Part shown: positions 1-64,000 of the stretch, piece after piece
How the letters are laid out: every line of letters starts with the position of its first letter
How positions within the stretch are numbered: position 1 is the first letter of the stretch
NCBI RefSeq assembly: GCF_006716185.1
Contig: NZ_VFOP01000001.1
Location: forward strand, 2,666,001-2,730,000
Origin: Ornithinicoccus hortensis
GTDB lineage: Bacteria > Actinomycetota > Actinomycetes > Actinomycetales > Dermatophilaceae
Direction of reading: 5' to 3'
DNA: 64,000 bases
Notes under the pieces: generated by a model
Seen by the model: the letters and a program-made list of their open reading frames with translations, nothing else
What the model was told of the DNA's origin: nothing
The model's database searches: none
Made by a program: the position numbers and the translations under genes

Positions 1-2
1 CC

Positions 3-128
3 TTCTCCCAGAAGGCCGCCGGCGCGACCCAGCTGGACTTCGTGCAGGCCGTCACCCAGGCGCACTCCACCTACATCAGCGACATCAGCAAGGCGTTCAC
101 CACCGCCGCCCGCGAGGCGCTGAAGTAA
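3..128 (+). CDS. C-terminal end of a probable phasin (5' end outside window)
   Basis: Only the last 41 codons are present; the frame is open to the left edge and stops at a TAA. The visible part is a polar helical stretch rich in Ala, Gln, Ser and Thr, ending in a basic-acidic helix with AAREALK at the terminus, as in small granule-coating phasins. The identification rests mainly on position: it lies directly upstream of a PhaC-like synthase and phaB. A phasin would coat polyhydroxyalkanoate granules and control their size. No domain can be proven from this fragment. Confidence 0.5.
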   Translation, partial: FSQKAAGATQLDFVQAVTQAHSTYISDISKAFTTAAREALK

Positions 129-253
129 GTCGGCACCGCGTAGCCTACTCTGCAGTAGGCCCAGTAGTCCGGGTTCGGCCCGGGCCCGTCACCCCGGGTC
201 CGGGCCGTCCTCATGCTGTGGCCCCGTTCGTCCCACGTGAATCTGGAGTGCAT

Positions 254-1933
254 ATGACCGCCACCACCAGCAGCAGCCGCAACAGCACCGGCCCCATCGA
301 GCTGGCCTTCGAGCCGATTGTGGGTGCCTACCTGGAGCACGTGAGGGAGCCGCAGCTGAGTCGGTGGGCGTTCGCCCCGTTCGACGCGATGACCGCGATC
401 ACCACCGGCTGGGTGGACTACCTGACCCGTGCCGTGGAGCGGCGCGCCACGCCGCTGGACCTGGCCCACGACGCCCTGGAGTGGTGGCAGGCCGTGCACA
501 CCAAGGTGGAGCCGACCTGGTCCACCCCGTTCCGGGTGGAGCGCGAATGGGCCACCGCCCGGCTGCTGGACTTCTCCGACGCGGACACCGCGATGGTCCC
601 GACCGTGATCCTGCCGCCGCAGGCCGGTCACGCCTCCACGATCGTGGACTACACGCAGACCCAGAGCCAGGTGCGCACCGCCCTGCAGAACGGCCTGGAC
701 CGACTCTACGTGCTGGAGTGGAAGGGCGCGACGGAGGAGACCAAGGACACCACGATCGAGGACTACATCACGATCCTCGACGACACCGCCGCCGCGCTGG
801 GCGGCAAGATCAACCTGGTCGGCGACTGCCAGGGCGGCTGGCTCGCCGCGATCTACGCGGCGCTGCGTCCCGGCGTCGTGAACAGCCTGGCGATCGGGGC
901 GGCCCCCATCGACTTCCACGCCGGCTACTCGGCGATCCGCGACTGGACCGAGGCCTTCCGCGCGACGGGCGAGCTCGCGGCATACCGGGGCATGGTCGCC
1001 CTTGGCGGCGGGGTCTACCGCGGCCAGAACCAGGTCACCGGCTTCAAGATGCTCGAGCCCGCCGGCCAGGTCCAGCGGCAGATGGATCTGTGGGCGCACA
1101 TCGACGACCCGGACTTCGTGCAGCGCTACCGCGACTTCGTCACCTGGTTCGAGTGGGACCAGGACATGGCCGGCACCTTCTACCTGTGGGTGGTCGAGCA
1201 CCTGTTCATGAACAACGAGCTCGTCAAGGGCACCCTCCGGGTGGCCGGCGAGACGGTCGACCTCGGCAAGATCACGGTGCCGCTCTACCTCCTCGCCGGG
1301 ACCAACGACCACATCACCCCGCCCGAGCAGGTCTGGGCCCTGGTGGAGCACGCCAACACCCCGGCGCAGGACGTGCACAGCCGGCTCCTGGAGGCGGGCC
1401 ACCTGGGCCTGTTCATGGGCCGTCAGGCGCTGCGCGAGCACTGGGGTCCGATCTTCGGGGACATCCGCACCATCTCCCGGGTGGAGCCCCGCAAGACCGC
1501 GGCTCCCAAGACCGAGGACGAGCCGGCTGCCACGCCGGCCAAGCGCACGACCACGGCCGCCAAGCCCAAGGCCACCCGTAAGGCCGCGCCCGCCAAGCGG
1601 AAGGCGACGCCGGCCAAGCGGACCGCGGCAGCGACGACGACTTCCCGGGCCACCAGCGAGCCGAAGGCGGCCACCTCAAAGGTTGCGACAGCGAAGGCTG
1701 AGGAGAAGGTCACCAAGCCGAGGGCCACCAAGCGGTCCACGGCTGCCGTCAAGCCGCCGGCGAAGGCCGCGACGCCGAAGCCCACCACGGCGCAGGCCGA
1801 GCCGAAGGACACCGCGCCAAAGACCACCACGGGCCAGGCCGCCAAGCGCTCCACGGTGGCCTCCACGCCGCCGGCGAAGGCTGCCGACACCCCGGTGGCG
1901 GACACCCCGAAGTCCACCGACACCCCGGACTGA
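254..1933 (+). CDS. phaC: PhaC-like polyhydroxyalkanoate synthase with histone-H1-like C-terminal tail
   Basis: This 559-residue protein has an alpha/beta-hydrolase core of about 410 residues. The lipase-like box GDCQGG carries the nucleophile Cys192; Asp352 (in GTNDHITPP) and His383 (in EAGHLGLF) complete the triad. A cysteine nucleophile and the DHITPP segment are PhaC features, so polymerisation of hydroxyacyl-CoA is expected. From about residue 410 to the end the protein is a low-complexity Ala/Lys/Pro/Thr tail with PAKR, AAKP and KAAP repeats, as in histone H1 and the PhaF phasin. The ATG at 254 is preferred because GGAG ends five bases upstream; an in-frame start lies at 218. Neighbours are a phasin-like end and phaB. 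It could also be a depolymerase-like relative. Confidence 0.8.
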   Translation: MTATTSSSRNSTGPIELAFEPIVGAYLEHVREPQLSRWAFAPFDAMTAITTGWVDYLTRAVERRATPLDLAHDALEWWQAVHTKVEPTWSTPFRVEREWATARLLDFSDADTAMVPTVILPPQAGHASTIVDYTQTQSQVRTALQNGLDRLYVLEWKGATEETKDTTIEDYITILDDTAAALGGKINLVGDCQGGWLAAIYAALRPGVVNSLAIGAAPIDFHAGYSAIRDWTEAFRATGELAAYRGMVALGGGVYRGQNQVTGFKMLEPAGQVQRQMDLWAHIDDPDFVQRYRDFVTWFEWDQDMAGTFYLWVVEHLFMNNELVKGTLRVAGETVDLGKITVPLYLLAGTNDHITPPEQVWALVEHANTPAQDVHSRLLEAGHLGLFMGRQALREHWGPIFGDIRTISRVEPRKTAAPKTEDEPAATPAKRTTTAAKPKATRKAAPAKRKATPAKRTAAATTTSRATSEPKAATSKVATAKAEEKVTKPRATKRSTAAVKPPAKAATPKPTTAQAEPKDTAPKTTTGQAAKRSTVASTPPAKAADTPVADTPKSTDTPD

Positions 1934-2044
1934 GCCCGGACGGGCCAGCTCCTTCTGCGCTCCGGACACCCCGCGGAGCGGACCGGCCCGGTTCTCAGTA
2001 CCATCGGCACCATCACAGGCAATGGCGCCTACTAGGAGGTTTCG

Positions 2045-2788
2045 ATGGTCACGGCACGCACGGCTCTGGTTACCGGTGGGACGGGGGGCATTGGTTCGGC
2101 CATCGTCGAACGACTGCTCGCCGAAGGGCACCGGGTAGCGACGAACTACCGCAACGAGGCGAAGGCGCAGGCCTGGCAGGCCAAGATGAAAGAGGCGGGC
2201 CACGACGTGCTGGTCGTGCCGGGCGACGTCTCGGACCCGGAGGACTCCCAACGCATGGTGGAGCAGGTCTCCGCCGAGCTCGGCCCGGTAGAGATCCTGG
2301 TGAACAACGCCGGGATCACCCAGGACACCACCTTCCACAAGATGAGCCCCGAGCAGTGGCAGTCGGTCATCAACACCAACCTCGGATCCGTCTACAACGT
2401 CACCCGGCCGGTCATCGGCCCGATGCGTGAGGCCGGGTGGGGTCGGGTCGTGCAGATCAGCTCGGTCAACGGCCAGAAGGGCCAGTACGGCCAGGCGAAC
2501 TATGCCGCCGCCAAGGCCGGCATGCACGGGTTCACCATCTCCCTGGCCCAGGAGAGCGCGAAGTTCGGCATCACCGTTAACACGGTCTCCCCCGGGTACG
2601 TCGGCACCGAGATGGTGATGGCCGTCCCCGAGGAGGTGCGCGCCAAGATCACCGCGCAGATCCCCGTGGGCCGCCTCGGCTATCCCGCGGAGATCGCGTA
2701 TGCCGTGTCCTTCTTCCTGCCCGACGAGGCGGGCTGGGTCACCGGCGCCAACCTGGCCATCAACGGTGGCCACTACATGGGCTGGTAG
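2045..2788 (+). CDS. phaB: Acetoacetyl-CoA reductase (NADPH-type SDR)
   Basis: This short-chain dehydrogenase (247 aa) should reduce acetoacetyl-CoA to (R)-3-hydroxybutyryl-CoA, the monomer used by the upstream synthase. The N-terminal cofactor loop is TGGTGGIG, followed by NNAG near residue 85, the catalytic Ser in ISSVNGQ near 140, and the YxxxK pair in YAAAK near 153. The substrate-region sequence SPGYVGTEMV and the C-terminus GGHYMGW are typical of PhaB/FabG-like acetoacetyl-CoA reductases. A perfect AGGAGG at 2034-2039 sits five bases before the ATG. The 111-base gap after the synthase holds no gene. Confidence 0.92.
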   Translation: MVTARTALVTGGTGGIGSAIVERLLAEGHRVATNYRNEAKAQAWQAKMKEAGHDVLVVPGDVSDPEDSQRMVEQVSAELGPVEILVNNAGITQDTTFHKMSPEQWQSVINTNLGSVYNVTRPVIGPMREAGWGRVVQISSVNGQKGQYGQANYAAAKAGMHGFTISLAQESAKFGITVNTVSPGYVGTEMVMAVPEEVRAKITAQIPVGRLGYPAEIAYAVSFFLPDEAGWVTGANLAINGGHYMGW

Positions 2789-2797
2789 GAAGCCGGA

Positions 2798-2820
2798 CTC
2801 CCGCGTCGTGCATGCGGGAG
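2798..2820 (+). terminator. Weak hairpin after phaB
   Basis: CTCCCGC (2798-2804) pairs with GCGGGAG (2814-2820) across a nine-base loop, ten bases after the phaB stop. There is no U-run, so intrinsic termination is uncertain. The rest of 2821-2993 holds no gene I can support. Confidence 0.3.
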
Positions 2821-2993
2821 CTCGTCCGGCATGACCTCCGCTCGCGTTCGCTGTTCGGTATTGACCTGGTGGACACCCTCACCTGGACGGCAGCCAGCTC
2901 GGGCTCTCGGACCGGCGCGAGGAGCACGTCTCCCGGCTCACCGCGGATGACAGACTGGCCCCCGTTGAGAGATGACCACGGTGGGGAGGCTCC

Positions 2994-4052
2994 ATGCCCA
3001 AGCGCACGACATTACCCAAGGACTTTGCCGAACAGTTGCCCGCGGCGTCGCTCGATGACCTGGTGGCGGTCTTCGACCGGTGCGAGCTCGACGCCCGCGT
3101 CAGACCCGGCGGGATGACCGCGATCGGCCTCATCGACTGCCCTGACGGGCTTATCGAGTGGCTTGTGGGCCAGGGTCTAGACGTGGACGCCGGCGATAGC
3201 TACGACACCTCGCCACTGTGGCTCCGGGCCTCGCGCGGGCGGCCTGAACAGATCCCGCTCCTGCTCTCTCTCGGCGCCGACATCGAGCACCAGCGTGCCT
3301 CCAGCGGCACCCCGCTCCACGGCGCCGCGGGCTACCAGAGGGTTGACTCCGTGCGGGTCCTGCTGGCGCACGGCGCCGACGTCAACGCCGTCAATGCCTC
3401 CGGGCATACGCCACTGGCCTTCGGCCTCCGCCGCACCCGGAACATCACCATCCCCGCGATGGCGCAGATCGCGACGCTGCTCATCGATGCCGGGGCGACC
3501 GTCAGTGACGACCTATCTGTCCAGGTGGAGCGCATCGGCAAGGACTTCGAGTTCCACCGCGCCAACCTCTCCACCGAGTTCCTCACGAAGACCGAGGAAG
3601 GACTGACAGCGCTGTATGAGCTCTTCGGGGCGACGCCGGCGGCTCGTCGGCAGCTGCATGACGGGTCCTCCCCCATCACTGTGCCCGCGGGCTCGTGGCA
3701 GGACCAGCACCAAGCACTCTGGGACTTTCTGGTGCCCTCCGGCGGTGCCGCCGCCACGGTCCAGGGTGAGGTGATCCGGGTCACCGGGCGCCTCGCCCAC
3801 GAGATCCTCGACAACGGAGGAGCCAACTGGGACAAGGACTTCCGCACCATGCTCAAGGCCGTTCCGAAGTACTTCGCGCAGGGCGAGTCCCTGCCGTCAG
3901 AAGCGATCCGTGAGGCCAGGTCATCAGCTCGTCGGCTGCGCTCCGGACAGGGCGACCAGGACACGGTCTACACACTGAGTAGGCTCGCGGTCTCCTGGGT
4001 GTCTGCCAACCCCACACCAATCCGGCTGTCACCACCGTCCTACTACCGCTGA
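2994..4052 (+). CDS. Ankyrin-repeat protein
   Basis: The 352-residue protein has about four ankyrin repeats between residues 50 and 170, with recognisable units such as SSGTPLHGAAGYQ, VRVLLAHGADVNAVN and SGHTPLAFGLRR. The C-terminal half (about 175-352) is a non-repeat domain I do not recognise. There is no signal peptide or membrane helix, so it is probably a cytoplasmic protein-binding scaffold. A GGGGAGG ribosome site lies just before the ATG. Codon choice is looser than in the neighbouring pha genes, and the gene sits with a toxin-antitoxin pair next to tRNA genes, which suggests an acquired segment. The partner and role are unknown. Confidence 0.8.
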   Translation: MPKRTTLPKDFAEQLPAASLDDLVAVFDRCELDARVRPGGMTAIGLIDCPDGLIEWLVGQGLDVDAGDSYDTSPLWLRASRGRPEQIPLLLSLGADIEHQRASSGTPLHGAAGYQRVDSVRVLLAHGADVNAVNASGHTPLAFGLRRTRNITIPAMAQIATLLIDAGATVSDDLSVQVERIGKDFEFHRANLSTEFLTKTEEGLTALYELFGATPAARRQLHDGSSPITVPAGSWQDQHQALWDFLVPSGGAAATVQGEVIRVTGRLAHEILDNGGANWDKDFRTMLKAVPKYFAQGESLPSEAIREARSSARRLRSGQGDQDTVYTLSRLAVSWVSANPTPIRLSPPSYYR

Positions 4053-4109
4053 GGACCTCGTGGGTCCCCTGGGGCCAGCCATCCGGCAGTACCGGAACGA
4101 CATGGAGCG

Positions 4110-4367
4110 TCAGCGGTAGACGTCCGCGCGGTGCTCGATCGCGATGATGGTCACGCGATGGTCGATCCGGTAGATGATCCGGTAGTCGCCGCGGCGTGCG
4201 CTGTGCAGCCCTTCAAGGTCGAAGCGCAGGGCCTTGCCGACACGCTGCGGATTGTTCGCGAGCGGGCCATAGATGAACTCGATGGCCGCCGTAGCCACTT
4301 TCTCGGGCAGTCTGTGCAGCGCCCGTTTGGCCGTTGGCGTCCATGCGATCTCGTACTGCTCCGCCAT
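4110..4367 (-). CDS. RelE/ParE-family toxin
   Basis: This 85-residue protein has the length and layout of RelE toxins. The N-terminus YEIAWTPTAKRALHRLP is the usual first strand and helix. It is followed by a basic segment (VGKALRFDLEGLHSARRGDYRIIYRID) and a terminal strand IIAIEHRADVYR, matching the RelE pattern of L-G-x-x-S-x-R-x-G-D-Y-R-I-I-Y. Members cleave mRNA at the ribosome. The start codon overlaps the upstream antitoxin stop by one base (TGATG), so the two are translated together. Confidence 0.9.
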   Translation of the reverse strand: MAEQYEIAWTPTAKRALHRLPEKVATAAIEFIYGPLANNPQRVGKALRFDLEGLHSARRGDYRIIYRIDHRVTIIAIEHRADVYR

Positions 4368-4648
4368 CAGGTGTGCAGCGTGGCAAGGATCTCTTCCTTG
4401 CTGAGGACGTCGGCCTCGCCGGCGACGAGCTCATCAAGGCTGTTTTGAACCTGGACGAGGAGCTTGGGTCGGCTCACGACCTCCAGCGTCTCCTCCAGCG
4501 ACTCCAGGTCATCGATGCTGACAACCACCGCAGCCGCCTTGCCGTGACGAGTGATGACGACCCGGTCATGCTCCCGCTGGACCTGATCCACCACCTCGGA
4601 CAGGCGATTCTTCACGTCCCTCAAGGCCATCGCAGCATCCACACTCAT
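4367..4648 (-). CDS. Phd/YefM-family antitoxin
   Basis: This 93-residue partner of the downstream RelE toxin contains the Phd/YefM fold: a DNA-binding N-terminal half with DVKNRLSEVVDQVQ, ITRHGKAAAVVVSIDDLESL in the middle, and an acidic C-terminal tail that should wrap the toxin. The ATG at 4648 lacks a ribosome site; a second ATG lies six codons in. The 8-bp direct repeat around the start (4648-4667) is a candidate autoregulatory site. The pair fits a standard type II module in which the antitoxin-toxin complex represses its own promoter. Confidence 0.9.
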   Translation of the reverse strand: MSVDAAMALRDVKNRLSEVVDQVQREHDRVVITRHGKAAAVVVSIDDLESLEETLEVVSRPKLLVQVQNSLDELVAGEADVLSKEEILATLHT

Positions 4649-4667
4649 AGCCACAAGTGTAGCCACA
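4648..4667 (-). promoter_or_regulatory. Direct repeat at antitoxin start, candidate autoregulatory operator
   Basis: TGTGGCTA occurs twice in the same orientation (4648-4655 and 4660-4667 on the plus-strand numbering), twelve bases apart and covering the start codon region. A TACACT hexamer between them could be a -10 box, which would make the mRNA nearly leaderless. Phd-family antitoxins commonly bind repeats at this position; binding here is inferred. Confidence 0.4.
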
Positions 4668-4813
4668 TCGAGCCGCGGGTCAAGATCTCTTCTCCTGCGC
4701 TCAAGGACTCCATCGACGGCACCGCTGAGCAGACGGCATACGCGGATGGCCCACCATGCGTCGGCGCGCCTTGAACTTGCGCCACGACCGTAGCCATCCT
4801 GGACACAGCAAAA

Positions 4814-4842
4814 GTCAGAACCCCTTCCGAAGGGGTTCTGAC
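4814..4842 (-). terminator. Rho-independent terminator of the tRNA array
   Basis: A perfect inverted repeat (GTCAGAACCCCTT against AAGGGGTTCTGAC, 13 bp, loop CCG) is followed on the minus strand by TTTT. It lies just downstream of the last tRNA of the minus-strand Gly-Cys-Val array and should end its transcript. On the plus strand an A-run precedes the stem, so it may act in one direction only. Confidence 0.85.
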
Positions 4843-4854
4843 CTGGGGTGATAC

Positions 4855-4929
4855 TGGTGGGCGATACTGGGTTTGAACCAGTGACCTCTTCCGTGTCAAG
4901 GAAGCGCGCTACCACTGCGCCAATCGCCC
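4855..4929 (-). tRNA. tRNA-Val (GAC)
   Basis: The cloverleaf is complete. The acceptor GGGCGAT pairs with ATCGCCC, the anticodon stem-loop CTTCC-TTGACAC-GGAAG gives anticodon GAC, and the T arm contains GGTTCAAACC. An encoded ACCA follows the acceptor stem (CCA at 4855-4857), unlike the other two tRNAs in the array. It is the last gene before the terminator. Confidence 0.95.
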
Positions 4930-4957
4930 GGGCGTGCTGCTGAAGCGTCCAGCTGCG

Positions 4958-5028
4958 AGGTGGAGACGGGATTTGAACCCGTGTAGACGGCTTTGCAGGC
5001 CGTTGCCTCGCCTCTCGGCCACTCCACC
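4958..5028 (-). tRNA. tRNA-Cys (GCA)
   Basis: The acceptor GGTGGAG pairs with CTCCACC, the anticodon loop CTGCAAA gives GCA, and the T arm has GGTTCAAATCC. The discriminator base is U, the usual identity element for cysteine tRNA. CCA is not encoded. It is the middle gene of the Gly-Cys-Val array. Confidence 0.95.
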
Positions 5029-5055
5029 GCGAGGCATCCGATGATGCTGCCTCCG

Positions 5056-5128
5056 AGCGGACGACCGGGTTCGAACCGGCGACCTCAACCTTGGCAAGGT
5101 TGCGCTCTACCAACTGAGCTACGTCCGC
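5056..5128 (-). tRNA. tRNA-Gly (GCC)
   Basis: The acceptor GCGGACG pairs with CGTCCGC, the anticodon loop CTTGCCAAG reads GCC, the D arm is AGCTCAGTTGGTAGAGC and the T arm contains GGTTCGAACC. The discriminator is U and CCA is not encoded. It is the first gene of the minus-strand tRNA array; the promoter should lie in the 106 bases between it and the YihY gene. Confidence 0.96.
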
Positions 5129-5234
5129 GAATGACCCCTTCAGGTTTCCCTTGGGGCGTCACGGAACTTTAGCCGACGGACCGCCTCTGTCCAAAATCGG
5201 GGTGTCGGCGCGTGCGAACCGTCCCGGGACCGGC

Positions 5235-6233
5235 TCATTCGATCCCCTCGCGGTCGACCGGCGTGAGCGTATGCCGGGGCTCGGGCGGGTCGTCGCCGGA
5301 CCGGCGGTCCTCCCACCAGTCGCTGGCCCGGGTGATCGGCCCGCGGTACTCCGGCGGGGGCCAGAGCCGGCGGATGGCCGCATTGAAGGCGGCGCCGATC
5401 AGGATGGCCAGGGCGATCAGGTAGAACCAGATGAGCACGATGATCGGTGCGGTCAGCGGGCCGAAGATCGTGGCACCACCGATCGCCACGACCGCCCAGG
5501 CGCGCAGCAGGCCCGAGGCGACCACGATGATGACGCCGGCCAGCACGGCGCCCGGGATGTCCCGGACGAAGGGCGACTTCTGCGGGGTGGCGAAGTGGTA
5601 CAGCCCGGTGAGCCCGACCAGGGCGGAGACCCCGACGACGGGCCAGTAGGCGATCAGCACCGGCTCCACCTGGGTGGGCAGCCAGCGGGCCAAGAGGTCC
5701 GGCCCGATCAGCACAAGCGGGAAGATGATGGAGCCGAACAGGATCGAGCCGGCATACAGCGACAGGCTCAGCAACCGGGAGCCGATGATCCCCCGGATAC
5801 CGGTCTGGCCGTACATGATCGAGACGGTGTCCATGAAGACGTGCAGGGCCCGCGAGCCGGACCACAGGGAGAGCACGAACCCGATGGACAACAGATCGGC
5901 GCGCCCGCCCTGCAGGGTGTCGCTGACCGTCGGCATGATCAGCTCGTCGACCACCTCGGGGGTGAGGAACCGCCCGGACCACTCCTGGATCGCCTGCGTC
6001 ACGTTGGTGAGGGCGTTGGCCCCGATCCACTCGGACATGAAACCGACGCCGGCGATCAGTCCCAGCAGCAGGGGCGGCATCGACAACAGCATGAAGAAGG
6101 CGCCCTCGGCCGACAGGCCGGTGACCCGGTAGCGCATCGCGATCTTGACCGTCTCGATGACCAACCGGATCACCGGGATCGCGCCGGGGATGGGGCGCAG
6201 CACCGTGTAGGCGGCCCGTCGCACGCTCACCAT
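5235..6233 (-). CDS. YihY/BrkB-family inner-membrane protein
   Basis: The 332-residue protein has six predicted membrane helices between about residues 35 and 275, with the family's characteristic segments SAEGAFFMLLSMPPLLLGLI near the N-terminus and FGPLTAPIIVLIWFYLIALAILIGAAFNA near the end. Family members were once called ribonuclease BN but are membrane proteins of uncertain transport function. The C-terminal 50 residues are a polar cytoplasmic tail. No clear ribosome site precedes the ATG. The gene is divergent from glgX, with 174 bases between the start codons. Confidence 0.9.
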   Translation of the reverse strand: MVSVRRAAYTVLRPIPGAIPVIRLVIETVKIAMRYRVTGLSAEGAFFMLLSMPPLLLGLIAGVGFMSEWIGANALTNVTQAIQEWSGRFLTPEVVDELIMPTVSDTLQGGRADLLSIGFVLSLWSGSRALHVFMDTVSIMYGQTGIRGIIGSRLLSLSLYAGSILFGSIIFPLVLIGPDLLARWLPTQVEPVLIAYWPVVGVSALVGLTGLYHFATPQKSPFVRDIPGAVLAGVIIVVASGLLRAWAVVAIGGATIFGPLTAPIIVLIWFYLIALAILIGAAFNAAIRRLWPPPEYRGPITRASDWWEDRRSGDDPPEPRHTLTPVDREGIE

Positions 6234-6407
6234 CCGCGAGAGCTCCCGCGACTGGGCTGGTCAGCGAGGTGCGGCACTCCCCCACGGTACTCAGCCCACG
6301 CCGTGGGTGCCGGGAAAGACGCACCCACGTGTCGACATACGGGATGATGGGTCGTCGACAACGTGGTCGCAGCAACCCCCCGTGACCCCCGTAGAGAAAG
6401 ACCCTGG

Positions 6408-8540
<2,133 letters not shown>

Positions 8541-8544
8541 GCCC

Positions 8545-9432
8545 TCAGCTGTTGGCCAGTCGCTCCTTCTCGACCTCGATGTCGAAGTCGGCCTCCGGCC
8601 AGGTGAGGTCCATCGCCCGCAGGTGCTCCAGCAGCAGCTGCTGGACGGCCAGCCGGGCATACCACTTGCGGTCGGCCGGGACCACGTAGAACGGCGCGGA
8701 CGCCGGCGAGCACTTGTCGAGGACCTCCTGGTAGGCGACCTGGTAGTCCGCCCACTTCTCCCGCTCGGTCACGTCACCGGGGTTGTACTTCCAGTACTTG
8801 TCCGGGCGGTCCAGCCGCTCGGCCAGCCGCTCGCCCTGCTCCTCCTTGGAGATCTGCAGGACGACCTTGATCAGGGTGGTGCCGTCCTCGATGAGCTCCT
8901 GCTCGAAGTCGTTGATCGTGCTGAACCGGCGCTTCCACTGGGCCGGTGGCACGAGGTCGTTGACCGCCACGACGAGGACGTCCTCGTAGTGCGACCGGTC
9001 GAAGACGCCGATCTTGCCCGGGCCGGGCAGTGCCTTGCGGATCCGCCACAGGAAGGGGTGCGCGAGCTCCTCCTCGGTGGGTGCCTTGAACGCGGTGAGG
9101 TCCACCCCCTGCGGGTCCACCGACCCGACCACGTGGCGCATGATGCCGCCCTTGCCGGCGGTGTCCATCCCCTGGATCACCAGCAGCACACGCTTGCTAC
9201 CGCCGGCGGTGCCCTCGGCATACAGCCGTTCCTGGAGCCCGTCGAGCTCCCCGTCGGCCGCCAGCAGGGCGTCCACCCCGTCGGACTTGTCGCCGTCGAA
9301 CGCCGGTGTGCGCCGCGTGTCGAGGTCGGCCAGGACGTATCCCTCGCCGACCCGCAGGGCGTCGCTGAACGGGGTCCCGGACGCCGCTGACGTGGACTTC
9401 TTCTTCTTGCCCTTCTTGCCCTTCTTGCCCAT
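8545..9432 (-). CDS. ppk2: PPK2-family polyphosphate kinase
   Basis: The 295-residue enzyme transfers phosphate between polyphosphate and nucleotides. The Walker A motif GMDTAGKGG and the lid/Walker B region FDRSHYEDVLV are clear, as is the conserved R-F-x-x-I-N-D-F-E-Q-x-L segment. A basic Lys/Gly N-terminal extension (MGKKGKKGKKKK) is unusual and may bind polyanionic polyphosphate. The ATG at 9432 has GAGG nine bases upstream, so it is preferred to the ATG at 9441. Whether it favours nucleotide synthesis or polyphosphate synthesis cannot be read from sequence by eye. Confidence 0.92.
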   Translation of the reverse strand: MGKKGKKGKKKKSTSAASGTPFSDALRVGEGYVLADLDTRRTPAFDGDKSDGVDALLAADGELDGLQERLYAEGTAGGSKRVLLVIQGMDTAGKGGIMRHVVGSVDPQGVDLTAFKAPTEEELAHPFLWRIRKALPGPGKIGVFDRSHYEDVLVVAVNDLVPPAQWKRRFSTINDFEQELIEDGTTLIKVVLQISKEEQGERLAERLDRPDKYWKYNPGDVTEREKWADYQVAYQEVLDKCSPASAPFYVVPADRKWYARLAVQQLLLEHLRAMDLTWPEADFDIEVEKERLANS

Positions 9433-9489
9433 GGCCAGCATCCTCGCACGTCCGGCGATGGGCGGCCGGGAGCCGCCCGGCAGGTCCAG

Positions 9490-9495
9490 TAGCCT
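9490..9495 (+). promoter_or_regulatory. -10 box of a leaderless promoter
   Basis: TAGCCT lies six bases before the ATG at 9502, with no ribosome site between. This is the spacing expected when transcription starts at the start codon. Confidence 0.55.
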
Positions 9496-9501
9496 GGCCC
9501 C

Positions 9502-9951
9502 ATGCAACCCCGGACCTGCCTGGAGCGGCGCCAGCACGCCGAGAACGTCTTCGCCCGGCAGCACGGACAGGTGTGGGTCGCCACGGCCCGGGAGTCCACC
9601 CCGCACCTGATCCCGATGTCGTATGCCGCGCTCGGCACCCGGATCATCCTGTGCACCAGCCCCTCCTCCCCCACCGGGAAGAACCTCGCGGCGTCCCGGA
9701 CGGTCAAGGCCGCCTTCGGCACCACCGATGACCTGGTCCTGGTGACCGCGGAGGTGGCGGAGACCTACCCCAGGGACGAGGCGCCCGCCGAGGTCCGGCA
9801 GCAGTTCTCCGGACAGGCCGACTGGGACCCGACGACGACGCAGGGCGAGTTCAGCTACTTCGTGCTGCACCCGTCGCGGATCGACGTCTGGGGGCCGCAG
9901 GTCGAGAACGACGGGCGCCAGGTCATGCGGGAGGGCGAGTGGCTCTGCTGA
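9502..9951 (+). CDS. Pyridoxamine 5'-phosphate oxidase-like flavin split-barrel protein
   Basis: The 149-residue protein has the split-barrel fold of the PPOX family: GQVWVATARESTPHLIPMSYAALG forms the first strands and RIILCTSPSSPTGKNLAASRTVKAAF the flavin or F420 phosphate-binding part. The C-terminus (FSYFVLHPSRIDVWGP) is also typical. The cofactor (FMN or F420) and substrate are not determined. The last 13 bases overlap the start of the following DHPS-like gene, so the two are translationally coupled and may act on the same metabolite. The start has a leaderless promoter pattern. Confidence 0.85.
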   Translation: MQPRTCLERRQHAENVFARQHGQVWVATARESTPHLIPMSYAALGTRIILCTSPSSPTGKNLAASRTVKAAFGTTDDLVLVTAEVAETYPRDEAPAEVRQQFSGQADWDPTTTQGEFSYFVLHPSRIDVWGPQVENDGRQVMREGEWLC

Positions 9952-10748
9952 CGCCGGCCGGCGGGGATGCCCACGAGCTCCCGGCCCGGGGCCTGTTCGG
10001 GGTGCTCAACCTGTTGACGGAGAAGCCCGGGACGCTGCGGTATGCCGGGTCCGTGGACGACGCGCGCAGGCTGGCCGAGGAGTACCGGGAGGCGGGCTTC
10101 TACTCGGTCGACCTGGGTGCCCAGTCCTCGCACTACGCCAGCCGGGGCCTCGGCGAGGCGGAGGAGCTGCAGGTCCTCCTGCCCGTCGTGGAGGCCCTGG
10201 CCAGGGAGGGGCACACCGTCTGTGTGGAGACGGCCCGGGCGGCCGTCATCGAGCAGTGCACCCAGGCGGGCGCCCGGGTGGTGAACCTCACCGGCGGCAT
10301 CGGGGACCCGGACGTCGTGTCGGCGCTCGCCCGGAGCGGCTGCTCGGTGATCACCGCGTTCACCCCGCGGGACTCCCCGCACCAGGTGCAGGACGTCAGC
10401 CTCGACGAGGACCTGCGGGAGCGGCTGTCCCAGGGGCTCGCCGACAACATGGACACGCTGCGGGCCGCGGGGGTGCGCTCGATCATCGCCGACGCCGGCA
10501 TCGGGTTCTCCTACCCCGTCCCCTACAAGGAGTTCTCGCAGTACCAGGTCGAGACCATCCGCCGCACGCCCAGGCTGGCGGAGGCGCTCGGCGCCCCGGT
10601 CCTGGTCGCCGTGCCCCGGTTGCGCAACCTGTGGACGACCGCCGCCTTCGCCACCCTGGCGCTGGAGTTCGACGCGCACTTCCTGCGCTGCCACGACCCC
10701 GAGGTCGCCAGCATCGTCCAGCTGCTCACCGAGGGCGTGGACGAGTAG
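9939..10748 (+). CDS. Dihydropteroate synthase-like (pterin-binding fold) protein
   Basis: This 269-residue TIM-barrel protein resembles FolP. GVLNLLTEKPGTLRYAG corresponds to the first DHPS motif, YSVDLGAQSSHYA to the second, and FLRCHDPEVASIV keeps the R-x-H phosphate-binding pair of the last strand. However, the flexible loop 1 sequence (DSFSDGG in true DHPS) and the SRK loop carrying the catalytic lysine are not recognisable; VAVPRLRNLW stands there instead. It is therefore probably a paralogue with another pterin or related substrate. The GTG start overlaps the preceding flavin-barrel gene, with GGGAGG just upstream. Confidence 0.7.
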   Translation: MALLTPAGGDAHELPARGLFGVLNLLTEKPGTLRYAGSVDDARRLAEEYREAGFYSVDLGAQSSHYASRGLGEAEELQVLLPVVEALAREGHTVCVETARAAVIEQCTQAGARVVNLTGGIGDPDVVSALARSGCSVITAFTPRDSPHQVQDVSLDEDLRERLSQGLADNMDTLRAAGVRSIIADAGIGFSYPVPYKEFSQYQVETIRRTPRLAEALGAPVLVAVPRLRNLWTTAAFATLALEFDAHFLRCHDPEVASIVQLLTEGVDE

Positions 10749-10765
10749 CGGCTACGGCCGACTGC

Positions 10766-11254
10766 TCAGGAGCCCTCCCCCGCTTCACGCTGCCACGCGG
10801 CGTGCCAGTCGGCGATGGCCCCGGCCGCCGTGGCCCGGACCGTGCCTCCGACCCCGCGCACCGGGAGGGACCGCTGCGCCGGTGGCAGCGTCAGCTGACG
10901 GTAGAACTCGGTGTCCTCGAAGCCGGCGGGGGCGGAGTCCTCCAGCTCCGCGGCATACCAGACGGTGGCGACCTGGCTCCAGTAGCAGGCCATCAGGCAC
11001 AGCGGGCAGGGGTAGGCGCTGGAGTAGAGCGTGGCCCCCTCCAGCAGGTGGTTGCCGATGGTGCGGCACGCCTGCCGGATGGCCAGGACCTCGGCGTGCG
11101 CCGTCGGGTCCACCAGCGCCCCGACGGAGCTGATGCCCTCGCCGATGATCTCGCCGTCCAGCACGACGACGGCACCGAACGGGGTCAGCCCCGGCTCGTC
11201 CTCGAAGCTGCGGGACAACTCGATCGCGCGGGCCAGGTACTCGTCGGTCGTCAT
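10766..11254 (-). CDS. Nucleoside/nucleobase deaminase (CDA superfamily)
   Basis: The 162-residue protein contains the zinc site of cytidine/guanine deaminases: HAEVLAIRQA supplies His and the proton-shuttle Glu, and PCPLCLMACYW supplies the two cysteines. Length and the D-P-T-A-H-A-E context resemble guanine deaminase or tRNA-adenosine deaminase relatives. It is last in a four-gene operon starting at 14597; its ATG overlaps the preceding stop (ATGA). The substrate is unknown, and the extended C-terminus (about 115-162) is not one I recognise. Confidence 0.88.
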   Translation of the reverse strand: MTTDEYLARAIELSRSFEDEPGLTPFGAVVVLDGEIIGEGISSVGALVDPTAHAEVLAIRQACRTIGNHLLEGATLYSSAYPCPLCLMACYWSQVATVWYAAELEDSAPAGFEDTEFYRQLTLPPAQRSLPVRGVGGTVRATAAGAIADWHAAWQREAGEGS

Positions 11255-11721
11255 GGTGGATCACCTTCCCAGTAGGCGTTGTGGTCCGGCCCGGAGGGGT
11301 CGTCCCGCCAGTCGTCCGGAGGGTGGATCAGGCGGGGGCGGATCCGCTCCAGGTGGGCCTCTGCCTCGTCGTCGACGAGCAAGGCGTCTCGGGGAGCCGG
11401 GTCCGTGTCGGTCGAGTGGTAGATCCGGATCCGCATCCCGTCCGGCAGCGTCCCGGTGATCGACACCACGTCGAGCCAGTCCCGGAACCGTGCCGGATCG
11501 GTGCTCGTGGCTCGGGCAGGCAGGTCATAGGGAAGGACTCGGGTCAGCCGGCAGCGATCGGCCCCGGGTGTGAGCTGCAGGCGGGCCAGTTCCCGCTCGA
11601 GCGCGACCAGCTCGGTCCACGCCCCGTCCGGGAACCAGTCCGGGGAGCACTGGACCAGCAGGACGGCTCGATGGGCGGTGACTGACTCCCGGAACTCCGG
11701 CAGGGAGATGGGCACGGTCAT
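11251..11721 (-). CDS. Protein of unknown function in deaminase operon
   Basis: The 156-residue soluble protein has no family I recognise. It is acidic, rich in Asp, Arg and Pro, and has no signal peptide or membrane helix. The N-terminus (VPISLPEFRESVTAHRAVLLVQCSP) could start an alpha/beta fold. ATG at 11721 overlaps the previous stop as ATGA, and its own stop overlaps the deaminase start the same way, so all three genes are translated as a chain. A role linked to the membrane protein upstream or the deaminase downstream is inferred from coupling only. Confidence 0.75.
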   Translation of the reverse strand: MTVPISLPEFRESVTAHRAVLLVQCSPDWFPDGAWTELVALERELARLQLTPGADRCRLTRVLPYDLPARATSTDPARFRDWLDVVSITGTLPDGMRIRIYHSTDTDPAPRDALLVDDEAEAHLERIRPRLIHPPDDWRDDPSGPDHNAYWEGDPP

Positions 11722-13358
11722 CCCTCCTCGGGGCCTGCTGCGGCCACAAAGCGCGGCCACAGCGGTTCGTCCTGGGTGGCGCCGAGCAGTCCCACCACCC
11801 TGTGCCGCACCAGCGGTGCGAGATCGGACGGCAGCAAGTCCAAGAAGTCCTGGCACCGGGCGGGCGCCCCCTTGTCCACGACCGCCAGTCGCGCCAGGTG
11901 GGAGACCGCCAGCCCGATCACCAGGGCCGGGCCGGACGGGCGTCTCGGTGGGTGCGCGAAGCCGGGGACCGGCTCGTGGATCCGCGCGCTGTGCGCCAAC
12001 CAGGATCGGCGGGCGGCCCGGGCGTCGGTGAAGGCGCCGAGGCTGGCGGCGATCCGCAGCACCCCGCGGACGGTGCGCTCGTCGTCCGCGGCATACCAGT
12101 CGGCACCGGGCGGGTGCTGCCCCTCCCGGCTGGTGCAGGTGACGATCTGCTCGGCCACGATGAGTTCCAGCGCCAACGCGGCCTGGTCGGACACCTCGGG
12201 GGACGCCTTGAGTTCTTCCAGGATCGGCGCGCCGGCGTAGTAGTTGCCGCCGAACCGCTCACCGCGGACGTGCTGGTAGAGGGCGTAGCACACGCTGCTC
12301 GCATCGGGCACCGGTCGGATGGTCAGCGCCCGGTAGCAGGTCAGGGCCGTCTCCAGGTCGAGGTCCAGGGTGACCGACCCCTCGTCGTGCTCCGTCCGCT
12401 TGGGCTGGGGATCGAACAGCAGTCGCAGGTTCTGGTGCACGGCCAGGGCCCCGGAACGGACGTCCATCGCGTGGGCGACCGAGGCCACGCCCGCCCCGGC
12501 GAGCATCCGGGCGCGGTGCTCGAACCGGGCCACCGTGGGAGCCGACTCGACGATCACCCTCGTGAGCAGGTCGGCGCGGTCCTGCGCGGAGTCCCAGGTG
12601 GGGGCGTAGCCGAACAGCGCCTCGCGCACCGCGTGACCGGCGGTGCCCCCGTCGAAGTCACCGACCAGCGCGGCCCGCACCACCGTCGTCGCGTACGAGG
12701 CCTGGAGCTCCCGGCCCGCCGCCAACTCCGGGGCCACCCGGCGGACGTGGCTCAGTTGGCCGGTGAGGTCCCGCACCCGGACCGGGTCGGACTGGGCGAG
12801 TGCCTCGCGCGCGGCGAGGTGGAACGGCTCGAGCGAGCGCCCGGCCCGGACGGTGGCGAGGAGTTGCTCCGACATGACCCCGTTGAGGGTCGTGGCGTTC
12901 GACAGCTTCACCACCCTCACCAGGCTGAACGTGCCCAACAGCGCCGCCGCCACCCAGACCGCGGCCCCGGCCCGCCCGAGCTCGTCGCTATCGAGCATGG
13001 CGCCCAGCCAGGACAGGACCATCGCCACCGCTCCCAGGAACACCCAGGTCCGCAGCCAACAGTAGCGCGCGATCTGACCGATCGCGGGCCAGTACCGCGC
13101 GTGCGTGAAGGCGATCGCGAAGACGATGGCCGCGGCCCCGAGGAGGAAGCCGTAGTAGATGGCCGCCATCTCCCCCGCGGCGAGCGAGTCCCCGACGTCC
13201 GCGTCGACCAGGAGCACGGTCAGCACCCCGAGGGCGACGGCACCGAGGACCGCCAGGGCGCCGAGGACCCGTGCCCGCACCGCCCCGGGGTGCCGCCACC
13301 CCGCCGAGGACCCGTGGAGCCAGCGGCTCAGCCGGCCGGGCCGCGACGGTGTGCTCAT
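11718..13358 (-). CDS. Membrane protein of unknown function with large helical cytoplasmic domain
   Basis: The 546-residue protein has four predicted membrane helices between about residues 28 and 165 (for example VLGALAVLGAVALGVLTVLL and IYYGFLLGAAAIVFAIAF), followed by about 380 residues of soluble, Ala/Leu/Arg-rich helical sequence. The soluble part has no recognisable catalytic motif and reads like a repeat-type helical scaffold. It starts 21 bases after the alpha/beta-hydrolase gene and overlaps the next gene by ATGA. Family and function are not known to me. Confidence 0.8.
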   Translation of the reverse strand: MSTPSRPGRLSRWLHGSSAGWRHPGAVRARVLGALAVLGAVALGVLTVLLVDADVGDSLAAGEMAAIYYGFLLGAAAIVFAIAFTHARYWPAIGQIARYCWLRTWVFLGAVAMVLSWLGAMLDSDELGRAGAAVWVAAALLGTFSLVRVVKLSNATTLNGVMSEQLLATVRAGRSLEPFHLAAREALAQSDPVRVRDLTGQLSHVRRVAPELAAGRELQASYATTVVRAALVGDFDGGTAGHAVREALFGYAPTWDSAQDRADLLTRVIVESAPTVARFEHRARMLAGAGVASVAHAMDVRSGALAVHQNLRLLFDPQPKRTEHDEGSVTLDLDLETALTCYRALTIRPVPDASSVCYALYQHVRGERFGGNYYAGAPILEELKASPEVSDQAALALELIVAEQIVTCTSREGQHPPGADWYAADDERTVRGVLRIAASLGAFTDARAARRSWLAHSARIHEPVPGFAHPPRRPSGPALVIGLAVSHLARLAVVDKGAPARCQDFLDLLPSDLAPLVRHRVVGLLGATQDEPLWPRFVAAAGPEEG

Positions 13359-13379
13359 GTTGGTCCCCTTCGGCGTGGC

Positions 13380-14597
13380 TCAGGCCCGGTCGCGGGTGAG
13401 GAAGTCTCCCACCTGCTGCTCCCAGAGGGCGGTGTCGGTGTTCCACTCACGGCAGTGCAGCGGGCCGTCCCACAGGTGCAGGGTGACCAGGTCGGGTCGC
13501 CGTGCCGCGAGCCGCTCGGAGGGTCCGTAGGGGACCATGGCGTCGGTGCGGGAGTGCAGGATCAGCATCGGGTGGACGAGTTCGTCGGCCCTGGTCACCC
13601 AGTTGGCGACGGTCAGGTCGATCGGCTCGGACACACCGACCAGGGGCCGGGCCCACCGGCGCCCCATCAGGCCGCTGGCCAGCAGGGCCATCGACCGCGG
13701 CAGCCGGTTGAGGTCCGCCTGGTGGGACAGGACGTCTCCCCAGTCGATGACGGGGCAGTCCAGCACCACGTCGTCGACCCACCCGGACAGCTCCGACCGG
13801 TTGAGGGTCTGCAGCACCACGGCGCCCCCCATCGACCACCCGAAGAGGACGATGTCGCGCGCGCCGTGCCCCACGGCATACCGGATCGCGGCCTCGACGT
13901 CACGCCACTCCGACATGCCGAGGTTGTAGCGGCCGTCGCTGCTGGGCGGGGCGCCGAGGTCGTTGCGGTACTTGGGCACCAGTGCGGTGTAGCCGAGGCG
14001 GTGCAGCAACGGGAGGGCGCGCAGCGTCTCCTCCTGGCGGGCGCTGCGGCCGTGCACGAGGATCACCCAGCGGCCGGTGGCCGTGGCAGGCGGGACCCGC
14101 CACGCGGGCAGTTCCCCGATGTCGGAGGTCACCATGACCTCGTCGAAGTCCAGGCCGAGTGCCGACCCCGGGTCGCCGGCGTAGTAGTAGGAGTTCCAGC
14201 GGGCGGGTCCCGGCTCCAGGACCCCGCTGTCGATGCCGTGCACCTCCCGGGTGACCGTCCGGTCGATCGCCCGCCGCGGCGACAGGTCCTGGGAGAGCAC
14301 CTCCCCGAGCCGGGCGTGGCCCTGTCCCCCCTCGAGCCACAACCCGTAGCGGCCCGGTGACAGGGTGTGCGGGGCGGCCCGCAGGGTCACCATGTCCCCC
14401 TCCACCGCGAGCACCCACGTGTCGTCCTTCTTCTCGTGCTCGGGGGTCACCACGCGCCGGGCGAAGTAGGTGGCCGCGCCGAGGGAGGCCAGGGCGCTGG
14501 TCACCGCCACCCCGACGCCACCCACCGCGGCGGTCGCGGCCACCTTCGGGCCGGTGGCCCGGGCGGCATGGCGCGCGGAGTCTGCGAGTCTGCTCAC
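13380..14597 (-). CDS. Membrane-anchored alpha/beta hydrolase
   Basis: This 405-residue hydrolase has an N-terminal hydrophobic segment (about 18-45) that should anchor it, then a beta-rich region to about 180 and an alpha/beta-hydrolase domain. The oxyanion region WVILVHGRSA, the nucleophile elbow GWSMGG, the acid HSRTDAMVPY and a C-terminal His in GPLHCREW form a full catalytic set. It resembles prolyl-oligopeptidase-like esterases. It is the first gene of the operon running to 10766, so it may supply or process a substrate for the downstream proteins. The actual substrate is unknown. Confidence 0.85.
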   Translation of the reverse strand: MSRLADSARHAARATGPKVAATAAVGGVGVAVTSALASLGAATYFARRVVTPEHEKKDDTWVLAVEGDMVTLRAAPHTLSPGRYGLWLEGGQGHARLGEVLSQDLSPRRAIDRTVTREVHGIDSGVLEPGPARWNSYYYAGDPGSALGLDFDEVMVTSDIGELPAWRVPPATATGRWVILVHGRSARQEETLRALPLLHRLGYTALVPKYRNDLGAPPSSDGRYNLGMSEWRDVEAAIRYAVGHGARDIVLFGWSMGGAVVLQTLNRSELSGWVDDVVLDCPVIDWGDVLSHQADLNRLPRSMALLASGLMGRRWARPLVGVSEPIDLTVANWVTRADELVHPMLILHSRTDAMVPYGPSERLAARRPDLVTLHLWDGPLHCREWNTDTALWEQQVGDFLTRDRA

Positions 14598-14622
14598 GGG
14601 TCACATCGTGGCACGGAGTGGC

Positions 14623-15690
14623 TCATCCACTGGTGAGGACCTCGGACACGTCGAACGACACGGGCTGCTCCAACTGGGCGTAGGTGCAGCTCGCCGGCTC
14701 CCGGTCGGGGCGCCAGCGCACGAACTGTGCGGTGTGTCGGAACCGCGCCCCCTCCAGGTAGTCGTAGCGGGCCTCGACCACGAGCTCGGGACGCAACGGG
14801 ACGAAGGACAGGTCCTTGCCGGCGTTCCACCGGCTGGTCTCGTTCTTCCGGGGCGTGCGCTCCCCCTCCAGGTGGGCGGCCCAGTTCCACGGGTGGTCCT
14901 CGAAGTCCGTCACCAGCTCCTGCAACTCGGTGAACAGCTCCTTGCGGCGCGCCATCGGGAAGGACCCGATCACCCCGACGCTGGCCAGGCTCCCCTCCTC
15001 GTCGTAGAGACCGAGCAACAACGACCCGATCGCATCCGGTGCCGACTTGTGGACCCGGTAGCCGGCGACCACGCAGTCGGCGGTCCGCACGTGCTTGATC
15101 TTGGACAGCACCCGCTTGTCGGGTTGGTAGGTGCCGGCGGGGTCCTTGGCGATCAACCCGTCCAGGCCGGCCCCTTCGAACTGCTCGAACCAGCGTTGCG
15201 CCACCTCGGTGTCCCGGGTGAGCGGGGTCAGGTGGACCGGTGGCGCCACGTCGGCGAAGGCCTCCTCCAACCGTGCCCGGCGCTCCGAGAGCGGCCGTCC
15301 GGTGAGGTCCTCGTCGCCCAGGGCGAGCAGGTCGAAGGCCACGAAGCTGACCGGCGTCTCCGAGGCGAGCTTGCGCACGCGAGACTCGGCGGGGTGGATC
15401 CGCTGCTGGAGCGCCTCGAAGTCGAGCCGGTTGGCCTCCGGGTCCGCGACCACGATCTCCCCGTCGACGACGGCCCGCTCCGGGAAGCTGGCCAGCACCG
15501 CCTCCACGAGCTCGGGAAAGTAGCGGGTCATCGGTCGCTCGTTGCGAGAGCCGATCTCGACCTCGTCCCCGTCGCGGAAGATGATCGAGCGAAAGCCGTC
15601 CCACTTGGGCTCGTAGAACTGGTCGGGCGGGATCCCCTTCACCGGCTTGGCCAGCATCGGCTTCACAGGCGGCATCACGGGCAGGTCCAT
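14623..15690 (-). CDS. ligC: ATP-dependent DNA ligase, LigC type
   Basis: The 355-residue enzyme has the adenylation domain of ATP-dependent ligases, with the nucleotidyl-accepting Lys29 in EPKWDGFR, GSRNERPMTRYFPE (motif Ia), VDGEIVV (motif III), FVAFDLLAL (motif IIIa), DGLIAKD (motif IV) and LSKIKHVR (motif V), plus an OB-fold from about 215. This compact form matches actinobacterial LigC rather than the multi-domain LigD. ATG at 15690 follows AGGAG. It lies five bases after a LigD-type polymerase gene, and together they give the split equivalent of a LigD repair enzyme. Confidence 0.92.
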   Translation of the reverse strand: MDLPVMPPVKPMLAKPVKGIPPDQFYEPKWDGFRSIIFRDGDEVEIGSRNERPMTRYFPELVEAVLASFPERAVVDGEIVVADPEANRLDFEALQQRIHPAESRVRKLASETPVSFVAFDLLALGDEDLTGRPLSERRARLEEAFADVAPPVHLTPLTRDTEVAQRWFEQFEGAGLDGLIAKDPAGTYQPDKRVLSKIKHVRTADCVVAGYRVHKSAPDAIGSLLLGLYDEEGSLASVGVIGSFPMARRKELFTELQELVTDFEDHPWNWAAHLEGERTPRKNETSRWNAGKDLSFVPLRPELVVEARYDYLEGARFRHTAQFVRWRPDREPASCTYAQLEQPVSFDVSEVLTSG

Positions 15691-15694
15691 CGGC

Positions 15695-16774
15695 TCACTC
15701 CTGGTCCTGGGCGTCCCGGTCGGGGACGTCCGGTGGGTCGGGCAGGTCGTGCCGCTTGCGGCTGGGTTGGACCCGACGCGGCTCCCCGGGCATCTTCGGG
15801 TGGTCCGGCGGGAACGGCATCTCCCCCAGGCCGCGCTCCAAGTCGGCCTCCCACAGCGCGTAGGCAGGGTCCAGGGAGGCGGCGGTGGTGTCCATCTGCT
15901 CCCACGGGTCACCGGACTCGGCGACGCGGTCCGGGACGGTATGCACGGTGAACCCCTGCGGGTCGACCTCCGGCAGCTCCTCCCACGCCAGCGGGGTCGA
16001 GACCGGAGCTCCCGGCAACGGCCGGGGGCTCCAGGCGGAGGCGATCGTGCGGTCCCGGGTCGCCTGGTTGAAGTCGACGAAGATCCGCTCGCCGCGCTCC
16101 TCCTTCCACCAGGCCGAAGTCACCAGGTCGGGCATCCGCCGCTCCAGCTCCCGGGCGATGCCGATCACCGCGTGCCGCACCTCGAGGAACTCCCGGTCGG
16201 GCAGCACCCGGGCGAAGACGTGCACGCCCCGGCTGCCGGAGGTCTTCACGAACGGGGTCAGTCCCAGCTCGGTGAGCAGCTCCCGCAGGCCGAGGGCCAC
16301 CGTCACCACGTCGCCGAAGTCCCGCCCGGGCTGGGGGTCCAGGTCGATCCGCAGCTCGTCGGGATGGTCGTTGTCGGCGCTGCGCACCGGCCAGGGGTGG
16401 TAGGTGATGGTGTTCATCTGCACCGCCCACACCGCGGTCGCCACCTCGTCGACGACGACCTGCGGATGGCTGCGGCCGGAGGGGTAGGTGCACATCGTGG
16501 TGCGCGCCCAGTCCGGATAACCCTTGGGCGGGTTCTTGGAGTAGAAGGCCTCCCCGTCGATCCCCCGCGGGAACCGCTGGAGCGTCACCGGCCGGTCGCC
16601 GAGCACCCGCAGCAGCGGGTCGCCCATCGCGATCACGTAGGCCGCGAGGTCGGCCTTGGTGACGGCCTGTCCACGGTCGGTCTCCGCCCAGACCACCCGG
16701 TCGGGGCTGGACAGCCGCACGCTCCGCTCCCCCGCGGGGCCCCCGACCTGCAGCGTCGTCGCGTTGCTCGCCAT
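15695..16774 (-). CDS. LigD-type DNA/RNA polymerase domain protein (PolDom)
   Basis: This 359-residue protein belongs to the archaeo-eukaryotic primase-like polymerases used in bacterial end joining and gap repair. The metal-binding RIDLDPQ and the catalytic IFVDFNQATR motif are clear, as are FPRGIDGEAFYSKNPP and KTSGSRGVHVF. It forms an operon with ligC. No ku gene is visible in the window. The C-terminal 40 residues are charged and Pro-rich. The ATG at 16774 and a GTG at 16783 are both possible starts; neither has a strong ribosome site. Confidence 0.92.
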   Translation of the reverse strand: MASNATTLQVGGPAGERSVRLSSPDRVVWAETDRGQAVTKADLAAYVIAMGDPLLRVLGDRPVTLQRFPRGIDGEAFYSKNPPKGYPDWARTTMCTYPSGRSHPQVVVDEVATAVWAVQMNTITYHPWPVRSADNDHPDELRIDLDPQPGRDFGDVVTVALGLRELLTELGLTPFVKTSGSRGVHVFARVLPDREFLEVRHAVIGIARELERRMPDLVTSAWWKEERGERIFVDFNQATRDRTIASAWSPRPLPGAPVSTPLAWEELPEVDPQGFTVHTVPDRVAESGDPWEQMDTTAASLDPAYALWEADLERGLGEMPFPPDHPKMPGEPRRVQPSRKRHDLPDPPDVPDRDAQDQE

Positions 16775-16841
16775 ACCGGCCACCGTAGACCCCGGGGCCG
16801 ACAGGCGGGTGCAGAAGCGCGGGCAGACCGCATACGGCGGG

Positions 16842-16847
16842 TAGCAT
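16842..16847 (+). promoter_or_regulatory. -10 box of a leaderless promoter
   Basis: TAGCAT is seven bases before the ATG at 16855 and no ribosome site intervenes. Confidence 0.5.
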
Positions 16848-16854
16848 CCGGCGC

Positions 16855-17208
16855 ATGACAGGACTGGTCGCGGGCTCCTTCCTCATCATCTTCCTCGGGG
16901 TCCTCGCCGTCTTCGCCGTGATCATCGTGCTGATCGTCACCCAGGTGCAGCGGGCCCGACGGGAACGCCAGGCCAACGAGGCGGCGCCCGTGCTGACCTT
17001 CCCCGCGCAGGTGGTCGCGAAACGCACCGGCACCTCCGGCGGCGGCGAGACGCGGACGCGGACCCACTACTTCGTCACCTTCCAGCGCCCCGACGGGATG
17101 CGGATGGAGCTGTCCGTCTCCGGCGAGGAGTACGGCATGCTGGCCGAGGGAGACACCGGCCAGGTCACGCACCAGGGCACCTGGTACCGCGGCTTCACCC
17201 GCCAGTAG
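16855..17208 (+). CDS. DUF2500-family membrane-anchored protein
   Basis: The 117-residue protein has one N-terminal membrane helix (about 5-32, [20 protein letters not shown]) and a basic stop-transfer segment (RARRERQ). A small beta-rich domain ([36 protein letters not shown]) follows, matching DUF2500 proteins. The function of the family is not known. The promoter pattern suggests a leaderless mRNA. Confidence 0.82.
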
Positions 17209-17260
17209 CACTGGTCGCACCCCGGCGAGACCCGACGACACACCGGGAAAGACCCGCGTG

Positions 17261-17289
17261 TTGTCAGTCACTGACTGACAGGTTACGGT
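17261..17289 (+). promoter_or_regulatory. Promoter overlapped by a perfect palindromic operator
   Basis: TTGTCA (17261-17266) and TACGGT (17284-17289) are separated by 17 bases and form a good sigma-A promoter. A perfect 9-bp inverted repeat, TGTCAGTCA-C-TGACTGACA (17262-17280), covers the -35 box and spacer, so a bound dimer would block polymerase. It controls the zinc-finger/HTH gene and clpX. Confidence 0.75.
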
Positions 17290-17322
17290 CGGGTACAGGA
17301 GCACCGAACCTGGGAGGACCCC

Positions 17323-17691
17323 GTGGCGGACGACCGCAGCTGTTCGTTCTGCATGAAGCTCGACGTCGAGGCGCGATACCTGATCGCCGGACCCGGCATC
17401 TTCATCTGCGACGACTGCGTCCGGCTCTGCGCCCAGATCCTGGACGACCAGCTGACCCACTCCCCCGCAGGCACCGCCTCGGCGGTCCTGCCCTGGGGCG
17501 AGTTGTCCGACGAGGAGATGCTCTACCGACTGCCCCGGATGCGGGCACTCGCCGACCAGGCCGAGGACGGCCTGCAGCAGTGGGTGACCGAGCTGCGCCG
17601 CCGCTCGGTCACCTGGGAACGTATTGGCAGCGGACTCGGGATGACCCGCCAGTCCGCCTGGACCCGCTTCCACCGGGAGGTTGTCTCATGA
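17323..17691 (+). CDS. ClpX-type C4 zinc-finger protein with C-terminal helix-turn-helix
   Basis: The 122-residue protein begins with a copy of the ClpX zinc-binding domain: Cys7, Cys10, Cys29 and Cys32 in CSFCMK and CDDCVRL have the same spacing as in ClpX itself. Residues about 90-120 ([22 protein letters not shown]) form a helix-turn-helix of the sigma-region-4 type. The GTG start follows GGGAGG, and the stop overlaps the clpX start (ATGA). I infer a regulator or adaptor that can pair with the ClpX N-domain and may bind the palindrome in its own promoter. Neither activity is shown. Confidence 0.8.
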
Positions 17692-18965
17692 GCACCGGTA
17701 ACGACCAGCCCACCTGCTCCTTCTGCGGGAAGAGCCAGAAGCAGGTCGGCCGCCTGATCGCCGGCGCGGGTGTCTACATCTGCACCGAGTGTGTCGAACT
17801 CTGCACGGAGATCATTGAGGAGGAGTTGGCGGAGTCTTCGGAGTTGGGGTTGGGGGAGTTGCCCAAGCCGCGGGAGATTTTTGGGTTCTTGGGTGAGTAT
17901 GTGGTGGGGCAGGAGCCGGCGAAGCGGGCGTTGGCGGTGGCTGTGTATAACCATTACAAGCGGATCCAGGCGGGGTTGGGGTCGGTGGGCAAGGGCGAGG
18001 ACGCGGTGGAGATCGCGAAGAGCAATATCTTGTTGATTGGTCCGACGGGGTGTGGGAAGACGTATCTGGCGCAGACGTTGGCGCGGATGTTGAATGTGCC
18101 GTTCGCGATCGCGGATGCGACAGCGTTGACGGAGGCGGGGTATGTCGGGGAGGACGTGGAGAACATTTTGTTGAAGTTGATCCAGGCGGCTGATTTCGAT
18201 GTGAAGAAGGCCGAGACCGGGATCATCTATATCGATGAGATCGACAAGATCAGTCGGAAGAGTGAGAACCCTTCGATTACCCGGGATGTGTCGGGTGAGG
18301 GGGTGCAGCAGGCGTTGTTGAAGATTTTGGAGGGGACGACGGCGTCGGTGCCGCCGCAGGGCGGGCGTAAGCATCCGCATCAGGAGTTCATCCAGATCGA
18401 TACCTCGAACGTGTTGTTCGTGGTGGGTGGGGCGTTTGCCGGGTTGGAGAAGATCATCGAGGCGCGGGCGGGGAAGCAGGGGTTGGGGTTCGGGGCCCGG
18501 TTGCACACGGCCAAGGATGATGCGCAACGGTTGGGTGAGGTGTTGCCCGAGGATCTGATGAAGTTCGGGTTGATCCCGGAGTTCATCGGCCGGTTGCCGG
18601 TGATCACGACGGTGGCCCCGTTGGACCAGTCCGCGTTGGTCTCGATCCTGACCGAGCCGCGCAATGCGTTGGTCAAGCAGTACCAGCGGATGTTCGCGAT
18701 CGACAACGTGGAGCTGGAGTTCACCGACGAGGCGATCGCCGCGATCGCCGACCAGGCGTTGTTGCGGGCCACCGGGGCCCGGGGGTTGCGGGCCATCCTG
18801 GAAGAAGTGTTGAACCCGGTCATGTTCGACGTGCCCTCGGAGGAAGACATCGCCCGGGTCGTGATCACCCGCGAGGTCGTCCTGGACAACGTCAACCCCA
18901 CCATCGTGCGCCGCGAGACCACCCGCACCCCCCGCAAACGCACCCCCCGCAAGGAATCCGCCTGA
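17688..18965 (+). CDS. clpX: ATP-dependent Clp protease ATP-binding subunit ClpX
   Basis: This 425-residue AAA+ unfoldase has an N-terminal zinc-binding domain (Cys10, Cys13, Cys32, Cys35), Walker A GPTGCGKT, pore loop GYVGED, Walker [10 protein letters not shown], the RKH loop GGRKHPHQ, and GLGFG in the ClpP-docking loop position. It feeds substrates to ClpP, which is not in the window. The start overlaps the stop of the zinc-finger/HTH gene. Codon use is strikingly mixed: bases from about 17815 to 18640 use many TTG, GGG and GCG codons, while the ends use CTG/CTC like the neighbours. Confidence 0.97.
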
Positions 18966-18987
18966 CGGGCGTAGCGTTGACCTCACC

Positions 18988-19425
18988 ATGACCGATTCCG
19001 CGCAGAGCCAGAGCACGTCCACCTACCAGGTCACCAAGACCGACCAGGAGTGGCGGGAGCAGTTGTCGCCCGAGGAGTACGCGGTGCTCCGGCAGGCGGG
19101 GACCGAGCGTCCGTTCGTCGGCGAGTACACCGACACCACGACCGAGGGTGTCTACTCCTGCCGCGCGTGCAACGCCGAGCTGTTCCGCAGCGAGACCAAG
19201 TTCGAAAGCCACTGCGGCTGGCCGTCCTTCTACGCGCCGCTGGCCGAGGACCGGGTGGAGTATCTCGAGGACCGCTCGCTCGGGCGGGTCCGCACCGAGG
19301 TGCGGTGCGCCACCTGCGGCTCCCACCTGGGCCACGTCTTCGAGGGCGAGGGCTACGACACCCCGACCGACCAGCGGTTCTGCATGAACTCGATCAGCCT
19401 GACCCTGAGCCCCCTCGGCGACTGA
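18988..19425 (+). CDS. msrB: Peptide-methionine (R)-S-oxide reductase
   Basis: This 145-residue repair enzyme reduces methionine-R-sulfoxide in proteins. The catalytic Cys132 lies in RFCMNSISL, and the structural zinc is held by Cys58/Cys61 (CRAC) and Cys107/Cys110 (CATC). SHCGWPSF, the conserved substrate-binding stretch, carries Cys76, a possible resolving residue. The gene follows clpX by 22 bases and may be co-transcribed; TAGCGT ten bases before the ATG could be its own -10 box. Confidence 0.96.
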   Translation: MTDSAQSQSTSTYQVTKTDQEWREQLSPEEYAVLRQAGTERPFVGEYTDTTTEGVYSCRACNAELFRSETKFESHCGWPSFYAPLAEDRVEYLEDRSLGRVRTEVRCATCGSHLGHVFEGEGYDTPTDQRFCMNSISLTLSPLGD

Positions 19426-19443
19426 CCCGCCGGGGCGAGCCGG

Positions 19444-20151
19444 TCAGGGCAGGCGCTCGACCAGGTCGGCCACCGCGACCCGGGGGCCGGTGAAGAACGG
19501 GATCTCCTCCCGGACGTGCAGCCGGGCCCGAACCGCCCGCAGCTCGCGCATCAGGTCCACGATCCGGTGCAGCTCCTCGGCCTCGAAGGCCAGCAACCAC
19601 TCGTAGTCGCCCAGCGCGAAGGCCGAGATGGTGTTGGCGCGGACGTCCCCGTAGTCCCGGGCGGCCAGGCCGTGCTCGCGCAGCATGGCGCGCCGGTCGT
19701 CCTCCTCCAGCACGTACCAGTCGTAGGACCGGACGAAGGGGTAGACGCAGACGTAGGAGCCGGGCTCCTCCCCGCTCAGGAAGGCCGGCACGTGCCCCCG
19801 GTTGAACTCCGCTGGCCGGTGCAGCCCGACGTTGCTCCAGACCGGCTCCAGGAACGCCCCCAGGCGGGTGCGCCGCAACCGCTGGTAGGCGGACTGGAGG
19901 GCCTCCACGTTGTCGGCGTGCCACCACACCATGAAGTCGGCGTCGGCCCGCAGACCGGACACGTCGTACACGCCCCGGACCACGACCCCCTCCCCGGCGA
20001 GTCCGTCCAGCAGGGCGGAGACCTCGGCGGCCAGGTCGGCCCGGTCCTCGCCCAGCGGGGAGACGGTGCGGAACACCGAGTACATCGCGTAACGGATCTC
20101 GCTGTTGATCCGCTCGGTGTCGAGGGGGGCGGGCTCAGGCTGCTCGGTCAT
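19444..20151 (-). CDS. hemQ: Coproheme decarboxylase HemQ (ChdC)
   Basis: This 235-residue chlorite-dismutase-family enzyme converts coproheme to haem b with peroxide, the last step of the coproporphyrin pathway. Tyr137 in [10 protein letters not shown] is the radical-forming residue, His160 in [11 protein letters not shown] is the proximal ligand and His120 (NRGHVPAF) is placed as the distal histidine of actinobacterial enzymes. The spacing Tyr-23-His matches the corynebacterial type rather than the 27-residue spacing of firmicutes. It is the last gene of the YceI-cgoX-hemQ operon. Confidence 0.95.
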
Positions 20152-20193
20152 GGCCCCATTGTCCGATGAGCGCTTCCGGCTCGGACAGCCGGG

Positions 20194-21615
20194 TCAGGGT
20201 CGGTCGACCAGCCGCCGGGCGGCCGCGCGGGCGGCGCGGATGCAGGCCGGGATCCCGACCCCGTCGTAGGCCGCCCCGGTCACCTCGAGCCCGCGGACCG
20301 GGGCGGTCTCCGCGCGGACGGCGGCCACCCGGTCCAGGTGGCCCACGGCATACTGCGGCAGTCCCCCGCCCCACCGTTGGACGAGGGCGTCGACCGGTGC
20401 CGGGACCGGCCCGCCCAGGAAGTCGGCCAGGTCCGCCAGGGAGGCCGTGACCAGGTCGGCGTCCGACCGTTGCAGCGCCCGTTCCTCCCGGTGGCGGCCG
20501 AGCGAGGTGCGCAGGACCACGAGGTCCTCCCCCGCGGGCCCGGCGCCGACCCCGGCCTCGGCGACCCAGGCCCACTTGTTCGCGCTGAACGTGGCCGCCT
20601 TGACCGCGCGCCGCTCCACCGGCGGCACCAGAAGCCCGGTGCCGGTGAGCGGGGGCAGCTCCGCGGCGCGGAAGGCGAGGGCGACGACGGCCATCGAGGC
20701 GGTCTCGATCCCCCCGACGAGGTGGGCCGCGCCAGGGCAGTGGTCGCGGAGCAGCCGGGCCGTGGGAGCCGGCGGGAGCGCGAGGAGCACCCGGTTCGCC
20801 CGGTATGCCGTGGGGGCGGGCACCGGGCCCGTGACCAGCTCCCACCCGGCCCCGTCCGGGTCGCGGTGGAGCTCGCGGACGGTGCAGCCGGTCCGGATCG
20901 TGACCCCCCGCTCGGACAGTGCGGCCGCCAGCGCGGCGGGCAGCCGGTGCAGCCCGCCGCGGAGCCCGGCGAAGACCGGTGCGGGGGTGGCCGTGGTGTC
21001 CGGGGCCGGGAGCGCCCGCGCGGCGACGTCGAGCAACCGTTCGCCTGACCGGTAGGCCTCCCAGAGGACCGGCATCGTAGCCGCGGCGGAGATCGACCGG
21101 GCGTGCCCGGCATACACACCGCCGAGCAGCGGCTCGAGGAGCCGGTCGGTGACGGCCTCCCCCAGGCGCTGCGCCACGAGCGAGCCGATGCTGAGGTCCG
21201 GCTCGGTGCCCGGGGCGGCCGGCTCCTCCCGCCGCACCCGGTCGACCTCTGGCCCGGTGAGGAGACCGAGCAGCGCGTCCGGGTCCGCGGGCACCCCCAT
21301 GAGGGTGCGCGGCGGCATCGGGTGCAGGGCGCCGCGGCTCCAGATGGCGGAGCCGCGGGTGGCGGGGTGCACGACGTGCTCGGTCAGTCCGACCTCGTGC
21401 ATGAGGTCGACCGCCTCGGGCCGACGCGCCAGCACGGACTCGGCACCCACGTCGAGGGTGACCCCCGCGACGGTCCCGGCCCGCAGCTTGCCCCCGACCC
21501 GGTCCGTACCCTCCAGCACCGTGATCGAGGACGGCGGGACGTGCCGGGTCAGCTCCCAGGCGGCGGCGAGGCCGGAGATCCCCGCCCCGACGATCAGGTG
21601 GCTGGCGCCGGACAC
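20194..21615 (-). CDS. cgoX: Coproporphyrinogen III oxidase (HemY/CgoX)
   Basis: The 473-residue FAD enzyme oxidises coproporphyrinogen III to coproporphyrin III. The N-terminus LIVGAGISGLAAAWEL is the dinucleotide-binding motif, followed by ERVGGK-like DRVGGKLRAG, the central LLGGVYAGHA, and the C-terminal FAD segment VTGAAYDGVGIPACIRAA. Neighbouring hemQ shows that the product is used in the coproporphyrin rather than the protoporphyrin route. A GTG start lies four bases after the YceI stop. No ferrochelatase is in the window. Confidence 0.93.
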   Translation of the reverse strand: MSGASHLIVGAGISGLAAAWELTRHVPPSSITVLEGTDRVGGKLRAGTVAGVTLDVGAESVLARRPEAVDLMHEVGLTEHVVHPATRGSAIWSRGALHPMPPRTLMGVPADPDALLGLLTGPEVDRVRREEPAAPGTEPDLSIGSLVAQRLGEAVTDRLLEPLLGGVYAGHARSISAAATMPVLWEAYRSGERLLDVAARALPAPDTTATPAPVFAGLRGGLHRLPAALAAALSERGVTIRTGCTVRELHRDPDGAGWELVTGPVPAPTAYRANRVLLALPPAPTARLLRDHCPGAAHLVGGIETASMAVVALAFRAAELPPLTGTGLLVPPVERRAVKAATFSANKWAWVAEAGVGAGPAGEDLVVLRTSLGRHREERALQRSDADLVTASLADLADFLGGPVPAPVDALVQRWGGGLPQYAVGHLDRVAAVRAETAPVRGLEVTGAAYDGVGIPACIRAARAAARRLVDRP

Positions 21616-21619
21616 CGGA

Positions 21620-22186
21620 TCAGGAGGCGGTGTCGGACTTGATCGCCGACAGTTCGTACTCGACGTTGATCCGCTCGGACACCAGGACCCCGCCGGCGTC
21701 CAGCGCGACGTTCCACTCCAGGCCGAAGTCGCGCCGGTTCAGCCGGCGGCTGCCCTCGAAGCCGGCCCGCAGGTTGCCGTAGGCGTCGCGCTGCACCCCG
21801 ATCAGCTCGATCGGCATGGTCACCTCCCGGGTGACGTCCCGGATGGTCAGCCGGCCGGTGACCAGGTAGGCGTTCTGCTCGACCTCCTCGACGGAGGTGC
21901 CCACGAAGACGATCTCGGGCCACCGCTCGACGTCGAAGAAGTCGGCGCTGCGCAGGTGCTCGTCGCGCTGGGCGTTGCGTGTGTCCACCGCGGCCGTGGC
22001 CAGGGTGATCCGCACGCTCGTGTCGGTCGGGGTCGCGCCCACCGAGAAGCGGCCCTGCACCTGGTTGAACGCTCCCCGCACGGTGGTGACCATCGCGTGC
22101 CGGGCGGAGAACCCGAACCGGCTGTGGTCCGGGTCGATGGTCCAGTCCCCCGCGATGTCGTGGTGCTGTGCTGCGGCGTGACTCAT
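21620..22186 (-). CDS. YceI-family lipid-binding-fold protein
   Basis: The 188-residue protein is a lipocalin-like YceI barrel. GDWTIDPDHSRFGFSARH is the classic N-terminal motif, followed by RNAQRDEHLRSADFFDVERWPEI and DVTREVTMP. YceI proteins bind polyisoprenoids. There is no signal peptide, so this one is probably cytoplasmic. It opens an operon with cgoX (four-base gap) and hemQ, which is not an arrangement I know to be explained. It might carry a hydrophobic intermediate or simply share expression. Confidence 0.93.
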   Translation of the reverse strand: MSHAAAQHHDIAGDWTIDPDHSRFGFSARHAMVTTVRGAFNQVQGRFSVGATPTDTSVRITLATAAVDTRNAQRDEHLRSADFFDVERWPEIVFVGTSVEEVEQNAYLVTGRLTIRDVTREVTMPIELIGVQRDAYGNLRAGFEGSRRLNRRDFGLEWNVALDAGGVLVSERINVEYELSAIKSDTAS

Positions 22187-22278
22187 CGTGGTGCGGCCTC
22201 TCGCTGGACGGACGTGTAGCCGGAGTGTATGTCGTGCCGCCCCCCGGGGGCCGGTCCCCGGGCGGCAGGGGGCACGAT

Positions 22279-22989
22279 GTGCCGGTGGCGGAAGAGCATC
22301 AGGATCACACCGAGGCGCTGGGTCTGCGCCGGATGACGCCGGCGCAACAGCTGCGGGCGGGCCGCCTGCCGCGGCGCCTGGTCCAGCTCTTCGTCGGGCT
22401 GACCCTGTTTGGGCTCTCCATGGCGATGCTCATCCGGGCCGGCCTCGGGATGATCCCGTGGGACGTCCTGCACTTCGGGCTGGCCCGGCACCTGCCACTG
22501 AGCTTCGGGGTCATCGTGATCCTGCTGTCCGTGGTGGTCCTGCTGCTGTGGATCCCACTGCGGGAGATGCCCGGCCTCGGGACGGTCGCCAACGCCCTGT
22601 GGGTCGGCGTCGCGGCCGACCTGTCGCTCGCGCTGCTGCCCGAGCTGACCCGCCTCCCGGCCCAGGTCGGCCTGATGGCTGGGGGCATCGTGCTCAACGC
22701 CGTCGCCACCGGGCTCTACATCGGGGCGCAGCTGGGCCCCGGCCCCCGCGACGGGCTGATGACCGGGCTGCCCCGGGTGATCCCGCTGAGCCTGCGCACC
22801 ATCCGGACCGGCATCGAGGTCGTCGTGGTGCTGCTGGGCTGGTTGCTGGGCGGCGTCGTCGGGGTCGGCACGGTGCTGTTCGCGATCAGCATCGGTCCGC
22901 TCACCCAGTTCTTCCTGCCGCACCTGGTGATCCGGCTGCCCGAGGGCCCCGGGACCCCGGAGGACCAGCCTCCCCAGGTCGCCATCTGA
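22279..22989 (+). CDS. YczE/YyaS/YitT-family membrane protein
   Basis: The 236-residue protein has five to six membrane helices from about residue 30 to 225. The segments LFGLSMAMLIRAGLGMIPWDV and IGAQLGPGPRDGLMTGL are hallmarks of the YczE family, whose function is unknown. The GTG at 22279 is chosen because AGGGGG lies six bases upstream; a GTG at 22285 and an ATG at 22333 are alternatives. It is divergent from the YceI-haem operon (92 bases between starts) and convergent with hemE. Confidence 0.85.
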   Translation: MPVAEEHQDHTEALGLRRMTPAQQLRAGRLPRRLVQLFVGLTLFGLSMAMLIRAGLGMIPWDVLHFGLARHLPLSFGVIVILLSVVVLLLWIPLREMPGLGTVANALWVGVAADLSLALLPELTRLPAQVGLMAGGIVLNAVATGLYIGAQLGPGPRDGLMTGLPRVIPLSLRTIRTGIEVVVVLLGWLLGGVVGVGTVLFAISIGPLTQFFLPHLVIRLPEGPGTPEDQPPQVAI

Positions 22990-23011
22990 GGCCTCGCTCG
23001 CGGGCGCGGGG

Positions 23012-24088
23012 TCAGCGGGCCGAGACCTCGTGCACCAGCTCGACGACGCGGGTCAACACGGTCGGGTCGGTGTCCGGCAGCACGCCGTGGCCCAGGTTGA
23101 AGATGTGGCCCGGCGCCTGGCGCCCCTGCTCCACGACGTCCCTGACCTTGGCCTCCAGCGCCTCCCACGGGGCGAACACCAGCGCGGGATCGAGGTTGCC
23201 CTGCACGGCATACCGGCCGCCCGTCCGGGCCACCGCGTCGGTGAGGGACACCCGGTAGTCGACCCCGATCACGTCCGCGCCGGCCGCGGCCATGTCCGGC
23301 AGCAGCTCACCGGTCACCACCCCGAAGTGGATCCGCGGGACGCCCAGGTCCGCGACGCCCTCGAGCACGGCGCGGCTGTGCGGCTCGACGAAGCGCAGGT
23401 AGTCCGCCCGCGGCAGCGCCCCGACCCAGGAGTCGAAGAGCTGCACGGCGGACGCCCCGGCCTCCGCCTGCACCCGGAGGAAGGCGCCGGAGATCTGGGC
23501 GAGACGGGCGCACAGGTCGTTCCACAGCTCCGGGTCGCCGTACATGAGGGCCTTGGTGTGCTGGTGGGTCTTGGACGGCCCGCCCTCGACCAGGTAGGAG
23601 GCGAGCGTGAACGGCGCCCCCGCGAAGCCGATCAGCGGTGTCGCGCCGAGCTCGGAGACGGTCTGGCGGACGGCTTGGGTGATGTCCGGCACCGTCTCCG
23701 GAGTCAGCTCGGGCAGGCGATCCAGGTCGGCCCGGGTCCGGAACGGCTGCGCCACCACCGGCCCGGTGCCCGGCACGATGTCGAGGTCAACGCCCACGGC
23801 GTGCAGCGGGACCACGATGTCGCTGAAGAAGATGGCGGCGTCCACCCCGTGCCGGCGCACCGGCTGGACGGTGATCTCGGTGACCAGGTCCGGGGTGCGG
23901 CAGGCCTGCAGCATCGGCACGCCCTCGCGCAGGGCGCGGTACTCCGGCAGCGAGCGGCCGGCCTGGCGCATGAACCAGACGGGGGTGTGCGGCACCTGCT
24001 CGCCCCGGGCGGCGCGGACCAGGATGCTCTCGGACGGGCTCGGGGACGAGGTCGGACTCGGGTCGTGGGAGGCGGCAGGGAGGGTCAC
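23012..24088 (-). CDS. hemE: Uroporphyrinogen decarboxylase
   Basis: This 358-residue TIM-barrel enzyme decarboxylates uroporphyrinogen III to coproporphyrinogen [19 protein letters not shown] carries the catalytic-site arginine loop, [13 protein letters not shown] the conserved aspartate, and [14 protein letters not shown] the C-terminal histidine motif. The GTG at 24088 is preferred because GAGG lies upstream and an earlier start (24148) would run to within a few bases of the divergent neighbour. Its product feeds CgoX and HemQ encoded just downstream in the window. Confidence 0.95.
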
Positions 24089-24159
24089 GGTCCGATCCTC
24101 GCATGCGGCCGCGGCGTGGCCTCCGGGCGTGCCGAGGTCAACCGGCATAACCTGTCATG

Positions 24160-24780
24160 GTGGTGAGCCGCATCGACGTCGGCCGTGACCGCACGGCGCC
24201 AGCCGGGACCGGAGTGGACCCGGCTGCTTTCGAGCGCGCCGTGGAGGCGATCCGTGCGGCCGCGCTCCGTCCGGAGCTCCTCGTCGAGGAGGTCCCGGCA
24301 CCGACCCGTCTCGCGCCGGCGGCGCTCGCGCTGTCCGGCGAGGTCTTCCCGACCCGGGGCGAGGACGAGGAGCCCACCGCGACCGGACGCTTCGTCCTGC
24401 TCCACGACCCGGGCGCTCCCGAGCCCTGGGAGGGCGTCTGGCGCGTGGTGACCTACGCCAAGGCCACCATGGAGCCCGAGGTCGGCGGCGACCCGATGAT
24501 GGGCCACGTGGGGTGGTCCTGGCTGACCGAGGCCCTGGAGTCGCGGGGGCTGGCCTTCGCCGCCGAGGCCGGCGCGGTGACCTGCGTCATCTCCGAGAGC
24601 TTCGGGGCGCTGTCCGACCGCGACCAGACCGTCGAGATGGAGATCCGCGCGTCCTGGACCCCGGTGGACGACGACACGATCGACCAGCACCTGCAGGCCT
24701 GGGGCGACCTGCTCTGCACCATCGCCGGGCTGCCGCCCCTGCCAGACGGGGTCGTCCCGCTGCCGGGGTCCCGGCGGTGA
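24160..24780 (+). CDS. DUF3000-family protein
   Basis: The protein is about 206 residues, soluble, and belongs to the actinobacterial DUF3000 group. It has a conserved core TYAKATMEPEVGGDPMMGHVGWSWLTEAL and WTPVDDDTIDQHLQAWGDLLC. Its function is unknown. The -10-like TAACCT at 24148-24153 is six bases from the GTG at 24160, which suggests a leaderless mRNA; the ATG at 24157 is one codon earlier. Its stop overlaps the GTG of RNase D, so the two are coupled. The hemE-DUF3000-rnd order is a common actinobacterial neighbourhood. Confidence 0.85.
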   Translation: MVSRIDVGRDRTAPAGTGVDPAAFERAVEAIRAAALRPELLVEEVPAPTRLAPAALALSGEVFPTRGEDEEPTATGRFVLLHDPGAPEPWEGVWRVVTYAKATMEPEVGGDPMMGHVGWSWLTEALESRGLAFAAEAGAVTCVISESFGALSDRDQTVEMEIRASWTPVDDDTIDQHLQAWGDLLCTIAGLPPLPDGVVPLPGSRR

Positions 24781-26057
24781 CCGAGGACACGGCGCAGCCC
24801 GAGGGCCCGCCGATCGAACACCTGACCGAGCCCCGCGAGGGGTTGCCCGACCTGGTGACCGACGACGGCCACCTGCAGGAGGCCCTCGACGCGATCGCCG
24901 ACGGCACAGGGCCGGTGGCCGTCGACGCCGAGCGCGCCTCCGGCTACCGCTACGGCCAGCACGCCTACCTGGTGCAGCTGCGCCGCCGGGGTTCGGGCAC
25001 CTGGCTCATCGACCCCGTCCCCTTCGAGGAGCTCGCGGAGCTCGGGGACCTGCTCTCGGGGACCGAGTGGGTGCTGCACGCCGCCACCCAGGACATCCCG
25101 TGCCTGGCCGAGCTGGGGATGCGGCCCACCCGGTTGTTCGACACCGAGCTGGGTGCGCGGCTGGCCGGCCTGCCCAAGGTCGGGCTAGCCGCGGCCCTCG
25201 AGCACTACCTCCAGGTGAGCCTGGCCAAGGAACACTCCGCGGTGGACTGGTCGACCCGGCCGCTGCCCGAGCCGTGGCTGCGCTACGCGGCCCTCGACGT
25301 GGAACTCCTGGTCGAGCTGCGGGACGCGCTCGCGGCGGACCTGGAGTCCCAGGGGAAGGCCGACTGGGCCGCCCAGGAGTTCGAGGCGCTCACCCACTTC
25401 GAGGGCACCGCCGACCGACCCGACCCGTGGCGGCGCACGTCCGGCATGCACCGCATACGGAATCGCCGCGGAGCGGCCCTGGTGCGCGAGCTCTGGCAGG
25501 CGCGGGAGGAGATCGCGCGGGAGCGCGACGTCTCCCCCGGCCGGGTGCTGCCCGACGCCACGCTGATCGACCTGGCCACGCGCGCCCCGCGGACGGCCGC
25601 GTCCCTGGTCGGGGAGCGCAGCGCCGAGTCCACCCGGTCCCGGCAGCGGCGCGCCCACCAGGGGCTGACCCGCTACCAGGGCGACTGGCTCGCCGCCATC
25701 CGGGAGGCCAGCGCGCTGCCCGACCAGGACCTGCCCGAGCTGTCCCGCCGCTCCGACGCGCCGCCGCCGGCCCGCGCGTGGGCCGACCGCGACCCGGTCG
25801 CCGCGGCGCGGTTGGCGCAGGCCCGGCAGGACCTGGCGGACCTCTCCGAGGAGCACACCATCCCGGTGGAGAACCTGCTGACCCCCGACACCGTCCGGCG
25901 GGTCCTGTGGGAGCCGCCGGAGCCGTCCGACGGCGGGGAGCTCACCCTTGACGACCTCGGGTCGGTGCTCGGCGCGCACGGGGCCCGGCCCTGGCAGATC
26001 CAGCTGGTCGGGCCGATCCTGCACCGCGCGATCGGCGACCACGCCGACGACGCGTGA
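24777..26057 (+). CDS. rnd: Ribonuclease D
   Basis: The 426-residue 3'-5' exoribonuclease has the DEDD-y exonuclease domain in its first half: VAVDAERASGYRY (Asp, Glu), ATQDIPCL (Asp) and RYAALDVELLVEL (Tyr, Asp). An HRDC domain follows at about 225-300 (GAALVRELWQAREEIARERDVSPGRVLPD) and a second helical region to the C-terminus. It should trim tRNA and other small RNA 3' ends. GTG at 24777 overlaps the DUF3000 stop (GTGA). Confidence 0.93.
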   Translation: MTEDTAQPEGPPIEHLTEPREGLPDLVTDDGHLQEALDAIADGTGPVAVDAERASGYRYGQHAYLVQLRRRGSGTWLIDPVPFEELAELGDLLSGTEWVLHAATQDIPCLAELGMRPTRLFDTELGARLAGLPKVGLAAALEHYLQVSLAKEHSAVDWSTRPLPEPWLRYAALDVELLVELRDALAADLESQGKADWAAQEFEALTHFEGTADRPDPWRRTSGMHRIRNRRGAALVRELWQAREEIARERDVSPGRVLPDATLIDLATRAPRTAASLVGERSAESTRSRQRRAHQGLTRYQGDWLAAIREASALPDQDLPELSRRSDAPPPARAWADRDPVAAARLAQARQDLADLSEEHTIPVENLLTPDTVRRVLWEPPEPSDGGELTLDDLGSVLGAHGARPWQIQLVGPILHRAIGDHADDA

Positions 26058-26061
26058 GGCA

Positions 26062-26084
26062 ATATCTCATATGTGATCTACCAT
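26062..26084 (+). promoter_or_regulatory. Imperfect palindrome and -10 box upstream of the XRE-MurA gene
   Basis: ATATCTCATATGTGATCT (26062-26079) is an 18-base near-palindrome centred on CATATG, matching its own reverse complement at 14 of 18 positions. It directly abuts TACCAT (26079-26084), which is seven bases from the ATG at 26092. This AT-rich patch stands out against the GC-rich surroundings. It is a natural site for the XRE domain of the encoded protein. Confidence 0.6.
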
Positions 26085-26091
26085 GGTGGGT

Positions 26092-27621
26092 ATGACCGAG
26101 ACCTACCTGTCGCGCATTGGCAACCTCATCCGGGACGCCCGGCGACACAAGGAACTCACCCAGGCCGAGCTCGCCGGCCTGCTGGGGACCAGCCAGAGCG
26201 CCATCGCCCGGATCGAGCAGGGCAAGCAGAACCTCTCCCTGGAGATGCTCGCCCGGATCGGCGAGAGCCTGGACTCCGAGATCGTCTCCGTCGGCAGCGC
26301 CGTCCCGCAGAACCTGCGGATCACCGGTGGGGTGAAACTGTCCGGCGAGATCGACGTGCGCACCTCCAAGAACGCCGCCGTCGCGCTGCTGTGCGCCTCG
26401 TTGCTCAACAAGGGCCGGACCACGCTGCGCAACCTGGCGCGGATCGAGGAGGTCAACCGGATCACCGAGGTCCTGACCAGCCTCGGTTTCAAGATCCGCT
26501 GGCTCGGGGAGAGCAACGACCTGGAGATCGTGCCGCCAGCCAAGATCGACCTGGCCGCGATCGACGAGGCGGCCGCCCGGCGCACCCGGACCATCATCAT
26601 GTTCCTCGGCCCGCTGCTGCACCGGTTCGACAACTTCGAGCTGCCGTATGCCGGGGGGTGCGACCTCGGCACCCGCACCGTCGAGCCGCACATGACCGCG
26701 CTGCGCCAGTTCGGCGTGGACGTCACGGCCACCCACGGCTCCTACCACGCCACGGTCGACGCCTCCCGCCGCCCGACCCGGCCGATCGTGCTCACCGAGC
26801 GCGGCGACACGGTCACCGAGAACGTGCTGCTCGCCGCGGCGCTGCACCCGGGCACCACGGTCATCCGTAACGCCTCCTCCAACTACATGGTCCAGGACCT
26901 GTGCGTCTTCCTGCGCACCCTGGGCGTGCAGATCGAGGGCATCGGCACCACCACGCTGAAGGTCACCGGCGTGGAGGAGATCGACATGGACGTGGAGTAC
27001 TCCCCGTCCGAGGACCCGATCGAGGCGATGAGCCTGCTGGCCGCCGGCGTCGTCACCGGCAGCGAGATCACCATCAAGCGGGTGCCGATCGAGTTCATGG
27101 AGATCGAGCTCGCGGTGCTCGACACGATGGGGCTGCAGTACGAGCTGAGCGAGGAGTACACCTCCGCCAACGGTTTCACCCGCCTGGTCGACCTGCGCAC
27201 CATCCCCGGTCCCCTCAAGGCGCCGCTGGACAAGATCCACCCGCTGCCCTTCCCCGGGCTGAACATCGACAACCTGCCCTTCTTCGCGATCATCGCCGCG
27301 TGCGCCGAGGGCTCGAGCATGATCCACGACTGGGTCTACGAGAACCGCGCCATCTACCTCACCGAGCTCACCACGCTGGGCGCCAAGGTGCACCTGATGG
27401 ACCCGCACCGAGTGATGGTGGAGGGCCCGACCAAGTGGCGTGCCGGCGAGATCATGTGTCCGCCTGCGCTGCGTCCGGGCGTCGTGATCCTGCTCGCGAT
27501 GCTCGCCGCCCCCGGCGTATCGGTCCTGCGCAACGTCTATGTGATCAACCGCGGCTACGAGGACCTGGCCACCCGCCTGAACAACCTCGGCGCCAGCATC
27601 CAGACCTTCCGCGACATCTGA
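26092..27621 (+). CDS. MurA-like UDP-GlcNAc enolpyruvyltransferase with N-terminal XRE helix-turn-helix
   Basis: The 509-residue protein begins with a Cro/XRE DNA-binding domain (about 8-65: LIRDARRHKELTQAELAGLL, TSQSAIARIEQGKQN). A full enolpyruvyltransferase domain follows. MurA residues are kept: Lys93 (TSKNAA), the active-site Cys190 (AGGCDLGTRTVEPHM), Asp in FPGLNIDNLPFF, and Arg in LRPGVVILLAML. The usual TDxQA context is altered to IDNLP. It may make UDP-GlcNAc-enolpyruvate or sense it to regulate genes. ATG at 26092 is preferred because the ATG at 26083 overlaps the -10 box. Confidence 0.85.
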   Translation: MTETYLSRIGNLIRDARRHKELTQAELAGLLGTSQSAIARIEQGKQNLSLEMLARIGESLDSEIVSVGSAVPQNLRITGGVKLSGEIDVRTSKNAAVALLCASLLNKGRTTLRNLARIEEVNRITEVLTSLGFKIRWLGESNDLEIVPPAKIDLAAIDEAAARRTRTIIMFLGPLLHRFDNFELPYAGGCDLGTRTVEPHMTALRQFGVDVTATHGSYHATVDASRRPTRPIVLTERGDTVTENVLLAAALHPGTTVIRNASSNYMVQDLCVFLRTLGVQIEGIGTTTLKVTGVEEIDMDVEYSPSEDPIEAMSLLAAGVVTGSEITIKRVPIEFMEIELAVLDTMGLQYELSEEYTSANGFTRLVDLRTIPGPLKAPLDKIHPLPFPGLNIDNLPFFAIIAACAEGSSMIHDWVYENRAIYLTELTTLGAKVHLMDPHRVMVEGPTKWRAGEIMCPPALRPGVVILLAMLAAPGVSVLRNVYVINRGYEDLATRLNNLGASIQTFRDI

Positions 27622-27636
27622 CCCAGCCTCCCTTCC

Positions 27637-27724
27637 GACCGGACGCGTGAGCGGGCGGCGTTCCACCCCGACCGGACGCGTGAGCGGGCGGTTCTAAACG
27701 GCCACCGAACGCGCGATCTGGCGG
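27637..27724 (+). repeat. Intergenic 33-bp-period repeat array A (three units)
   Basis: Three copies of a 21-base core begin (at the ACCGG/ACCGA base) at 27638, 27671 and 27704, exactly 33 bases apart, with variable 12-base spacers. The first two cores are identical (ACCGGACGCGTGAGCGGGCG); the third diverges. The array fills the gap between the XRE-MurA stop and the GDPD gene. The same family is seen at 28567-28719 in inverse orientation and at 40026-40191. Confidence 0.9.
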
Positions 27725-27763
27725 CCAGAGGCGCCGCAGCGCTAGCCACGGCCGAGATTCGGG

Positions 27764-27769
27764 TAGTTT
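27764..27769 (+). promoter_or_regulatory. -10 box of a leaderless promoter
   Basis: TAGTTT lies seven bases before the GTG at 27777. No ribosome site is visible for this GTG or for the TTG at 27768, which overlaps the box. Confidence 0.5.
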
Positions 27770-27776
27770 GAGTGAC

Positions 27777-28553
27777 GTGGCAGCCACCCCATACCTGGAG
27801 CACGACGGCCCGATTCCGCTGGCGCACCGTGGCTTCTCGCAGGAGGGGCTGGAGAACTCGATGTCGGCCTTCGCAGCAGCCGTCGCCCTGGGATACCACT
27901 ACGTCGAGACCGACGTGCACGCAACCCAGGACGGTGTGCTCGTGGCCTTCCACGACACCCGCCTGGACCGGGTCACCGACCGCACCGGCTCGATCACCGG
28001 TATGCCGTGGGCCGAGGTGAGCGGTGCCCGCATCGGGGGTGTCGAGCCCGTCCCCCGGCTCGAGGAGATCCTCGACACGTGGCCCGAGCTGCGGGTCAAC
28101 ATCGACATCAAGACCTCGGGCGCCATCGTGCCGCTGGTCCGGGCGATCGAGCGGACGAACGCCCACGACAGGGTCTGTGTCACCTCCTTCTCCGACCACC
28201 GGCGCGCGGCTGCCCTACGCCGGCTCAGCCGACCGGTCGCCACGTCGGCCGGCCAGCGCACGGTGGCCCGGTTCCTGGCCGCCGCCCGGCTCCCCCGACG
28301 ACGCGAAGCCGCACTGGCGCGGGTGTTGCGCGGCGTGGATTGCCTCCAGGTCCCCGAGGATTTCGGCCGCATCAAGGTAGTCAACGCGGCGACCCTGGAG
28401 GCGGCCCACGCCGTGGGCGTCCAGGTCCACGTCTGGACGGTGAACGACGACGCCGAAATGCACCGGTTGCTGGACCTGGGCGTTGACGGACTCGTCAGCG
28501 ACCGGGCCGATCTACTCAAGCAGGTCTTGCAGGAACGCGGCACCTGGTCCTGA
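27777..28553 (+). CDS. Glycerophosphodiester phosphodiesterase
   Basis: The 258-residue TIM-barrel enzyme hydrolyses glycerophosphodiesters to glycerol-3-phosphate and an alcohol. The GDPD signature is complete: LAHRGFSQEGLENSMSAF, YVETDVHATQDGVLVAFHD (metal ligands Glu, Asp and catalytic His) and NIDIKTSG. The C-terminus VHVWTVNDDAEMHRLLDLGVDGLVSD is typical. There is no signal peptide, so it is cytoplasmic. The GTG start fits a leaderless promoter. The gene is flanked by repeat array A in direct orientation and array B in inverse orientation. Confidence 0.95.
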   Translation: MAATPYLEHDGPIPLAHRGFSQEGLENSMSAFAAAVALGYHYVETDVHATQDGVLVAFHDTRLDRVTDRTGSITGMPWAEVSGARIGGVEPVPRLEEILDTWPELRVNIDIKTSGAIVPLVRAIERTNAHDRVCVTSFSDHRRAAALRRLSRPVATSAGQRTVARFLAAARLPRRREAALARVLRGVDCLQVPEDFGRIKVVNAATLEAAHAVGVQVHVWTVNDDAEMHRLLDLGVDGLVSDRADLLKQVLQERGTWS

Positions 28554-28566
28554 CCTGCGGGACCGG

Positions 28567-28719
28567 CCGCCCGGTCGCGCGCTCGGTCGGGGGTGGAGGC
28601 CGCCAGGTCAGACGTCCGGTCGGGGGTCGAGACCGCCAGGTCAGACGTCCGGTGGGGGTGAATGGCCGACAGGTCAGACGTCTGGTGGGGTGTGGAGGCC
28701 GCCATCTCACGCGTCCGGT
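28567..28719 (-). repeat. Intergenic 33-bp-period repeat array B (five units, inverse orientation)
   Basis: Five copies of the 21-base core occupy 28567-28587, 28600-28620, 28633-28653, 28666-28686 and 28699-28719, each exactly 33 bases after the last. Read on the minus strand they follow ACCGGACGYSTGASCTGGCG with some deviation, and 12-base spacers such as GGTCGGGGGTGG on the plus strand. The array lies between the GDPD stop and the nrdA promoter. The plus strand happens to be open in one frame with an 11-residue PPGQTSGxG periodicity, but nothing else suggests coding. Confidence 0.9.
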
Positions 28720-28743
28720 CGGGAAATGGGGGGCGGGAGGGGG

Positions 28744-28759
28744 ACACAAGATGTGGGGG
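28744..28759 (+). promoter_or_regulatory. NrdR box 1
   Basis: The 16 bases starting ACACAAGATGTG agree with the NrdR consensus acaCwAtATaTwgtgt in its left half and core. The box lies immediately upstream of the -35 element, with its centre 32 bases from box 2. Confidence 0.7.
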
Positions 28760-28760
28760 G

Positions 28761-28789
28761 TTACATCGGTGTGATTTCGTGTATATAGT
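28761..28789 (+). promoter_or_regulatory. nrdAB promoter
   Basis: TTACAT (28761-28766) and TATAGT (28784-28789) are 17 bases apart. Transcription should begin near 28796, just before the cobalamin riboswitch. The -10 box is inside NrdR box 2. Confidence 0.7.
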
Positions 28790-28791
28790 GG
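28776..28791 (+). promoter_or_regulatory. NrdR box 2
   Basis: The sequence GTGTATATAGTGG fits the right half of the NrdR consensus and overlaps the -10 box. The 32-base centre-to-centre distance from box 1 equals three helical turns, the spacing used by NrdR. Repression of nrdAB when dATP is high is the expected outcome. Confidence 0.75.
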
Positions 28792-28805
28792 CGAACGCAG
28801 CTGGT

Positions 28806-28990
28806 TCGGCCGCTTCCCTTCGGGGAGGTGGTCGTCGCAAGAGGGAACCCGGTGAGATTCCGGGACTGCCCCGCAGCGGTGAACGGGAACGACCTTCGCC
28901 ACGAAGCACTGGACCATCCAGGTCCGGGAAGCGGCGAACAGTAGGCGACCTGGCAACAGGTCTGGCCCGTGAGTCCGAAGACCTGCCAGT
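28806..28990 (+). ncRNA. Cobalamin (AdoCbl) riboswitch
   Basis: The leader holds the B12-box family landmarks in order: AAGAGGGAACCCGGTGAGA, TTCCGGGACTGCCCCGCAG, CGGTGAACGGGAACGACC, GCCACGAAGCACTGG, a CCGGGAAG segment, and the 3' element GAGTCCGAAGACCTGCC. It should bind adenosylcobalamin and switch off the downstream nrdAB when B12 is available. Between it and the ATG at 29141 are GC-rich inverted segments (for example CGCCGTC with GACGGCG at 28994-29013, and GCGGGACG with CGTCCCGC) that can serve as the expression platform. Confidence 0.93.
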
Positions 28991-29140
28991 GCACCGCCGT
29001 CCCGACGACGGCGGTGGTCCGTTGACCGCGCGGGACGGTCAGGGCCCGACGCGACCACCTGCGGGCGGTCAGGCGTCCCGCCCTCCCCTCCCCCGGCATA
29101 CGGGCTCGCTTTCGCATCCGAGTTCACGAGGGGTGAACCG

Positions 29141-31744
29141 ATGAGCATCACGGTCATCAAGCGCGACGGCACGCGCACGGCATACGACGGGTACGAGGTC
29201 GCCCGGTCCATCGAGGCGGCGGCCCGCGGTCTGGACGACGCGATCACCCGCACCACCCAGCTGCAGTCCGAGCTGGAGATCACGCTGTTCGACGGCATCA
29301 CCAGCGAGGAGCTGGACCAGGCCGTCATCCAGGTGGCGTTGCAGAACGTCAAGGACGACCCGGCCTACGACACGATCGCGGCCCGGCTGCTGGTCAAGTC
29401 GCTCTACAAGCAGGTCTTCGGGGAGACCCACGACCTGTTCGGCGACGTCGACCCCAGCACCATCGCCAAGCTGCACCGCGCGGCGTTCCCCGGCTACATC
29501 GAGGCCGGCGTCCGGTCCGGGCAACTGGACACCCGCCTGACCGAGGTCTTCGACCTGGAGCGGCTGGCCGAGGCCCTCGACCCCTCCCGGGACGACCTGC
29601 TCCGGTTCATCGGCGTGCAGACCATGCGGGTGCGCTACCTCCTGGACGGCGCCGACGGCTCGCCGCTGGAGGTGCCACAGTTCTTCTGGATGCGGGTTGC
29701 CATGGGGCTCTCGCTCACCGAGGACGACGCCACGAGCGCCGCGATCAGCTTCTACGACAAGATGTCCCGCCTCGAGTACCTGGCCGCCGGGTCCACCCTG
29801 GTCAACGCCGGCACCTCCTACAGCCAGCTGTCCAACTGCTTCGTGATGCAGATGGAGGACGACATCGAGCACATCGCCAAGAGCGTGCGCGACGTCATGT
29901 GGCTCACCAAGGGCACCGGCGGCATCGGCCTGTCCGTCTCCAAGCTCCGCTCCGAGGGCAGCCCGATCCGGTCCAACAACACCTCCTCGACCGGCCCGAT
30001 CCCGTTCATGCACACCATCGACTCCACGCTGCGCGCGGTGAGCCGTGGTGGCAAGAAGTTCGGGGCGCTGTGCTTCTACATGGAGAACTGGCACCTCGAC
30101 TTCGCCCAGTTCCTCGACCTGCGGCAGAACTCCGGCGACCCCTACCGCCGCACCCGCACCGCCAACACCGCCGTCTGGATCTCCGACGAGTTCATGAAGC
30201 GGGTCGAGCGGGACGACGAGTGGTACCTCTTCGACCCGCTCGAGACCCCCGATCTGGTCGAGGCCACCGGGGCCGAGTTCAGCAGGCTGTATGCCGAGTA
30301 CGTCACCCGGGCGAGGGCCGGGGAGTTGCGGCACCGCCGGATGCGGGCCCGCGAGCAGTTCCGGGCCATCCTGATCTCCCTGCAGACCACCAGCCACCCG
30401 TGGCTGACCTGGAAGGACACCATCAACACCCGGGCGCTGAACCAGAACACCGGGACGATCCACCTGTCCAACCTGTGCACCGAGATCTGCCTGCCGCAGG
30501 ACCGGGACAACACCGCAGTCTGCAACCTGGCCTCGGTCAACCTGTCCCGGCACGTCACCGGCCGGCGGGGGCAGGCCCGGGTCGACTGGGACCGGCTCGC
30601 CGAGTCCACCCGGCTGGCGGTGCGCCAGCTGGACAACCTGATCGACATCACGATCAGCTCGGTGCCGGAGTCGGAGCGGTCCAACGAGCTCAACCGGGCG
30701 CTCGGTCTCGGCGTGATGGGCTTCACCGACATCGTGGAGCGCTTCGGCTTCTCCTACGAGTCCGAGCAGGCCTACGAGCTGATGGACCAGATCATGGAGT
30801 TCGTCTCCTGGCACGCGATCGACGCCAGCTCGGACCTGGCCCGCGAACGGGGTGCCTACCCCAACTTCGCCGGCAGCCGGTGGAGCGAGGGCCTGGTGCC
30901 GGTCGACTCCCTCGATCTGCTGGAGGCCGACCGCGGCACCCCCGTCGACGTCGACCGGACCACCCGGCTCGACTGGGACGCGCTGCGGGCCAAGGTGGCC
31001 GGCGGCATCCGCAACTCCACCCTGATGGCGATCGCCCCGACCGCCTCGATCGGTCTCGTGGCGGGCACCACCCCCGGGCTGGACCCGCAGTTCAGCCAGA
31101 TCTTCAGCCGGTCCACCAGCTCGGGCAAGTTCCTGGAGGTCAACCGCAACCTGGTCCAGGACCTGCAGGACGCGGGGCTGTGGGAGCAGGTGCGCGAGGA
31201 GCTGCTGCGCCACCAGGGCGACCTGTCCAAGGTCGAGGGCGTGCCCGCCGACCTCCAGGAGATCTACCGGACCTCCTTCCAGCTCTCCCCCTACGCCTTC
31301 CTGCACGTCGCGGCCCGCGCCCAGAAGTGGATCGACCAGGCGATCAGCCGCAACATCTACCTGGCCAGCCGCGACCTCGGCGACATGGTCGAGCTCTACT
31401 CCGCCGCCTGGCGGATGGGGGTCAAGACGACCTACTACCTGCACATGATGCCGCGCCACCAGGCCGAGCAGTCCACCGTGCGGGTCAACAAGGCCGAGGA
31501 GGCGGGCGGTAACGGCGCGCCGCGTCGCGGGTTCGGCGGCGTCGCCCGGGCGGGCGCTTCCGGGACGGCTCCTGCCGCGCGCGGGTTCGGTGCCGTGGCT
31601 CCGGCCCCGACCGTCCCCGCCACCGCTCCGGCCCCGGAACCGGACCTGACCCCGGACCCCGACACGACCCAGCTCGAGCTGATCGACGGACAGGCCTGCC
31701 CGATCGACCCGCAGGAGCGCCTCCAGTGCGACTCCTGCCAGTGA
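29141..31744 (+). CDS. nrdA: Ribonucleoside-diphosphate reductase, class I large subunit
   Basis: This 867-residue enzyme reduces ribonucleotides to deoxyribonucleotides. It has an N-terminal ATP-cone (about 1-95, ITVIKRDGTRTAYDGYEV) for dATP feedback. The first catalytic Cys is in LSNCFVM, the thiyl site is NLCTEI, the partner Cys is in AVCNLASVN, and TTYYLHMM provides the Tyr-Tyr radical relay. A Pro/Ala-rich linker leads to the C-terminal CDSCQ tail that receives electrons. GAGGGG lies seven bases before the ATG. Transcription is controlled by two NrdR boxes and a cobalamin riboswitch. Confidence 0.97.
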   Translation: MSITVIKRDGTRTAYDGYEVARSIEAAARGLDDAITRTTQLQSELEITLFDGITSEELDQAVIQVALQNVKDDPAYDTIAARLLVKSLYKQVFGETHDLFGDVDPSTIAKLHRAAFPGYIEAGVRSGQLDTRLTEVFDLERLAEALDPSRDDLLRFIGVQTMRVRYLLDGADGSPLEVPQFFWMRVAMGLSLTEDDATSAAISFYDKMSRLEYLAAGSTLVNAGTSYSQLSNCFVMQMEDDIEHIAKSVRDVMWLTKGTGGIGLSVSKLRSEGSPIRSNNTSSTGPIPFMHTIDSTLRAVSRGGKKFGALCFYMENWHLDFAQFLDLRQNSGDPYRRTRTANTAVWISDEFMKRVERDDEWYLFDPLETPDLVEATGAEFSRLYAEYVTRARAGELRHRRMRAREQFRAILISLQTTSHPWLTWKDTINTRALNQNTGTIHLSNLCTEICLPQDRDNTAVCNLASVNLSRHVTGRRGQARVDWDRLAESTRLAVRQLDNLIDITISSVPESERSNELNRALGLGVMGFTDIVERFGFSYESEQAYELMDQIMEFVSWHAIDASSDLARERGAYPNFAGSRWSEGLVPVDSLDLLEADRGTPVDVDRTTRLDWDALRAKVAGGIRNSTLMAIAPTASIGLVAGTTPGLDPQFSQIFSRSTSSGKFLEVNRNLVQDLQDAGLWEQVREELLRHQGDLSKVEGVPADLQEIYRTSFQLSPYAFLHVAARAQKWIDQAISRNIYLASRDLGDMVELYSAAWRMGVKTTYYLHMMPRHQAEQSTVRVNKAEEAGGNGAPRRGFGGVARAGASGTAPAARGFGAVAPAPTVPATAPAPEPDLTPDPDTTQLELIDGQACPIDPQERLQCDSCQ

Positions 31745-31778
31745 GCCCCACGCCCCGGCATACCCGAAAGGACCTGAC

Positions 31779-32810
31779 ATGAGCATTGACACCACTCCCA
31801 CCACCGCTCAGACCGGCACCGGATCGCCCCGCGGCATCCTCGGCACCGGGATCCAGGAGGGCCTGCTCCTGAAGCCGGTCACCTACCCGTGGGCCTACGA
31901 TCTCTACAACCAGGCGGTCGCCAACACCTGGTTCCCCAACGAGGTCCAGCTCGGGGAGGACCTGGGCGACTTCGAGCGGATGACCGACGACGAGCGGCAC
32001 GCCCTGACCTTCCTGATGAGCTACTTCAACCCCAACGAGCTGCTGGTCAACAAGGCGCTCGCGTTCGGCGTCTACCCCTACGTCAACGCGGCCGAGTGCC
32101 ACCTCTACCTGGCCAAGCAGATGTGGGAGGAGGCCAACCACTGCATGGCCTTCGAGTACGTCCTGGAGACTTTCCCGGTGGACCGGGAGCAGGCCTACGA
32201 GTCGCACGTGACGGTCCCCTCGATGGCGGCCAAGGAGGAGTTCGAGGTCCGCTACATCCGTCGGATGACCGAGCAGACCCTGGACATCAGCACGGTGGAG
32301 GGCAAGCAGGACTTCGTGCGGAACCTGGTGGCCTACAACGTGATCCTGGAGGGCATCTGGTTCTACTCCGGCTTCATGGTGGCGCTGAGCTTCCGGCAGC
32401 GGAACCTGCTGCGCAACTTCGGCAGCCTGATCGACTGGATCGTGCGCGACGAGAGCCTGCACCTGAAGTTCGGGATCAACCTGATCCTGACCGTGCTCGA
32501 GGAGAACCCGGAGATCGCCACCGAGGAGTTCGCCGAGGAGATCCGGCAGATGGTGCTCGACGGGGTCGCGATGGAGGAGCAGTACAACCGCGACCTGCTG
32601 CCGGGCGGGATCCTGGGGCTGAACGCCGACTACATCAACCAGTACGTGAAGTACCTGGCCGACCGGCGCCTGGAGGAGCTCGGCTTCGAGCCGCACTACC
32701 GGGTGGCCAACCCGGCCAAGTGGATGGCCGCGGCCAACGACACCCTGGAGCTGGTGAACTTCTTCGAGTCGACGAACACCTCCTACGAGGTGAACGCCCG
32801 CGCCCACTGA
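31779..32810 (+). CDS. nrdB: Ribonucleotide reductase small subunit, predicted class Ic (Mn/Fe)
   Basis: The 343-residue R2 protein generates the oxidising equivalent for NrdA. Metal ligands are Glu87 (NPNELLVN), Glu118 and His121 (WEEANH), the Glu in VILEGIWFY, and the Glu and His in RDESLHLKFG. The residue at the normal radical-tyrosine position is Phe125, and the first ligand is Glu rather than Asp; this pair is the signature of class Ic enzymes such as Chlamydia R2, which use a Mn/Fe cofactor. It follows nrdA by 34 bases with a GAAAGGA ribosome site. Confidence 0.95.
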   Translation: MSIDTTPTTAQTGTGSPRGILGTGIQEGLLLKPVTYPWAYDLYNQAVANTWFPNEVQLGEDLGDFERMTDDERHALTFLMSYFNPNELLVNKALAFGVYPYVNAAECHLYLAKQMWEEANHCMAFEYVLETFPVDREQAYESHVTVPSMAAKEEFEVRYIRRMTEQTLDISTVEGKQDFVRNLVAYNVILEGIWFYSGFMVALSFRQRNLLRNFGSLIDWIVRDESLHLKFGINLILTVLEENPEIATEEFAEEIRQMVLDGVAMEEQYNRDLLPGGILGLNADYINQYVKYLADRRLEELGFEPHYRVANPAKWMAAANDTLELVNFFESTNTSYEVNARAH

Positions 32811-32849
32811 CCGGACGGACCGGACGGGCCGGCCGCCCCGACGATTCAC

Positions 32850-33728
32850 TCAGGCCAGGGCGGTCTCGATGATCTCCCGGGCCGGGTCGTGGACCGCCTG
32901 GGCGGCCGTCCGGCCGGTCACCGCCAGGTAGCGGTCGACGAGGCGGTTCCCCACGGCATACCCGGCGCCGGTCGGCAACCCCACCGGGGTCCCGCCGAAC
33001 GCGGTGGCGGCCTCGTCCCCGAGCACCCACGCCCCGAAGTTCTCCATCCCGGTGACGCCCAGGCCCGTGACCACCTTGGCGAAGACCTCGTCGTCGGCCA
33101 GGTGCGGCACCCCAATGCGGGTATGGCCGAGCTCGTCGCCGTACAGCTGGCGGGCGAAGGCGTCGGCCAGCCCCTCGGAGACGACGTGGTCGCCAACGGT
33201 CACCGTGGCCGGGTCCCAGTCGGCGCCGCCGGGAGCGAACCGCACGTTGTGGTGCAGCTCGTGCACCGCCGTCGCCTCCACCCTGGCCAGCACCTCTTCG
33301 AACGGCCAGAAGGTGAGCGCGAGGTAGCCGGTGACGCTGCCGTTGCCGGTCATCCCGAGCGCGTGGTTCATGAAGTAACGGTTCGCCGGGTCGCCCAGCA
33401 GGATGTATGCCGTGATGTCGGGGATCGCGAAGCCCGGCACGGCCTCCTGCAGGGCCCCGAGGCCGCCCTCGAGGGCCCGGCCGACCCTGTCCCAGACGTC
33501 CGCCCCGTGCATCGCGGCCAGCGCCTCCAGGCACCGTCCCTCGTCCCGGTCCAGCGGGAACCCGCCGGTCATCCGGTGCATCGCCACGAGGTCCGGCTCA
33601 CCGGGGAAGTACCGGTACAGACCCGCGGCGGGCTCGGCCATCCGGCGCAGCAGCTCGGGCCGGTCGGCCGCGGGTGCGCCGAGGATGTCGTGGGTCTGCC
33701 GGTAGGTGTCCAGCACCGTGATCGTCAT
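32850..33728 (-). CDS. DUF2268 putative zinc metalloprotease
   Basis: The 292-residue protein contains HELHHNVRF, an HExxH zinc motif, with a second Glu in VSEGLADAFARQLYG further on, matching DUF2268 proteins. There is no signal peptide. The ATG at 33728 lies six to seven bases after a TACCGT -10 box in a MerR-type promoter, implying a leaderless, inducible mRNA; a start at 33746 would precede the transcription start. The inducer and the MerR regulator are not in the window. Confidence 0.85.
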   Translation of the reverse strand: MTITVLDTYRQTHDILGAPAADRPELLRRMAEPAAGLYRYFPGEPDLVAMHRMTGGFPLDRDEGRCLEALAAMHGADVWDRVGRALEGGLGALQEAVPGFAIPDITAYILLGDPANRYFMNHALGMTGNGSVTGYLALTFWPFEEVLARVEATAVHELHHNVRFAPGGADWDPATVTVGDHVVSEGLADAFARQLYGDELGHTRIGVPHLADDEVFAKVVTGLGVTGMENFGAWVLGDEAATAFGGTPVGLPTGAGYAVGNRLVDRYLAVTGRTAAQAVHDPAREIIETALA

Positions 33729-33735
33729 GCCGGCC

Positions 33736-33766
33736 ACGGTAGGCATTGACGCTGCGTCAGGGTCAA
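33736..33766 (-). promoter_or_regulatory. MerR-type promoter with 19-bp spacer and dyad operator
   Basis: On the minus strand TTGACC (33766-33761) and TACCGT (33741-33736) are separated by 19 bases, the over-long spacer typical of MerR-activated promoters. The spacer contains the perfect dyad GACGC-A-GCGTC, and TTGAC/GTCAA arms flank it. The promoter reads into the DUF2268 gene. Confidence 0.75.
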
Positions 33767-33781
33767 GGTGTTTTGTCGGCC

Positions 33782-33787
33782 TACCCT
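33782..33787 (+). promoter_or_regulatory. -10 box of a leaderless promoter
   Basis: TACCCT is six bases before the ATG at 33794 with no ribosome site. It points away from the MerR-type promoter just upstream. Confidence 0.5.
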
Positions 33788-33793
33788 GGACCC

Positions 33794-33976
33794 ATGAGCG
33801 AGAAGGTCTTCACCCCCGGGTCCGAGGTCGTCACGCCGCGCGGACGCGGCACCGTGGTCGACGTGCGGGCGACGGCCTCGGGCAAGTTCGTGATCGGGGT
33901 CGAGGTGGAGGACGGGGAGGTCAGGTACTTCGTCGAGGGGGCGCTGCGGGGCAATCCGCCGGCTGGGACCCGGTGA
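33794..33976 (+). CDS. Small beta-rich protein of unknown function
   Basis: The 60-residue protein (FTPGSEVVTPRGRGTVVDV, KFVIGVEVEDGEVRYF) looks like a single SH3-like or KOW-type barrel, similar in style to the N-terminal domain of CarD. There is no signal or membrane segment. It is translated from a leaderless pattern and is convergent with the DUF6541 gene, four bases apart. Function is unknown. Confidence 0.65.
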   Translation: MSEKVFTPGSEVVTPRGRGTVVDVRATASGKFVIGVEVEDGEVRYFVEGALRGNPPAGTR

Positions 33977-33980
33977 GCGG

Positions 33981-35987
33981 CTACCGGTCGCAGCCGGTGA
34001 ACCGCCAGATCTGGGCCTGACCGCCCTCGTCGACCAGCTCGCCGAAGCCCTCCCGGTGCGGGTCGACGTCCCGCAGCCCGGGCGTGGTCTCCTCCCACTT
34101 GCCGCCCTCCTCGAAGGTGAGGTCGTCGGTGTAGACGTGGGTCACCCCGAGGGCGTTGACGGCCTCGCAGACGGCCGGGTCCTTCCACCACCCCGTGGCG
34201 GGCCCGTCGGCGGAGGCGGGCCGGTCGAAGTCGGTCTGCAGCAGCACCCGCTCGGGCGAGTCGGCGATGCCGGTCAGCTGCGGGTAGACCACGTCCACCC
34301 CGCTGCGGGCCAGCAGGTAGGGCGAGCCGTTGATCGGCTCCCCCAGCACCACGGCGTCCTCGGGCAGCGTCTCCCCCGCCCGGTCGATCATCGCCAGCTC
34401 GTCGTAGGAGTCGATCATGGTGCCCCAGGCGATCGGCCAGGTGGAGTAGACCGAGGACATCACCGTCGTCTGGCTGGGCCACCGCAGCCCGAAGGTCGCC
34501 ACGACTACCACGACGGCCAGGGCGATCCCGCCCCGGACGATCCCCACCGAGAACCGGTCGGCCACCTTGCGCGCCACCAGCGACGCGCCGCCGGCTGCCA
34601 GCACCACGGCCGGGATGACCAGGAGCTGGTTGAGCCGGGATGCCTGGGTGTACCAGAAGCCGGCGAGCACCCGCAGTGGGTTCTCCGGCGGCCCGGCGGC
34701 GAGCAGGGTGAGCAGCCAGGTCGCCACCAGCGCCACCACCAGCCAACGGGCGTGGGTGTTGCGGATGGTGATCCACACCCCGACGAAGACCAGCGCGGTG
34801 ACCACGATGTTGAACGACTGGAACGGGTAGACGTAGATCAGCGGGTGGTCGATCAGGGTCGAGCCGATGGCGCCCCAGTAGTTCGGCGACCCGCCCCGCT
34901 GGTAGCCCACGATCGCCTGCAAGGGCGGGAAATCTAGCAGGAAGAGGGTCAGGCCCACCACGCCGGTCACGATCACGACAGCCGCCACGGCGACCGGCAC
35001 CTTGTGGCCCCGGCGCCAGAAGCGACGTCCCTGCCGGGCCAGCAGCACGGTGAGCAGCGGCGCCGCCAGCAGCGCGATCGAGAACAGGCCCGACCCGTGG
35101 GCCAGCACGACACCGGACAGCGCCCCGAGGAAGCCCAGCCCGTGGGCCAGGTGCAGCCGCCAGGGCTGGTCGCCCCGCAGCGCCACGATCAGCAGCGCCA
35201 GGGTGCCCGGCAGGCACGCCACGCTGACCGCGAACGGCCACACCCCCAGCATCGAGACGGCGATCGCAGGGAAGGCGACGTAGGTGGCGGCGAGCAGCGG
35301 GGTGAAGATCACCGGCAGCGGCCGGCCGGGCCAGACGACCCGGCTCAGCGCCACCAGGCCACCCATCCAGATGACCGTGCCGATCACGATGGAGGAGGCG
35401 TTGGCGGCCTCGGTCACGCCCTCGAAGCCGGGCACGACGGCCACGATGCTGTGCCAGACGGTCGGGTAGTACGGCGCGATCGTGTCGGCATACAGCGGCG
35501 CCAGGCCACCCAGGCTGGAGGCGTTGCCGAACTCACGGATCACCCACAGCGCGTTCAGGTGGTAGACGCCGTCCCAGGCCTGCAGCGGCATGTCGGCCCG
35601 GCCGATGCCGGTCATCATCGCCGCCGCCAGGATGCCCCCGCCGACCAGCGAGCTCAGCGCGAGCCAGCGCCGCTCCCGCATCGACATCCGGTGCTCACCG
35701 GCGATCCGTTCGCCCGCCGGGTCGTTCCAGGTGCCCAGCCGCCAGCCGAGCAGCGCCGCGATCCCGACCAGGACGAGGCACCCGCCCAGGAAGGTCCACA
35801 CCGTCCACCGCAGCCCGATCAGGTCGTACCCGATCGCCAGGATCCCCGCCGCGCCCGAGGTCAGGGCCGGTCCGGCGCCCCAGGCGACCAGGCCGCGGAC
35901 CCCGAGGGCCCGCAGCACGGCATACCCCGGCAGGACCCACAGGGCGGCCATCAGGACGAGGCCGGGCAGCACCACCCACCAAGTCAT
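33981..35987 (-). CDS. DUF6541-family polytopic membrane protein
   Basis: The 668-residue protein has about 12 to 14 membrane helices and a C-terminal extracytoplasmic domain from about residue 530. The layout, including an acidic first loop (MPLQAWDGVYHLNALWVI) and HGSG in a later loop, resembles GT-C-type glycosyltransferases and matches actinobacterial DUF6541 proteins. Its ATG overlaps the stop of the nucleotide-sugar dehydrogenase (ATGA), so a role in envelope glycan synthesis is likely. The acceptor and donor are unknown. Confidence 0.8.
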   Translation of the reverse strand: MTWWVVLPGLVLMAALWVLPGYAVLRALGVRGLVAWGAGPALTSGAAGILAIGYDLIGLRWTVWTFLGGCLVLVGIAALLGWRLGTWNDPAGERIAGEHRMSMRERRWLALSSLVGGGILAAAMMTGIGRADMPLQAWDGVYHLNALWVIREFGNASSLGGLAPLYADTIAPYYPTVWHSIVAVVPGFEGVTEAANASSIVIGTVIWMGGLVALSRVVWPGRPLPVIFTPLLAATYVAFPAIAVSMLGVWPFAVSVACLPGTLALLIVALRGDQPWRLHLAHGLGFLGALSGVVLAHGSGLFSIALLAAPLLTVLLARQGRRFWRRGHKVPVAVAAVVIVTGVVGLTLFLLDFPPLQAIVGYQRGGSPNYWGAIGSTLIDHPLIYVYPFQSFNIVVTALVFVGVWITIRNTHARWLVVALVATWLLTLLAAGPPENPLRVLAGFWYTQASRLNQLLVIPAVVLAAGGASLVARKVADRFSVGIVRGGIALAVVVVVATFGLRWPSQTTVMSSVYSTWPIAWGTMIDSYDELAMIDRAGETLPEDAVVLGEPINGSPYLLARSGVDVVYPQLTGIADSPERVLLQTDFDRPASADGPATGWWKDPAVCEAVNALGVTHVYTDDLTFEEGGKWEETTPGLRDVDPHREGFGELVDEGGQAQIWRFTGCDR

Positions 35988-37297
35988 GAGGTGACCGGTT
36001 CACCCCCGCCGATGGTGAGTCGGGGGGTGCCGGTGAAGTTGTCCGGGTCGGTGATCCGGCGGCCGTCCAGCAGCAGCCGAAGGCCGGGCAGGTCGGCGGC
36101 GGTCAGGGTGGCGTACTCGGGGTGGTCGGCCTGGACGATCGCGACGTCGACCGGCTCGCCCAGGTGGTAGGGGGTCCAGCCGTATGCCGACAGCTCCTCG
36201 TCGGTGTACATCGGGTCGTGCACGGCCACCGTCGCGCCGCGGGAGTCCAGCGCGGTCACCGTGGGGAACACCCCGGAGAAGGCGGTCTCCTTGACCTTGC
36301 CGCGGTAGGACGCACCCAGGACCACGACCCGCAACCCGGACAGGTCACCCAGCAGCGCCTCGGCACGGGCCACGGCATACTCGGGCATCGCGGCGTTCGC
36401 CGCGCGGGCGGTGGAGACCACGGAGGCGTCCGGGTCGGTCGACAGGTAGAGCCGCGGGTAGACCGGGATGCAGTGCCCGCCGACCGCGATCCCCGGCTGG
36501 TGGATGTGCGAGAACGGCTGGGAGTTGCACGCCTCGATCACCTTGCGCACGTCGATGCCGGCCTTGTCGGCGAAGACCGCGAACTGGTTGGCCAGCCCGA
36601 TGTTGACGTCCCGGTAGGTCGTCTCGGCCAGCTTGGCCATCTCGGCGGCCTCGGCGCTGCCCATGTCCCACACCCCGTTCGGGCGGGGCAGGTCCTGGCG
36701 CTCGTCGAAGGACAGCACCGACTCGTAGAACTCCACCGCGGCGGCCGTGCCCGCCTCGGTCAGGCCCCCGACCAGCTTGGGGTAGGCCCGCAGGTCGGCG
36801 AAGACCCGCCCGGTGAGTACCCGCTCCGGGGAGAACACTAGGTGGAAGCCTTCGGCGAAGCCCTCGGTCAGGCCGGAGATCTCCTCGATCATCGGCTTCC
36901 ACCGCCCCCGGGTGGTCCCGACCGGCAGCGTGGTCTCGTAGGACACCAGCGTCCCCGGGGTCAGGTGCGCCGCCAGGCTCTGCGTGGCCTCGTCCATCCA
37001 GCCGAAGTCCGGCGCTCCGGTCTCCTCGTCCACGAACAGCGGCACCACGAGCACCACCGCGTCCGCACCCGGGATCGCCTCGGCATACTCCGTCGTCGCC
37101 GACAACCGCCCGGCGGGGACCAGCTCGGACAGCTTCTCCTGCAGGTGCGCCTCCCCCGGGAACGGCTCGGTGCCCCGGTTGACCAGGTCCACCACCTGCG
37201 CGTTCACGTCGACCCCCACGACCTCGTGGCCAGCGTCGGCGAACTGCACCGCCAACGGCAACCCGATCTTGCCCAGCGCGACAACGGCGATCTTCAT
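35984..37297 (-). CDS. Nucleotide-sugar 6-dehydrogenase (UDP-ManNAc/UDP-GlcNAc type)
   Basis: The 437-residue enzyme oxidises C6 of a UDP-hexosamine to the uronic acid using NAD. The N-terminal Rossmann motif is VALGKIGLPLAVQFADAGH, SPERVLTG is the family helix, the catalytic Lys/Asn region is EMAKLAETTYRDVNIGLANQ, and the catalytic Cys lies in GGHCIPVYP. This pattern is that of WecC/WbpA rather than UDP-glucose dehydrogenase. AGGAG precedes the ATG. Upstream by 46 bases is a GT4 gene; downstream the DUF6541 gene overlaps. Confidence 0.92.
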   Translation of the reverse strand: MKIAVVALGKIGLPLAVQFADAGHEVVGVDVNAQVVDLVNRGTEPFPGEAHLQEKLSELVPAGRLSATTEYAEAIPGADAVVLVVPLFVDEETGAPDFGWMDEATQSLAAHLTPGTLVSYETTLPVGTTRGRWKPMIEEISGLTEGFAEGFHLVFSPERVLTGRVFADLRAYPKLVGGLTEAGTAAAVEFYESVLSFDERQDLPRPNGVWDMGSAEAAEMAKLAETTYRDVNIGLANQFAVFADKAGIDVRKVIEACNSQPFSHIHQPGIAVGGHCIPVYPRLYLSTDPDASVVSTARAANAAMPEYAVARAEALLGDLSGLRVVVLGASYRGKVKETAFSGVFPTVTALDSRGATVAVHDPMYTDEELSAYGWTPYHLGEPVDVAIVQADHPEYATLTAADLPGLRLLLDGRRITDPDNFTGTPRLTIGGGEPVTS

Positions 37298-37343
37298 GAC
37301 ACTCCTGTGCTCCGAGATGTGCGGTGGTCCGAGGATATGCGGG

Positions 37344-38468
37344 TTAGCTGGTCCGCACCGAAACGGCGCGCTCGTATGCCGCCTGGTAGCCCCGCGCGAC
37401 GGCGTCCACCGAGAAGCGGGGCCCGACGGTGTCCGAGATGTCCTGCGCACTGAGCCCCTCGGTGCGGGTCAGCACCGCCTCGACGGCATCGGCGTAGGCC
37501 CCCGCCGTCTGCTCGTCGACGGTCTGGCCGACGGCCGGGTCGATGTACTCCCCCTGGCCCCCGGTCGAGCCGACGACCACCGGCCGGCCCGCCACCAGCG
37601 CCTCGGCGCAGGAGACGAAGAAGTTGTCCCCCCGGGTCGGCCCGAGGAACAGGTGCGCCCGGGTCAGCGCGTCGAGCACCCCGGCGCCGTCCAGCGACCC
37701 GGTGAGCCGGACCCGGTCGGCGATGTCGAGCAACCGGGCCCGCTCCACGATCCGCGGGCGCAGCGGCCCCTCGCCGACGAAGCTGATCCGGGCATCGTGC
37801 CCCCGCACCAGGAGCTCGGCGACGACGTCCACGGCCAGCACCGGGTCCTTGCGCTCGATCAGGCCGCCGACGCTGACCAGCCGCAGCCGGCGCCGGTCGG
37901 CCGACCGCGGCGGCACCGGGTCGGGCACCGGGACGATGCACGGGACCACGCTCACCGGTGCGTCGCCCCGGACCGCCCGGATCGGCTCCGCGAGGTAGTC
38001 GCAGACGGCGGTCACCACGTCCGGCCGCCGGTGCAGCAGGCGCAGCGCCGGCAGGGCACGGCGCCAGCTCGCGGGCAGCGTCTGCGGGGCGGTTAGCCCG
38101 GACCAGTGCTCGGTGTGCACCCAGGGGGCGTCCGGTCGCCACCAGGCGAGTGGGAGCAGGGTGGAGAAGGCCATCGTGTGGACCACGTCAGCGCCGCGGC
38201 CCATCGCCCTCAGCAGCCGACCCGCGGCGGCGATCTGGCGGGGGTCCGAGGTCGCCATCGGGATCCTGGTCACCGGCAGGCCCTGCACCTCGTGCTGCTC
38301 GGACCCGTCCCGGGCCCACTCCTGCACCCACTGGTGCGGCGGGCACAGGTGCACCACCGCCACGTCGTGCCCGAGACCGGCGATCGCCAGGGCGTCCTTG
38401 ACCACGAAGGCACCCGTCGAGGACCCGTTCGGGGTGGGGAACCAGGTGGTCACCGCCAGGACTCGCAT
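37344..38468 (-). CDS. GT4-family glycosyltransferase
   Basis: The 374-residue GT-B enzyme begins MRVLAVTTWFPTPNGSSTGAFV, with an early Gly/Ser-rich loop. The C-terminal donor domain has LVSVGGLIERKDP, SFVGEGPLR and an E-x7-E-like EALVAGRPVVVGSTGGQGEYI. It should move a sugar from a nucleotide donor to a lipid-linked or polysaccharide acceptor at the membrane's inner face. It is the first gene of a three-gene operon with the dehydrogenase and DUF6541 protein. Confidence 0.92.
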   Translation of the reverse strand: MRVLAVTTWFPTPNGSSTGAFVVKDALAIAGLGHDVAVVHLCPPHQWVQEWARDGSEQHEVQGLPVTRIPMATSDPRQIAAAGRLLRAMGRGADVVHTMAFSTLLPLAWWRPDAPWVHTEHWSGLTAPQTLPASWRRALPALRLLHRRPDVVTAVCDYLAEPIRAVRGDAPVSVVPCIVPVPDPVPPRSADRRRLRLVSVGGLIERKDPVLAVDVVAELLVRGHDARISFVGEGPLRPRIVERARLLDIADRVRLTGSLDGAGVLDALTRAHLFLGPTRGDNFFVSCAEALVAGRPVVVGSTGGQGEYIDPAVGQTVDEQTAGAYADAVEAVLTRTEGLSAQDISDTVGPRFSVDAVARGYQAAYERAVSVRTS

Positions 38469-38602
38469 GGTCGCAACCTACCCGCCGGCGCCCGCCCGCC
38501 GGAGCGCACCGGACCACATACGGCCGGGTGTGGGCAAACACACAGCGTGAACGGCGCGGACTCGCTGGTCTGCCGCCGGTCGGCTGCCTAGAGTGCTGCC
38601 CC

Positions 38603-39940
38603 ATGAGTCGCGAGCCGTCCCTGGTCCCCAGCACCGCCTACCTCGACCAGCTCGAGACCGAGACCGCGGCCAAGCTGCGGACCGCCGTGGCCGAGCCCTC
38701 GCCGTTCGCCGGGGCACCGCTGGAGGTGTCCGCCGCCGTGGAGGCCTCCGCCGAGTCGCTGCGCGACGACCTCACCCACATCGTGCAGACCCTGCACGCG
38801 GACCCCGAGACCGCCTACCAGGAGCACCGGAGTGCGGCGACCCTGGTCGAGGCGCTGGCCGGGCACGGGATCGAGGCGACGCTGGGGGTGCACGGGCTGG
38901 ACACGGCCTTCCGGGCCGAGATCGGTGACCCCGCGAGCGGGTCCACCATCGCGATCCTCGCCGAGTACGACGCGCTCCCCGAGGTCGGGCACGCGTGCGG
39001 GCACAACGTCATCGCCGCGACCGGCGTCGGGGCCTTCCTCGCCCTGGCGGCGACCCTGCGGGAGCGCCCGGACGCCTTCCCCGGACGGGTCGTGCTGCTC
39101 GGCACCCCTGCCGAGGAGGGGCACACCGGCAAGGAGCTCCTGGCCCGCGAGGGCGCCTTCGACGACATCGACGCGGCGATCATGGTCCACCCCTACGGGT
39201 ACGACCTGGCCGACCAGGTGTGGCTCGGCCGGCGGCTGCTGCGCTGGGAGTTCTCCGGCAGGGCCGCACACGCCTCCGCCCAGCCCTTCATGGGCCGCAA
39301 CGCCCTCGATGCCGCCACCCTCGCCTACCAGGCGGTGGGCCTGCTCCGGCAGCAGCTGCCGCCGGCCGACCGGGTGCACGCGGTCATCACCGAAGGAGGC
39401 ACCCGCCCCAGCGTGATCACCGAGAAGGCGGTCGTGCAGCTCTATGCCCGGTCCAAGTACGTCGAGACCCTCAAGGACCTGAGCGACCGGCTGGACGACA
39501 TCGCCCACGGTGCCGCGCTGATGACCGGCACCAGCGTGGAGGTGTCCTGGGACGCCTTCCCGCCGTCCCTGCCGATCCGCACCAACAACGCGCTGACCGG
39601 CCGGTGGGTGGAGGCCCAGCGCCGCCGCGGCCGCGACCCGCTGCCGCTGGGCGTGGTGTCGGAGACGATCGCTGCGTCCACCGACTTCGGCAACGTCAGC
39701 TTCCGGGTGCCGGGGATCCACCCGTTGATCAAGATCGCGCCCCCGGAGATGGCCCTGCACACCCGTGACTTCGCGGCCGCGGCCGCCACCCGTGAGGCCG
39801 AGGACGGCGCACTCGACGGTGCCATCGGCCTGGCCCTGACGGCGCTGGACTACCTGACCGACAGCGACCTGCAGCGCGCCGTCACCCAGGAGTTCGCCGA
39901 CCAAGGCGGGGCACTGGACGTCCCGACCTACTTCGACTGA
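38603..39940 (+). CDS. M20-family amidohydrolase/peptidase
   Basis: The 445-residue enzyme has the M20 zinc motif GHACGHN, with the second metal site in PAEEGHTGKELLA and MVHPYGYD, and the dimerisation domain from about 200 (FSGRAAHASAQPFMGRNALDA). It resembles the aminobenzoyl-glutamate/ACY1L2-like branch. The ATG follows TAGAGT by eight bases, a possible leaderless start. Substrate is an amide of a small amino acid, not identifiable further. It is divergent from the GT4 gene and shows no link to its neighbours. Confidence 0.88.
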   Translation: MSREPSLVPSTAYLDQLETETAAKLRTAVAEPSPFAGAPLEVSAAVEASAESLRDDLTHIVQTLHADPETAYQEHRSAATLVEALAGHGIEATLGVHGLDTAFRAEIGDPASGSTIAILAEYDALPEVGHACGHNVIAATGVGAFLALAATLRERPDAFPGRVVLLGTPAEEGHTGKELLAREGAFDDIDAAIMVHPYGYDLADQVWLGRRLLRWEFSGRAAHASAQPFMGRNALDAATLAYQAVGLLRQQLPPADRVHAVITEGGTRPSVITEKAVVQLYARSKYVETLKDLSDRLDDIAHGAALMTGTSVEVSWDAFPPSLPIRTNNALTGRWVEAQRRRGRDPLPLGVVSETIAASTDFGNVSFRVPGIHPLIKIAPPEMALHTRDFAAAAATREAEDGALDGAIGLALTALDYLTDSDLQRAVTQEFADQGGALDVPTYFD

Positions 39941-40025
39941 GCATCCGCCGATGATGGCCAGGTCCTCGACCTGCTGACCGACCCGATCGTCCGGAGGGAG
40001 GACGGCAATGAGCCTCCCCACCTGC

Positions 40026-40191
40026 ACCGGACGCGCGACCTGGCGGCGTTTCCCCTGCACCGGACGTCCCGTCTGGCGCTCCCAGCCGGCACCGAACGCG
40101 TGACCTGGCGATCCACCCGCCTGAGCGCCCGTCCCCAACTCCCGACGGGGCGTCCGGTCGGGGTCAAAGCCCGCCCGCTCACGCGTCCGGT
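40026..40191. repeat. Intergenic 33-bp-period repeat array C (three direct and two inverse units)
   Basis: Direct cores start at 40026, 40059 and 40091 (steps of 33 and 32), then two inverse cores end at 40158 and 40191 (step 33). Core and period are the same as arrays A and B. The opposing halves can fold into a large cruciform or hairpin. The array fills most of the gap between the M20 gene and whiB7; the remaining 40192-40354 is the whiB7 leader. Confidence 0.88.
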
Positions 40192-40354
40192 CGGGGGCTC
40201 CGGGCTAGGGGCGAGGGGCCGAGGCCGCACCCTGCCGAAGTCGGGTCGACCCCCTCCGAAAGGCGCGGGGGCGAGGCCGGATCTAAGACATTCTCCCGAT
40301 GTGCGGGACTGCCTTAGGGACGCAGGCTGAAGACAGTCGGAAGGGGAACCGCAC

Positions 40355-40642
40355 GTGTCGATCACCAACCCGGACACCAACGCACTCGCGTATGCCGCCA
40401 GGGGGGCCCGTGACCTGGCCTGCCGGATCGAGCCGGACCTGTTCTTCGGGCAGACGCCGCAGGACGTCGAACGGGCCAAGGCCCTGTGCACCGGGTGCCC
40501 GCTGCAGGAACTGTGCCTGCAGACCGCGATCGAGACGGCCGAGCCCTGGGGCGTGTGGGGCGGCCAATTGATCGAGCGCGGCCGGATCGTGCCGTTCAAG
40601 CGCGGCCGGGGACGTCCCCGCAAGAACCCCGAAGCCGCCTGA
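40355..40642 (+). CDS. whiB7: WhiB7-type iron-sulfur transcription factor
   Basis: The 95-residue protein has the four cluster cysteines Cys23, Cys45, Cys48 and Cys54, the GVWGG turn (66-70), and a C-terminal AT-hook RGRGRPRK (83-90), which is diagnostic of WhiB7. WhiB7 binds the primary sigma factor and activates intrinsic antibiotic-resistance genes. The GTG start has a purine-rich site (GGAAGGGGAA) upstream. The 160-base leader could hold the attenuator known for whiB7 genes; I see TAAGAC near 40283 as a possible -10 box but cannot define the attenuator. Confidence 0.93.
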   Translation: MSITNPDTNALAYAARGARDLACRIEPDLFFGQTPQDVERAKALCTGCPLQELCLQTAIETAEPWGVWGGQLIERGRIVPFKRGRGRPRKNPEAA

Positions 40643-40662
40643 TCGGCCGCCCTCGCGAGGCG

Positions 40663-40668
40663 TAGGTT
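40663..40668 (+). promoter_or_regulatory. -10 box of a leaderless promoter
   Basis: TAGGTT is six bases before the GTG at 40675; GAGAGG lies between and could alternatively serve as a weak ribosome site on a longer transcript from whiB7. Confidence 0.5.
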
Positions 40669-40674
40669 GAGAGG

Positions 40675-42078
40675 GTGACCAGCACCGCACCGACCTCCCC
40701 GCCCGCGGCTCGCACGGTCCGCGAGCTCCGCGCCTACGGACACGTCCAGCGCACCGTGCGCGACGAGCTGCGGGAGAACCTACTCGCCGCCCTCCGGACG
40801 GGGACCGACCCCTGGCCGGGCCTGCACGGCTTCGCCGACACGGTGCTCCCCCAACTCGAGCGCGCCCTGCTCGCCGGGCACGACATCGTGCTGCTGGGCG
40901 AGCGCGGCCAGGGCAAGACCCGCCTGTTGCGCACCGTCGCCGGACTGCTCGACGAGTGGACCCCCGTGATCGAGGGCGCCGAGCTGGGCGAGCACCCCTA
41001 CGACCCGATCACCCCGGAGTCCCGCCGCCGGGCCGCCGAGCTGGGCGAGGAGCTCCCCGTGGCCTGGCGGCACCGCACCGAGCGGTATGCCGAGAAACTC
41101 GCCACCCCGGACAGCTCGGTCGCCGACCTGATCGGCGACGTGGACCCGATGAAGGTCGCCGAGGGCCGCCACCTGGGCGACCCGGAGACGATCCACTTCG
41201 GGCTCATCCCGCGATCGCACCGCGGCATCGTGGCGATCAACGAGCTGCCCGACCTGGCCGAGCGGATCCAGGTCGCGATGCTCAACGTGATGGAGGAACG
41301 CGACGTGCAGGTGCGCGGCTACCTGCTCCGGCTCCCGCTGGACGTGCTCGTGCTGGCCAGCGCGAACCCCGAGGACTACACCAACCGGGGCCGGATCATC
41401 ACCCCGCTGCAGGACCGGTTCGGCGCCCAGATCCGCACCCACTACCCGGTGGAGATCGAGGACGAGGTCGCCGTCATCCGGCAGGAGTCGCACCTGACCG
41501 CGGACGTCCCCGACCACCTGATCGAGGTCCTCGCGCGCTTCACCCGGGCGCTGCGCGGCTCCCCTGCCGTGGACCAACGGTCCGGCGTCTCGGCCCGGTT
41601 CGCCATCGCCGGCGCCGAGACCCTGGCCGCGGCGGCCCTCCGCCGCGGGGCGCTCCGGGGCGAGGACGACCCCGTGGCCCGCGTCGTCGACCTGCAGGCC
41701 ACCCTGGAGGTGCTCGCCGGGAAGGTGGAGTTCGAGACCGGCGAGGAGGGCCGGGAGATCGAGATCCTCACCCACCTGCTGCGCACCGCGACCGCGGAGA
41801 CCGCCCGGCACCTGTTCGCCGGGGTCGACCTCGGCCTGCTCGTCCAGGCCTTCGAGGAGGGGTTGAGCATCGCGACCGGCGAGGCGGTCACCGGCCCCGA
41901 GTTCCTCGACGAGCTCCCGGTGCTCGGGGAGTCCGAGCTCTACGACACGCTCGCCGACCGCGCGGGGGCCACGACCAAGGGGCACCGGGCCGCGGCCATC
42001 GAGCTGGCCCTCGAGGGGCTCTACCTGGCCCGCCGCGTCGCCAAGGAGTCGGCCGGCGGGGAGACGGTCTACGGCTGA
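40675..42078 (+). CDS. MoxR-like AAA+ ATPase
   Basis: The 467-residue ATPase is of the magnesium-chelatase/MoxR type. Walker A is LLGERGQGKTR, Walker B-like GIVAINELPDL, sensor 1 VLASANPEDYTNRGRIITPLQDRFG, and the arginine region follows. MoxR ATPases usually work with a VWA protein to insert cofactors or remodel complexes; the next gene encodes exactly such a partner and overlaps by one base (TGATG). The specific target is unknown. It lies 32 bases after whiB7. Confidence 0.9.
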   Translation: MTSTAPTSPPAARTVRELRAYGHVQRTVRDELRENLLAALRTGTDPWPGLHGFADTVLPQLERALLAGHDIVLLGERGQGKTRLLRTVAGLLDEWTPVIEGAELGEHPYDPITPESRRRAAELGEELPVAWRHRTERYAEKLATPDSSVADLIGDVDPMKVAEGRHLGDPETIHFGLIPRSHRGIVAINELPDLAERIQVAMLNVMEERDVQVRGYLLRLPLDVLVLASANPEDYTNRGRIITPLQDRFGAQIRTHYPVEIEDEVAVIRQESHLTADVPDHLIEVLARFTRALRGSPAVDQRSGVSARFAIAGAETLAAAALRRGALRGEDDPVARVVDLQATLEVLAGKVEFETGEEGREIEILTHLLRTATAETARHLFAGVDLGLLVQAFEEGLSIATGEAVTGPEFLDELPVLGESELYDTLADRAGATTKGHRAAAIELALEGLYLARRVAKESAGGETVYG

Positions 42079-44081
42079 TGGACGGCCGCGGGTTCGCAGC
42101 ACGCTACGGGCGGTATGCCGGCGGCCCGGATCCGCTCGCCCCACCGGTCGACCTGGCCGAGGCCCTCGAGGCGATCGGCCACGACGTGATGGCCGGCTAC
42201 GACCCGGAGCGGGCGATGCGCGAGTTCCTGCGCCGCGGCGGGCGCCAGCAGACCGGGCTGGACTCCCTCGCCGCCCAGGTGGCCGCGCGGCGCCGGGAAC
42301 TGCTCCAGCGGCACAGCCTGGACGGCACGCTGCGCCAGGTCCGCGAGCTGCTCGACCGGGCAGTCCTGAGCGAACGCCAGCAGCTGGCCCGGGACCTGGA
42401 CGAGGACGCCCGGTTCGCCGAGCTGCAGATCGAGAACCTACCGGCGTCCACCTCCGCGGCGGTCACCGAGCTGGCCCACTACCCGTGGCGGAGCGCCGAG
42501 GCCCGCGAGACCTACCAACAGATCCGCGAGCTGCTGGGTCAGGAGCTGCTCGACCAGCGGTTCGCCGGGATGAAGCAGGCGCTCCAGGGCGCCACCGAGG
42601 AGGACCGCCAGCGCGTCCAGGAGATGCTCTCCGACCTCAACGACCTGATCGAGGCGCACCGGCTCGGGGACGACACCGACCAGCAGTTCGCCGACTTCAT
42701 GGACAAGCACGGCGAGTTCTTCCCGGAGCAGCCCCGCACCGTCGAGGAGCTGGTCAACGCCCTGGCTGCGCGGTCGGCCGCCGCCCAGCGGATGCTCAAC
42801 TCGATGACCCCGGAGCAGCGCGCCGAGCTGCTGGAGCTCTCGCAGCAGGCGTTCGGCTCACCGGAGCTATCCCGGGCGCTGGGCCGCCTGGAGGACAACC
42901 TGCAGCTGTTGCGGCCGGGCATGGACTGGGGCGGGTCGGAGTCCTTCGACGGCGACCAGGGTATGGGCCTGGGCGAGGCGACCGGCGTGATGCAGGACCT
43001 CGCCGAGCTCGACGCGCTCTCCGAGCAGCTGTCCCAGGAGTATGCCGGGGCGCGGATGGGCGACGTCGACGTGGACGCCCTCGCCCGCCAGTTGGGCGAT
43101 GAGGCGGCCGCGGACGCCCGGACGCTGGCCGAGCTGGAACGGGCGCTGTCCGACTCGGGCTACCTGCGCCGCAGCAGCGACGGGCGGCTCACGCTGTCCC
43201 CCCGCGCCATGCGCCAGCTGGGCCGCAGCCTGCTGCGCGACGTGGCCACCCGCCTGTCGGGACGTCAGGGGGCACGCGACACACGGCATCCCGGTATGGC
43301 GGGCGAGCCCAGCGGCGCGACCCGCGAGTGGACCTTCGGCGACACCGAGCCGTGGGACGTCACCCGGACGGTCGGCAACGCCGTCCTGCGGACCGTCGGC
43401 GAGGGGCGGGACGCCCGCCGCGGCGTGGCCCTGGACATCCGCGACGTGGAGGTGGTCGAGACCGAGGCGCGGACCCAGGCCGCGGTCGCGCTGCTGGTGG
43501 ACACCTCGTTCTCGATGGCGATGGACGGCCGGTGGGTGCCGATGAAACAGACCGCCCTCGCGCTGCACACCCTCCTGCACAGCCGGTTCCGCGGTGACCG
43601 GCTCGAGCTGATCACCTTCGGTCGGTATGCCGAGCGCACCGGGATCGAGTCACTCACCGGGCTGGAGCCGGTGTGGGCCAAGGGGACGAACCTGCACCAC
43701 GCGCTGCTGCTGGCCAACCGGCACTTCCGGCAGGTCCCGCAGGCGCAGCCGGTGCTGTTGATCGTCACCGACGGGGAGCCGACCGCCCACCTGGAGGCCG
43801 GGGGCGAGGTCTTCTTCGACTACCCACCGCACCCGGTGACGCTCGCCCACACGGTGCGCGAGCTGGACACCTCCCGCCGGCTGGGCGCGCAGACCACCTT
43901 CTTCCGCCTGGGCGAGGATCCCGGTCTGGCCCGGTTCATCGACCAACTGGCCCGACGGGTCGACGGCACGGTCGTGGCTCCCGAGCTGGACGACCTGGGC
44001 GCCGCCGTCGTCGGCAGCTACCTGGGCTCGCGCGGGTGGTCCGCGCGCGGCTTCGGGCTGGACGACCTCGAGGGCTTCTGA
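42078..44081 (+). CDS. VWA-domain partner of MoxR-like ATPase
   Basis: The 667-residue protein has a long helical, Gln/Glu/Arg-rich N-terminal part (about 60-420) and a C-terminal von Willebrand A domain from about 465. The MIDAS motif is LLVDTSFSMAM, with KGTNLHHALL and IVTDGEPT as the second and third metal-site loops. No signal peptide or membrane helix is seen, so the pair acts in the cytoplasm. It is translated together with the MoxR ATPase. Its 3' end overlaps the convergent exonuclease gene by 64 bases. Confidence 0.9.
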   Translation: MDGRGFAARYGRYAGGPDPLAPPVDLAEALEAIGHDVMAGYDPERAMREFLRRGGRQQTGLDSLAAQVAARRRELLQRHSLDGTLRQVRELLDRAVLSERQQLARDLDEDARFAELQIENLPASTSAAVTELAHYPWRSAEARETYQQIRELLGQELLDQRFAGMKQALQGATEEDRQRVQEMLSDLNDLIEAHRLGDDTDQQFADFMDKHGEFFPEQPRTVEELVNALAARSAAAQRMLNSMTPEQRAELLELSQQAFGSPELSRALGRLEDNLQLLRPGMDWGGSESFDGDQGMGLGEATGVMQDLAELDALSEQLSQEYAGARMGDVDVDALARQLGDEAAADARTLAELERALSDSGYLRRSSDGRLTLSPRAMRQLGRSLLRDVATRLSGRQGARDTRHPGMAGEPSGATREWTFGDTEPWDVTRTVGNAVLRTVGEGRDARRGVALDIRDVEVVETEARTQAAVALLVDTSFSMAMDGRWVPMKQTALALHTLLHSRFRGDRLELITFGRYAERTGIESLTGLEPVWAKGTNLHHALLLANRHFRQVPQAQPVLLIVTDGEPTAHLEAGGEVFFDYPPHPVTLAHTVRELDTSRRLGAQTTFFRLGEDPGLARFIDQLARRVDGTVVAPELDDLGAAVVGSYLGSRGWSARGFGLDDLEGF

Positions 44082-44683
44082 GCGCGCGAATCTGCCCGCC
44101 GCGACATCTCCAGCAACAGGTTGGCGTAGCCCCGTGCGTCATCGATGGCCCGGTGCGTGTGCGCCACGTCCCCGAACCACTCGGGAGGAATGTGATGGGT
44201 GTGCATCTCGGTGATCGAGGTGCCGGTGACCCCGGCGGCGTAGCTGCGGATGCACAGCCCGGGGCCATCGAAGAGCGGGTCGTCCTCGTAGGGTCCCTGG
44301 GTGATGCCGTAGCGGGTGAACCGCCGCAGGTAGTAGTCCACCCAGGCCGCGTCGAAGGCCAGCGGCGCCGCGGCAAACATCCGCGGGTGCGGCAGCGACC
44401 GCACCCACGCCGCGTACCTGGCCAGCACCGACGGCACCGGCTCGGGGTCGGCCGTCGCTGCCTCCCACGCCTCGGGGAAGTGCTGGAACCACTCCAGGGT
44501 CTTGGGGCTCGGGCTGGCACCGGGCAGCGGCTCGAGGACGGCCTCGAAGCTACCGCGCTCGGTGCCGTCCAGGGAGATCGCCACGGACGCGAAGGACAGC
44601 ATCGAGTTCGGCCCCGGCCACGGCCCGTCGGCCTCGATGTCGGTCACCACGTAGGTCCAGGCCTCGCGCTCCGCCCGCGTCAT
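44018..44683 (-). CDS. DnaQ-like 3'-5' exonuclease
   Basis: The 221-residue protein has an RNase-H-like exonuclease core: Asp15 and Glu17 in VVTDIEADGPW, an Asp in LAFDAAWVDYYLRRF, and His-Asp in HRAIDDARGYANLLL. This is the DEDD-h arrangement. The last 25 residues are basic (SRSSSPKPRADHPREPR) and lie in the region overlapping the convergent VWA gene. The start overlaps the upstream glycosyltransferase stop (ATGA), though a functional link is not obvious. Substrate (DNA or RNA) is unknown. Confidence 0.85.
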   Translation of the reverse strand: MTRAEREAWTYVVTDIEADGPWPGPNSMLSFASVAISLDGTERGSFEAVLEPLPGASPSPKTLEWFQHFPEAWEAATADPEPVPSVLARYAAWVRSLPHPRMFAAAPLAFDAAWVDYYLRRFTRYGITQGPYEDDPLFDGPGLCIRSYAAGVTGTSITEMHTHHIPPEWFGDVAHTHRAIDDARGYANLLLEMSRRADSRAQKPSRSSSPKPRADHPREPR

Positions 44684-45795
44684 CGCTGCACCGCCTCCAC
44701 GGTCCCGCGCCGGTCGAGGGAGCCCAGGTCGGCAGCCACCTGCCGGGCCCGGGCCTCCCAGGTGTGCTCGTGCCGGGCCGCCAGCACCCGCTCGGTGGTG
44801 GCGGCGACCTCGCCCCGGTCGTCCCGCAGCCGGGTGAGCAGCGCGCGGACCTGCTCCTCGTCATACGGGACGGACCAGCCGAGCCCCGCCCCGGCGACCG
44901 TCTCCGCGGCCAGCGTCCCGGCGCTGGCCAGCACCGGCTTGCCATAGCCGAGGTACTCGTACAGCTTCACCGGCGAGGCGAAGTCGCGGTACTCCGAGGG
45001 CTCCACCACCAACGAGCACACGTCGGAGCGCTCGAACAGCCCCCGCAACCCCTCGCCGCGCCGGTGCACCACCTCCACCCGGTCGCCGAGCAGCTGCTCG
45101 TACTCCCCGCGCACCGCCTCCCACGCCTCGGGCGGCGTGCACAGCAGCATCCGCACCCCCGGGGTCTGCGCCACGGCACGGACCATGGGCTGCATCCGGT
45201 AGTAGGAACTGAGGTTGCCCACGTAGAGGACGGTCAACTCGGTGGAGGTGGACGGCGCGTCGACGACCGCCCCGCCGGGCGGCAGCGCGGCCGCCTGCCC
45301 GGGCCGCAGGTGCGGCACGTAGTCCGCGATCTGCAGCGACGGCAGGTAGACCCGGTCCAGCGCCCGGAACGCGACCAACTCGGCGTGGTAGAGCGTCCGG
45401 GTGCCCAGGGCGACGACCCGGTTGACCCGCTCCAGGTACTCCGGGAACCGCCAGTAGACGTCGCGGTAGAACATCCCCGTCGGTATGCCGTGCCGCCGGC
45501 ACAGGTGCAGCAGGCGCAGGTCGACCAGGGGGTGGGTGGGCAGGTGGTGGGACTCGGTGAGCACCGTCGGCATCGTGGAGTTCTCGCCGTAGGCGAAGTC
45601 CACCCGCAGCCCGTCCTTGAGCTGCCCGGCGAGTTCCCGCACGGCCCGGCGGCGCTGCGCCCCGTAGCCGGTGATCCCGATGACGTCGTAGCCCAGGTCG
45701 TGGAAGGCCTGGTGCATCTTCACCGGCCGGACACCCGAGCCGGATCCGGCGCGCTCGCCGAGCGGGTACGGGGCGTGGAAGACCATGGTGGGCAC
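44680..45795 (-). CDS. Glycosyltransferase (GT-B fold)
   Basis: The 371-residue enzyme starts with a Gly/Ser-rich loop (PLGERAGSGSGVRPVKM) and has a donor domain with VLYVGNLSSYYRM and SPVKLYEYLGYGKPVLASAGT, a typical GT4 layout. The GTG at 45795 is six bases after TAGGTT, giving a leaderless start; an ATG at 45786 is an alternative. It is divergent from the wecB homologue with only 34 bases between start codons, suggesting linked expression in glycan synthesis. Confidence 0.88.
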   Translation of the reverse strand: MPTMVFHAPYPLGERAGSGSGVRPVKMHQAFHDLGYDVIGITGYGAQRRRAVRELAGQLKDGLRVDFAYGENSTMPTVLTESHHLPTHPLVDLRLLHLCRRHGIPTGMFYRDVYWRFPEYLERVNRVVALGTRTLYHAELVAFRALDRVYLPSLQIADYVPHLRPGQAAALPPGGAVVDAPSTSTELTVLYVGNLSSYYRMQPMVRAVAQTPGVRMLLCTPPEAWEAVRGEYEQLLGDRVEVVHRRGEGLRGLFERSDVCSLVVEPSEYRDFASPVKLYEYLGYGKPVLASAGTLAAETVAGAGLGWSVPYDEEQVRALLTRLRDDRGEVAATTERVLAARHEHTWEARARQVAADLGSLDRRGTVEAVQR

Positions 45796-45801
45796 CCACC
45801 C

Positions 45802-45822
45802 AACCTAACGGCCCTCTACGCT
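45802..45822. promoter_or_regulatory. Back-to-back leaderless promoters
   Basis: Minus-strand -10 TAGGTT (45807-45802) is six bases from the GTG of the glycosyltransferase; plus-strand -10 TACGCT (45817-45822) is seven bases from the GTG of the epimerase. Only nine bases separate the two boxes, so each -35 lies inside the opposite gene. Confidence 0.6.
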
Positions 45823-45829
45823 GACCCGC

Positions 45830-46888
45830 GTGAAGATCCTCAGTGTCGTCGGCGCCCGTCCGCAGTTCGTGAAGCTGGCCCCCGTGGCCGACGAGTGCCG
45901 GGCCCGGGGGGTGGAGCACGTGATCGTCCACACCGGGCAGCACTACGACCCCATGCTGTCCGACGTCTTCTTCGCCGACCTGGGGATCCCGGACCCCGAC
46001 GTCCACCTGGGGGTCGGCTCCGGGGGGCACGGCGTGCAGACCGGGGCGATCCTGTCCGCGATGGACGCGGTGCTGGCCGAGCACGCCCCGGACTGGGTGC
46101 TGGTCTACGGCGACACCAACTCCACCCTCGCCGGCGCCCTGTCGGCGGTGAAGCTGCACCTGCCGGTCGCGCACCTGGAGGCGGGTCTGCGCAGCTTCAA
46201 CCGGAGGATGCCGGAGGAGCACAACCGGGTGCTCACCGACCACGCCGCTGACCTGCTCCTCGCACCGACCGGGGTCGCCGCGGGTCACCTGGCCGACGAG
46301 GGTCTGGCCGACCGCACGGTGGTCGTGGGCGACGTCATGGTGGACGTGCTGCTCAAGGTCCGCGACCGGCTCACCGACGACGACGCCGTGCTGCAGGAAC
46401 TGGGTATGCCGTCCGGCGGGTTCTCGGTGGCCACGATCCACCGGGCGGAGAACACCGACGACCCGGACCGGTTGCGCGCGATCGTCGCCGCACTGCAGGA
46501 GGTGGACCACCCGGTCGTACTGTTGGCGCACCCGCGCCTACGGGCCAAGGCCTCGGCACAGGGGCTGGACCTGGACGGCGGGTCGCTGACCACCCGCTAC
46601 CCATTGGCCTACCCCTCGCTCGTGGGCGCGGTCTCCCACGCCCGGGGCGTGATCACCGACTCCGGCGGGCTGCAGAAGGAGGCGTTCGTGCTGCGCACCC
46701 CGTGCACCACGGTGCGCACCGAGACCGAGTGGGTCGAGACGGTCGACCGGGGGTGGAACGTCCTGGTCGAGCCCGGCCCCGACCTGGCCGCCGCCGCGAC
46801 CCGCCCGGCTCCCCCGGCCACCGACGCGGCCCCCTACGGGGACGGCCACGCCGCGGCGGCCGTGCTCGACGCGTTGCTCAACCGCTGA
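45830..46888 (+). CDS. wecB: Non-hydrolysing UDP-GlcNAc 2-epimerase
   Basis: The 352-residue enzyme interconverts UDP-GlcNAc and UDP-ManNAc or their derivatives. Landmarks are VVGARPQFVKLAPV, HTGQHYD, YGDTNSTLAGA, HLEAGLRSFNRRMPEE, TIHRAENTD and TDSGGLQKEAF with the catalytic His, Glu and Asp positions. In pathways with di-N-acetylated uronic sugars the same fold (WbpI) acts on UDP-GlcNAc(3NAc)A; the window also encodes the other enzymes of that route. The GTG start is leaderless. Confidence 0.93.
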   Translation: MKILSVVGARPQFVKLAPVADECRARGVEHVIVHTGQHYDPMLSDVFFADLGIPDPDVHLGVGSGGHGVQTGAILSAMDAVLAEHAPDWVLVYGDTNSTLAGALSAVKLHLPVAHLEAGLRSFNRRMPEEHNRVLTDHAADLLLAPTGVAAGHLADEGLADRTVVVGDVMVDVLLKVRDRLTDDDAVLQELGMPSGGFSVATIHRAENTDDPDRLRAIVAALQEVDHPVVLLAHPRLRAKASAQGLDLDGGSLTTRYPLAYPSLVGAVSHARGVITDSGGLQKEAFVLRTPCTTVRTETEWVETVDRGWNVLVEPGPDLAAAATRPAPPATDAAPYGDGHAAAAVLDALLNR

Positions 46889-47276
46889 TCCGGAAGGCCC
46901 GGCCCGTCGTCTCCTCGGGCTCGATCCGCACGAAGCGGGGCTTGTTGCCCTGCTGCCACGGCGTGATCCCCAGGTCCAGCACCTCGATCGAGTCGTAGAA
47001 GTCCCGGACCTCGGTGGCCGGTCCCTTGACCACGACGCTCCAGGCGGTGTCACCGTCCCGGCCGTCGATCTCGTAGGCGACGTACTGCCCCACGGCGCCG
47101 GCCAGTTTGGTCCCGGTGGCGGTCCGGAACACCAAGGTCCCCCGGTCCACGACGTGGTTGACCGGGAAGATGTCTGGCCCGCCCTCCACGACGACGGCCA
47201 GCCTGCCGTATGCCGCGTCGCGCAGCCGCCTCCAGCACTCGTCCGCGGTCATCTGCTGGATCGCGTCCTGGTCCAT
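46878..47276 (-). CDS. Pyridoxamine 5'-phosphate oxidase-family protein
   Basis: The 132-residue protein has the flavin-barrel layout: DECWRRLRDAAYGRLAVVVEGGPDIFPVNHVVDRGTLVFRT and TKLAGAVGQYVAYEIDG match the Pfam pyridox-oxidase-2-like family. It probably binds FMN or F420 and acts on an unknown substrate. Its 3' end overlaps the convergent epimerase gene by 11 bases. GGCAGG precedes the ATG. Confidence 0.85.
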   Translation of the reverse strand: MDQDAIQQMTADECWRRLRDAAYGRLAVVVEGGPDIFPVNHVVDRGTLVFRTATGTKLAGAVGQYVAYEIDGRDGDTAWSVVVKGPATEVRDFYDSIEVLDLGITPWQQGNKPRFVRIEPEETTGRAFRISG

Positions 47277-47379
47277 CCTGCCCACCGGCCTTCCTCGCTC
47301 GTCGGTGCTTCGAGTACACCGGACGCCGCGCCTTCTGCCAAGGGCCCAAGGTCCCGTCCCGGCGATCCGGCGCCGCCCC

Positions 47380-47679
47380 TCAGCCCGGGTCGGTGAAGGT
47401 GACCGACTTTCCGGCGGCCCGGGCGTACCCGATCTCCCTCGTCGTGGACTCACCGACATAGCCCCCGGGATTGACCACGAGGACCCGGTCGGCCAGGTCG
47501 ATCTTGTGCAGGTGCAGGGCGTCCAGCGCGGACTTCTGCTCCTCGGTGACCGCCCCGTCCGCCTCGGCGGGGGCGAGGACGATCGCGCCGGCGAAGGTCA
47601 GCTCGCGGTTCGCCGCACGCATCTGGTCGGCGAACCGGGCGGAGCCACAGATGCAGACGATCTCGGGTCGCGGTGTCAC
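47380..47679 (-). CDS. Small nucleoside 2-deoxyribosyltransferase-like protein
   Basis: The 99-residue protein has the Rossmann-like NDT fold start VCICGSARFADQMRAANREL, LAPAEADG, and HKIDLADRVLVVNPGGYVGESTTREIGYA, where the catalytic-type Glu-Ser/Thr turn is kept. It is short for a full enzyme, so a nucleotide-binding or cleaving role is only inferred. It stands alone between the PPOX gene and a glycosyltransferase. Confidence 0.75.
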   Translation of the reverse strand: MTPRPEIVCICGSARFADQMRAANRELTFAGAIVLAPAEADGAVTEEQKSALDALHLHKIDLADRVLVVNPGGYVGESTTREIGYARAAGKSVTFTDPG

Positions 47680-47791
47680 GGGACCCGCCGACTGGACGGG
47701 TTATGCACGGATATCGCCCCGGATCCGGCAATACCGCGTCCAGTCGGCGACGCGGACACGCCGGACCTCAGCCGGATGCCGGCCCGAAGTG

Positions 47792-48925
47792 TCATCCGAG
47801 CCGGGCCGCCAGCGCATCGACGGCGCGCGCCCAGCCCAGCACCTGTTCCTGCGCGGAGTACTCCTGCGCGATCGCATGGCTGGCAGCCTTGAACGCCGCG
47901 ACCTGCTCCGGCGTCAGGTCGTCCAGCGCCCTGGCCAGCGACTCCGCGGTGAAGTCGGGCGTGACGACGCCCAGCCCGTGCTGCTCCACCAGCGCGGCCA
48001 TCTCCGGGCTGGGACCCACGATGATGGCCAGGCGGGCCTGCACGTAGTCGAAGAACTTGTTCGGCAGCGTGTTCAGGTAGTTGAAGGTCAGCGGCGGCAG
48101 CACGAACACCCCGACGTCGCACCGCACGAGCCGCTCGACCAGCTCCCCCGGTGTCACCGGCTCGTTGAACCGCACCTGGGGCAGGTCCGCGGCCTGCTCC
48201 TCCAGCTCGGCCAGGTAGCCCGGGTCGTTGGGCACGACGTACAGGTCCAGGGTCACCGGCCGCTCCGTCAGGCGCACCGCGTCGAGCATCAGCCCGAGGC
48301 TGCGGTTGCGCCGGGCGGCGCCGGAGTGGACCAGCCGCAGCGGCTCACCGACGGGCGTGGGTGAGCGGTCGGCATACGGGGCGGCGTTGATCACCACCCC
48401 CGCCTCGACGCCGAACTCCCGCCGGTACTCCTGCGCCAGCTTCTCCCCCACCGTCGTGACCGAGGCGGCCCGGGTCACCCAGGTGCGCACCATCCAGCGA
48501 CGGTAAGGCGCGACGAACCAACGCCACCGCCAGGACTCCTCGTTCTGCCGGGAGGCGTACTCGTGCAGGTCCGCGTGGACCCCGGCGGGCGGGCGCAGGG
48601 TCACCGCGAGGGGCACCGAGTCGACGTCGTTGGCCAGGACCACGTCCCACCGGCCGGGCTCCAACCGCGGCCTCAGGTGCTTGATCACGGGGGCGGTGTC
48701 GTATGCCGACTGGTAGCGCCGCAGGATCAGCAACCGCCGGTCGGTATGCCAGGCGATGATCTCGTCAGGCACCTGGATGTGCTCGACCACCCCGTCGGGG
48801 GCGGGGCCGTAGCCGACGGTGGTCACGGCATACCGGTCGGCGAACAGGCGGATCTGGCGCAGCACCCGGGCGTCGGCGACGAGCCGGCTCAGGCTGATGA
48901 TCAGCAGGCTGCGGCGCTCGCTCAT
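47792..48925 (-). CDS. Glycosyltransferase (GT-B fold)
   Basis: The 377-residue enzyme opens with LLIISLSRLVADARVLRQIRLFAD, the acceptor-side loop of GT4-like transferases, and continues with LVHSGAARRNRSLGLML and a donor-side TLPNKFFDYVQARLAIIVG. It is coupled to another glycosyltransferase upstream (ATGA overlap) and to an ABC transporter, making a small glycan assembly and export operon running 52183 to 47792. The sugar donor is unknown. Confidence 0.88.
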   Translation of the reverse strand: MSERRSLLIISLSRLVADARVLRQIRLFADRYAVTTVGYGPAPDGVVEHIQVPDEIIAWHTDRRLLILRRYQSAYDTAPVIKHLRPRLEPGRWDVVLANDVDSVPLAVTLRPPAGVHADLHEYASRQNEESWRWRWFVAPYRRWMVRTWVTRAASVTTVGEKLAQEYRREFGVEAGVVINAAPYADRSPTPVGEPLRLVHSGAARRNRSLGLMLDAVRLTERPVTLDLYVVPNDPGYLAELEEQAADLPQVRFNEPVTPGELVERLVRCDVGVFVLPPLTFNYLNTLPNKFFDYVQARLAIIVGPSPEMAALVEQHGLGVVTPDFTAESLARALDDLTPEQVAAFKAASHAIAQEYSAQEQVLGWARAVDALAARLG

Positions 48926-50331
48926 GGGCGACCAGACCCGGCCAGGACCCGCGCGTAGAGGCCCAGCAGCTCGGCCTCCTCGTGCTCCCAGGTGAGCTCG
49001 GTGGCCGCGCGCCGGGCGGCGGCCCGGTAGCGCTCCGGGTCGTCAAGGATGGTGCTCATCGTCGCGGCCATGTCGGCCGGGGACTGGGCGTCGAAGATCT
49101 CCCCGACGCCGTGCTCGCGCACCACCGCGGCGGTGTCCGGCAGGTCGGCGGCCGCGATCGGCAGGCCCCCGTGGATCGACTCGAAGAGCTTGTTGGGCAG
49201 GCTGAACTCGTAGGACAGGCAGACCGGCCGGACATAGACCACCGACAGGTCCGCGTCGGCCAGCGCGGTCGCGACCTCCGAGGGGGCGACCTTGCCGACG
49301 AAGTGCACCCGCTCCCCCAGCCCGAGCCGGCCGATCCGCTCGTGAAGCACGGCCAGGTAGTCCGGCTCGCCGTAGCCGAGCAGCACGAAGTGCACCCCCT
49401 CGGGCAGCAGCGCCATCGCTTCCAGGGTCTCCTCGATGCCGCGGGAGGTGGTGATCCGGCCGCCGTAGGCCACGACCTGGGAGTCGGGGCCGAGCCCCGC
49501 CAGCTCGCGCAGCCGCCCCCGGGCGGGGTCGACCGGGCCCCCGGCACCGCTGGGGATGTTGCGCACCAGCGTCGGGGCCTCCGGCAAACGGTAGGCGGTG
49601 CGGTACCAGTCCACGATCGAGGGGCTGACCGTGATCACGCCGGCGGCCCGCCGGATCACCGTGGACTCGATGGCCGTCTCGACCAGGGGCGCGACAGGCC
49701 GGTCCGTCCGCACGTTGCGGTGCCGCCACAGCTCGTGCGCGTCGTAGACGACGCGTGCCCCGGTGCGTGCGGAGATCCACCAGGCGGGGGCGAGGGTGTT
49801 GCCGTCGTTGGCATGCACGACGTCCGGCCGCCAGGCGATCGCCTCCCGGGCCGCCTCGAGCCAGTAGAGCCCGAGGTTGGCGGTGCGGAAGGTGCGCAGC
49901 CACACGTCGTTGGCCGCCAAGAGGACCCGGTCCTTCGCGGTGGGCCGGGCCGGCAGGGTCGGTATGTCGACCGCCGGCTCCGGGCGGCTGGGTGCCTGTT
50001 CGGTGGTCCCCGGGGAGGTCTGGTCGGCGGTGCCCCGGGCCACGGGCGTCTGCCGGCCGAGCACCCTGCGGGCGAGGTCGACCGCCCAGGGGGCGTAGCG
50101 GATGAGCTCGAACTCGGGGGCGCGCTGCACCTCGATGCCCTCGCCCACGGTGTCCGGGCCCTCGGCATACCCGGCGCGGGCTCGCGCCACCGCGAAGATC
50201 CGGACCTCGGCTCCGGCCGAGCGCAGCGAGGTGGCGGTCTTGATCACCCGGGCGTCGGCGTGCGCGTCGTTGTAGACCAGCAGGGCGACCCGCGGCGCGC
50301 GGCCGCCCACCCGGGGCAACGGTTCAGTCAC
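48922..50331 (-). CDS. GT4-family glycosyltransferase
   Basis: The 469-residue enzyme begins ALLVYNDAHADARVIKTATSL and has a proline/alanine/threonine-rich insertion at about 95-130. The donor domain contains VVAYGGRITTSRGIEETLEAM, FVLLGYGE and LSYEFSLPNKLFESIHGGLPIAA. The insertion makes it longer than typical GT4 enzymes. GTG start overlaps the ABC transporter stop by eight bases. Confidence 0.9.
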   Translation of the reverse strand: MTEPLPRVGGRAPRVALLVYNDAHADARVIKTATSLRSAGAEVRIFAVARARAGYAEGPDTVGEGIEVQRAPEFELIRYAPWAVDLARRVLGRQTPVARGTADQTSPGTTEQAPSRPEPAVDIPTLPARPTAKDRVLLAANDVWLRTFRTANLGLYWLEAAREAIAWRPDVVHANDGNTLAPAWWISARTGARVVYDAHELWRHRNVRTDRPVAPLVETAIESTVIRRAAGVITVSPSIVDWYRTAYRLPEAPTLVRNIPSGAGGPVDPARGRLRELAGLGPDSQVVAYGGRITTSRGIEETLEAMALLPEGVHFVLLGYGEPDYLAVLHERIGRLGLGERVHFVGKVAPSEVATALADADLSVVYVRPVCLSYEFSLPNKLFESIHGGLPIAAADLPDTAAVVREHGVGEIFDAQSPADMAATMSTILDDPERYRAAARRAATELTWEHEEAELLGLYARVLAGSGRP

Positions 50332-52183
50332 GGCCTTCCTCTCCGGCGGGCGCGTCGACCGCGACCCGCTCCTGTCCCGGCGTGAGCCCGGCCAGGGCGG
50401 CCTGGGTGGCGAAGTCCGGCTCCGCGGCCACGACCTCCTCGAAGGTCCCCTGCGCGATCAGCCGGCCGTCGCGCATGAAGCACACCTGCTCGCTGTGCCG
50501 GATGGTGGCCAGGCGGTGGGCGACCACGATGACGCTCACCTCGCCGGCCAGCTCGCGGATCGCCGAGGTGACGGCGGCCTCGGTGCTGGTGTCCAGGGCC
50601 GAGGTGGCCTCGTCCATGACCAGGACGACGGGGTCGGTGTAGAGCGCCCGGGCGACCCCGAGCCGTTGCTTCTGCCCACCGGACAGGCTCATCCCACGCT
50701 CCCCCACCTTGCCGTGGATGCCCCCGGGGCGGGCCTCGATGACGTCGAGCATCTGGGCCCGCTCCAGGGCCCGGCGGACTCGGTCCTCGTCGACCTCGGA
50801 GTCCTTCCAGGTGAGGGCGACGTTGCGGGCCACCGACGCGTCGAACAGGGAGACCTCCTGCGGCACGTAGCCCACCTTGCTGCGCCAGCCGAGGAGCACC
50901 TCCTCCAGCGGGGTCTCCCCCACGAGCACCCGTCCCTCGGAGGGCTCCAGCAGGCCCAGGATGATGTCGACCAGGGTCGACTTGCCGGATCCTGACGCCC
51001 CGACCAGGGCCAGCGTCTGCCCGAACGGCAGTTCCAGGCTGACCTCCCGCACGGCCGGGACCTCGCTGCCGGGGTAGCTGAACGTCACCCGGTCCAGCCG
51101 CAGGGTGCGCGCGGCGTCGGGCAGGTCGCGGGCCCCGGCCGCGGCATCGGCGGCGACGTAGCCGCGGCCCCGCTCGATCTCCGCGAGCACCTGGTCGGCG
51201 AAGGGCATGTTCGCGCCCGTCTGGGCCATGATCGTCTGGAACCGGGTCAGCGACGGCACGATGCGGAAGCCGGCGACCCCGAACAGGGCCACCGCCGCGA
51301 GGGCGCCGCTCACGCCGTCCTCGCCGGAGGCGACCGCCTGGAGGTAGCCGATGGTCGCGCCGATCCCCAGGCCCCCGATCAGGCCAGCCTCCAGGACGTA
51401 GCGCGGGATGGCGCCGAGGAAGGACTGGTTCGCCCTGGCCTGCGAGGCCCGCTTGCGCACCGAGAGCACCACCTCGGCGACCTCGCCGGACTTGTTGCGC
51501 AGCGTGATCTCCTTCAGCGAGTGGATCATCTCACTGATCAGCCGGACGGCCCGGGTCGAGTAGTTGCGGTTGTCCTGACCCGCCTTGACCGCCTTGCGCA
51601 GCACCCACAGGTAGAGGACCGCGCCGATCAGCCCAAAGTAGACGATCGTGGCCGAGGCCAGCACCGGTTGGGCCACCAGCAGGACGCCCAGTACGGCGAT
51701 GAAGGTGAACAACTCACCGGACAGTTGGCAGAACGGGATGAGGACGCCGGCGACGGTGGCGCCCACCCCGACGTCGGTGGCCCGCACGATCTCGGTGGAG
51801 TTGCGGGTCAACCGCTCGGTCCACGGGGCCCGGAAGGTCGTCTCCAGCAACTGCGCCCCGAGCACCTGCTCGAAGCGGGCGAAACGCCTCGTGGCCCACC
51901 ATTGCAGGCAGATGGCGAGGACGCTCTTGCCGATGATCAGCAGCCCGACCAGGATCAGGATGTTGCGGAACTGCGCCGGCTCGCTGATCGTCACGCCGAT
52001 GACGGGGACCTGGAACGAGGCCCCAGTCAGCATCGGCGCCATGATCATCGCGAGCAGGCCGAGGGCCAGCACGTCCAGGATCGCCAGCATGCTCTGCAGC
52101 ACGGCGAAGGTGGAGATGAACCGGCGGGTTCCGGCCGGCAGCACGGTGAGCAGCGATCGGACGGTCCGCCACAGAGCGACCAT
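50324..52183 (-). CDS. ABC exporter/flippase (membrane and ATPase domains fused)
   Basis: The 619-residue half-transporter has six membrane helices in the first 320 residues and an ATPase domain with Walker A GASGSGKST, Q-loop YVPQEVSLFD, signature LSGGQKQR, Walker B VVLVMDEATSALD and H-loop VAHRLATI. It resembles PglK/MsbA-type lipid-linked sugar flippases, which fits the two coupled glycosyltransferases. A GAGGAGG ribosome site precedes the ATG. A 12-base palindrome, CAACCCGGGTTG (52198-52209), lies just upstream. Confidence 0.9.
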   Translation of the reverse strand: MVALWRTVRSLLTVLPAGTRRFISTFAVLQSMLAILDVLALGLLAMIMAPMLTGASFQVPVIGVTISEPAQFRNILILVGLLIIGKSVLAICLQWWATRRFARFEQVLGAQLLETTFRAPWTERLTRNSTEIVRATDVGVGATVAGVLIPFCQLSGELFTFIAVLGVLLVAQPVLASATIVYFGLIGAVLYLWVLRKAVKAGQDNRNYSTRAVRLISEMIHSLKEITLRNKSGEVAEVVLSVRKRASQARANQSFLGAIPRYVLEAGLIGGLGIGATIGYLQAVASGEDGVSGALAAVALFGVAGFRIVPSLTRFQTIMAQTGANMPFADQVLAEIERGRGYVAADAAAGARDLPDAARTLRLDRVTFSYPGSEVPAVREVSLELPFGQTLALVGASGSGKSTLVDIILGLLEPSEGRVLVGETPLEEVLLGWRSKVGYVPQEVSLFDASVARNVALTWKDSEVDEDRVRRALERAQMLDVIEARPGGIHGKVGERGMSLSGGQKQRLGVARALYTDPVVLVMDEATSALDTSTEAAVTSAIRELAGEVSVIVVAHRLATIRHSEQVCFMRDGRLIAQGTFEEVVAAEPDFATQAALAGLTPGQERVAVDAPAGEEGRD

Positions 52184-52234
52184 CCACGCCTCCTCAGCAA
52201 CCCGGGTTGTTGTCCGGCGTCAGCCTAACGGTGC

Positions 52235-52816
52235 TCAGCCGGTATTCCAGGTGCGCTGCCACCAGCGGCGGCGTGGCGCTGCGCCGTCGACCGTGGCCGG
52301 CTCGCCGGCCGACTCGGCCGTCACCGCCTGGTGCGCCTCCCGGGCCTCCCTCCAGGCCGCGACCATCTCCTCGATGTCGACCCGCCCGACGACCACCGGC
52401 GAGCCGGTGCCGAAGTAGGGCTTGCGACGGTCGGCCAGGACCCGTTCGTTGAAGTCCTCGAGCCGCTGCCGGACCTGGGCCTCCTCGGCCAGCTCGACCA
52501 GCGCCTCCGGGAAGGTCGAGCGCTCCCGGCGGAGCGCCAGGGCCGTCGGCAGCGCCCCGGTCATGTCCAGCTTCTCCCGCTGGATCAGCCCCTTGATCCA
52601 CCAGTCGGGGTCGTCCCCCGCCCGGTCGATGCGGTCCAGCGGTTTGCCCGCCCCGGGCAGGTCGTCGAAGTCGCCGTTGCGCTGGGCCTGCTGGATGGCA
52701 TGGTCCACCCAGGTCTCGATCTTCTGCAGGTCCATCCGCGGCCGCGCGGTCGCGGCCTCCGCCTGGTCGGGCACGGCGCGCGCCTGGTCCGTCCGTCCTG
52801 GTTCCGGTCCACTCAT
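52235..52816 (-). CDS. DUF1992 (DnaJ-homologue subfamily C member 28-like) protein
   Basis: The 193-residue protein contains the DUF1992 core: KIETWVDHAIQQAQRNGDFDDLPGAGKPL, followed by DPDWWIKGLIQREKL and PEALVELAEEAQVRQRLEDFNERV. The function of this domain is not established. ATG at 52816 overlaps the stop of the MmcQ/YjbR gene (ATGA), so a start at 52825 is unlikely. Confidence 0.9.
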   Translation of the reverse strand: MSGPEPGRTDQARAVPDQAEAATARPRMDLQKIETWVDHAIQQAQRNGDFDDLPGAGKPLDRIDRAGDDPDWWIKGLIQREKLDMTGALPTALALRRERSTFPEALVELAEEAQVRQRLEDFNERVLADRRKPYFGTGSPVVVGRVDIEEMVAAWREAREAHQAVTAESAGEPATVDGAAPRRRWWQRTWNTG

Positions 52817-53175
52817 CCTGCCCACCCCTCGGGTCGGTGCTTCTTCGGCAACCGCGCGACCACCAGCCGGTAGGAGTCCTCGATCGCCTCGATCAGTTCA
52901 TCGTCCGGGATCGCGCCGCCCCGGGCCAGCGAATTCCATCCGGACCGGCCGATGTAGGCCATCACGGAGGCATCGTCCGGATAGCGGTCGAGCCACTCGT
53001 CGGCCTCCTCCCGGGTGACCGCGGCCTTGATCCCGATCGACCCGGAGCCCAGGAAACAGAAGATCTTGCCCGCCCCCGCAGGCCCGACCTTGGCGACCTG
53101 GTCGCCCTCCCACGGCTCGTCCGGCCAGGCGCCGGGCAGGCCGAGTGCGTGGTCCCTGATGTGGTCCTGCGCCAT
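52813..53175 (-). CDS. MmcQ/YjbR-family protein
   Basis: The 120-residue protein has the CyaY-like YjbR fold: DHALGLPGAWPDEPWEGDQVAKVGP, KIFCFLG, GIKAAVTREEADEWLDRYP and the C-terminal ELIEAIEDSYRLVVARLPKK. Many members are annotated as DNA-binding proteins, but the role is unproven. It is translationally coupled to the DUF1992 gene. The MFS gene upstream is 32 bases away on the same strand. Confidence 0.9.
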   Translation of the reverse strand: MAQDHIRDHALGLPGAWPDEPWEGDQVAKVGPAGAGKIFCFLGSGSIGIKAAVTREEADEWLDRYPDDASVMAYIGRSGWNSLARGGAIPDDELIEAIEDSYRLVVARLPKKHRPEGWAG

Positions 53176-53207
53176 GGCCCGCCTCCCGCGGTCGAGGTCC
53201 CTCCAGG

Positions 53208-54431
53208 CTAACGCGTGCGCCGGTGCAGCCAGAGGGAGAGCCCCAGGACGGCCAGGCCGGCCATCGACAGCGCCGCCCCGACCCAGCTGGCCGCCTGGTA
53301 GCCCCACCCGGCGTGGATCACCGCGCCCCCGAGCCAGGCACCCAGCGCGTTGGCGAAGTTCAGCGCGGCGTGGTTGCTCGCGGCGCCGATCGTCTCCGCG
53401 TCCCCGGCGACCTGCATCAGCCGCAGCTGCAGCACCACCACGAGCACGGACGCGGCGGCGGACACGGCGAAGACGGTCAGCAGGGCCGGCACCGCCCACT
53501 GCGAGGTCACCGTGAAGGTCGCCAGCAGCAGCCCCGTGGCGACCAGCGCGATGAGCAGCCCGCGCAGCACCGACCAGTCGGCCAGCCAGCCGCCGACGAG
53601 GGAGCCGACCGCGCCGCCGATGCCGAAGACGAGGAGGAACCACGGGACCGCCGACTCACCCAGTCCGGTGACCTCAGTGACCGTCGGGGCGATGTAGGAG
53701 TACATCGCGAACATCCCGCCGAAGCCCACGGCCCCGATCAGCAGGGTCAACCAGACCTGCGCGCGGCGGAAGGCCGCCAGCTCGCGGCGCCCGCTCGCGG
53801 TCCGGTCCCCCGGGGTGCGCGGGACCCACCGGGCGACGAGGGCGACCGTCAGCACGGCCACCGCCGCCACGAGCCAGTAGGCCGAGCGCCAGCCCATGGT
53901 CTTTCCCAGCCAGGTCGCCGCCGGCACCCCGGCCATGTTGGCGATCGGTATGCCGAGCATCACCCGGCTCACCGCGCGCCCCTTCTGCCCGGGGGCGGCG
54001 AGCGAGGAGACGATCAGCGCCGAGACCCCGAAGAAGGCCCCGTGCGGCACGCCGGAGAGGAAGCGGGCCAGCACCAACCACTCGTAGGAGGACGCCAGGG
54101 CGCTGGCGATGCTGCCGAGGGTGAAGACGGCCATCAGCGCCAGGGCGAGACCGCGGCGCGGCAACCGTGCCCCGAGCACCGCGACGACGGGCGTGCCGAG
54201 CAGCACGCCCACGGCATACGCGGAGATGGCGTGACCTGCGGTGGGGATCGAGACGTGGACGCCGTTCGCGATCTGCGGCAACAGGCCCATCGTCACGAAC
54301 TCGGTGGTGCCGATCGCGAACCCGCCGACCACGAGGGCCGTGGTGACGAGGGCGAGGTGGGCCCGGGCCGGGGCGTCGAGGGTCTCGGGGGTGGGGTGTG
54401 GAGTGTGCGGGCGTGGCGGGGCCACGGTCAT
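53208..54431 (-). CDS. MFS drug/solute exporter (DHA1, AraJ/PbuE-like)
   Basis: The 407-residue transporter has 12 predicted membrane helices. The first contains GGFAIGTTEFVTMGLLPQIA, a hallmark of the arabinose-efflux (AraJ) group, and RFLSGVPHGAFFGV matches motif C-like helix 5 of DHA1 exporters. It should use proton antiport to expel a small compound. ATG at 54431 follows AGGAG. It is divergent from the sugar porter, with 185 bases between starts in which I see no gene. Confidence 0.9.
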   Translation of the reverse strand: MTVAPPRPHTPHPTPETLDAPARAHLALVTTALVVGGFAIGTTEFVTMGLLPQIANGVHVSIPTAGHAISAYAVGVLLGTPVVAVLGARLPRRGLALALMAVFTLGSIASALASSYEWLVLARFLSGVPHGAFFGVSALIVSSLAAPGQKGRAVSRVMLGIPIANMAGVPAATWLGKTMGWRSAYWLVAAVAVLTVALVARWVPRTPGDRTASGRRELAAFRRAQVWLTLLIGAVGFGGMFAMYSYIAPTVTEVTGLGESAVPWFLLVFGIGGAVGSLVGGWLADWSVLRGLLIALVATGLLLATFTVTSQWAVPALLTVFAVSAAASVLVVVLQLRLMQVAGDAETIGAASNHAALNFANALGAWLGGAVIHAGWGYQAASWVGAALSMAGLAVLGLSLWLHRRTR

Positions 54432-54616
54432 CCAGGGGCTCCTGTGGGGTTCGGGGACGTGGCCCGACGTCCCTGTCCGCGGCCGGCACCAGCACAATGC
54501 GCGTCCACCCCGCAATATTCCGAACGCCGTGGCCGCTGGTCCCGGACCGTGATCCGTGGTTGGCAGTCCACTACCCCTCACTGTCGAGGGCACCGGGTCG
54601 GAAGGGGATGTGTCCC

Positions 54617-56032
54617 ATGGCTAGTCAACCGTCATCGACCGAGGAGCAGTACGCGACGGGGAGGGCGCTCATCCTGGCCGCCGTCGCCGCACTCGGCGGC
54701 TTCCTGTTCGGCTTCGACACGGCCGTGATCAACGGCACCGTCACGGCGGTGCGCGCGCAGTTCGAGATGGGCTCGGGACTCACCGGCTTCGTGGTGTCCT
54801 CGGCATTGCTGGGCTGCGTCGCCGGTGCCTATCTCGCGGGACGTCTGGCCGACCGGATCGGCCGCACCCGGGTGATGGTGATCGCCGCCGCCCTGTTCTT
54901 CGTCAGCGCCGCCGGGTCGGGCCTGGCCTTCGGTCCGGCCGACCTGATCGGCTGGCGGGTGCTCGGCGGGCTGGGGGTGGGCGCCGCCTCGGTGATCGCC
55001 CCCGCCTACATCGCCGAGATCTCCCCCGCCTCGATCCGTGGCCGCCTTGGGTCCCTGCAACAGCTGGCCATCGTGACCGGCATCTTCGTCGCGCTGCTCT
55101 CCGACGCCTGGCTCGCCGCGATCGCCGGTGGTGCCGCGGAGCAGCTCTGGTGGGGCATGGAGGCGTGGCGGTGGATGTTCATCGCCGAGGTAATCCCCGC
55201 GGCGGTCTACGGCGTGATGGCGCTGACCATCCCGGAGTCCCCCCGCTTCCTGGTGGCCCGGGGTGACCTCGAGCGCGCCCGCGCGGTGCTGGGCGAGGTG
55301 CTCAAGACCGGGATCGACGACCGGATCGCCGAGATCGTCCGGACGGTCAAGCGCGACGCCAGGTCCTCCTTCCGAGACCTGCTGAACCCCGGCGGCCGCG
55401 GGCTGCTGCCCATCGTCTGGATCGGCGTCGCACTCTCGGTCTTCCAGCAGTTCGTTGGGATCAACGTGATCTTCTACTACTCCTCGACGCTGTGGCAGTC
55501 GGTGGGCTTCACCGAGTCCGACGCGCTCACCCAGACCGTGATCACCTCCGTCACCAACATCGTGGTCACCCTGGTGGCGATCGCGCTGATCGACAAGATC
55601 GGACGCCGGCGACTGCTCACGATCGGCTCGGTGGGGATGTTCCTCACCCTGGGCACGCTGGCCTACATCTTCGCCACCGCCCCGCTGGTCCAGGGCGACG
55701 AGGGCCTGGAGCCCGCGCTCGGCGACACCCAGGGCGTCATCGCGCTCGTCGCCGCCAACCTGTTCGTGGTCTTCTTCGGTATTTCGTGGGGCCCGGCGGT
55801 GTGGGTGCTGCTCGGCGAGATGTTCAACAACAAGATCCGCGGCACGGCCCTCGGCCTGGCCGCCGCGGCACAGTGGCTGGCCAACTTCGCGATCTCGACC
55901 AGCTTCCCGGCGATGGCCGACGTCGGCCTGGGCTTCGCCTACGGGTTCTACACCCTGTTCGCATTCCTGTCGCTGGTGTTCGTGCTCAAGTTCGTGCCGG
56001 AGACGAAGGGCAGACAGCTCGAGGACATGTAG
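54617..56032 (+). CDS. Sugar porter (MFS, sugar:H+ symporter type)
   Basis: The 471-residue permease has 12 helices and family signatures: GGFLFGFDTAVINGTV (helix 1), GRLADRIGRTRVM (motif A), PESPRFLVARG, QQFVGINVIFYYSSTLW (helix 7, sugar binding), DKIGRRRLL and VPETKGRQLEDM at the C-terminus. It should import a hexose or pentose. ATG at 54617 has GGAAGGGG nine bases upstream. The substrate cannot be decided from the sequence. Confidence 0.94.
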   Translation: MASQPSSTEEQYATGRALILAAVAALGGFLFGFDTAVINGTVTAVRAQFEMGSGLTGFVVSSALLGCVAGAYLAGRLADRIGRTRVMVIAAALFFVSAAGSGLAFGPADLIGWRVLGGLGVGAASVIAPAYIAEISPASIRGRLGSLQQLAIVTGIFVALLSDAWLAAIAGGAAEQLWWGMEAWRWMFIAEVIPAAVYGVMALTIPESPRFLVARGDLERARAVLGEVLKTGIDDRIAEIVRTVKRDARSSFRDLLNPGGRGLLPIVWIGVALSVFQQFVGINVIFYYSSTLWQSVGFTESDALTQTVITSVTNIVVTLVAIALIDKIGRRRLLTIGSVGMFLTLGTLAYIFATAPLVQGDEGLEPALGDTQGVIALVAANLFVVFFGISWGPAVWVLLGEMFNNKIRGTALGLAAAAQWLANFAISTSFPAMADVGLGFAYGFYTLFAFLSLVFVLKFVPETKGRQLEDM

Positions 56033-56111
56033 CCCGGGAGGCTGTGGACAACGGCCCCCTACTCCCCTCCAGGCACGGCACAGTGGTGCGGATGGGCAGG
56101 AAGGGGGCAGC

Positions 56112-56669
56112 ATGGATCGCGTGACGCCCATCCCGCACAGCGGACCGCTCACCCGCGGGGACCTCGAGCAACTGCGCGGTGGCCACGACTCTGCGCGCTA
56201 TGAGCTGCTCGACGGGAGCGTGCTGGTGACCCCGTCCCCCGGGCGGTGGCACCAGACCGCCCTGCTCAACCTGGTCCTCCTGCTCAACGACGGGCTCCCC
56301 GACGGGCTGGTGCTCCTGTTCGCACCGTTCGACGTCGTCCTGGCGGAGGACACCGTCCTCCAACCGGATCTCCTGGTGGCCCGACGGACGGACCTCACCG
56401 ACCGGGACCTGCCGGCGGCACCGGTGCTGGCGGTCGAGGTGTTGTCGCCGAGCACCCGTCGGATCGACCTAGGCCTGAAGTTCGAGCGCTACCTGCGGGC
56501 GGGGTGTCCGTCGTACTGGGTCGTCGACCCGGTGGAGCCGTCCCTGAGCGCCTGGCGGCTCCGGGGCGGCCACTACCGCCTGGTCGCGGAGGTCACCGGC
56601 GAGGAGGTCGCGCGCTTGTCGGATCCGTTCCCGGTGGAGATCCGACCCGCCGACCTGGTCCGCGATTGA
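56112..56669 (+). CDS. Uma2-family (DUF820) putative endonuclease
   Basis: The 185-residue protein has the PD-(D/E)xK-like core of Uma2 proteins: RYELLDGSVLVTPSPGRWHQ, TVLQPDLLVARR and VLAVEVLSPSTRRIDLGLKFERYLRAGCPSYWVVDP. The Asp, Glu and Lys of the nuclease site are present. The biological role of Uma2 proteins is unclear; they are common in mobile or variable regions. It stands alone here. Confidence 0.9.
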   Translation: MDRVTPIPHSGPLTRGDLEQLRGGHDSARYELLDGSVLVTPSPGRWHQTALLNLVLLLNDGLPDGLVLLFAPFDVVLAEDTVLQPDLLVARRTDLTDRDLPAAPVLAVEVLSPSTRRIDLGLKFERYLRAGCPSYWVVDPVEPSLSAWRLRGGHYRLVAEVTGEEVARLSDPFPVEIRPADLVRD

Positions 56670-56680
56670 GGGAAACGGTG

Positions 56681-57904
56681 CTAGCCCTGCTGCGGCAGCT
56701 CGTCGTCGACGTAGCCCGGGCCGGCAGCGATGAGGCCGGACCCGGCCATCAGGAGGCCGACCAGCACGAGGAGCCCGAGGGGCAGGTTCCAGTTCCCCCC
56801 GAGGTCGAACAGCCAGCCGACCAGGAAGGGGCCCACGGCCGCCATCAGGTAGCCCATGGACTGGGTGAACCCGGAGACCCGGGTGGTGACCCGGGGATCG
56901 CGGGTGTGGATCGTGATCAGCGCGATGGCCAGCGGGAAGGCGGCCCCCGCCATCCCGAGGAAGACCGCCCACAGCCACGGGAGCGTGGTGGGGGCCAGCC
57001 ACAGGCCCAGGTAGCCGGCGCTCAGCAGGGCACCCAGCAGCACGACGAGGACCCGCAGGTCGGAGTAGCGACCCACCATCCAGGGCATCAGGAAGCCGGT
57101 GGGGATCCCGAAGGCCGCGATGGTCGCACCGAGCACCCCGGCCATCGAGGGCGCCAGCCCGCTGTCCCGGTAGATCTGCGCGATCCAGGCGAACTGGATG
57201 TAGGCCTGGGAGGACTGCACCCCGAAGAAGACGGCCAAGGCGCATGCCTTCCTCGAGCGGAGCATCCCCCACATCGAGCCGGTCACCGCGCGCTGGCCGG
57301 GCAGCCTCCGGCGCTGCTCCACCAGCGCCAGCACCACCCACGGGATGCACGCCAATGCTGCGGTCACGCCCCACAGGCCGATGCTGCCGCGCCACTGCCC
57401 GGGCAGCGTGCCCGCGAGCGGGATGGCGAGGGCCGCCGGGATGCTGGCGCCCAGCGCGAGCCCGGTGGAGTACACCGAGGTCATCAGCGGCAGCCGGTTC
57501 GGGAAGTGTCGCTTGATGAAGGCCGGGATCAGCACGTTGCCGACCGCGACTCCCGCGAACGCGAGCAGCGAGAGCCCGATGAAGACGGCGACGTCGCCGA
57601 CGACCGCGCGGGCCACCAGCCCGACGGCGGCGGCGAAGGCACCCACGGCGATGGCCGAGTTCAGGCCGATCCGGATCGCCAGGGTGACCGCCATCGCCCC
57701 GAACACCGCGAAGCCGAAACCGGGCAGCGCCCCCAGCACGCCGGCCGCGGCGGCGCTCATGTCCAGCCCGTCCTGGATCTCGGCGAGGACGGGTCCGATC
57801 GAGGAGGCGGCGGGCCGCAGGTTGAGGGCCAGGAAGAGGACGGCGATCGCCGCGAGCGCGGCGCGGCGGGCCGGCACGGCGGGGCGGGCGGGGGTGTCAG
57901 CCAC
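56681..57904 (-). CDS. MFS transporter, CynX/NimT-like
   Basis: The 407-residue transporter has 12 helices and resembles the cyanate/2-nitroimidazole group: LFLALNLRPAASSIGPVL in helix 1 and GVAVGNVLIPAFIKRHFPNR before helix 5 are characteristic. It may export or import small anions. The GTG start overlaps the matrixin-type protease gene stop by eight bases, so the two are coupled, although a shared role is not obvious. Confidence 0.88.
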   Translation of the reverse strand: MADTPARPAVPARRAALAAIAVLFLALNLRPAASSIGPVLAEIQDGLDMSAAAAGVLGALPGFGFAVFGAMAVTLAIRIGLNSAIAVGAFAAAVGLVARAVVGDVAVFIGLSLLAFAGVAVGNVLIPAFIKRHFPNRLPLMTSVYSTGLALGASIPAALAIPLAGTLPGQWRGSIGLWGVTAALACIPWVVLALVEQRRRLPGQRAVTGSMWGMLRSRKACALAVFFGVQSSQAYIQFAWIAQIYRDSGLAPSMAGVLGATIAAFGIPTGFLMPWMVGRYSDLRVLVVLLGALLSAGYLGLWLAPTTLPWLWAVFLGMAGAAFPLAIALITIHTRDPRVTTRVSGFTQSMGYLMAAVGPFLVGWLFDLGGNWNLPLGLLVLVGLLMAGSGLIAAGPGYVDDELPQQG

Positions 57905-58658
57905 AGGCCACGTTCCCCAGTCGGGCCAACCCGGCCAGGTCGCCGGTGCCGTAGGTCAGGTTGCGCGCCCCCTCGGCGTGCATCAGCTGGCTCTCGTCAT
58001 CGACGTGGTCCAGCCCGACGAGGTGGCCGAACTCGTGGTCGACGATCGCCTGCCGGACCGCCGGCTCCCGCATGTCCTCGAAGGCGTCGACGTCGAGCAC
58101 GACCACGCCGGACACGAACTGCTTGAAGCCGTTCGGCGCCTGCTGCACGGTGCTGCCGCCGATCCCGGCGATGCGCCCCTCGAGCTCGGACACCTCCTCC
58201 TCGTCGGCCCACATCACCAGGACCGGCTGGTCCCGGGTGCGGATGCCGCGCTCCCGGTCGGGAGTGGTGCCCACCAAGACGAAGACGAACCCGGTCGCCT
58301 CGCTGGTGCGCTCCAGGCTGGTGCGCACCAGCTCTTCGTGGTCCCCGGGGGCGCCGTCGGGATTGATCGCGACCTCGATCTCGCGGCACGGGTCGTAGCT
58401 CACCGGCGTCCCCGTGCCCGGTTGGGTGTCGACGAAGGCGTAGGCCGTGGCCGAGGACGAGGTCTCCGGCGCCGGGCGCAACCGGCTGGCCCCGCCCAGG
58501 CCCACCCGCTCCAGGGCGTCGGAGATCAGCAGCGGATTGAGCAGGAGCACCCCGACGAGCGCGAAGAGGAGGACCATGGCCAGGCCCGCCGGCGCCCTGC
58601 TCCGGCGCGGCCGTCCCATCGAGTCCCAACCGGGGGGCGGGGGCTCGGGAAAGGTCAT
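57897..58658 (-). CDS. Matrixin-type metalloprotease, membrane-anchored
   Basis: The 253-residue protein has a Pro-rich cytoplasmic N-terminus, one membrane helix (about 30-48, LAMVLLFALVGVLLLNPLL) and an extracellular protease domain with the extended zinc motif HEFGHLVGLDH and a downstream Met in LMHAEGA (Met-turn). There is no obvious prodomain. ATG at 58658 lies seven bases after a GATAAT -10 box, so the ATG at 58667, which overlaps that box, is less likely. Confidence 0.85.
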   Translation of the reverse strand: MTFPEPPPPGWDSMGRPRRSRAPAGLAMVLLFALVGVLLLNPLLISDALERVGLGGASRLRPAPETSSSATAYAFVDTQPGTGTPVSYDPCREIEVAINPDGAPGDHEELVRTSLERTSEATGFVFVLVGTTPDRERGIRTRDQPVLVMWADEEEVSELEGRIAGIGGSTVQQAPNGFKQFVSGVVVLDVDAFEDMREPAVRQAIVDHEFGHLVGLDHVDDESQLMHAEGARNLTYGTGDLAGLARLGNVACG

Positions 58659-58665
58659 GGTCGGC

Positions 58666-58671
58666 ATTATC
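58666..58671 (-). promoter_or_regulatory. -10 box of a leaderless promoter
   Basis: GATAAT on the minus strand lies seven bases before the ATG at 58658. It is unusually close to the TATAAT consensus for this genome. Confidence 0.5.
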
Positions 58672-58729
58672 CGTCCCCGGGTGCCCCTGCCGGGCAGCAC
58701 CCTCGACGTCCGCGCCGGTGAACCCGCTG

Positions 58730-59908
58730 CTAGGGGGCGGGAGCGAGCACCACGTCGGCGGCACCCTCCCCGGTGGCGGCCAGGGACCGGTGCGCCAGCA
58801 CCCACGCCACGCGCCGGGCCCTCGCCTCCTCGTCCCCACCTGCCCGCAGCACCCGCAGGATGGCCGCCGCCACCTCGGTCTCGTCGTATGCCGTGGCCTC
58901 CCCGAGCCGGTGCGTCACCAGGTCCTCGGCCGCCGGACCGGGCCCGGCGTAGACCACCGGGGTGCCGCAGGCCAGGGCGGCGATCACCTTGGTGGGGTAG
59001 GCGAAGTCGTAGCCCAGCCCGGGTTTCACGCTGACCAGGGCGGCCGCCGCGGCCCGCTGCCAGGCGGCGGCCTCCTCCGGCGGCACGAGCGGGCGCAGCT
59101 CGATGGTGCCCGCGGGCAGGTCCTCGGCGATCCGGCGCAGTTCCGGCCACGAGCTGCCCTGCCCGAGGAAGACCAGCCGCGCGCCGGGTTCCTCGGCGAC
59201 CACGTGGCGCATCGCCCGGGCGAAGACCTCGGCGCCCTGCCACTCCGAGGCGGTGCCGGCATACACCAGGAAGGGCGTGTCGGGAGCGGCGTCCGGTCGG
59301 TCCCCGTCGGGGGCGAAGGTGTCGGTGTCGATGCCGTTGGGGATGACCCGCACGGCCCGCCCGCCCAGGGCACGGACCCGTTCGGCGACTCCCTCGGAGA
59401 CGGCGATCACGTCCCGGGCCCCGCGCAGGGCGTAGCGCTCGACGGCGCGCACCCCGGCCACCACGGGGGCGGGGGCGCCGGTGGAGGCGGACGCGTCGGA
59501 CCAGATGTCGGCGGCGTAGTAGACGTAGGGCAACCGGCGCCGGGACACCAGCGACCGGAGCCCCGTCACCACCCGGACCACGGCGCCCGTCGTGGGCGGC
59601 GGCTCGACGAGGACGACGTCGGGCCGGCGCACGGTGAGCAGCCGCAGCGCCAGGGGCACGTCGAAGGAGAGGTACTGCAGGTAGCCGCGCACGTAGCCCG
59701 CCTCGTCCCGGAGCACCGGCCAGCGCCTCACCCGGGCTCCCGGCACGTGGCGGTCGTCCTCCGGTGCCCGGCCCGGGGGCGGGGCTGCGGTGAGCACGTC
59801 GACGTCCGCCCCGCGTCCGACCAGGGCCCGCACGACCGCCGCGAGCCGGAAGGTGGCCGCGGCGGCCTCGGGCGTGAAGATCCTGGTGGCGAGGGCGACC
59901 CGGGTCAC
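58730..59908 (-). CDS. GT4-family glycosyltransferase
   Basis: The 392-residue enzyme starts VALATRIFTPEAAAATFRLAAVV and has VIAVSEGVAERV, IPNGIDTDTF, LVYAGTASEWQGAEVF and the donor-site KVIAALACGTPVVYAGPG. This is the WbuB/WbpH-like pattern of transferases using N-acetylated hexosamine donors. GTG at 59908 overlaps the stop of the Gfo/Idh gene (GTGA), so it is the last gene of the sugar-modifying operon and likely uses its product. Confidence 0.9.
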   Translation of the reverse strand: MTRVALATRIFTPEAAAATFRLAAVVRALVGRGADVDVLTAAPPPGRAPEDDRHVPGARVRRWPVLRDEAGYVRGYLQYLSFDVPLALRLLTVRRPDVVLVEPPPTTGAVVRVVTGLRSLVSRRRLPYVYYAADIWSDASASTGAPAPVVAGVRAVERYALRGARDVIAVSEGVAERVRALGGRAVRVIPNGIDTDTFAPDGDRPDAAPDTPFLVYAGTASEWQGAEVFARAMRHVVAEEPGARLVFLGQGSSWPELRRIAEDLPAGTIELRPLVPPEEAAAWQRAAAAALVSVKPGLGYDFAYPTKVIAALACGTPVVYAGPGPAAEDLVTHRLGEATAYDETEVAAAILRVLRAGGDEEARARRVAWVLAHRSLAATGEGAADVVLAPAP

Positions 59909-60924
59909 AGGGCGATCGTCGTCCCGGTGGCCGCGGACTCCAGGATGGCCTCGACCACGGTGAGGGTGTGCACGCCCTCGTCCATGGTGACGGCCTCGGA
60001 GGGTTCGCCCCACAGCCGGTCGCGGAAGTTCTCTTGCTCCACCCGCAGCGGCTCGCGCTTGGCCAGGGCGTAGCGGATGGAGTCACCCTCGGACACGCCG
60101 CGGAAGACCGCGACCCGGTCCCAGTCGTTGGCCACGTCGCCGTTGGCCACGAAGGTCAGGTCCCCGGAGAGCATGTCGGCGATGAACGCGCCCTTCTCCC
60201 CCGTCGCGACGACCTGGCGGATCTTGACCGGGGACAGCCAGTTCACCACGTGGTTGACGATGATCCCGTTGGCCAGCCGGCCCGTGGCCACCACCATGTC
60301 CTCGTGCTCGCGCCCGGACCGGTGGGTGACCTGCGCCGACACCGTGGAGTACCCGGCCTGCGCGATCCACGCGGTCAGGTCCACGTCGTGCGTGGCCAGG
60401 TCCTTGACCACGCCCACGTCGGCGATCCGGGCCGGGAACGGGCCCTGCCGCGAGGTCGTGAGCTGGTACACCTCACCGAGCTCCCCTGCCTCGATCCGCT
60501 CCCGCATGGCCAACAGCGCCGGGTTGCACCGCTCGACGTACCCGACGCACCCGACCAGGCCGGCGTCGGCGAACGCCGCCGCCACCCGGCGGCCCTCCTC
60601 CACCGTCGCCGCGATCGGCTTCTCCACCATCGCGTGCACGCCCGCCTCCGCCAGCGCCAGCGCAACGGGCTCGTGCAGGTAGGTCGGCACCGCGACCATC
60701 GCCGCGTCGATGCCGGCAGCGATCAGGGCCGCCACGTCGGGCAGCACCTCCAACGGCCCGGCCACGCCGTGCTTGTCACCGTGCGGGTCGGCGACCGCCA
60801 CCAGGTCCATCCCCTCCACCTCACGGATCACCCGCGCGTGGTGCCGGCCCATCGAGCCCAACCCGATCAGCCCCATCCGGATCGGCTGGCCCGCGGGCAA
60901 CACTCCCCCGCCGGCGGCCCCCAT
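59905..60924 (-). CDS. Gfo/Idh/MocA oxidoreductase, WlbA/WbpB-like
   Basis: The 339-residue NAD-dependent enzyme has the Rossmann start MGLIGLGSMGRHHARVI, the conserved EKPIAATVEEG (Glu-Lys-Pro), and VKDLATHDVDLTAWI with the catalytic His. In WbpB/WlbA enzymes this fold oxidises the 3-hydroxyl of UDP-GlcNAcA. It sits between an aminotransferase and a glycosyltransferase, with a one-base overlap (TGATG) on the aminotransferase stop. The 3-keto product would be the aminotransferase substrate. Confidence 0.9.
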   Translation of the reverse strand: MGAAGGGVLPAGQPIRMGLIGLGSMGRHHARVIREVEGMDLVAVADPHGDKHGVAGPLEVLPDVAALIAAGIDAAMVAVPTYLHEPVALALAEAGVHAMVEKPIAATVEEGRRVAAAFADAGLVGCVGYVERCNPALLAMRERIEAGELGEVYQLTTSRQGPFPARIADVGVVKDLATHDVDLTAWIAQAGYSTVSAQVTHRSGREHEDMVVATGRLANGIIVNHVVNWLSPVKIRQVVATGEKGAFIADMLSGDLTFVANGDVANDWDRVAVFRGVSEGDSIRYALAKREPLRVEQENFRDRLWGEPSEAVTMDEGVHTLTVVEAILESAATGTTIAL

Positions 60925-62045
60925 CAGGACCCCGCCCCCACGACCGTGTTCACGGCCGTCGCGATCCGCTCCAGGTGCTCGGCCGTCAACGACGGGTGCA
61001 CCGGCAGGCTGAACACCTCAGCCGCGGCCCGCGCCGTCACCGGCAGCGCCTCCGGATCCGCCGGGGCGAACCGGGCCAACGAGACCAGCTCGTGGTTCGG
61101 GATCGGGTAGTACACCCCGCAGCCCACCTTGTGCTCCTCCCGCAACGCGGCCACCACCGCGTCCCGCTCCTCCCGCGACGCCCCGGGGAGCCGGACCGTG
61201 TACTGGTGGTAGACGTGCTCACACCCCGGCCGGACCGGCGGCACCACCACCCCCTCCAGGTGCGCGTCCAACCACGCCGCGTTCTCCCGCCGCCGCGCCG
61301 TCCAGTCCGAGAGCTTGCCCAGCTGCACCCGCCCGATCGCCGCATGGAGGTCGGTCATCCGGTTGTTCAACCCCACGACCTCGTTCGCGTACTGCGTCTC
61401 CATCCCCTGGTTGCGCAGCAACCGCACCCCCCGGGCGATCTCCTCGTCGGCACAGGCCACCATCCCGCCCTCACCGGAGGTCATGTTCTTCGTCGGGTAC
61501 AGGCTGAACATCCCGAACGTGCCGAACGAACCCACCGGCGCGCCGTCGATCCGCGCCCCGTGCGCCTGCGCCGCGTCCTCGAAGACCATCACCCCGGCCT
61601 CGTCGGCCACCTCCGCCAACCCCGCCATGTCGGCCGGGTGCCCGTACAGGTGCACCGGCATGATCGCCGCCGTCGCGTCCGTCACCACCGACCGCACCGA
61701 CTCCGGGTCCAGGTTGAAGGTGTCCTCGGTGATGTCCGCGAACACCGGCCGGGCACCGGTCAACGCCACCGAGTTGGCCGTCGCGGCAAAGGTGAACGAG
61801 GGCACGATCACCTCATCACCGGCCCCGATCCCGGCCGCCAACAGGCCCAGGTGCAACCCCGAGGTCCCCGAGTTCACCGCCACGCACGTCCGGCCGTCCA
61901 CCAGCTCCCGGGCGAACTCCTCCTCGAACGCCGCCACCTGCGGACCCTGCGCCACCATCCCCGAGCGCAACACCGCGTCCACGGCGGCCCGCTCCTGCTC
62001 CCCGATGATCGGCTTCGCCGCGGGGATCATCTCCAGGTCACTCAT
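60924..62045 (-). CDS. DegT/DnrJ/EryC1-family sugar aminotransferase, WbpE/WlbC-like
   Basis: The 373-residue PLP enzyme has IPAAKPIIGEQERAAVDAVL at the start, NSGTSGLHLGLLAAGIGAGDEVIVPSFTF, FEDAAQAHGA and the PLP lysine in SLYPTKNMTSGEGGM. It should install an amino group at C3 of the keto sugar made by the adjacent oxidoreductase. The ATG overlaps the acetyltransferase stop (ATGA). Its sequence is highly C-rich on the plus strand but codes normally. Confidence 0.93.
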   Translation of the reverse strand: MSDLEMIPAAKPIIGEQERAAVDAVLRSGMVAQGPQVAAFEEEFARELVDGRTCVAVNSGTSGLHLGLLAAGIGAGDEVIVPSFTFAATANSVALTGARPVFADITEDTFNLDPESVRSVVTDATAAIMPVHLYGHPADMAGLAEVADEAGVMVFEDAAQAHGARIDGAPVGSFGTFGMFSLYPTKNMTSGEGGMVACADEEIARGVRLLRNQGMETQYANEVVGLNNRMTDLHAAIGRVQLGKLSDWTARRRENAAWLDAHLEGVVVPPVRPGCEHVYHQYTVRLPGASREERDAVVAALREEHKVGCGVYYPIPNHELVSLARFAPADPEALPVTARAAAEVFSLPVHPSLTAEHLERIATAVNTVVGAGS

Positions 62046-62638
62046 GCCTCCACCTTCCGGATCGTGTCGCCGTGCTGTTCGTATGTCGTGCCGTCGACCG
62101 GGCAGGTGAACCGCCCGTCCGGCGCCTGCACGAGGGGTTTGCCGGCCTCGCCGACCCAGCCGATCTGCCGGGCGGGGACCCCGACGACCAGGGCGTGGTC
62201 GGGGACGTCGCGGGTGACGACCGCGCCGGCGGCCACCGTCGCCCAGGCACCGATCGTGACGGGGGCGACGCAGACCGCGCGGGCGCCGATCGAGGCGCCC
62301 GTGCCGATCGTCACGCCGACCGCGTCCCAGTCGGCGGCGTCCTTGAGCGACCCGTCGGTGTTGACCGCCCGCGGGAAGGTGTCGTTGGTGAGCACGACGG
62401 CCGGGCCGATGAAGACCCCGTCGCCCAGCTGGGCGGGCTCGTAGACCAGGGCGTAGTTCTGCACCTTGCAGTGGTCGCCCAGGTGTACGCCGGGGCCGAT
62501 GTAGGCACCGCGACCGATGATGCACCCGGCGCCGAGGCGGGCCCCGGAGCGCACCTGTGCCAGGTGCCAGACGCTGCTGCCGTCGCCGATCGAGGCGTCG
62601 TCGTCGATATCGGCGCTGTCCGCGATGCGAGTCGCCAC
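62042..62638 (-). CDS. Left-handed beta-helix N-acetyltransferase, WbpD/WlbB-like
   Basis: The 198-residue protein is a hexapeptide-repeat acyltransferase: SIGDGSSVWHLAQVRSGARLGAGCIIGRGAYIGPG and the catalytic region CKVQNYALVYEPAQLGDGVFIGPAVVLTND match WbpD/WlbB. It should acetylate the 3-amino group of UDP-GlcNAc(3N)A. The GTG start has GGAGG six bases upstream. It opens the four-gene operon acetyltransferase, aminotransferase, oxidoreductase and glycosyltransferase. Confidence 0.92.
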   Translation of the reverse strand: MATRIADSADIDDDASIGDGSSVWHLAQVRSGARLGAGCIIGRGAYIGPGVHLGDHCKVQNYALVYEPAQLGDGVFIGPAVVLTNDTFPRAVNTDGSLKDAADWDAVGVTIGTGASIGARAVCVAPVTIGAWATVAAGAVVTRDVPDHALVVGVPARQIGWVGEAGKPLVQAPDGRFTCPVDGTTYEQHGDTIRKVEA

Positions 62639-62673
62639 CGGTGTCCTCCTGTGGGGTGGGAGACAATGCGTGC

Positions 62674-63357
62674 ATGAGCCTAACGCCCCCGATGACCGAC
62701 GCGTGGCTCGTGATCCCCCTCTTCAACGAGGCCAGCGTCATCGCCGAGGTGCTCGAGGGGGCCCGGGCGCGGTTCCCGCACGTGGTGTGCGTCGACGACG
62801 CCTCCACCGACGACTCGGCGCGGATCGCCGCGGCGGCGGGGGCCGTGGTGGTGCGGCACCCGTTCAACCTCGGCCAGGGCGCCGCCCTGCAGACCGGGAT
62901 CCGCTACGTGCTCGAGGCCACGGACGCGACCTACCTGGTCACCTTCGACGCCGACGGGCAGCACCGGGTCGAGGACGCCGAGGCGATGGTGACCCGGGCC
63001 CGGGACGAGGACCTGGCCGTGGTCTTCGGGTCCCGGTTCCTGGACTCGCGCACCGAGCCGGGGTTCCTGCGCAAGATCGTGTTGAAGACCGCGGTGTGGA
63101 TCACCAACCAGCAGACGGGGCTGCGCCTGTCCGACGCGCACAACGGCCTGCGGGTGGTGCGGCGCGACGCCGCGGAGACGCTGCACCTGAAGCAGGACCG
63201 GATGGCCCACGCCACCGAGATCGTGCTCCAGCTCGGCCGGTCCGGGCTGCCGTGGGCCGAGCACCCGGTCCACGTGCTCTACACCGACTACTCCCGGGCC
63301 AAGGGGCAGTCGCTGATCAACTCGGTCAACATCCTCATCGACACGATCCTGAAGTGA
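62674..63357 (+). CDS. GT2-family glycosyltransferase
   Basis: The 227-residue GT-A enzyme has LVIPLFNEASVIAEVLEGA, CVDDASTDDSARIA, GQGAALQTGIRYVLE and TFDADGQHRVEDAEAM (DxD metal site), the pattern of polyprenyl-phosphate-sugar synthases such as DPM1-like proteins. It lacks a membrane domain of its own, but the next gene encodes a small membrane protein. The pair GT2-DUF2304 is a common arrangement and probably forms one complex. Confidence 0.92.
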   Translation: MSLTPPMTDAWLVIPLFNEASVIAEVLEGARARFPHVVCVDDASTDDSARIAAAAGAVVVRHPFNLGQGAALQTGIRYVLEATDATYLVTFDADGQHRVEDAEAMVTRARDEDLAVVFGSRFLDSRTEPGFLRKIVLKTAVWITNQQTGLRLSDAHNGLRVVRRDAAETLHLKQDRMAHATEIVLQLGRSGLPWAEHPVHVLYTDYSRAKGQSLINSVNILIDTILK

Positions 63358-63366
63358 GGCGCTGAC

Positions 63367-63744
63367 GTGCTGGACCAACCGCTGATCAAGACCCTGCTGC
63401 TGGTGGGCATCGTGGTGGTGACCGTGATGCTGACCCGCTCGACCAGCGGGTCCCGCCACCAGGCGGTCCGGCGGCTGCTGCTGATCGGGTTCGTCGGCCT
63501 GGCCGTGGTGGCCGTGCTCTTCCCCCGGCTGCTCACCCAGGTGGCCCAGGCCGTCGGCGTCGGGCGCGGCGCCGACCTGTTGCTCTACGGCCTGACGATC
63601 ACCTTCCTGGGCTACGTCGCGGCCTCCTACCGGCGGATGCGGGTGCTCGAGCAGCACCTGACCACCCTCGCCCGGCAGCTGGCGCTGCGCGAGGCGATCG
63701 AGGATCAGGACCCCTCGCCGCCCGGGCCGAAGCCCCGGACCTGA
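63367..63744 (+). CDS. DUF2304-family small membrane protein
   Basis: The 125-residue protein has three predicted membrane helices (about 6-24, 37-55, 70-88) and a cytoplasmic C-terminal coiled stretch (YRRMRVLEQHLTTLARQLALREAI). This is the DUF2304 layout. It follows the GT2 gene by nine bases and likely anchors or assists it. Its 3' end overlaps the convergent inositol-monophosphatase gene by 40 bases. Confidence 0.88.
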   Translation: MLDQPLIKTLLLVGIVVVTVMLTRSTSGSRHQAVRRLLLIGFVGLAVVAVLFPRLLTQVAQAVGVGRGADLLLYGLTITFLGYVAASYRRMRVLEQHLTTLARQLALREAIEDQDPSPPGPKPRT

Positions 63745-64000
63745 GCCAGCTCCGGGCGCACCGCCTCGTAGCTGGCCCGGTCGGCCGCCGCCAGCAGCCG
63801 TTCCGGTTGTGAGCCGGCCCGGTAGGTCTCCCCCCGGCCGTCCCCGGCGAAGCCGCCCGCCTCCGTCAGCAGCAGGGTCCCCGGGGCGTGGTCCCACGGA
63901 CGGCTGCGGCCGTAGACGATGAAGTCGGCCTCGCCCTCGACCAGCTTCGGGTAGTCCACGCCGCAACACACCCAGGTCAGTTCGAGCGCGGCCAGCCTTC
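63705..64000 (-). CDS. Inositol monophosphatase-family protein, C-terminal part (5' end outside window)
   Basis: About 98 C-terminal codons are visible. GRSRPWDHAPGTLLLTEAGGFAGDGRG is the second metal-binding motif of inositol monophosphatases (W-D-x-x-P/A-G), followed by the C-terminal helix. Depending on the missing half it may act on myo-inositol phosphate, fructose-1,6-bisphosphate or 3'-phosphoadenosine. The last 40 bases overlap the DUF2304 gene on the other strand. Confidence 0.85.
   Translation of the reverse strand, partial: RLAALELTWVCCGVDYPKLVEGEADFIVYGRSRPWDHAPGTLLLTEAGGFAGDGRGETYRAGSQPERLLAAADRASYEAVRPELAQVRGFGPGGEGS

Follow-up and report, generated by a model that had tools for sequence, protein, structure and literature searches.

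Facing arrays of 33-bp-period repeats in Ornithinicoccus hortensis and an associated AbiEi-like gene family suggest an undescribed self-spreading DNA system

Intergenic tandem repeats present at many loci are known in bacteria, such as the long tandem repeats (LTRR) of cyanobacteria and the MIRU of mycobacteria; compared by description, neither has, to our knowledge, a facing rule, a marked outer unit or a bracketed gene family. In REP/REPIN systems, according to passages of two studies (PMC3733652, PMC3116915), many short extragenic repeats form head-to-head pairs, often less than 20 bp from gene 3′ ends, some repeats overlap stop codons or lie inside genes, and an enzyme gene is linked to the repeats. 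In type IV toxin–antitoxin systems, AbiEi antitoxins are described in sections of a third study as binding their own promoters at inverted repeats of 23 bp, which are spaced 3 or 13 bp apart and occur in tandem sets (PMC7319586). Our search of open PMC papers returned no description of the array family reported here or of array-bracketed AbiEi genes.

The stretch analysed (the window) comprises 64 kb, positions 2,666,001–2,730,000 of the single-contig O. hortensis genome (G000; 3,935,242 bp). A 21-bp profile recovered exactly 13 units, all at the three loci of the original prediction and none elsewhere in the window, and the only departure from a 33-bp step was the announced one of 32 bp, from 40059 to 40091 (Table 1). 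The conserved unit of about 21 bp is ACCGGACGCGTGAGCTGGCGG, with a C-rich spacer ahead of the core. The prediction gave no strand; array 2 and both units at 40138–40191 are on the minus strand, and the arrays hence face each other. Array 2, whose outermost unit is 28699–28719, faces array 1 across 842 nt, and arrays 3 and 4 face each other 26 bp apart. The first core of array 1 starts 16 nt past the stop codon of murA (27621), whose product shares 89–91% identity with six Ornithinimicrobium records and with that of Ornithinicoccus halotolerans. The GDPD gene also follows murA in congeners and is thus native to this place, so that the facing pair around it is not simply a cargo cassette, and a mobile gene cassette was ruled out. 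A cobalamin riboswitch (Rfam RF00174, 97.1 bits) was found just downstream of array 2 at 28785–29004 on the plus strand, preceding a large ribonucleotide-reductase-like gene; at gathering scores, Rfam gave no match on the arrays of the window.

Table 1. Location of the arrays, neighbouring genes, the array copy and the family B arrays. Positions without a locus name refer to the window.
Feature	Position	Strand	Content	Evidence or context
HTH-MurA fusion gene	26083–27621	+	3′ end bears array 1	ORF
Array 1	27638–27724	+	3 units: 27638, 27671, 27704	Profile scan, 33-bp step
GDPD gene	27777–28553	+	Between facing arrays 1 and 2	PF03009, 2.7e-44 (scan from 27768)
Array 2	28567–28719	−	5 units: 28567–28587, 28600–28620, 28633–28653, 28666–28686, 28699–28719	Profile scan
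Array 3	40026–40111	+	3 units: 40026, 40059, 40091; one 32-bp step	Profile scan
Array 4	40138–40191	−	2 units: 40138–40158 (weak, 6 bits), 40171–40191	Profile scan
Chimeric copy of murA 3′ end and array 1	L069 3382–3606 (G000:C1, about 2.3525 Mb)			Between two convergent genes
Family B array	L090 11533–11622			
Family B array	L092 11530–11652			
Family B arrays	L190 14466–14546, 15172–15267			
Family B array	L192 7277–7338			
Family B array	L197 1528–1627			

The core, with up to three mismatches, has 201 matches genome-wide vs 17 for a reversed control pattern. A two-unit profile, R1 (62 nt, built from 64 dimers), gave at least 138 matches at E ≤ 0.01 among the best 150 candidates scored, and these group into at least 58 arrays in 39 regions. 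Besides the two regions in the window, 37 were extracted, and gene calls came from a home-made finder based on codon scores. Of the 217 units thus counted, the 58 arrays contain 215 and two are isolated single matches; arrays of 2, 3, 4, 5 and 6 units number 5, 23, 19, 6 and 5, respectively. The family proposed from the window therefore has copies throughout the genome, largely intergenic (202/217 units clear of called genes) and with the step preserved (of 157 steps, 147 measure exactly 33 bp, nine 32 and one 31). Units are more alike within an array than between arrays (0.72 vs 0.65). The chromosome has an array-poor stretch of 1.2 Mb (about 0.94–2.12 Mb), with five arrays in three regions vs 53 in the remainder; no such stretch was seen in the congener G010.

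Among the 31 genomes of the genus sample, R1 matches 14, mostly weakly, and the presence of arrays is patchy between congeners. In a search of 38 genomes, 14 of them from outside the genus, R1 gave two weak non-genus matches near E 8e-4, of which one locus (L042) contains 12-bp repeats and the other (L043) lacks any unit. R2, a further profile based mostly on arrays of G010, gave at least 154 matches in that genome and, genus-wide, at least 133 in G023, 115 in G019, 49 in G008, 25 in G018 and 17 in G006. We found 66 arrays at 52 loci in G010 (67 counted, one of them twice), with 169 steps of 32 bp and 37 of 33 bp. Across the genus, related arrays repeat every 21–23 or 32–34 bp, about two or three turns of the helix. 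The flanking genes of the arrays (89 in O. hortensis, 111 in G010) share few places; a general conservation of array positions was thus rejected, one of the few common positions being the nusB/pyrR bracket described below.

Congeners also bear arrays of another family (family B, Table 1), with a core of about GCATTTTGATAnAGGTYTCGTACG, a period of 31–32 bp and the same layout; this core is unrelated to that of the 33-bp family. One facing pair of family B was found in G010, and in O. murale and sp. F0845 family B arrays lie directly after the murA stop, where O. hortensis bears the 33-bp family. At the same place in an Intrasporangiaceae MAG we found 2.8 copies of a 63-bp repeat that holds an internal inverted repeat (L096 11531–11708).

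In O. hortensis, neighbouring arrays separated by less than 5 kb read plus then minus in 19 of 19 pairs, with gaps of 16–3287 bp; no same-direction or diverging pair was found among them, and 20 of the 58 arrays are unpaired. All 13 close pairs of G010 are also facing, which brings the two genomes to 32/32. The outermost unit is marked: a G stands at position −1 in 54 of the 58 first units of O. hortensis vs 52 of 151 inner units (those readable among 157), and in 62/67 vs 77/206 units of G010. This G follows a C-tract, poor in G, at −10 to −2, and the profile score drops inwards along the array, from 26.9 to 21.7 bits. The facing rule and the outer-unit mark are thus kept in G010 although core and step have changed. 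At the unit level, facing partners show no greater likeness than other arrays (0.640 vs 0.646), and at the array level only a slightly greater one (0.709 vs 0.690), which gives no sign of a conserved hairpin. Folding agreed: two single arrays folded as RNA no better than shuffles (z −0.65 and −0.62), and six single units gave no hairpin as single-stranded DNA (z −0.68 to 0.66). A conserved RNA or cruciform hairpin was rejected on these grounds. Arrays 3 and 4 taken together (40014–40200) form one long imperfect hairpin (z −5.97), as expected of an inverted repeat.

The 56 O. hortensis arrays outside gene calls lie in 23 convergent, 27 tandem and 6 divergent contexts, and the gaps exceeding 60 nt in these sequences, whether or not they bear an array, number 27, 76 and 47, respectively; divergent contexts are also scarce in G010 (4/60). 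In 39/56 cases the outer gene is directed towards the array, the first core then starting a median of 12 nt past the stop codon, and in some arrays unit and stop codon share bases (TGACCGG). In tandem contexts, orientation relative to transcription is weakly biased (16 vs 11 in O. hortensis, 25 vs 15 in G010), and we rejected transcription as what sets array orientation. Two O. hortensis arrays lie in frame inside genes, in linkers of variable length among homologs; they encode 11-residue repeats in a nitroreductase-like protein (L055 4267–4353) and in a CydD-CydC linker (L059 3505–3624). A protein-coding repeat (33 bp being 11 codons) was rejected since most arrays lie outside genes and G010 steps are mostly of 32 bp; seven of 67 arrays of G010 are in gene calls, some with 32-bp steps.

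One locus, L069, bears a rearranged copy of array 1. Its first segment runs from the last 38 nt of murA through base 10 of the first core (64 nt, 93.8% identity), and its second, in inverted order, contains the array and its downstream flank (119 nt, 92.4%). Judged by its sequence, L069 is an array copy with a captured flank and a strand switch, as would be expected of repair by template switching. This copy demonstrates one route to the facing order.

At nusB/pyrR, a facing array pair surrounds a homologous AbiEi-like gene in both O. hortensis, about 363 kb from the window, and G010. We read this junction in 30 of the 31 loci of the genus sample (20 regions), G023 stopping at a contig end. 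The AbiEi-like gene is present in six genomes (G000, G010, G019, G007, G040, G041), as a remnant in G008 and as a fragment in G005. Other genomes have the junction without it: the aligned ends of nusB and pyrR are 87–207 bp apart in 11 genomes (G009, G011, G012, G017, G020, G021, G022, G039, G042, G043, G044) and 267 bp apart in G003, and other genes separate the two in G001, G002, G004, G006, G008, G013, G014, G015, G016, G018 and G038. With varied genes or none, the junction (L318–L336) is an insertion hot spot of the genus. The arrays have periods of 33 bp in G000, 32 bp in G010 and G019, 22 bp in G007 and G040, 23 bp in G041 (one side) and 34/46 bp in G005, and GACCG or GACTG is common to their units. 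Between the arrays there is a single gene in G019, G007, G040 and G041, and one main ORF in G010. In the O. hortensis bracket, a nucleotidyltransferase gene (PF10706, 2e-8; L068 4675–5343, minus strand) lies beside the AbiEi-like gene; no such partner is present in the brackets of the five other genomes, and none of the six has an AbiEii toxin gene next to the AbiEi-like gene, the PF10706 protein belonging to another Pfam family.

An alignment of six family proteins (A3), searched against the 31 genomes, gave 27 rows of at least 211 bits in 19 genomes, the next scoring 112.7 bits. We extracted 25 of these 27 loci (all except the second copy of G004 and one G005 piece); two are contig-end fragments and 23 are complete. 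Tandem arrays were detected by TRF on both sides of the gene in 19 of the 23 and on one side in four; opposite the array of these four, we found facing matches of the present unit (17, 40, 5 and 9) and none in the same direction. Both-sided repeats were absent from all 45 control loci (11 nitroreductase, 11 CydDC and 23 pyrR) and present at one of five weaker paralogs (L361), where the repeats are not facing (0.50 vs 0.61); repeats on a single side occurred at 2 nitroreductase, 4 CydDC, 1 pyrR and 2 paralog loci (L361 included). Left and right arrays of the family are facing by sequence in 17/19 loci, and in 17/18 in a separate comparison without O. hortensis, in which G019 gave a tie. Four chromosomal sites account for the 23 loci, nusB/pyrR holding three protein lineages in a tree whose deep forks are weak. 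A period of 32–33 bp characterizes two protein clades (12 loci) and one of 21–23 bp the remaining clades (11 loci). The A3 match ends at position 358–360 in 11/11 members of the 21–23 group and at 338–339 in 9/12 of the 32–33 group, the exceptions being G000 (356) and G043 and G040b, which run through TGA. Neither 72,556 plasmid records (E 1e-10) nor 50,697 phage records (E 1e-5) contained a match to the G010 protein, and a plasmid- or phage-borne family was rejected on this basis.

With R1 and R2, both fitted to a single protein clade, nine of 12 genomes lacking the gene have no match, and 14 of the 19 gene-bearing genomes have at least one. The gene-less genomes with arrays are G008 (which has the gene remnant), G006 and G018; the gene-bearing genomes with no match are G001, G012, G040, G041 and G042. 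Among profiles built from single loci, that of G007 found, within 40 kb of its own genome, a facing pair distant from the gene, and three arrays in 400 kb of G010, the G012a profile found one array, in G012 alone, the G012b profile none in G012, and the G016 profile none in G016, though this genome bears other arrays.

Sequence comparisons place the family protein near AbiEi: PF13338 (AbiEi_4) scored above cut-off in two of the four members scanned and below it in the other two, and PADLOC AbiEi models matched all four (1e-7 to 6e-21). NCBIfam gave no fitting name, and a sequence profile had no match in the PDB at E 1. The AlphaFold model (pLDDT 81.6, pTM 0.71; one good model among five) had as best Foldseek match the AbiEi antitoxin 6y8q (1.4e-3), with Vsr next at 0.24, and VIA-align scored 9.5 to the catalytic domain of I-Bth0305I (residues 204–321), 9.5 to AbiEi (63–199) and 9.4 to Vsr. 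The protein is thus predicted to consist of an AbiEi-like DNA-binding part (winged helix and AbiEi core) and a Vsr/homing-endonuclease-like domain. Four residues are invariant in the six-protein alignment, D240, E251, D253 and K257, which we take to fit a PD-(D/E)XK-type site, presumably closer to it than to Vsr/EDxHD. Another difference from Vsr/EDxHD homing endonucleases such as I-Bth0305I is that the gene of this putative nuclease lies between repeat arrays.

The original prediction had noted that 33 bp is about three helical turns and would suit an array of bound protein. This idea is strengthened by the two- and three-turn periods, their link to protein clades and the AbiEi-type gene inside the arrays. 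Since the periods are multiples of the helix, an AbiEi-type domain is encoded between the arrays and published AbiEi proteins bind 23-bp repeats, we infer that the arrays are the likely sites of the AbiEi-like protein. The facing layout, the marked outer unit and the resemblance of the arrays to a repeat that spreads through the genome with a gene acting in trans had been missed. The layout, the outer-unit mark, the scatter of arrays behind genes at their 3′ ends and a domain resembling nucleases suggest a spreading system. We therefore regard it as probable that the arrays are helically phased binding sites of this AbiEi/Vsr-like protein, spread by its cutting and subsequent repair. The parent element would be the protein gene together with the facing arrays of its own type that enclose it; the protein would load first on the outer unit, marked by its C-rich tract and −1 G, and then further inwards, with two facing arrays working as a pair. 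Breaks cut by the protein would be repaired through copying of array sequence, so that arrays would spread as non-autonomous copies, persisting mostly at gene 3′ ends, where they would do least harm, and kept alike within a species.

The closeness to AbiEi raises another possibility, that the arrays beside the gene are operators of a type IV toxin–antitoxin or other AbiEi-regulated system and the dispersed ones its regulon or decoys, with no mobility. The binding of AbiEi to promoter repeats, the PADLOC matches and the nucleotidyltransferase gene in the O. hortensis bracket all speak for it. Arrays however flank the gene on either side and follow many unrelated genes, and promoter positions are rare among them, as the scarcity of divergent contexts indicates; five brackets have a single gene or main ORF with no toxin partner, and the protein has an extra nuclease-like domain. 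We thus hold this regulatory reading to be unlikely. Arrays selected by the host as useful 3′ elements, whether as terminators, as insulators or as anchors of a loop between facing arrays, would account for their closeness to stop codons, for the many convergent contexts, for the facing rule and for the long inverted repeat formed when arrays are close; the weak tie of orientation to transcription, the lack of folding in single arrays and units, the absence of co-variation between facing arms, the patchiness between congeners and the two arrays in frame inside genes make this rather improbable. Passive minisatellites, produced by chance tandem duplication and gene conversion and tolerated at gene 3′ ends, would fit the likeness of units within arrays, their position where insertions harm least and the existence in congeners of arrays that have an unrelated core and a period of about 32 bp. 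Such a process leaves unexplained the facing of all close pairs, the G of the outer unit and the bracketing of one gene family at 19/23 loci vs 0/45 controls, and we give it very little credence.

Among the closest described systems is REPIN/RAYT, with extragenic facing doublets near gene 3′ ends and a linked enzyme gene. RAYT itself was ruled out, as the Y1 (IS200-like) transposase PF01797 was found in none of the 31 genus genomes (5/14 control genomes match); moreover, the six units folded here are not hairpins, the arms are phased arrays of 2 to 13 units, and the bracketed gene is predicted to encode an AbiEi/Vsr-like protein. By analogy, the evidence suggests an array system that works like REPIN/RAYT without being one. 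With AbiE type IV systems it shares the N-terminal winged helix and AbiEi core of the family protein and possibly the recognition of repeats; it differs by the added nuclease-like domain, by the lack of a nucleotidyltransferase in 5/6 nusB/pyrR brackets and by arrays that flank both sides and are dispersed genome-wide.

These data suggest an undescribed self-spreading DNA system. More tentatively, at somewhat short of even chances, it may represent a new class of selfish system, in which a settled, low-copy AbiEi-type nuclease gene within facing phased arrays would mobilise non-autonomous arrays by cut-and-copy repair, protein clade and period (two or three turns) would co-evolve, and different lineages would occupy the same few sites, three of them nusB/pyrR. 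If true, bacteria would own a second, independent route to REPIN-style genome colonisation, in which a nuclease made of AbiEi and Vsr-like folds replaces the transposase and the period of the site arrays is set by the helix. AbiEi-nuclease fusions would gain a possible role, the family would offer natural protein-site pairs for studying specificity change, and other unexplained repeats behind actinobacterial genes may be accounted for.
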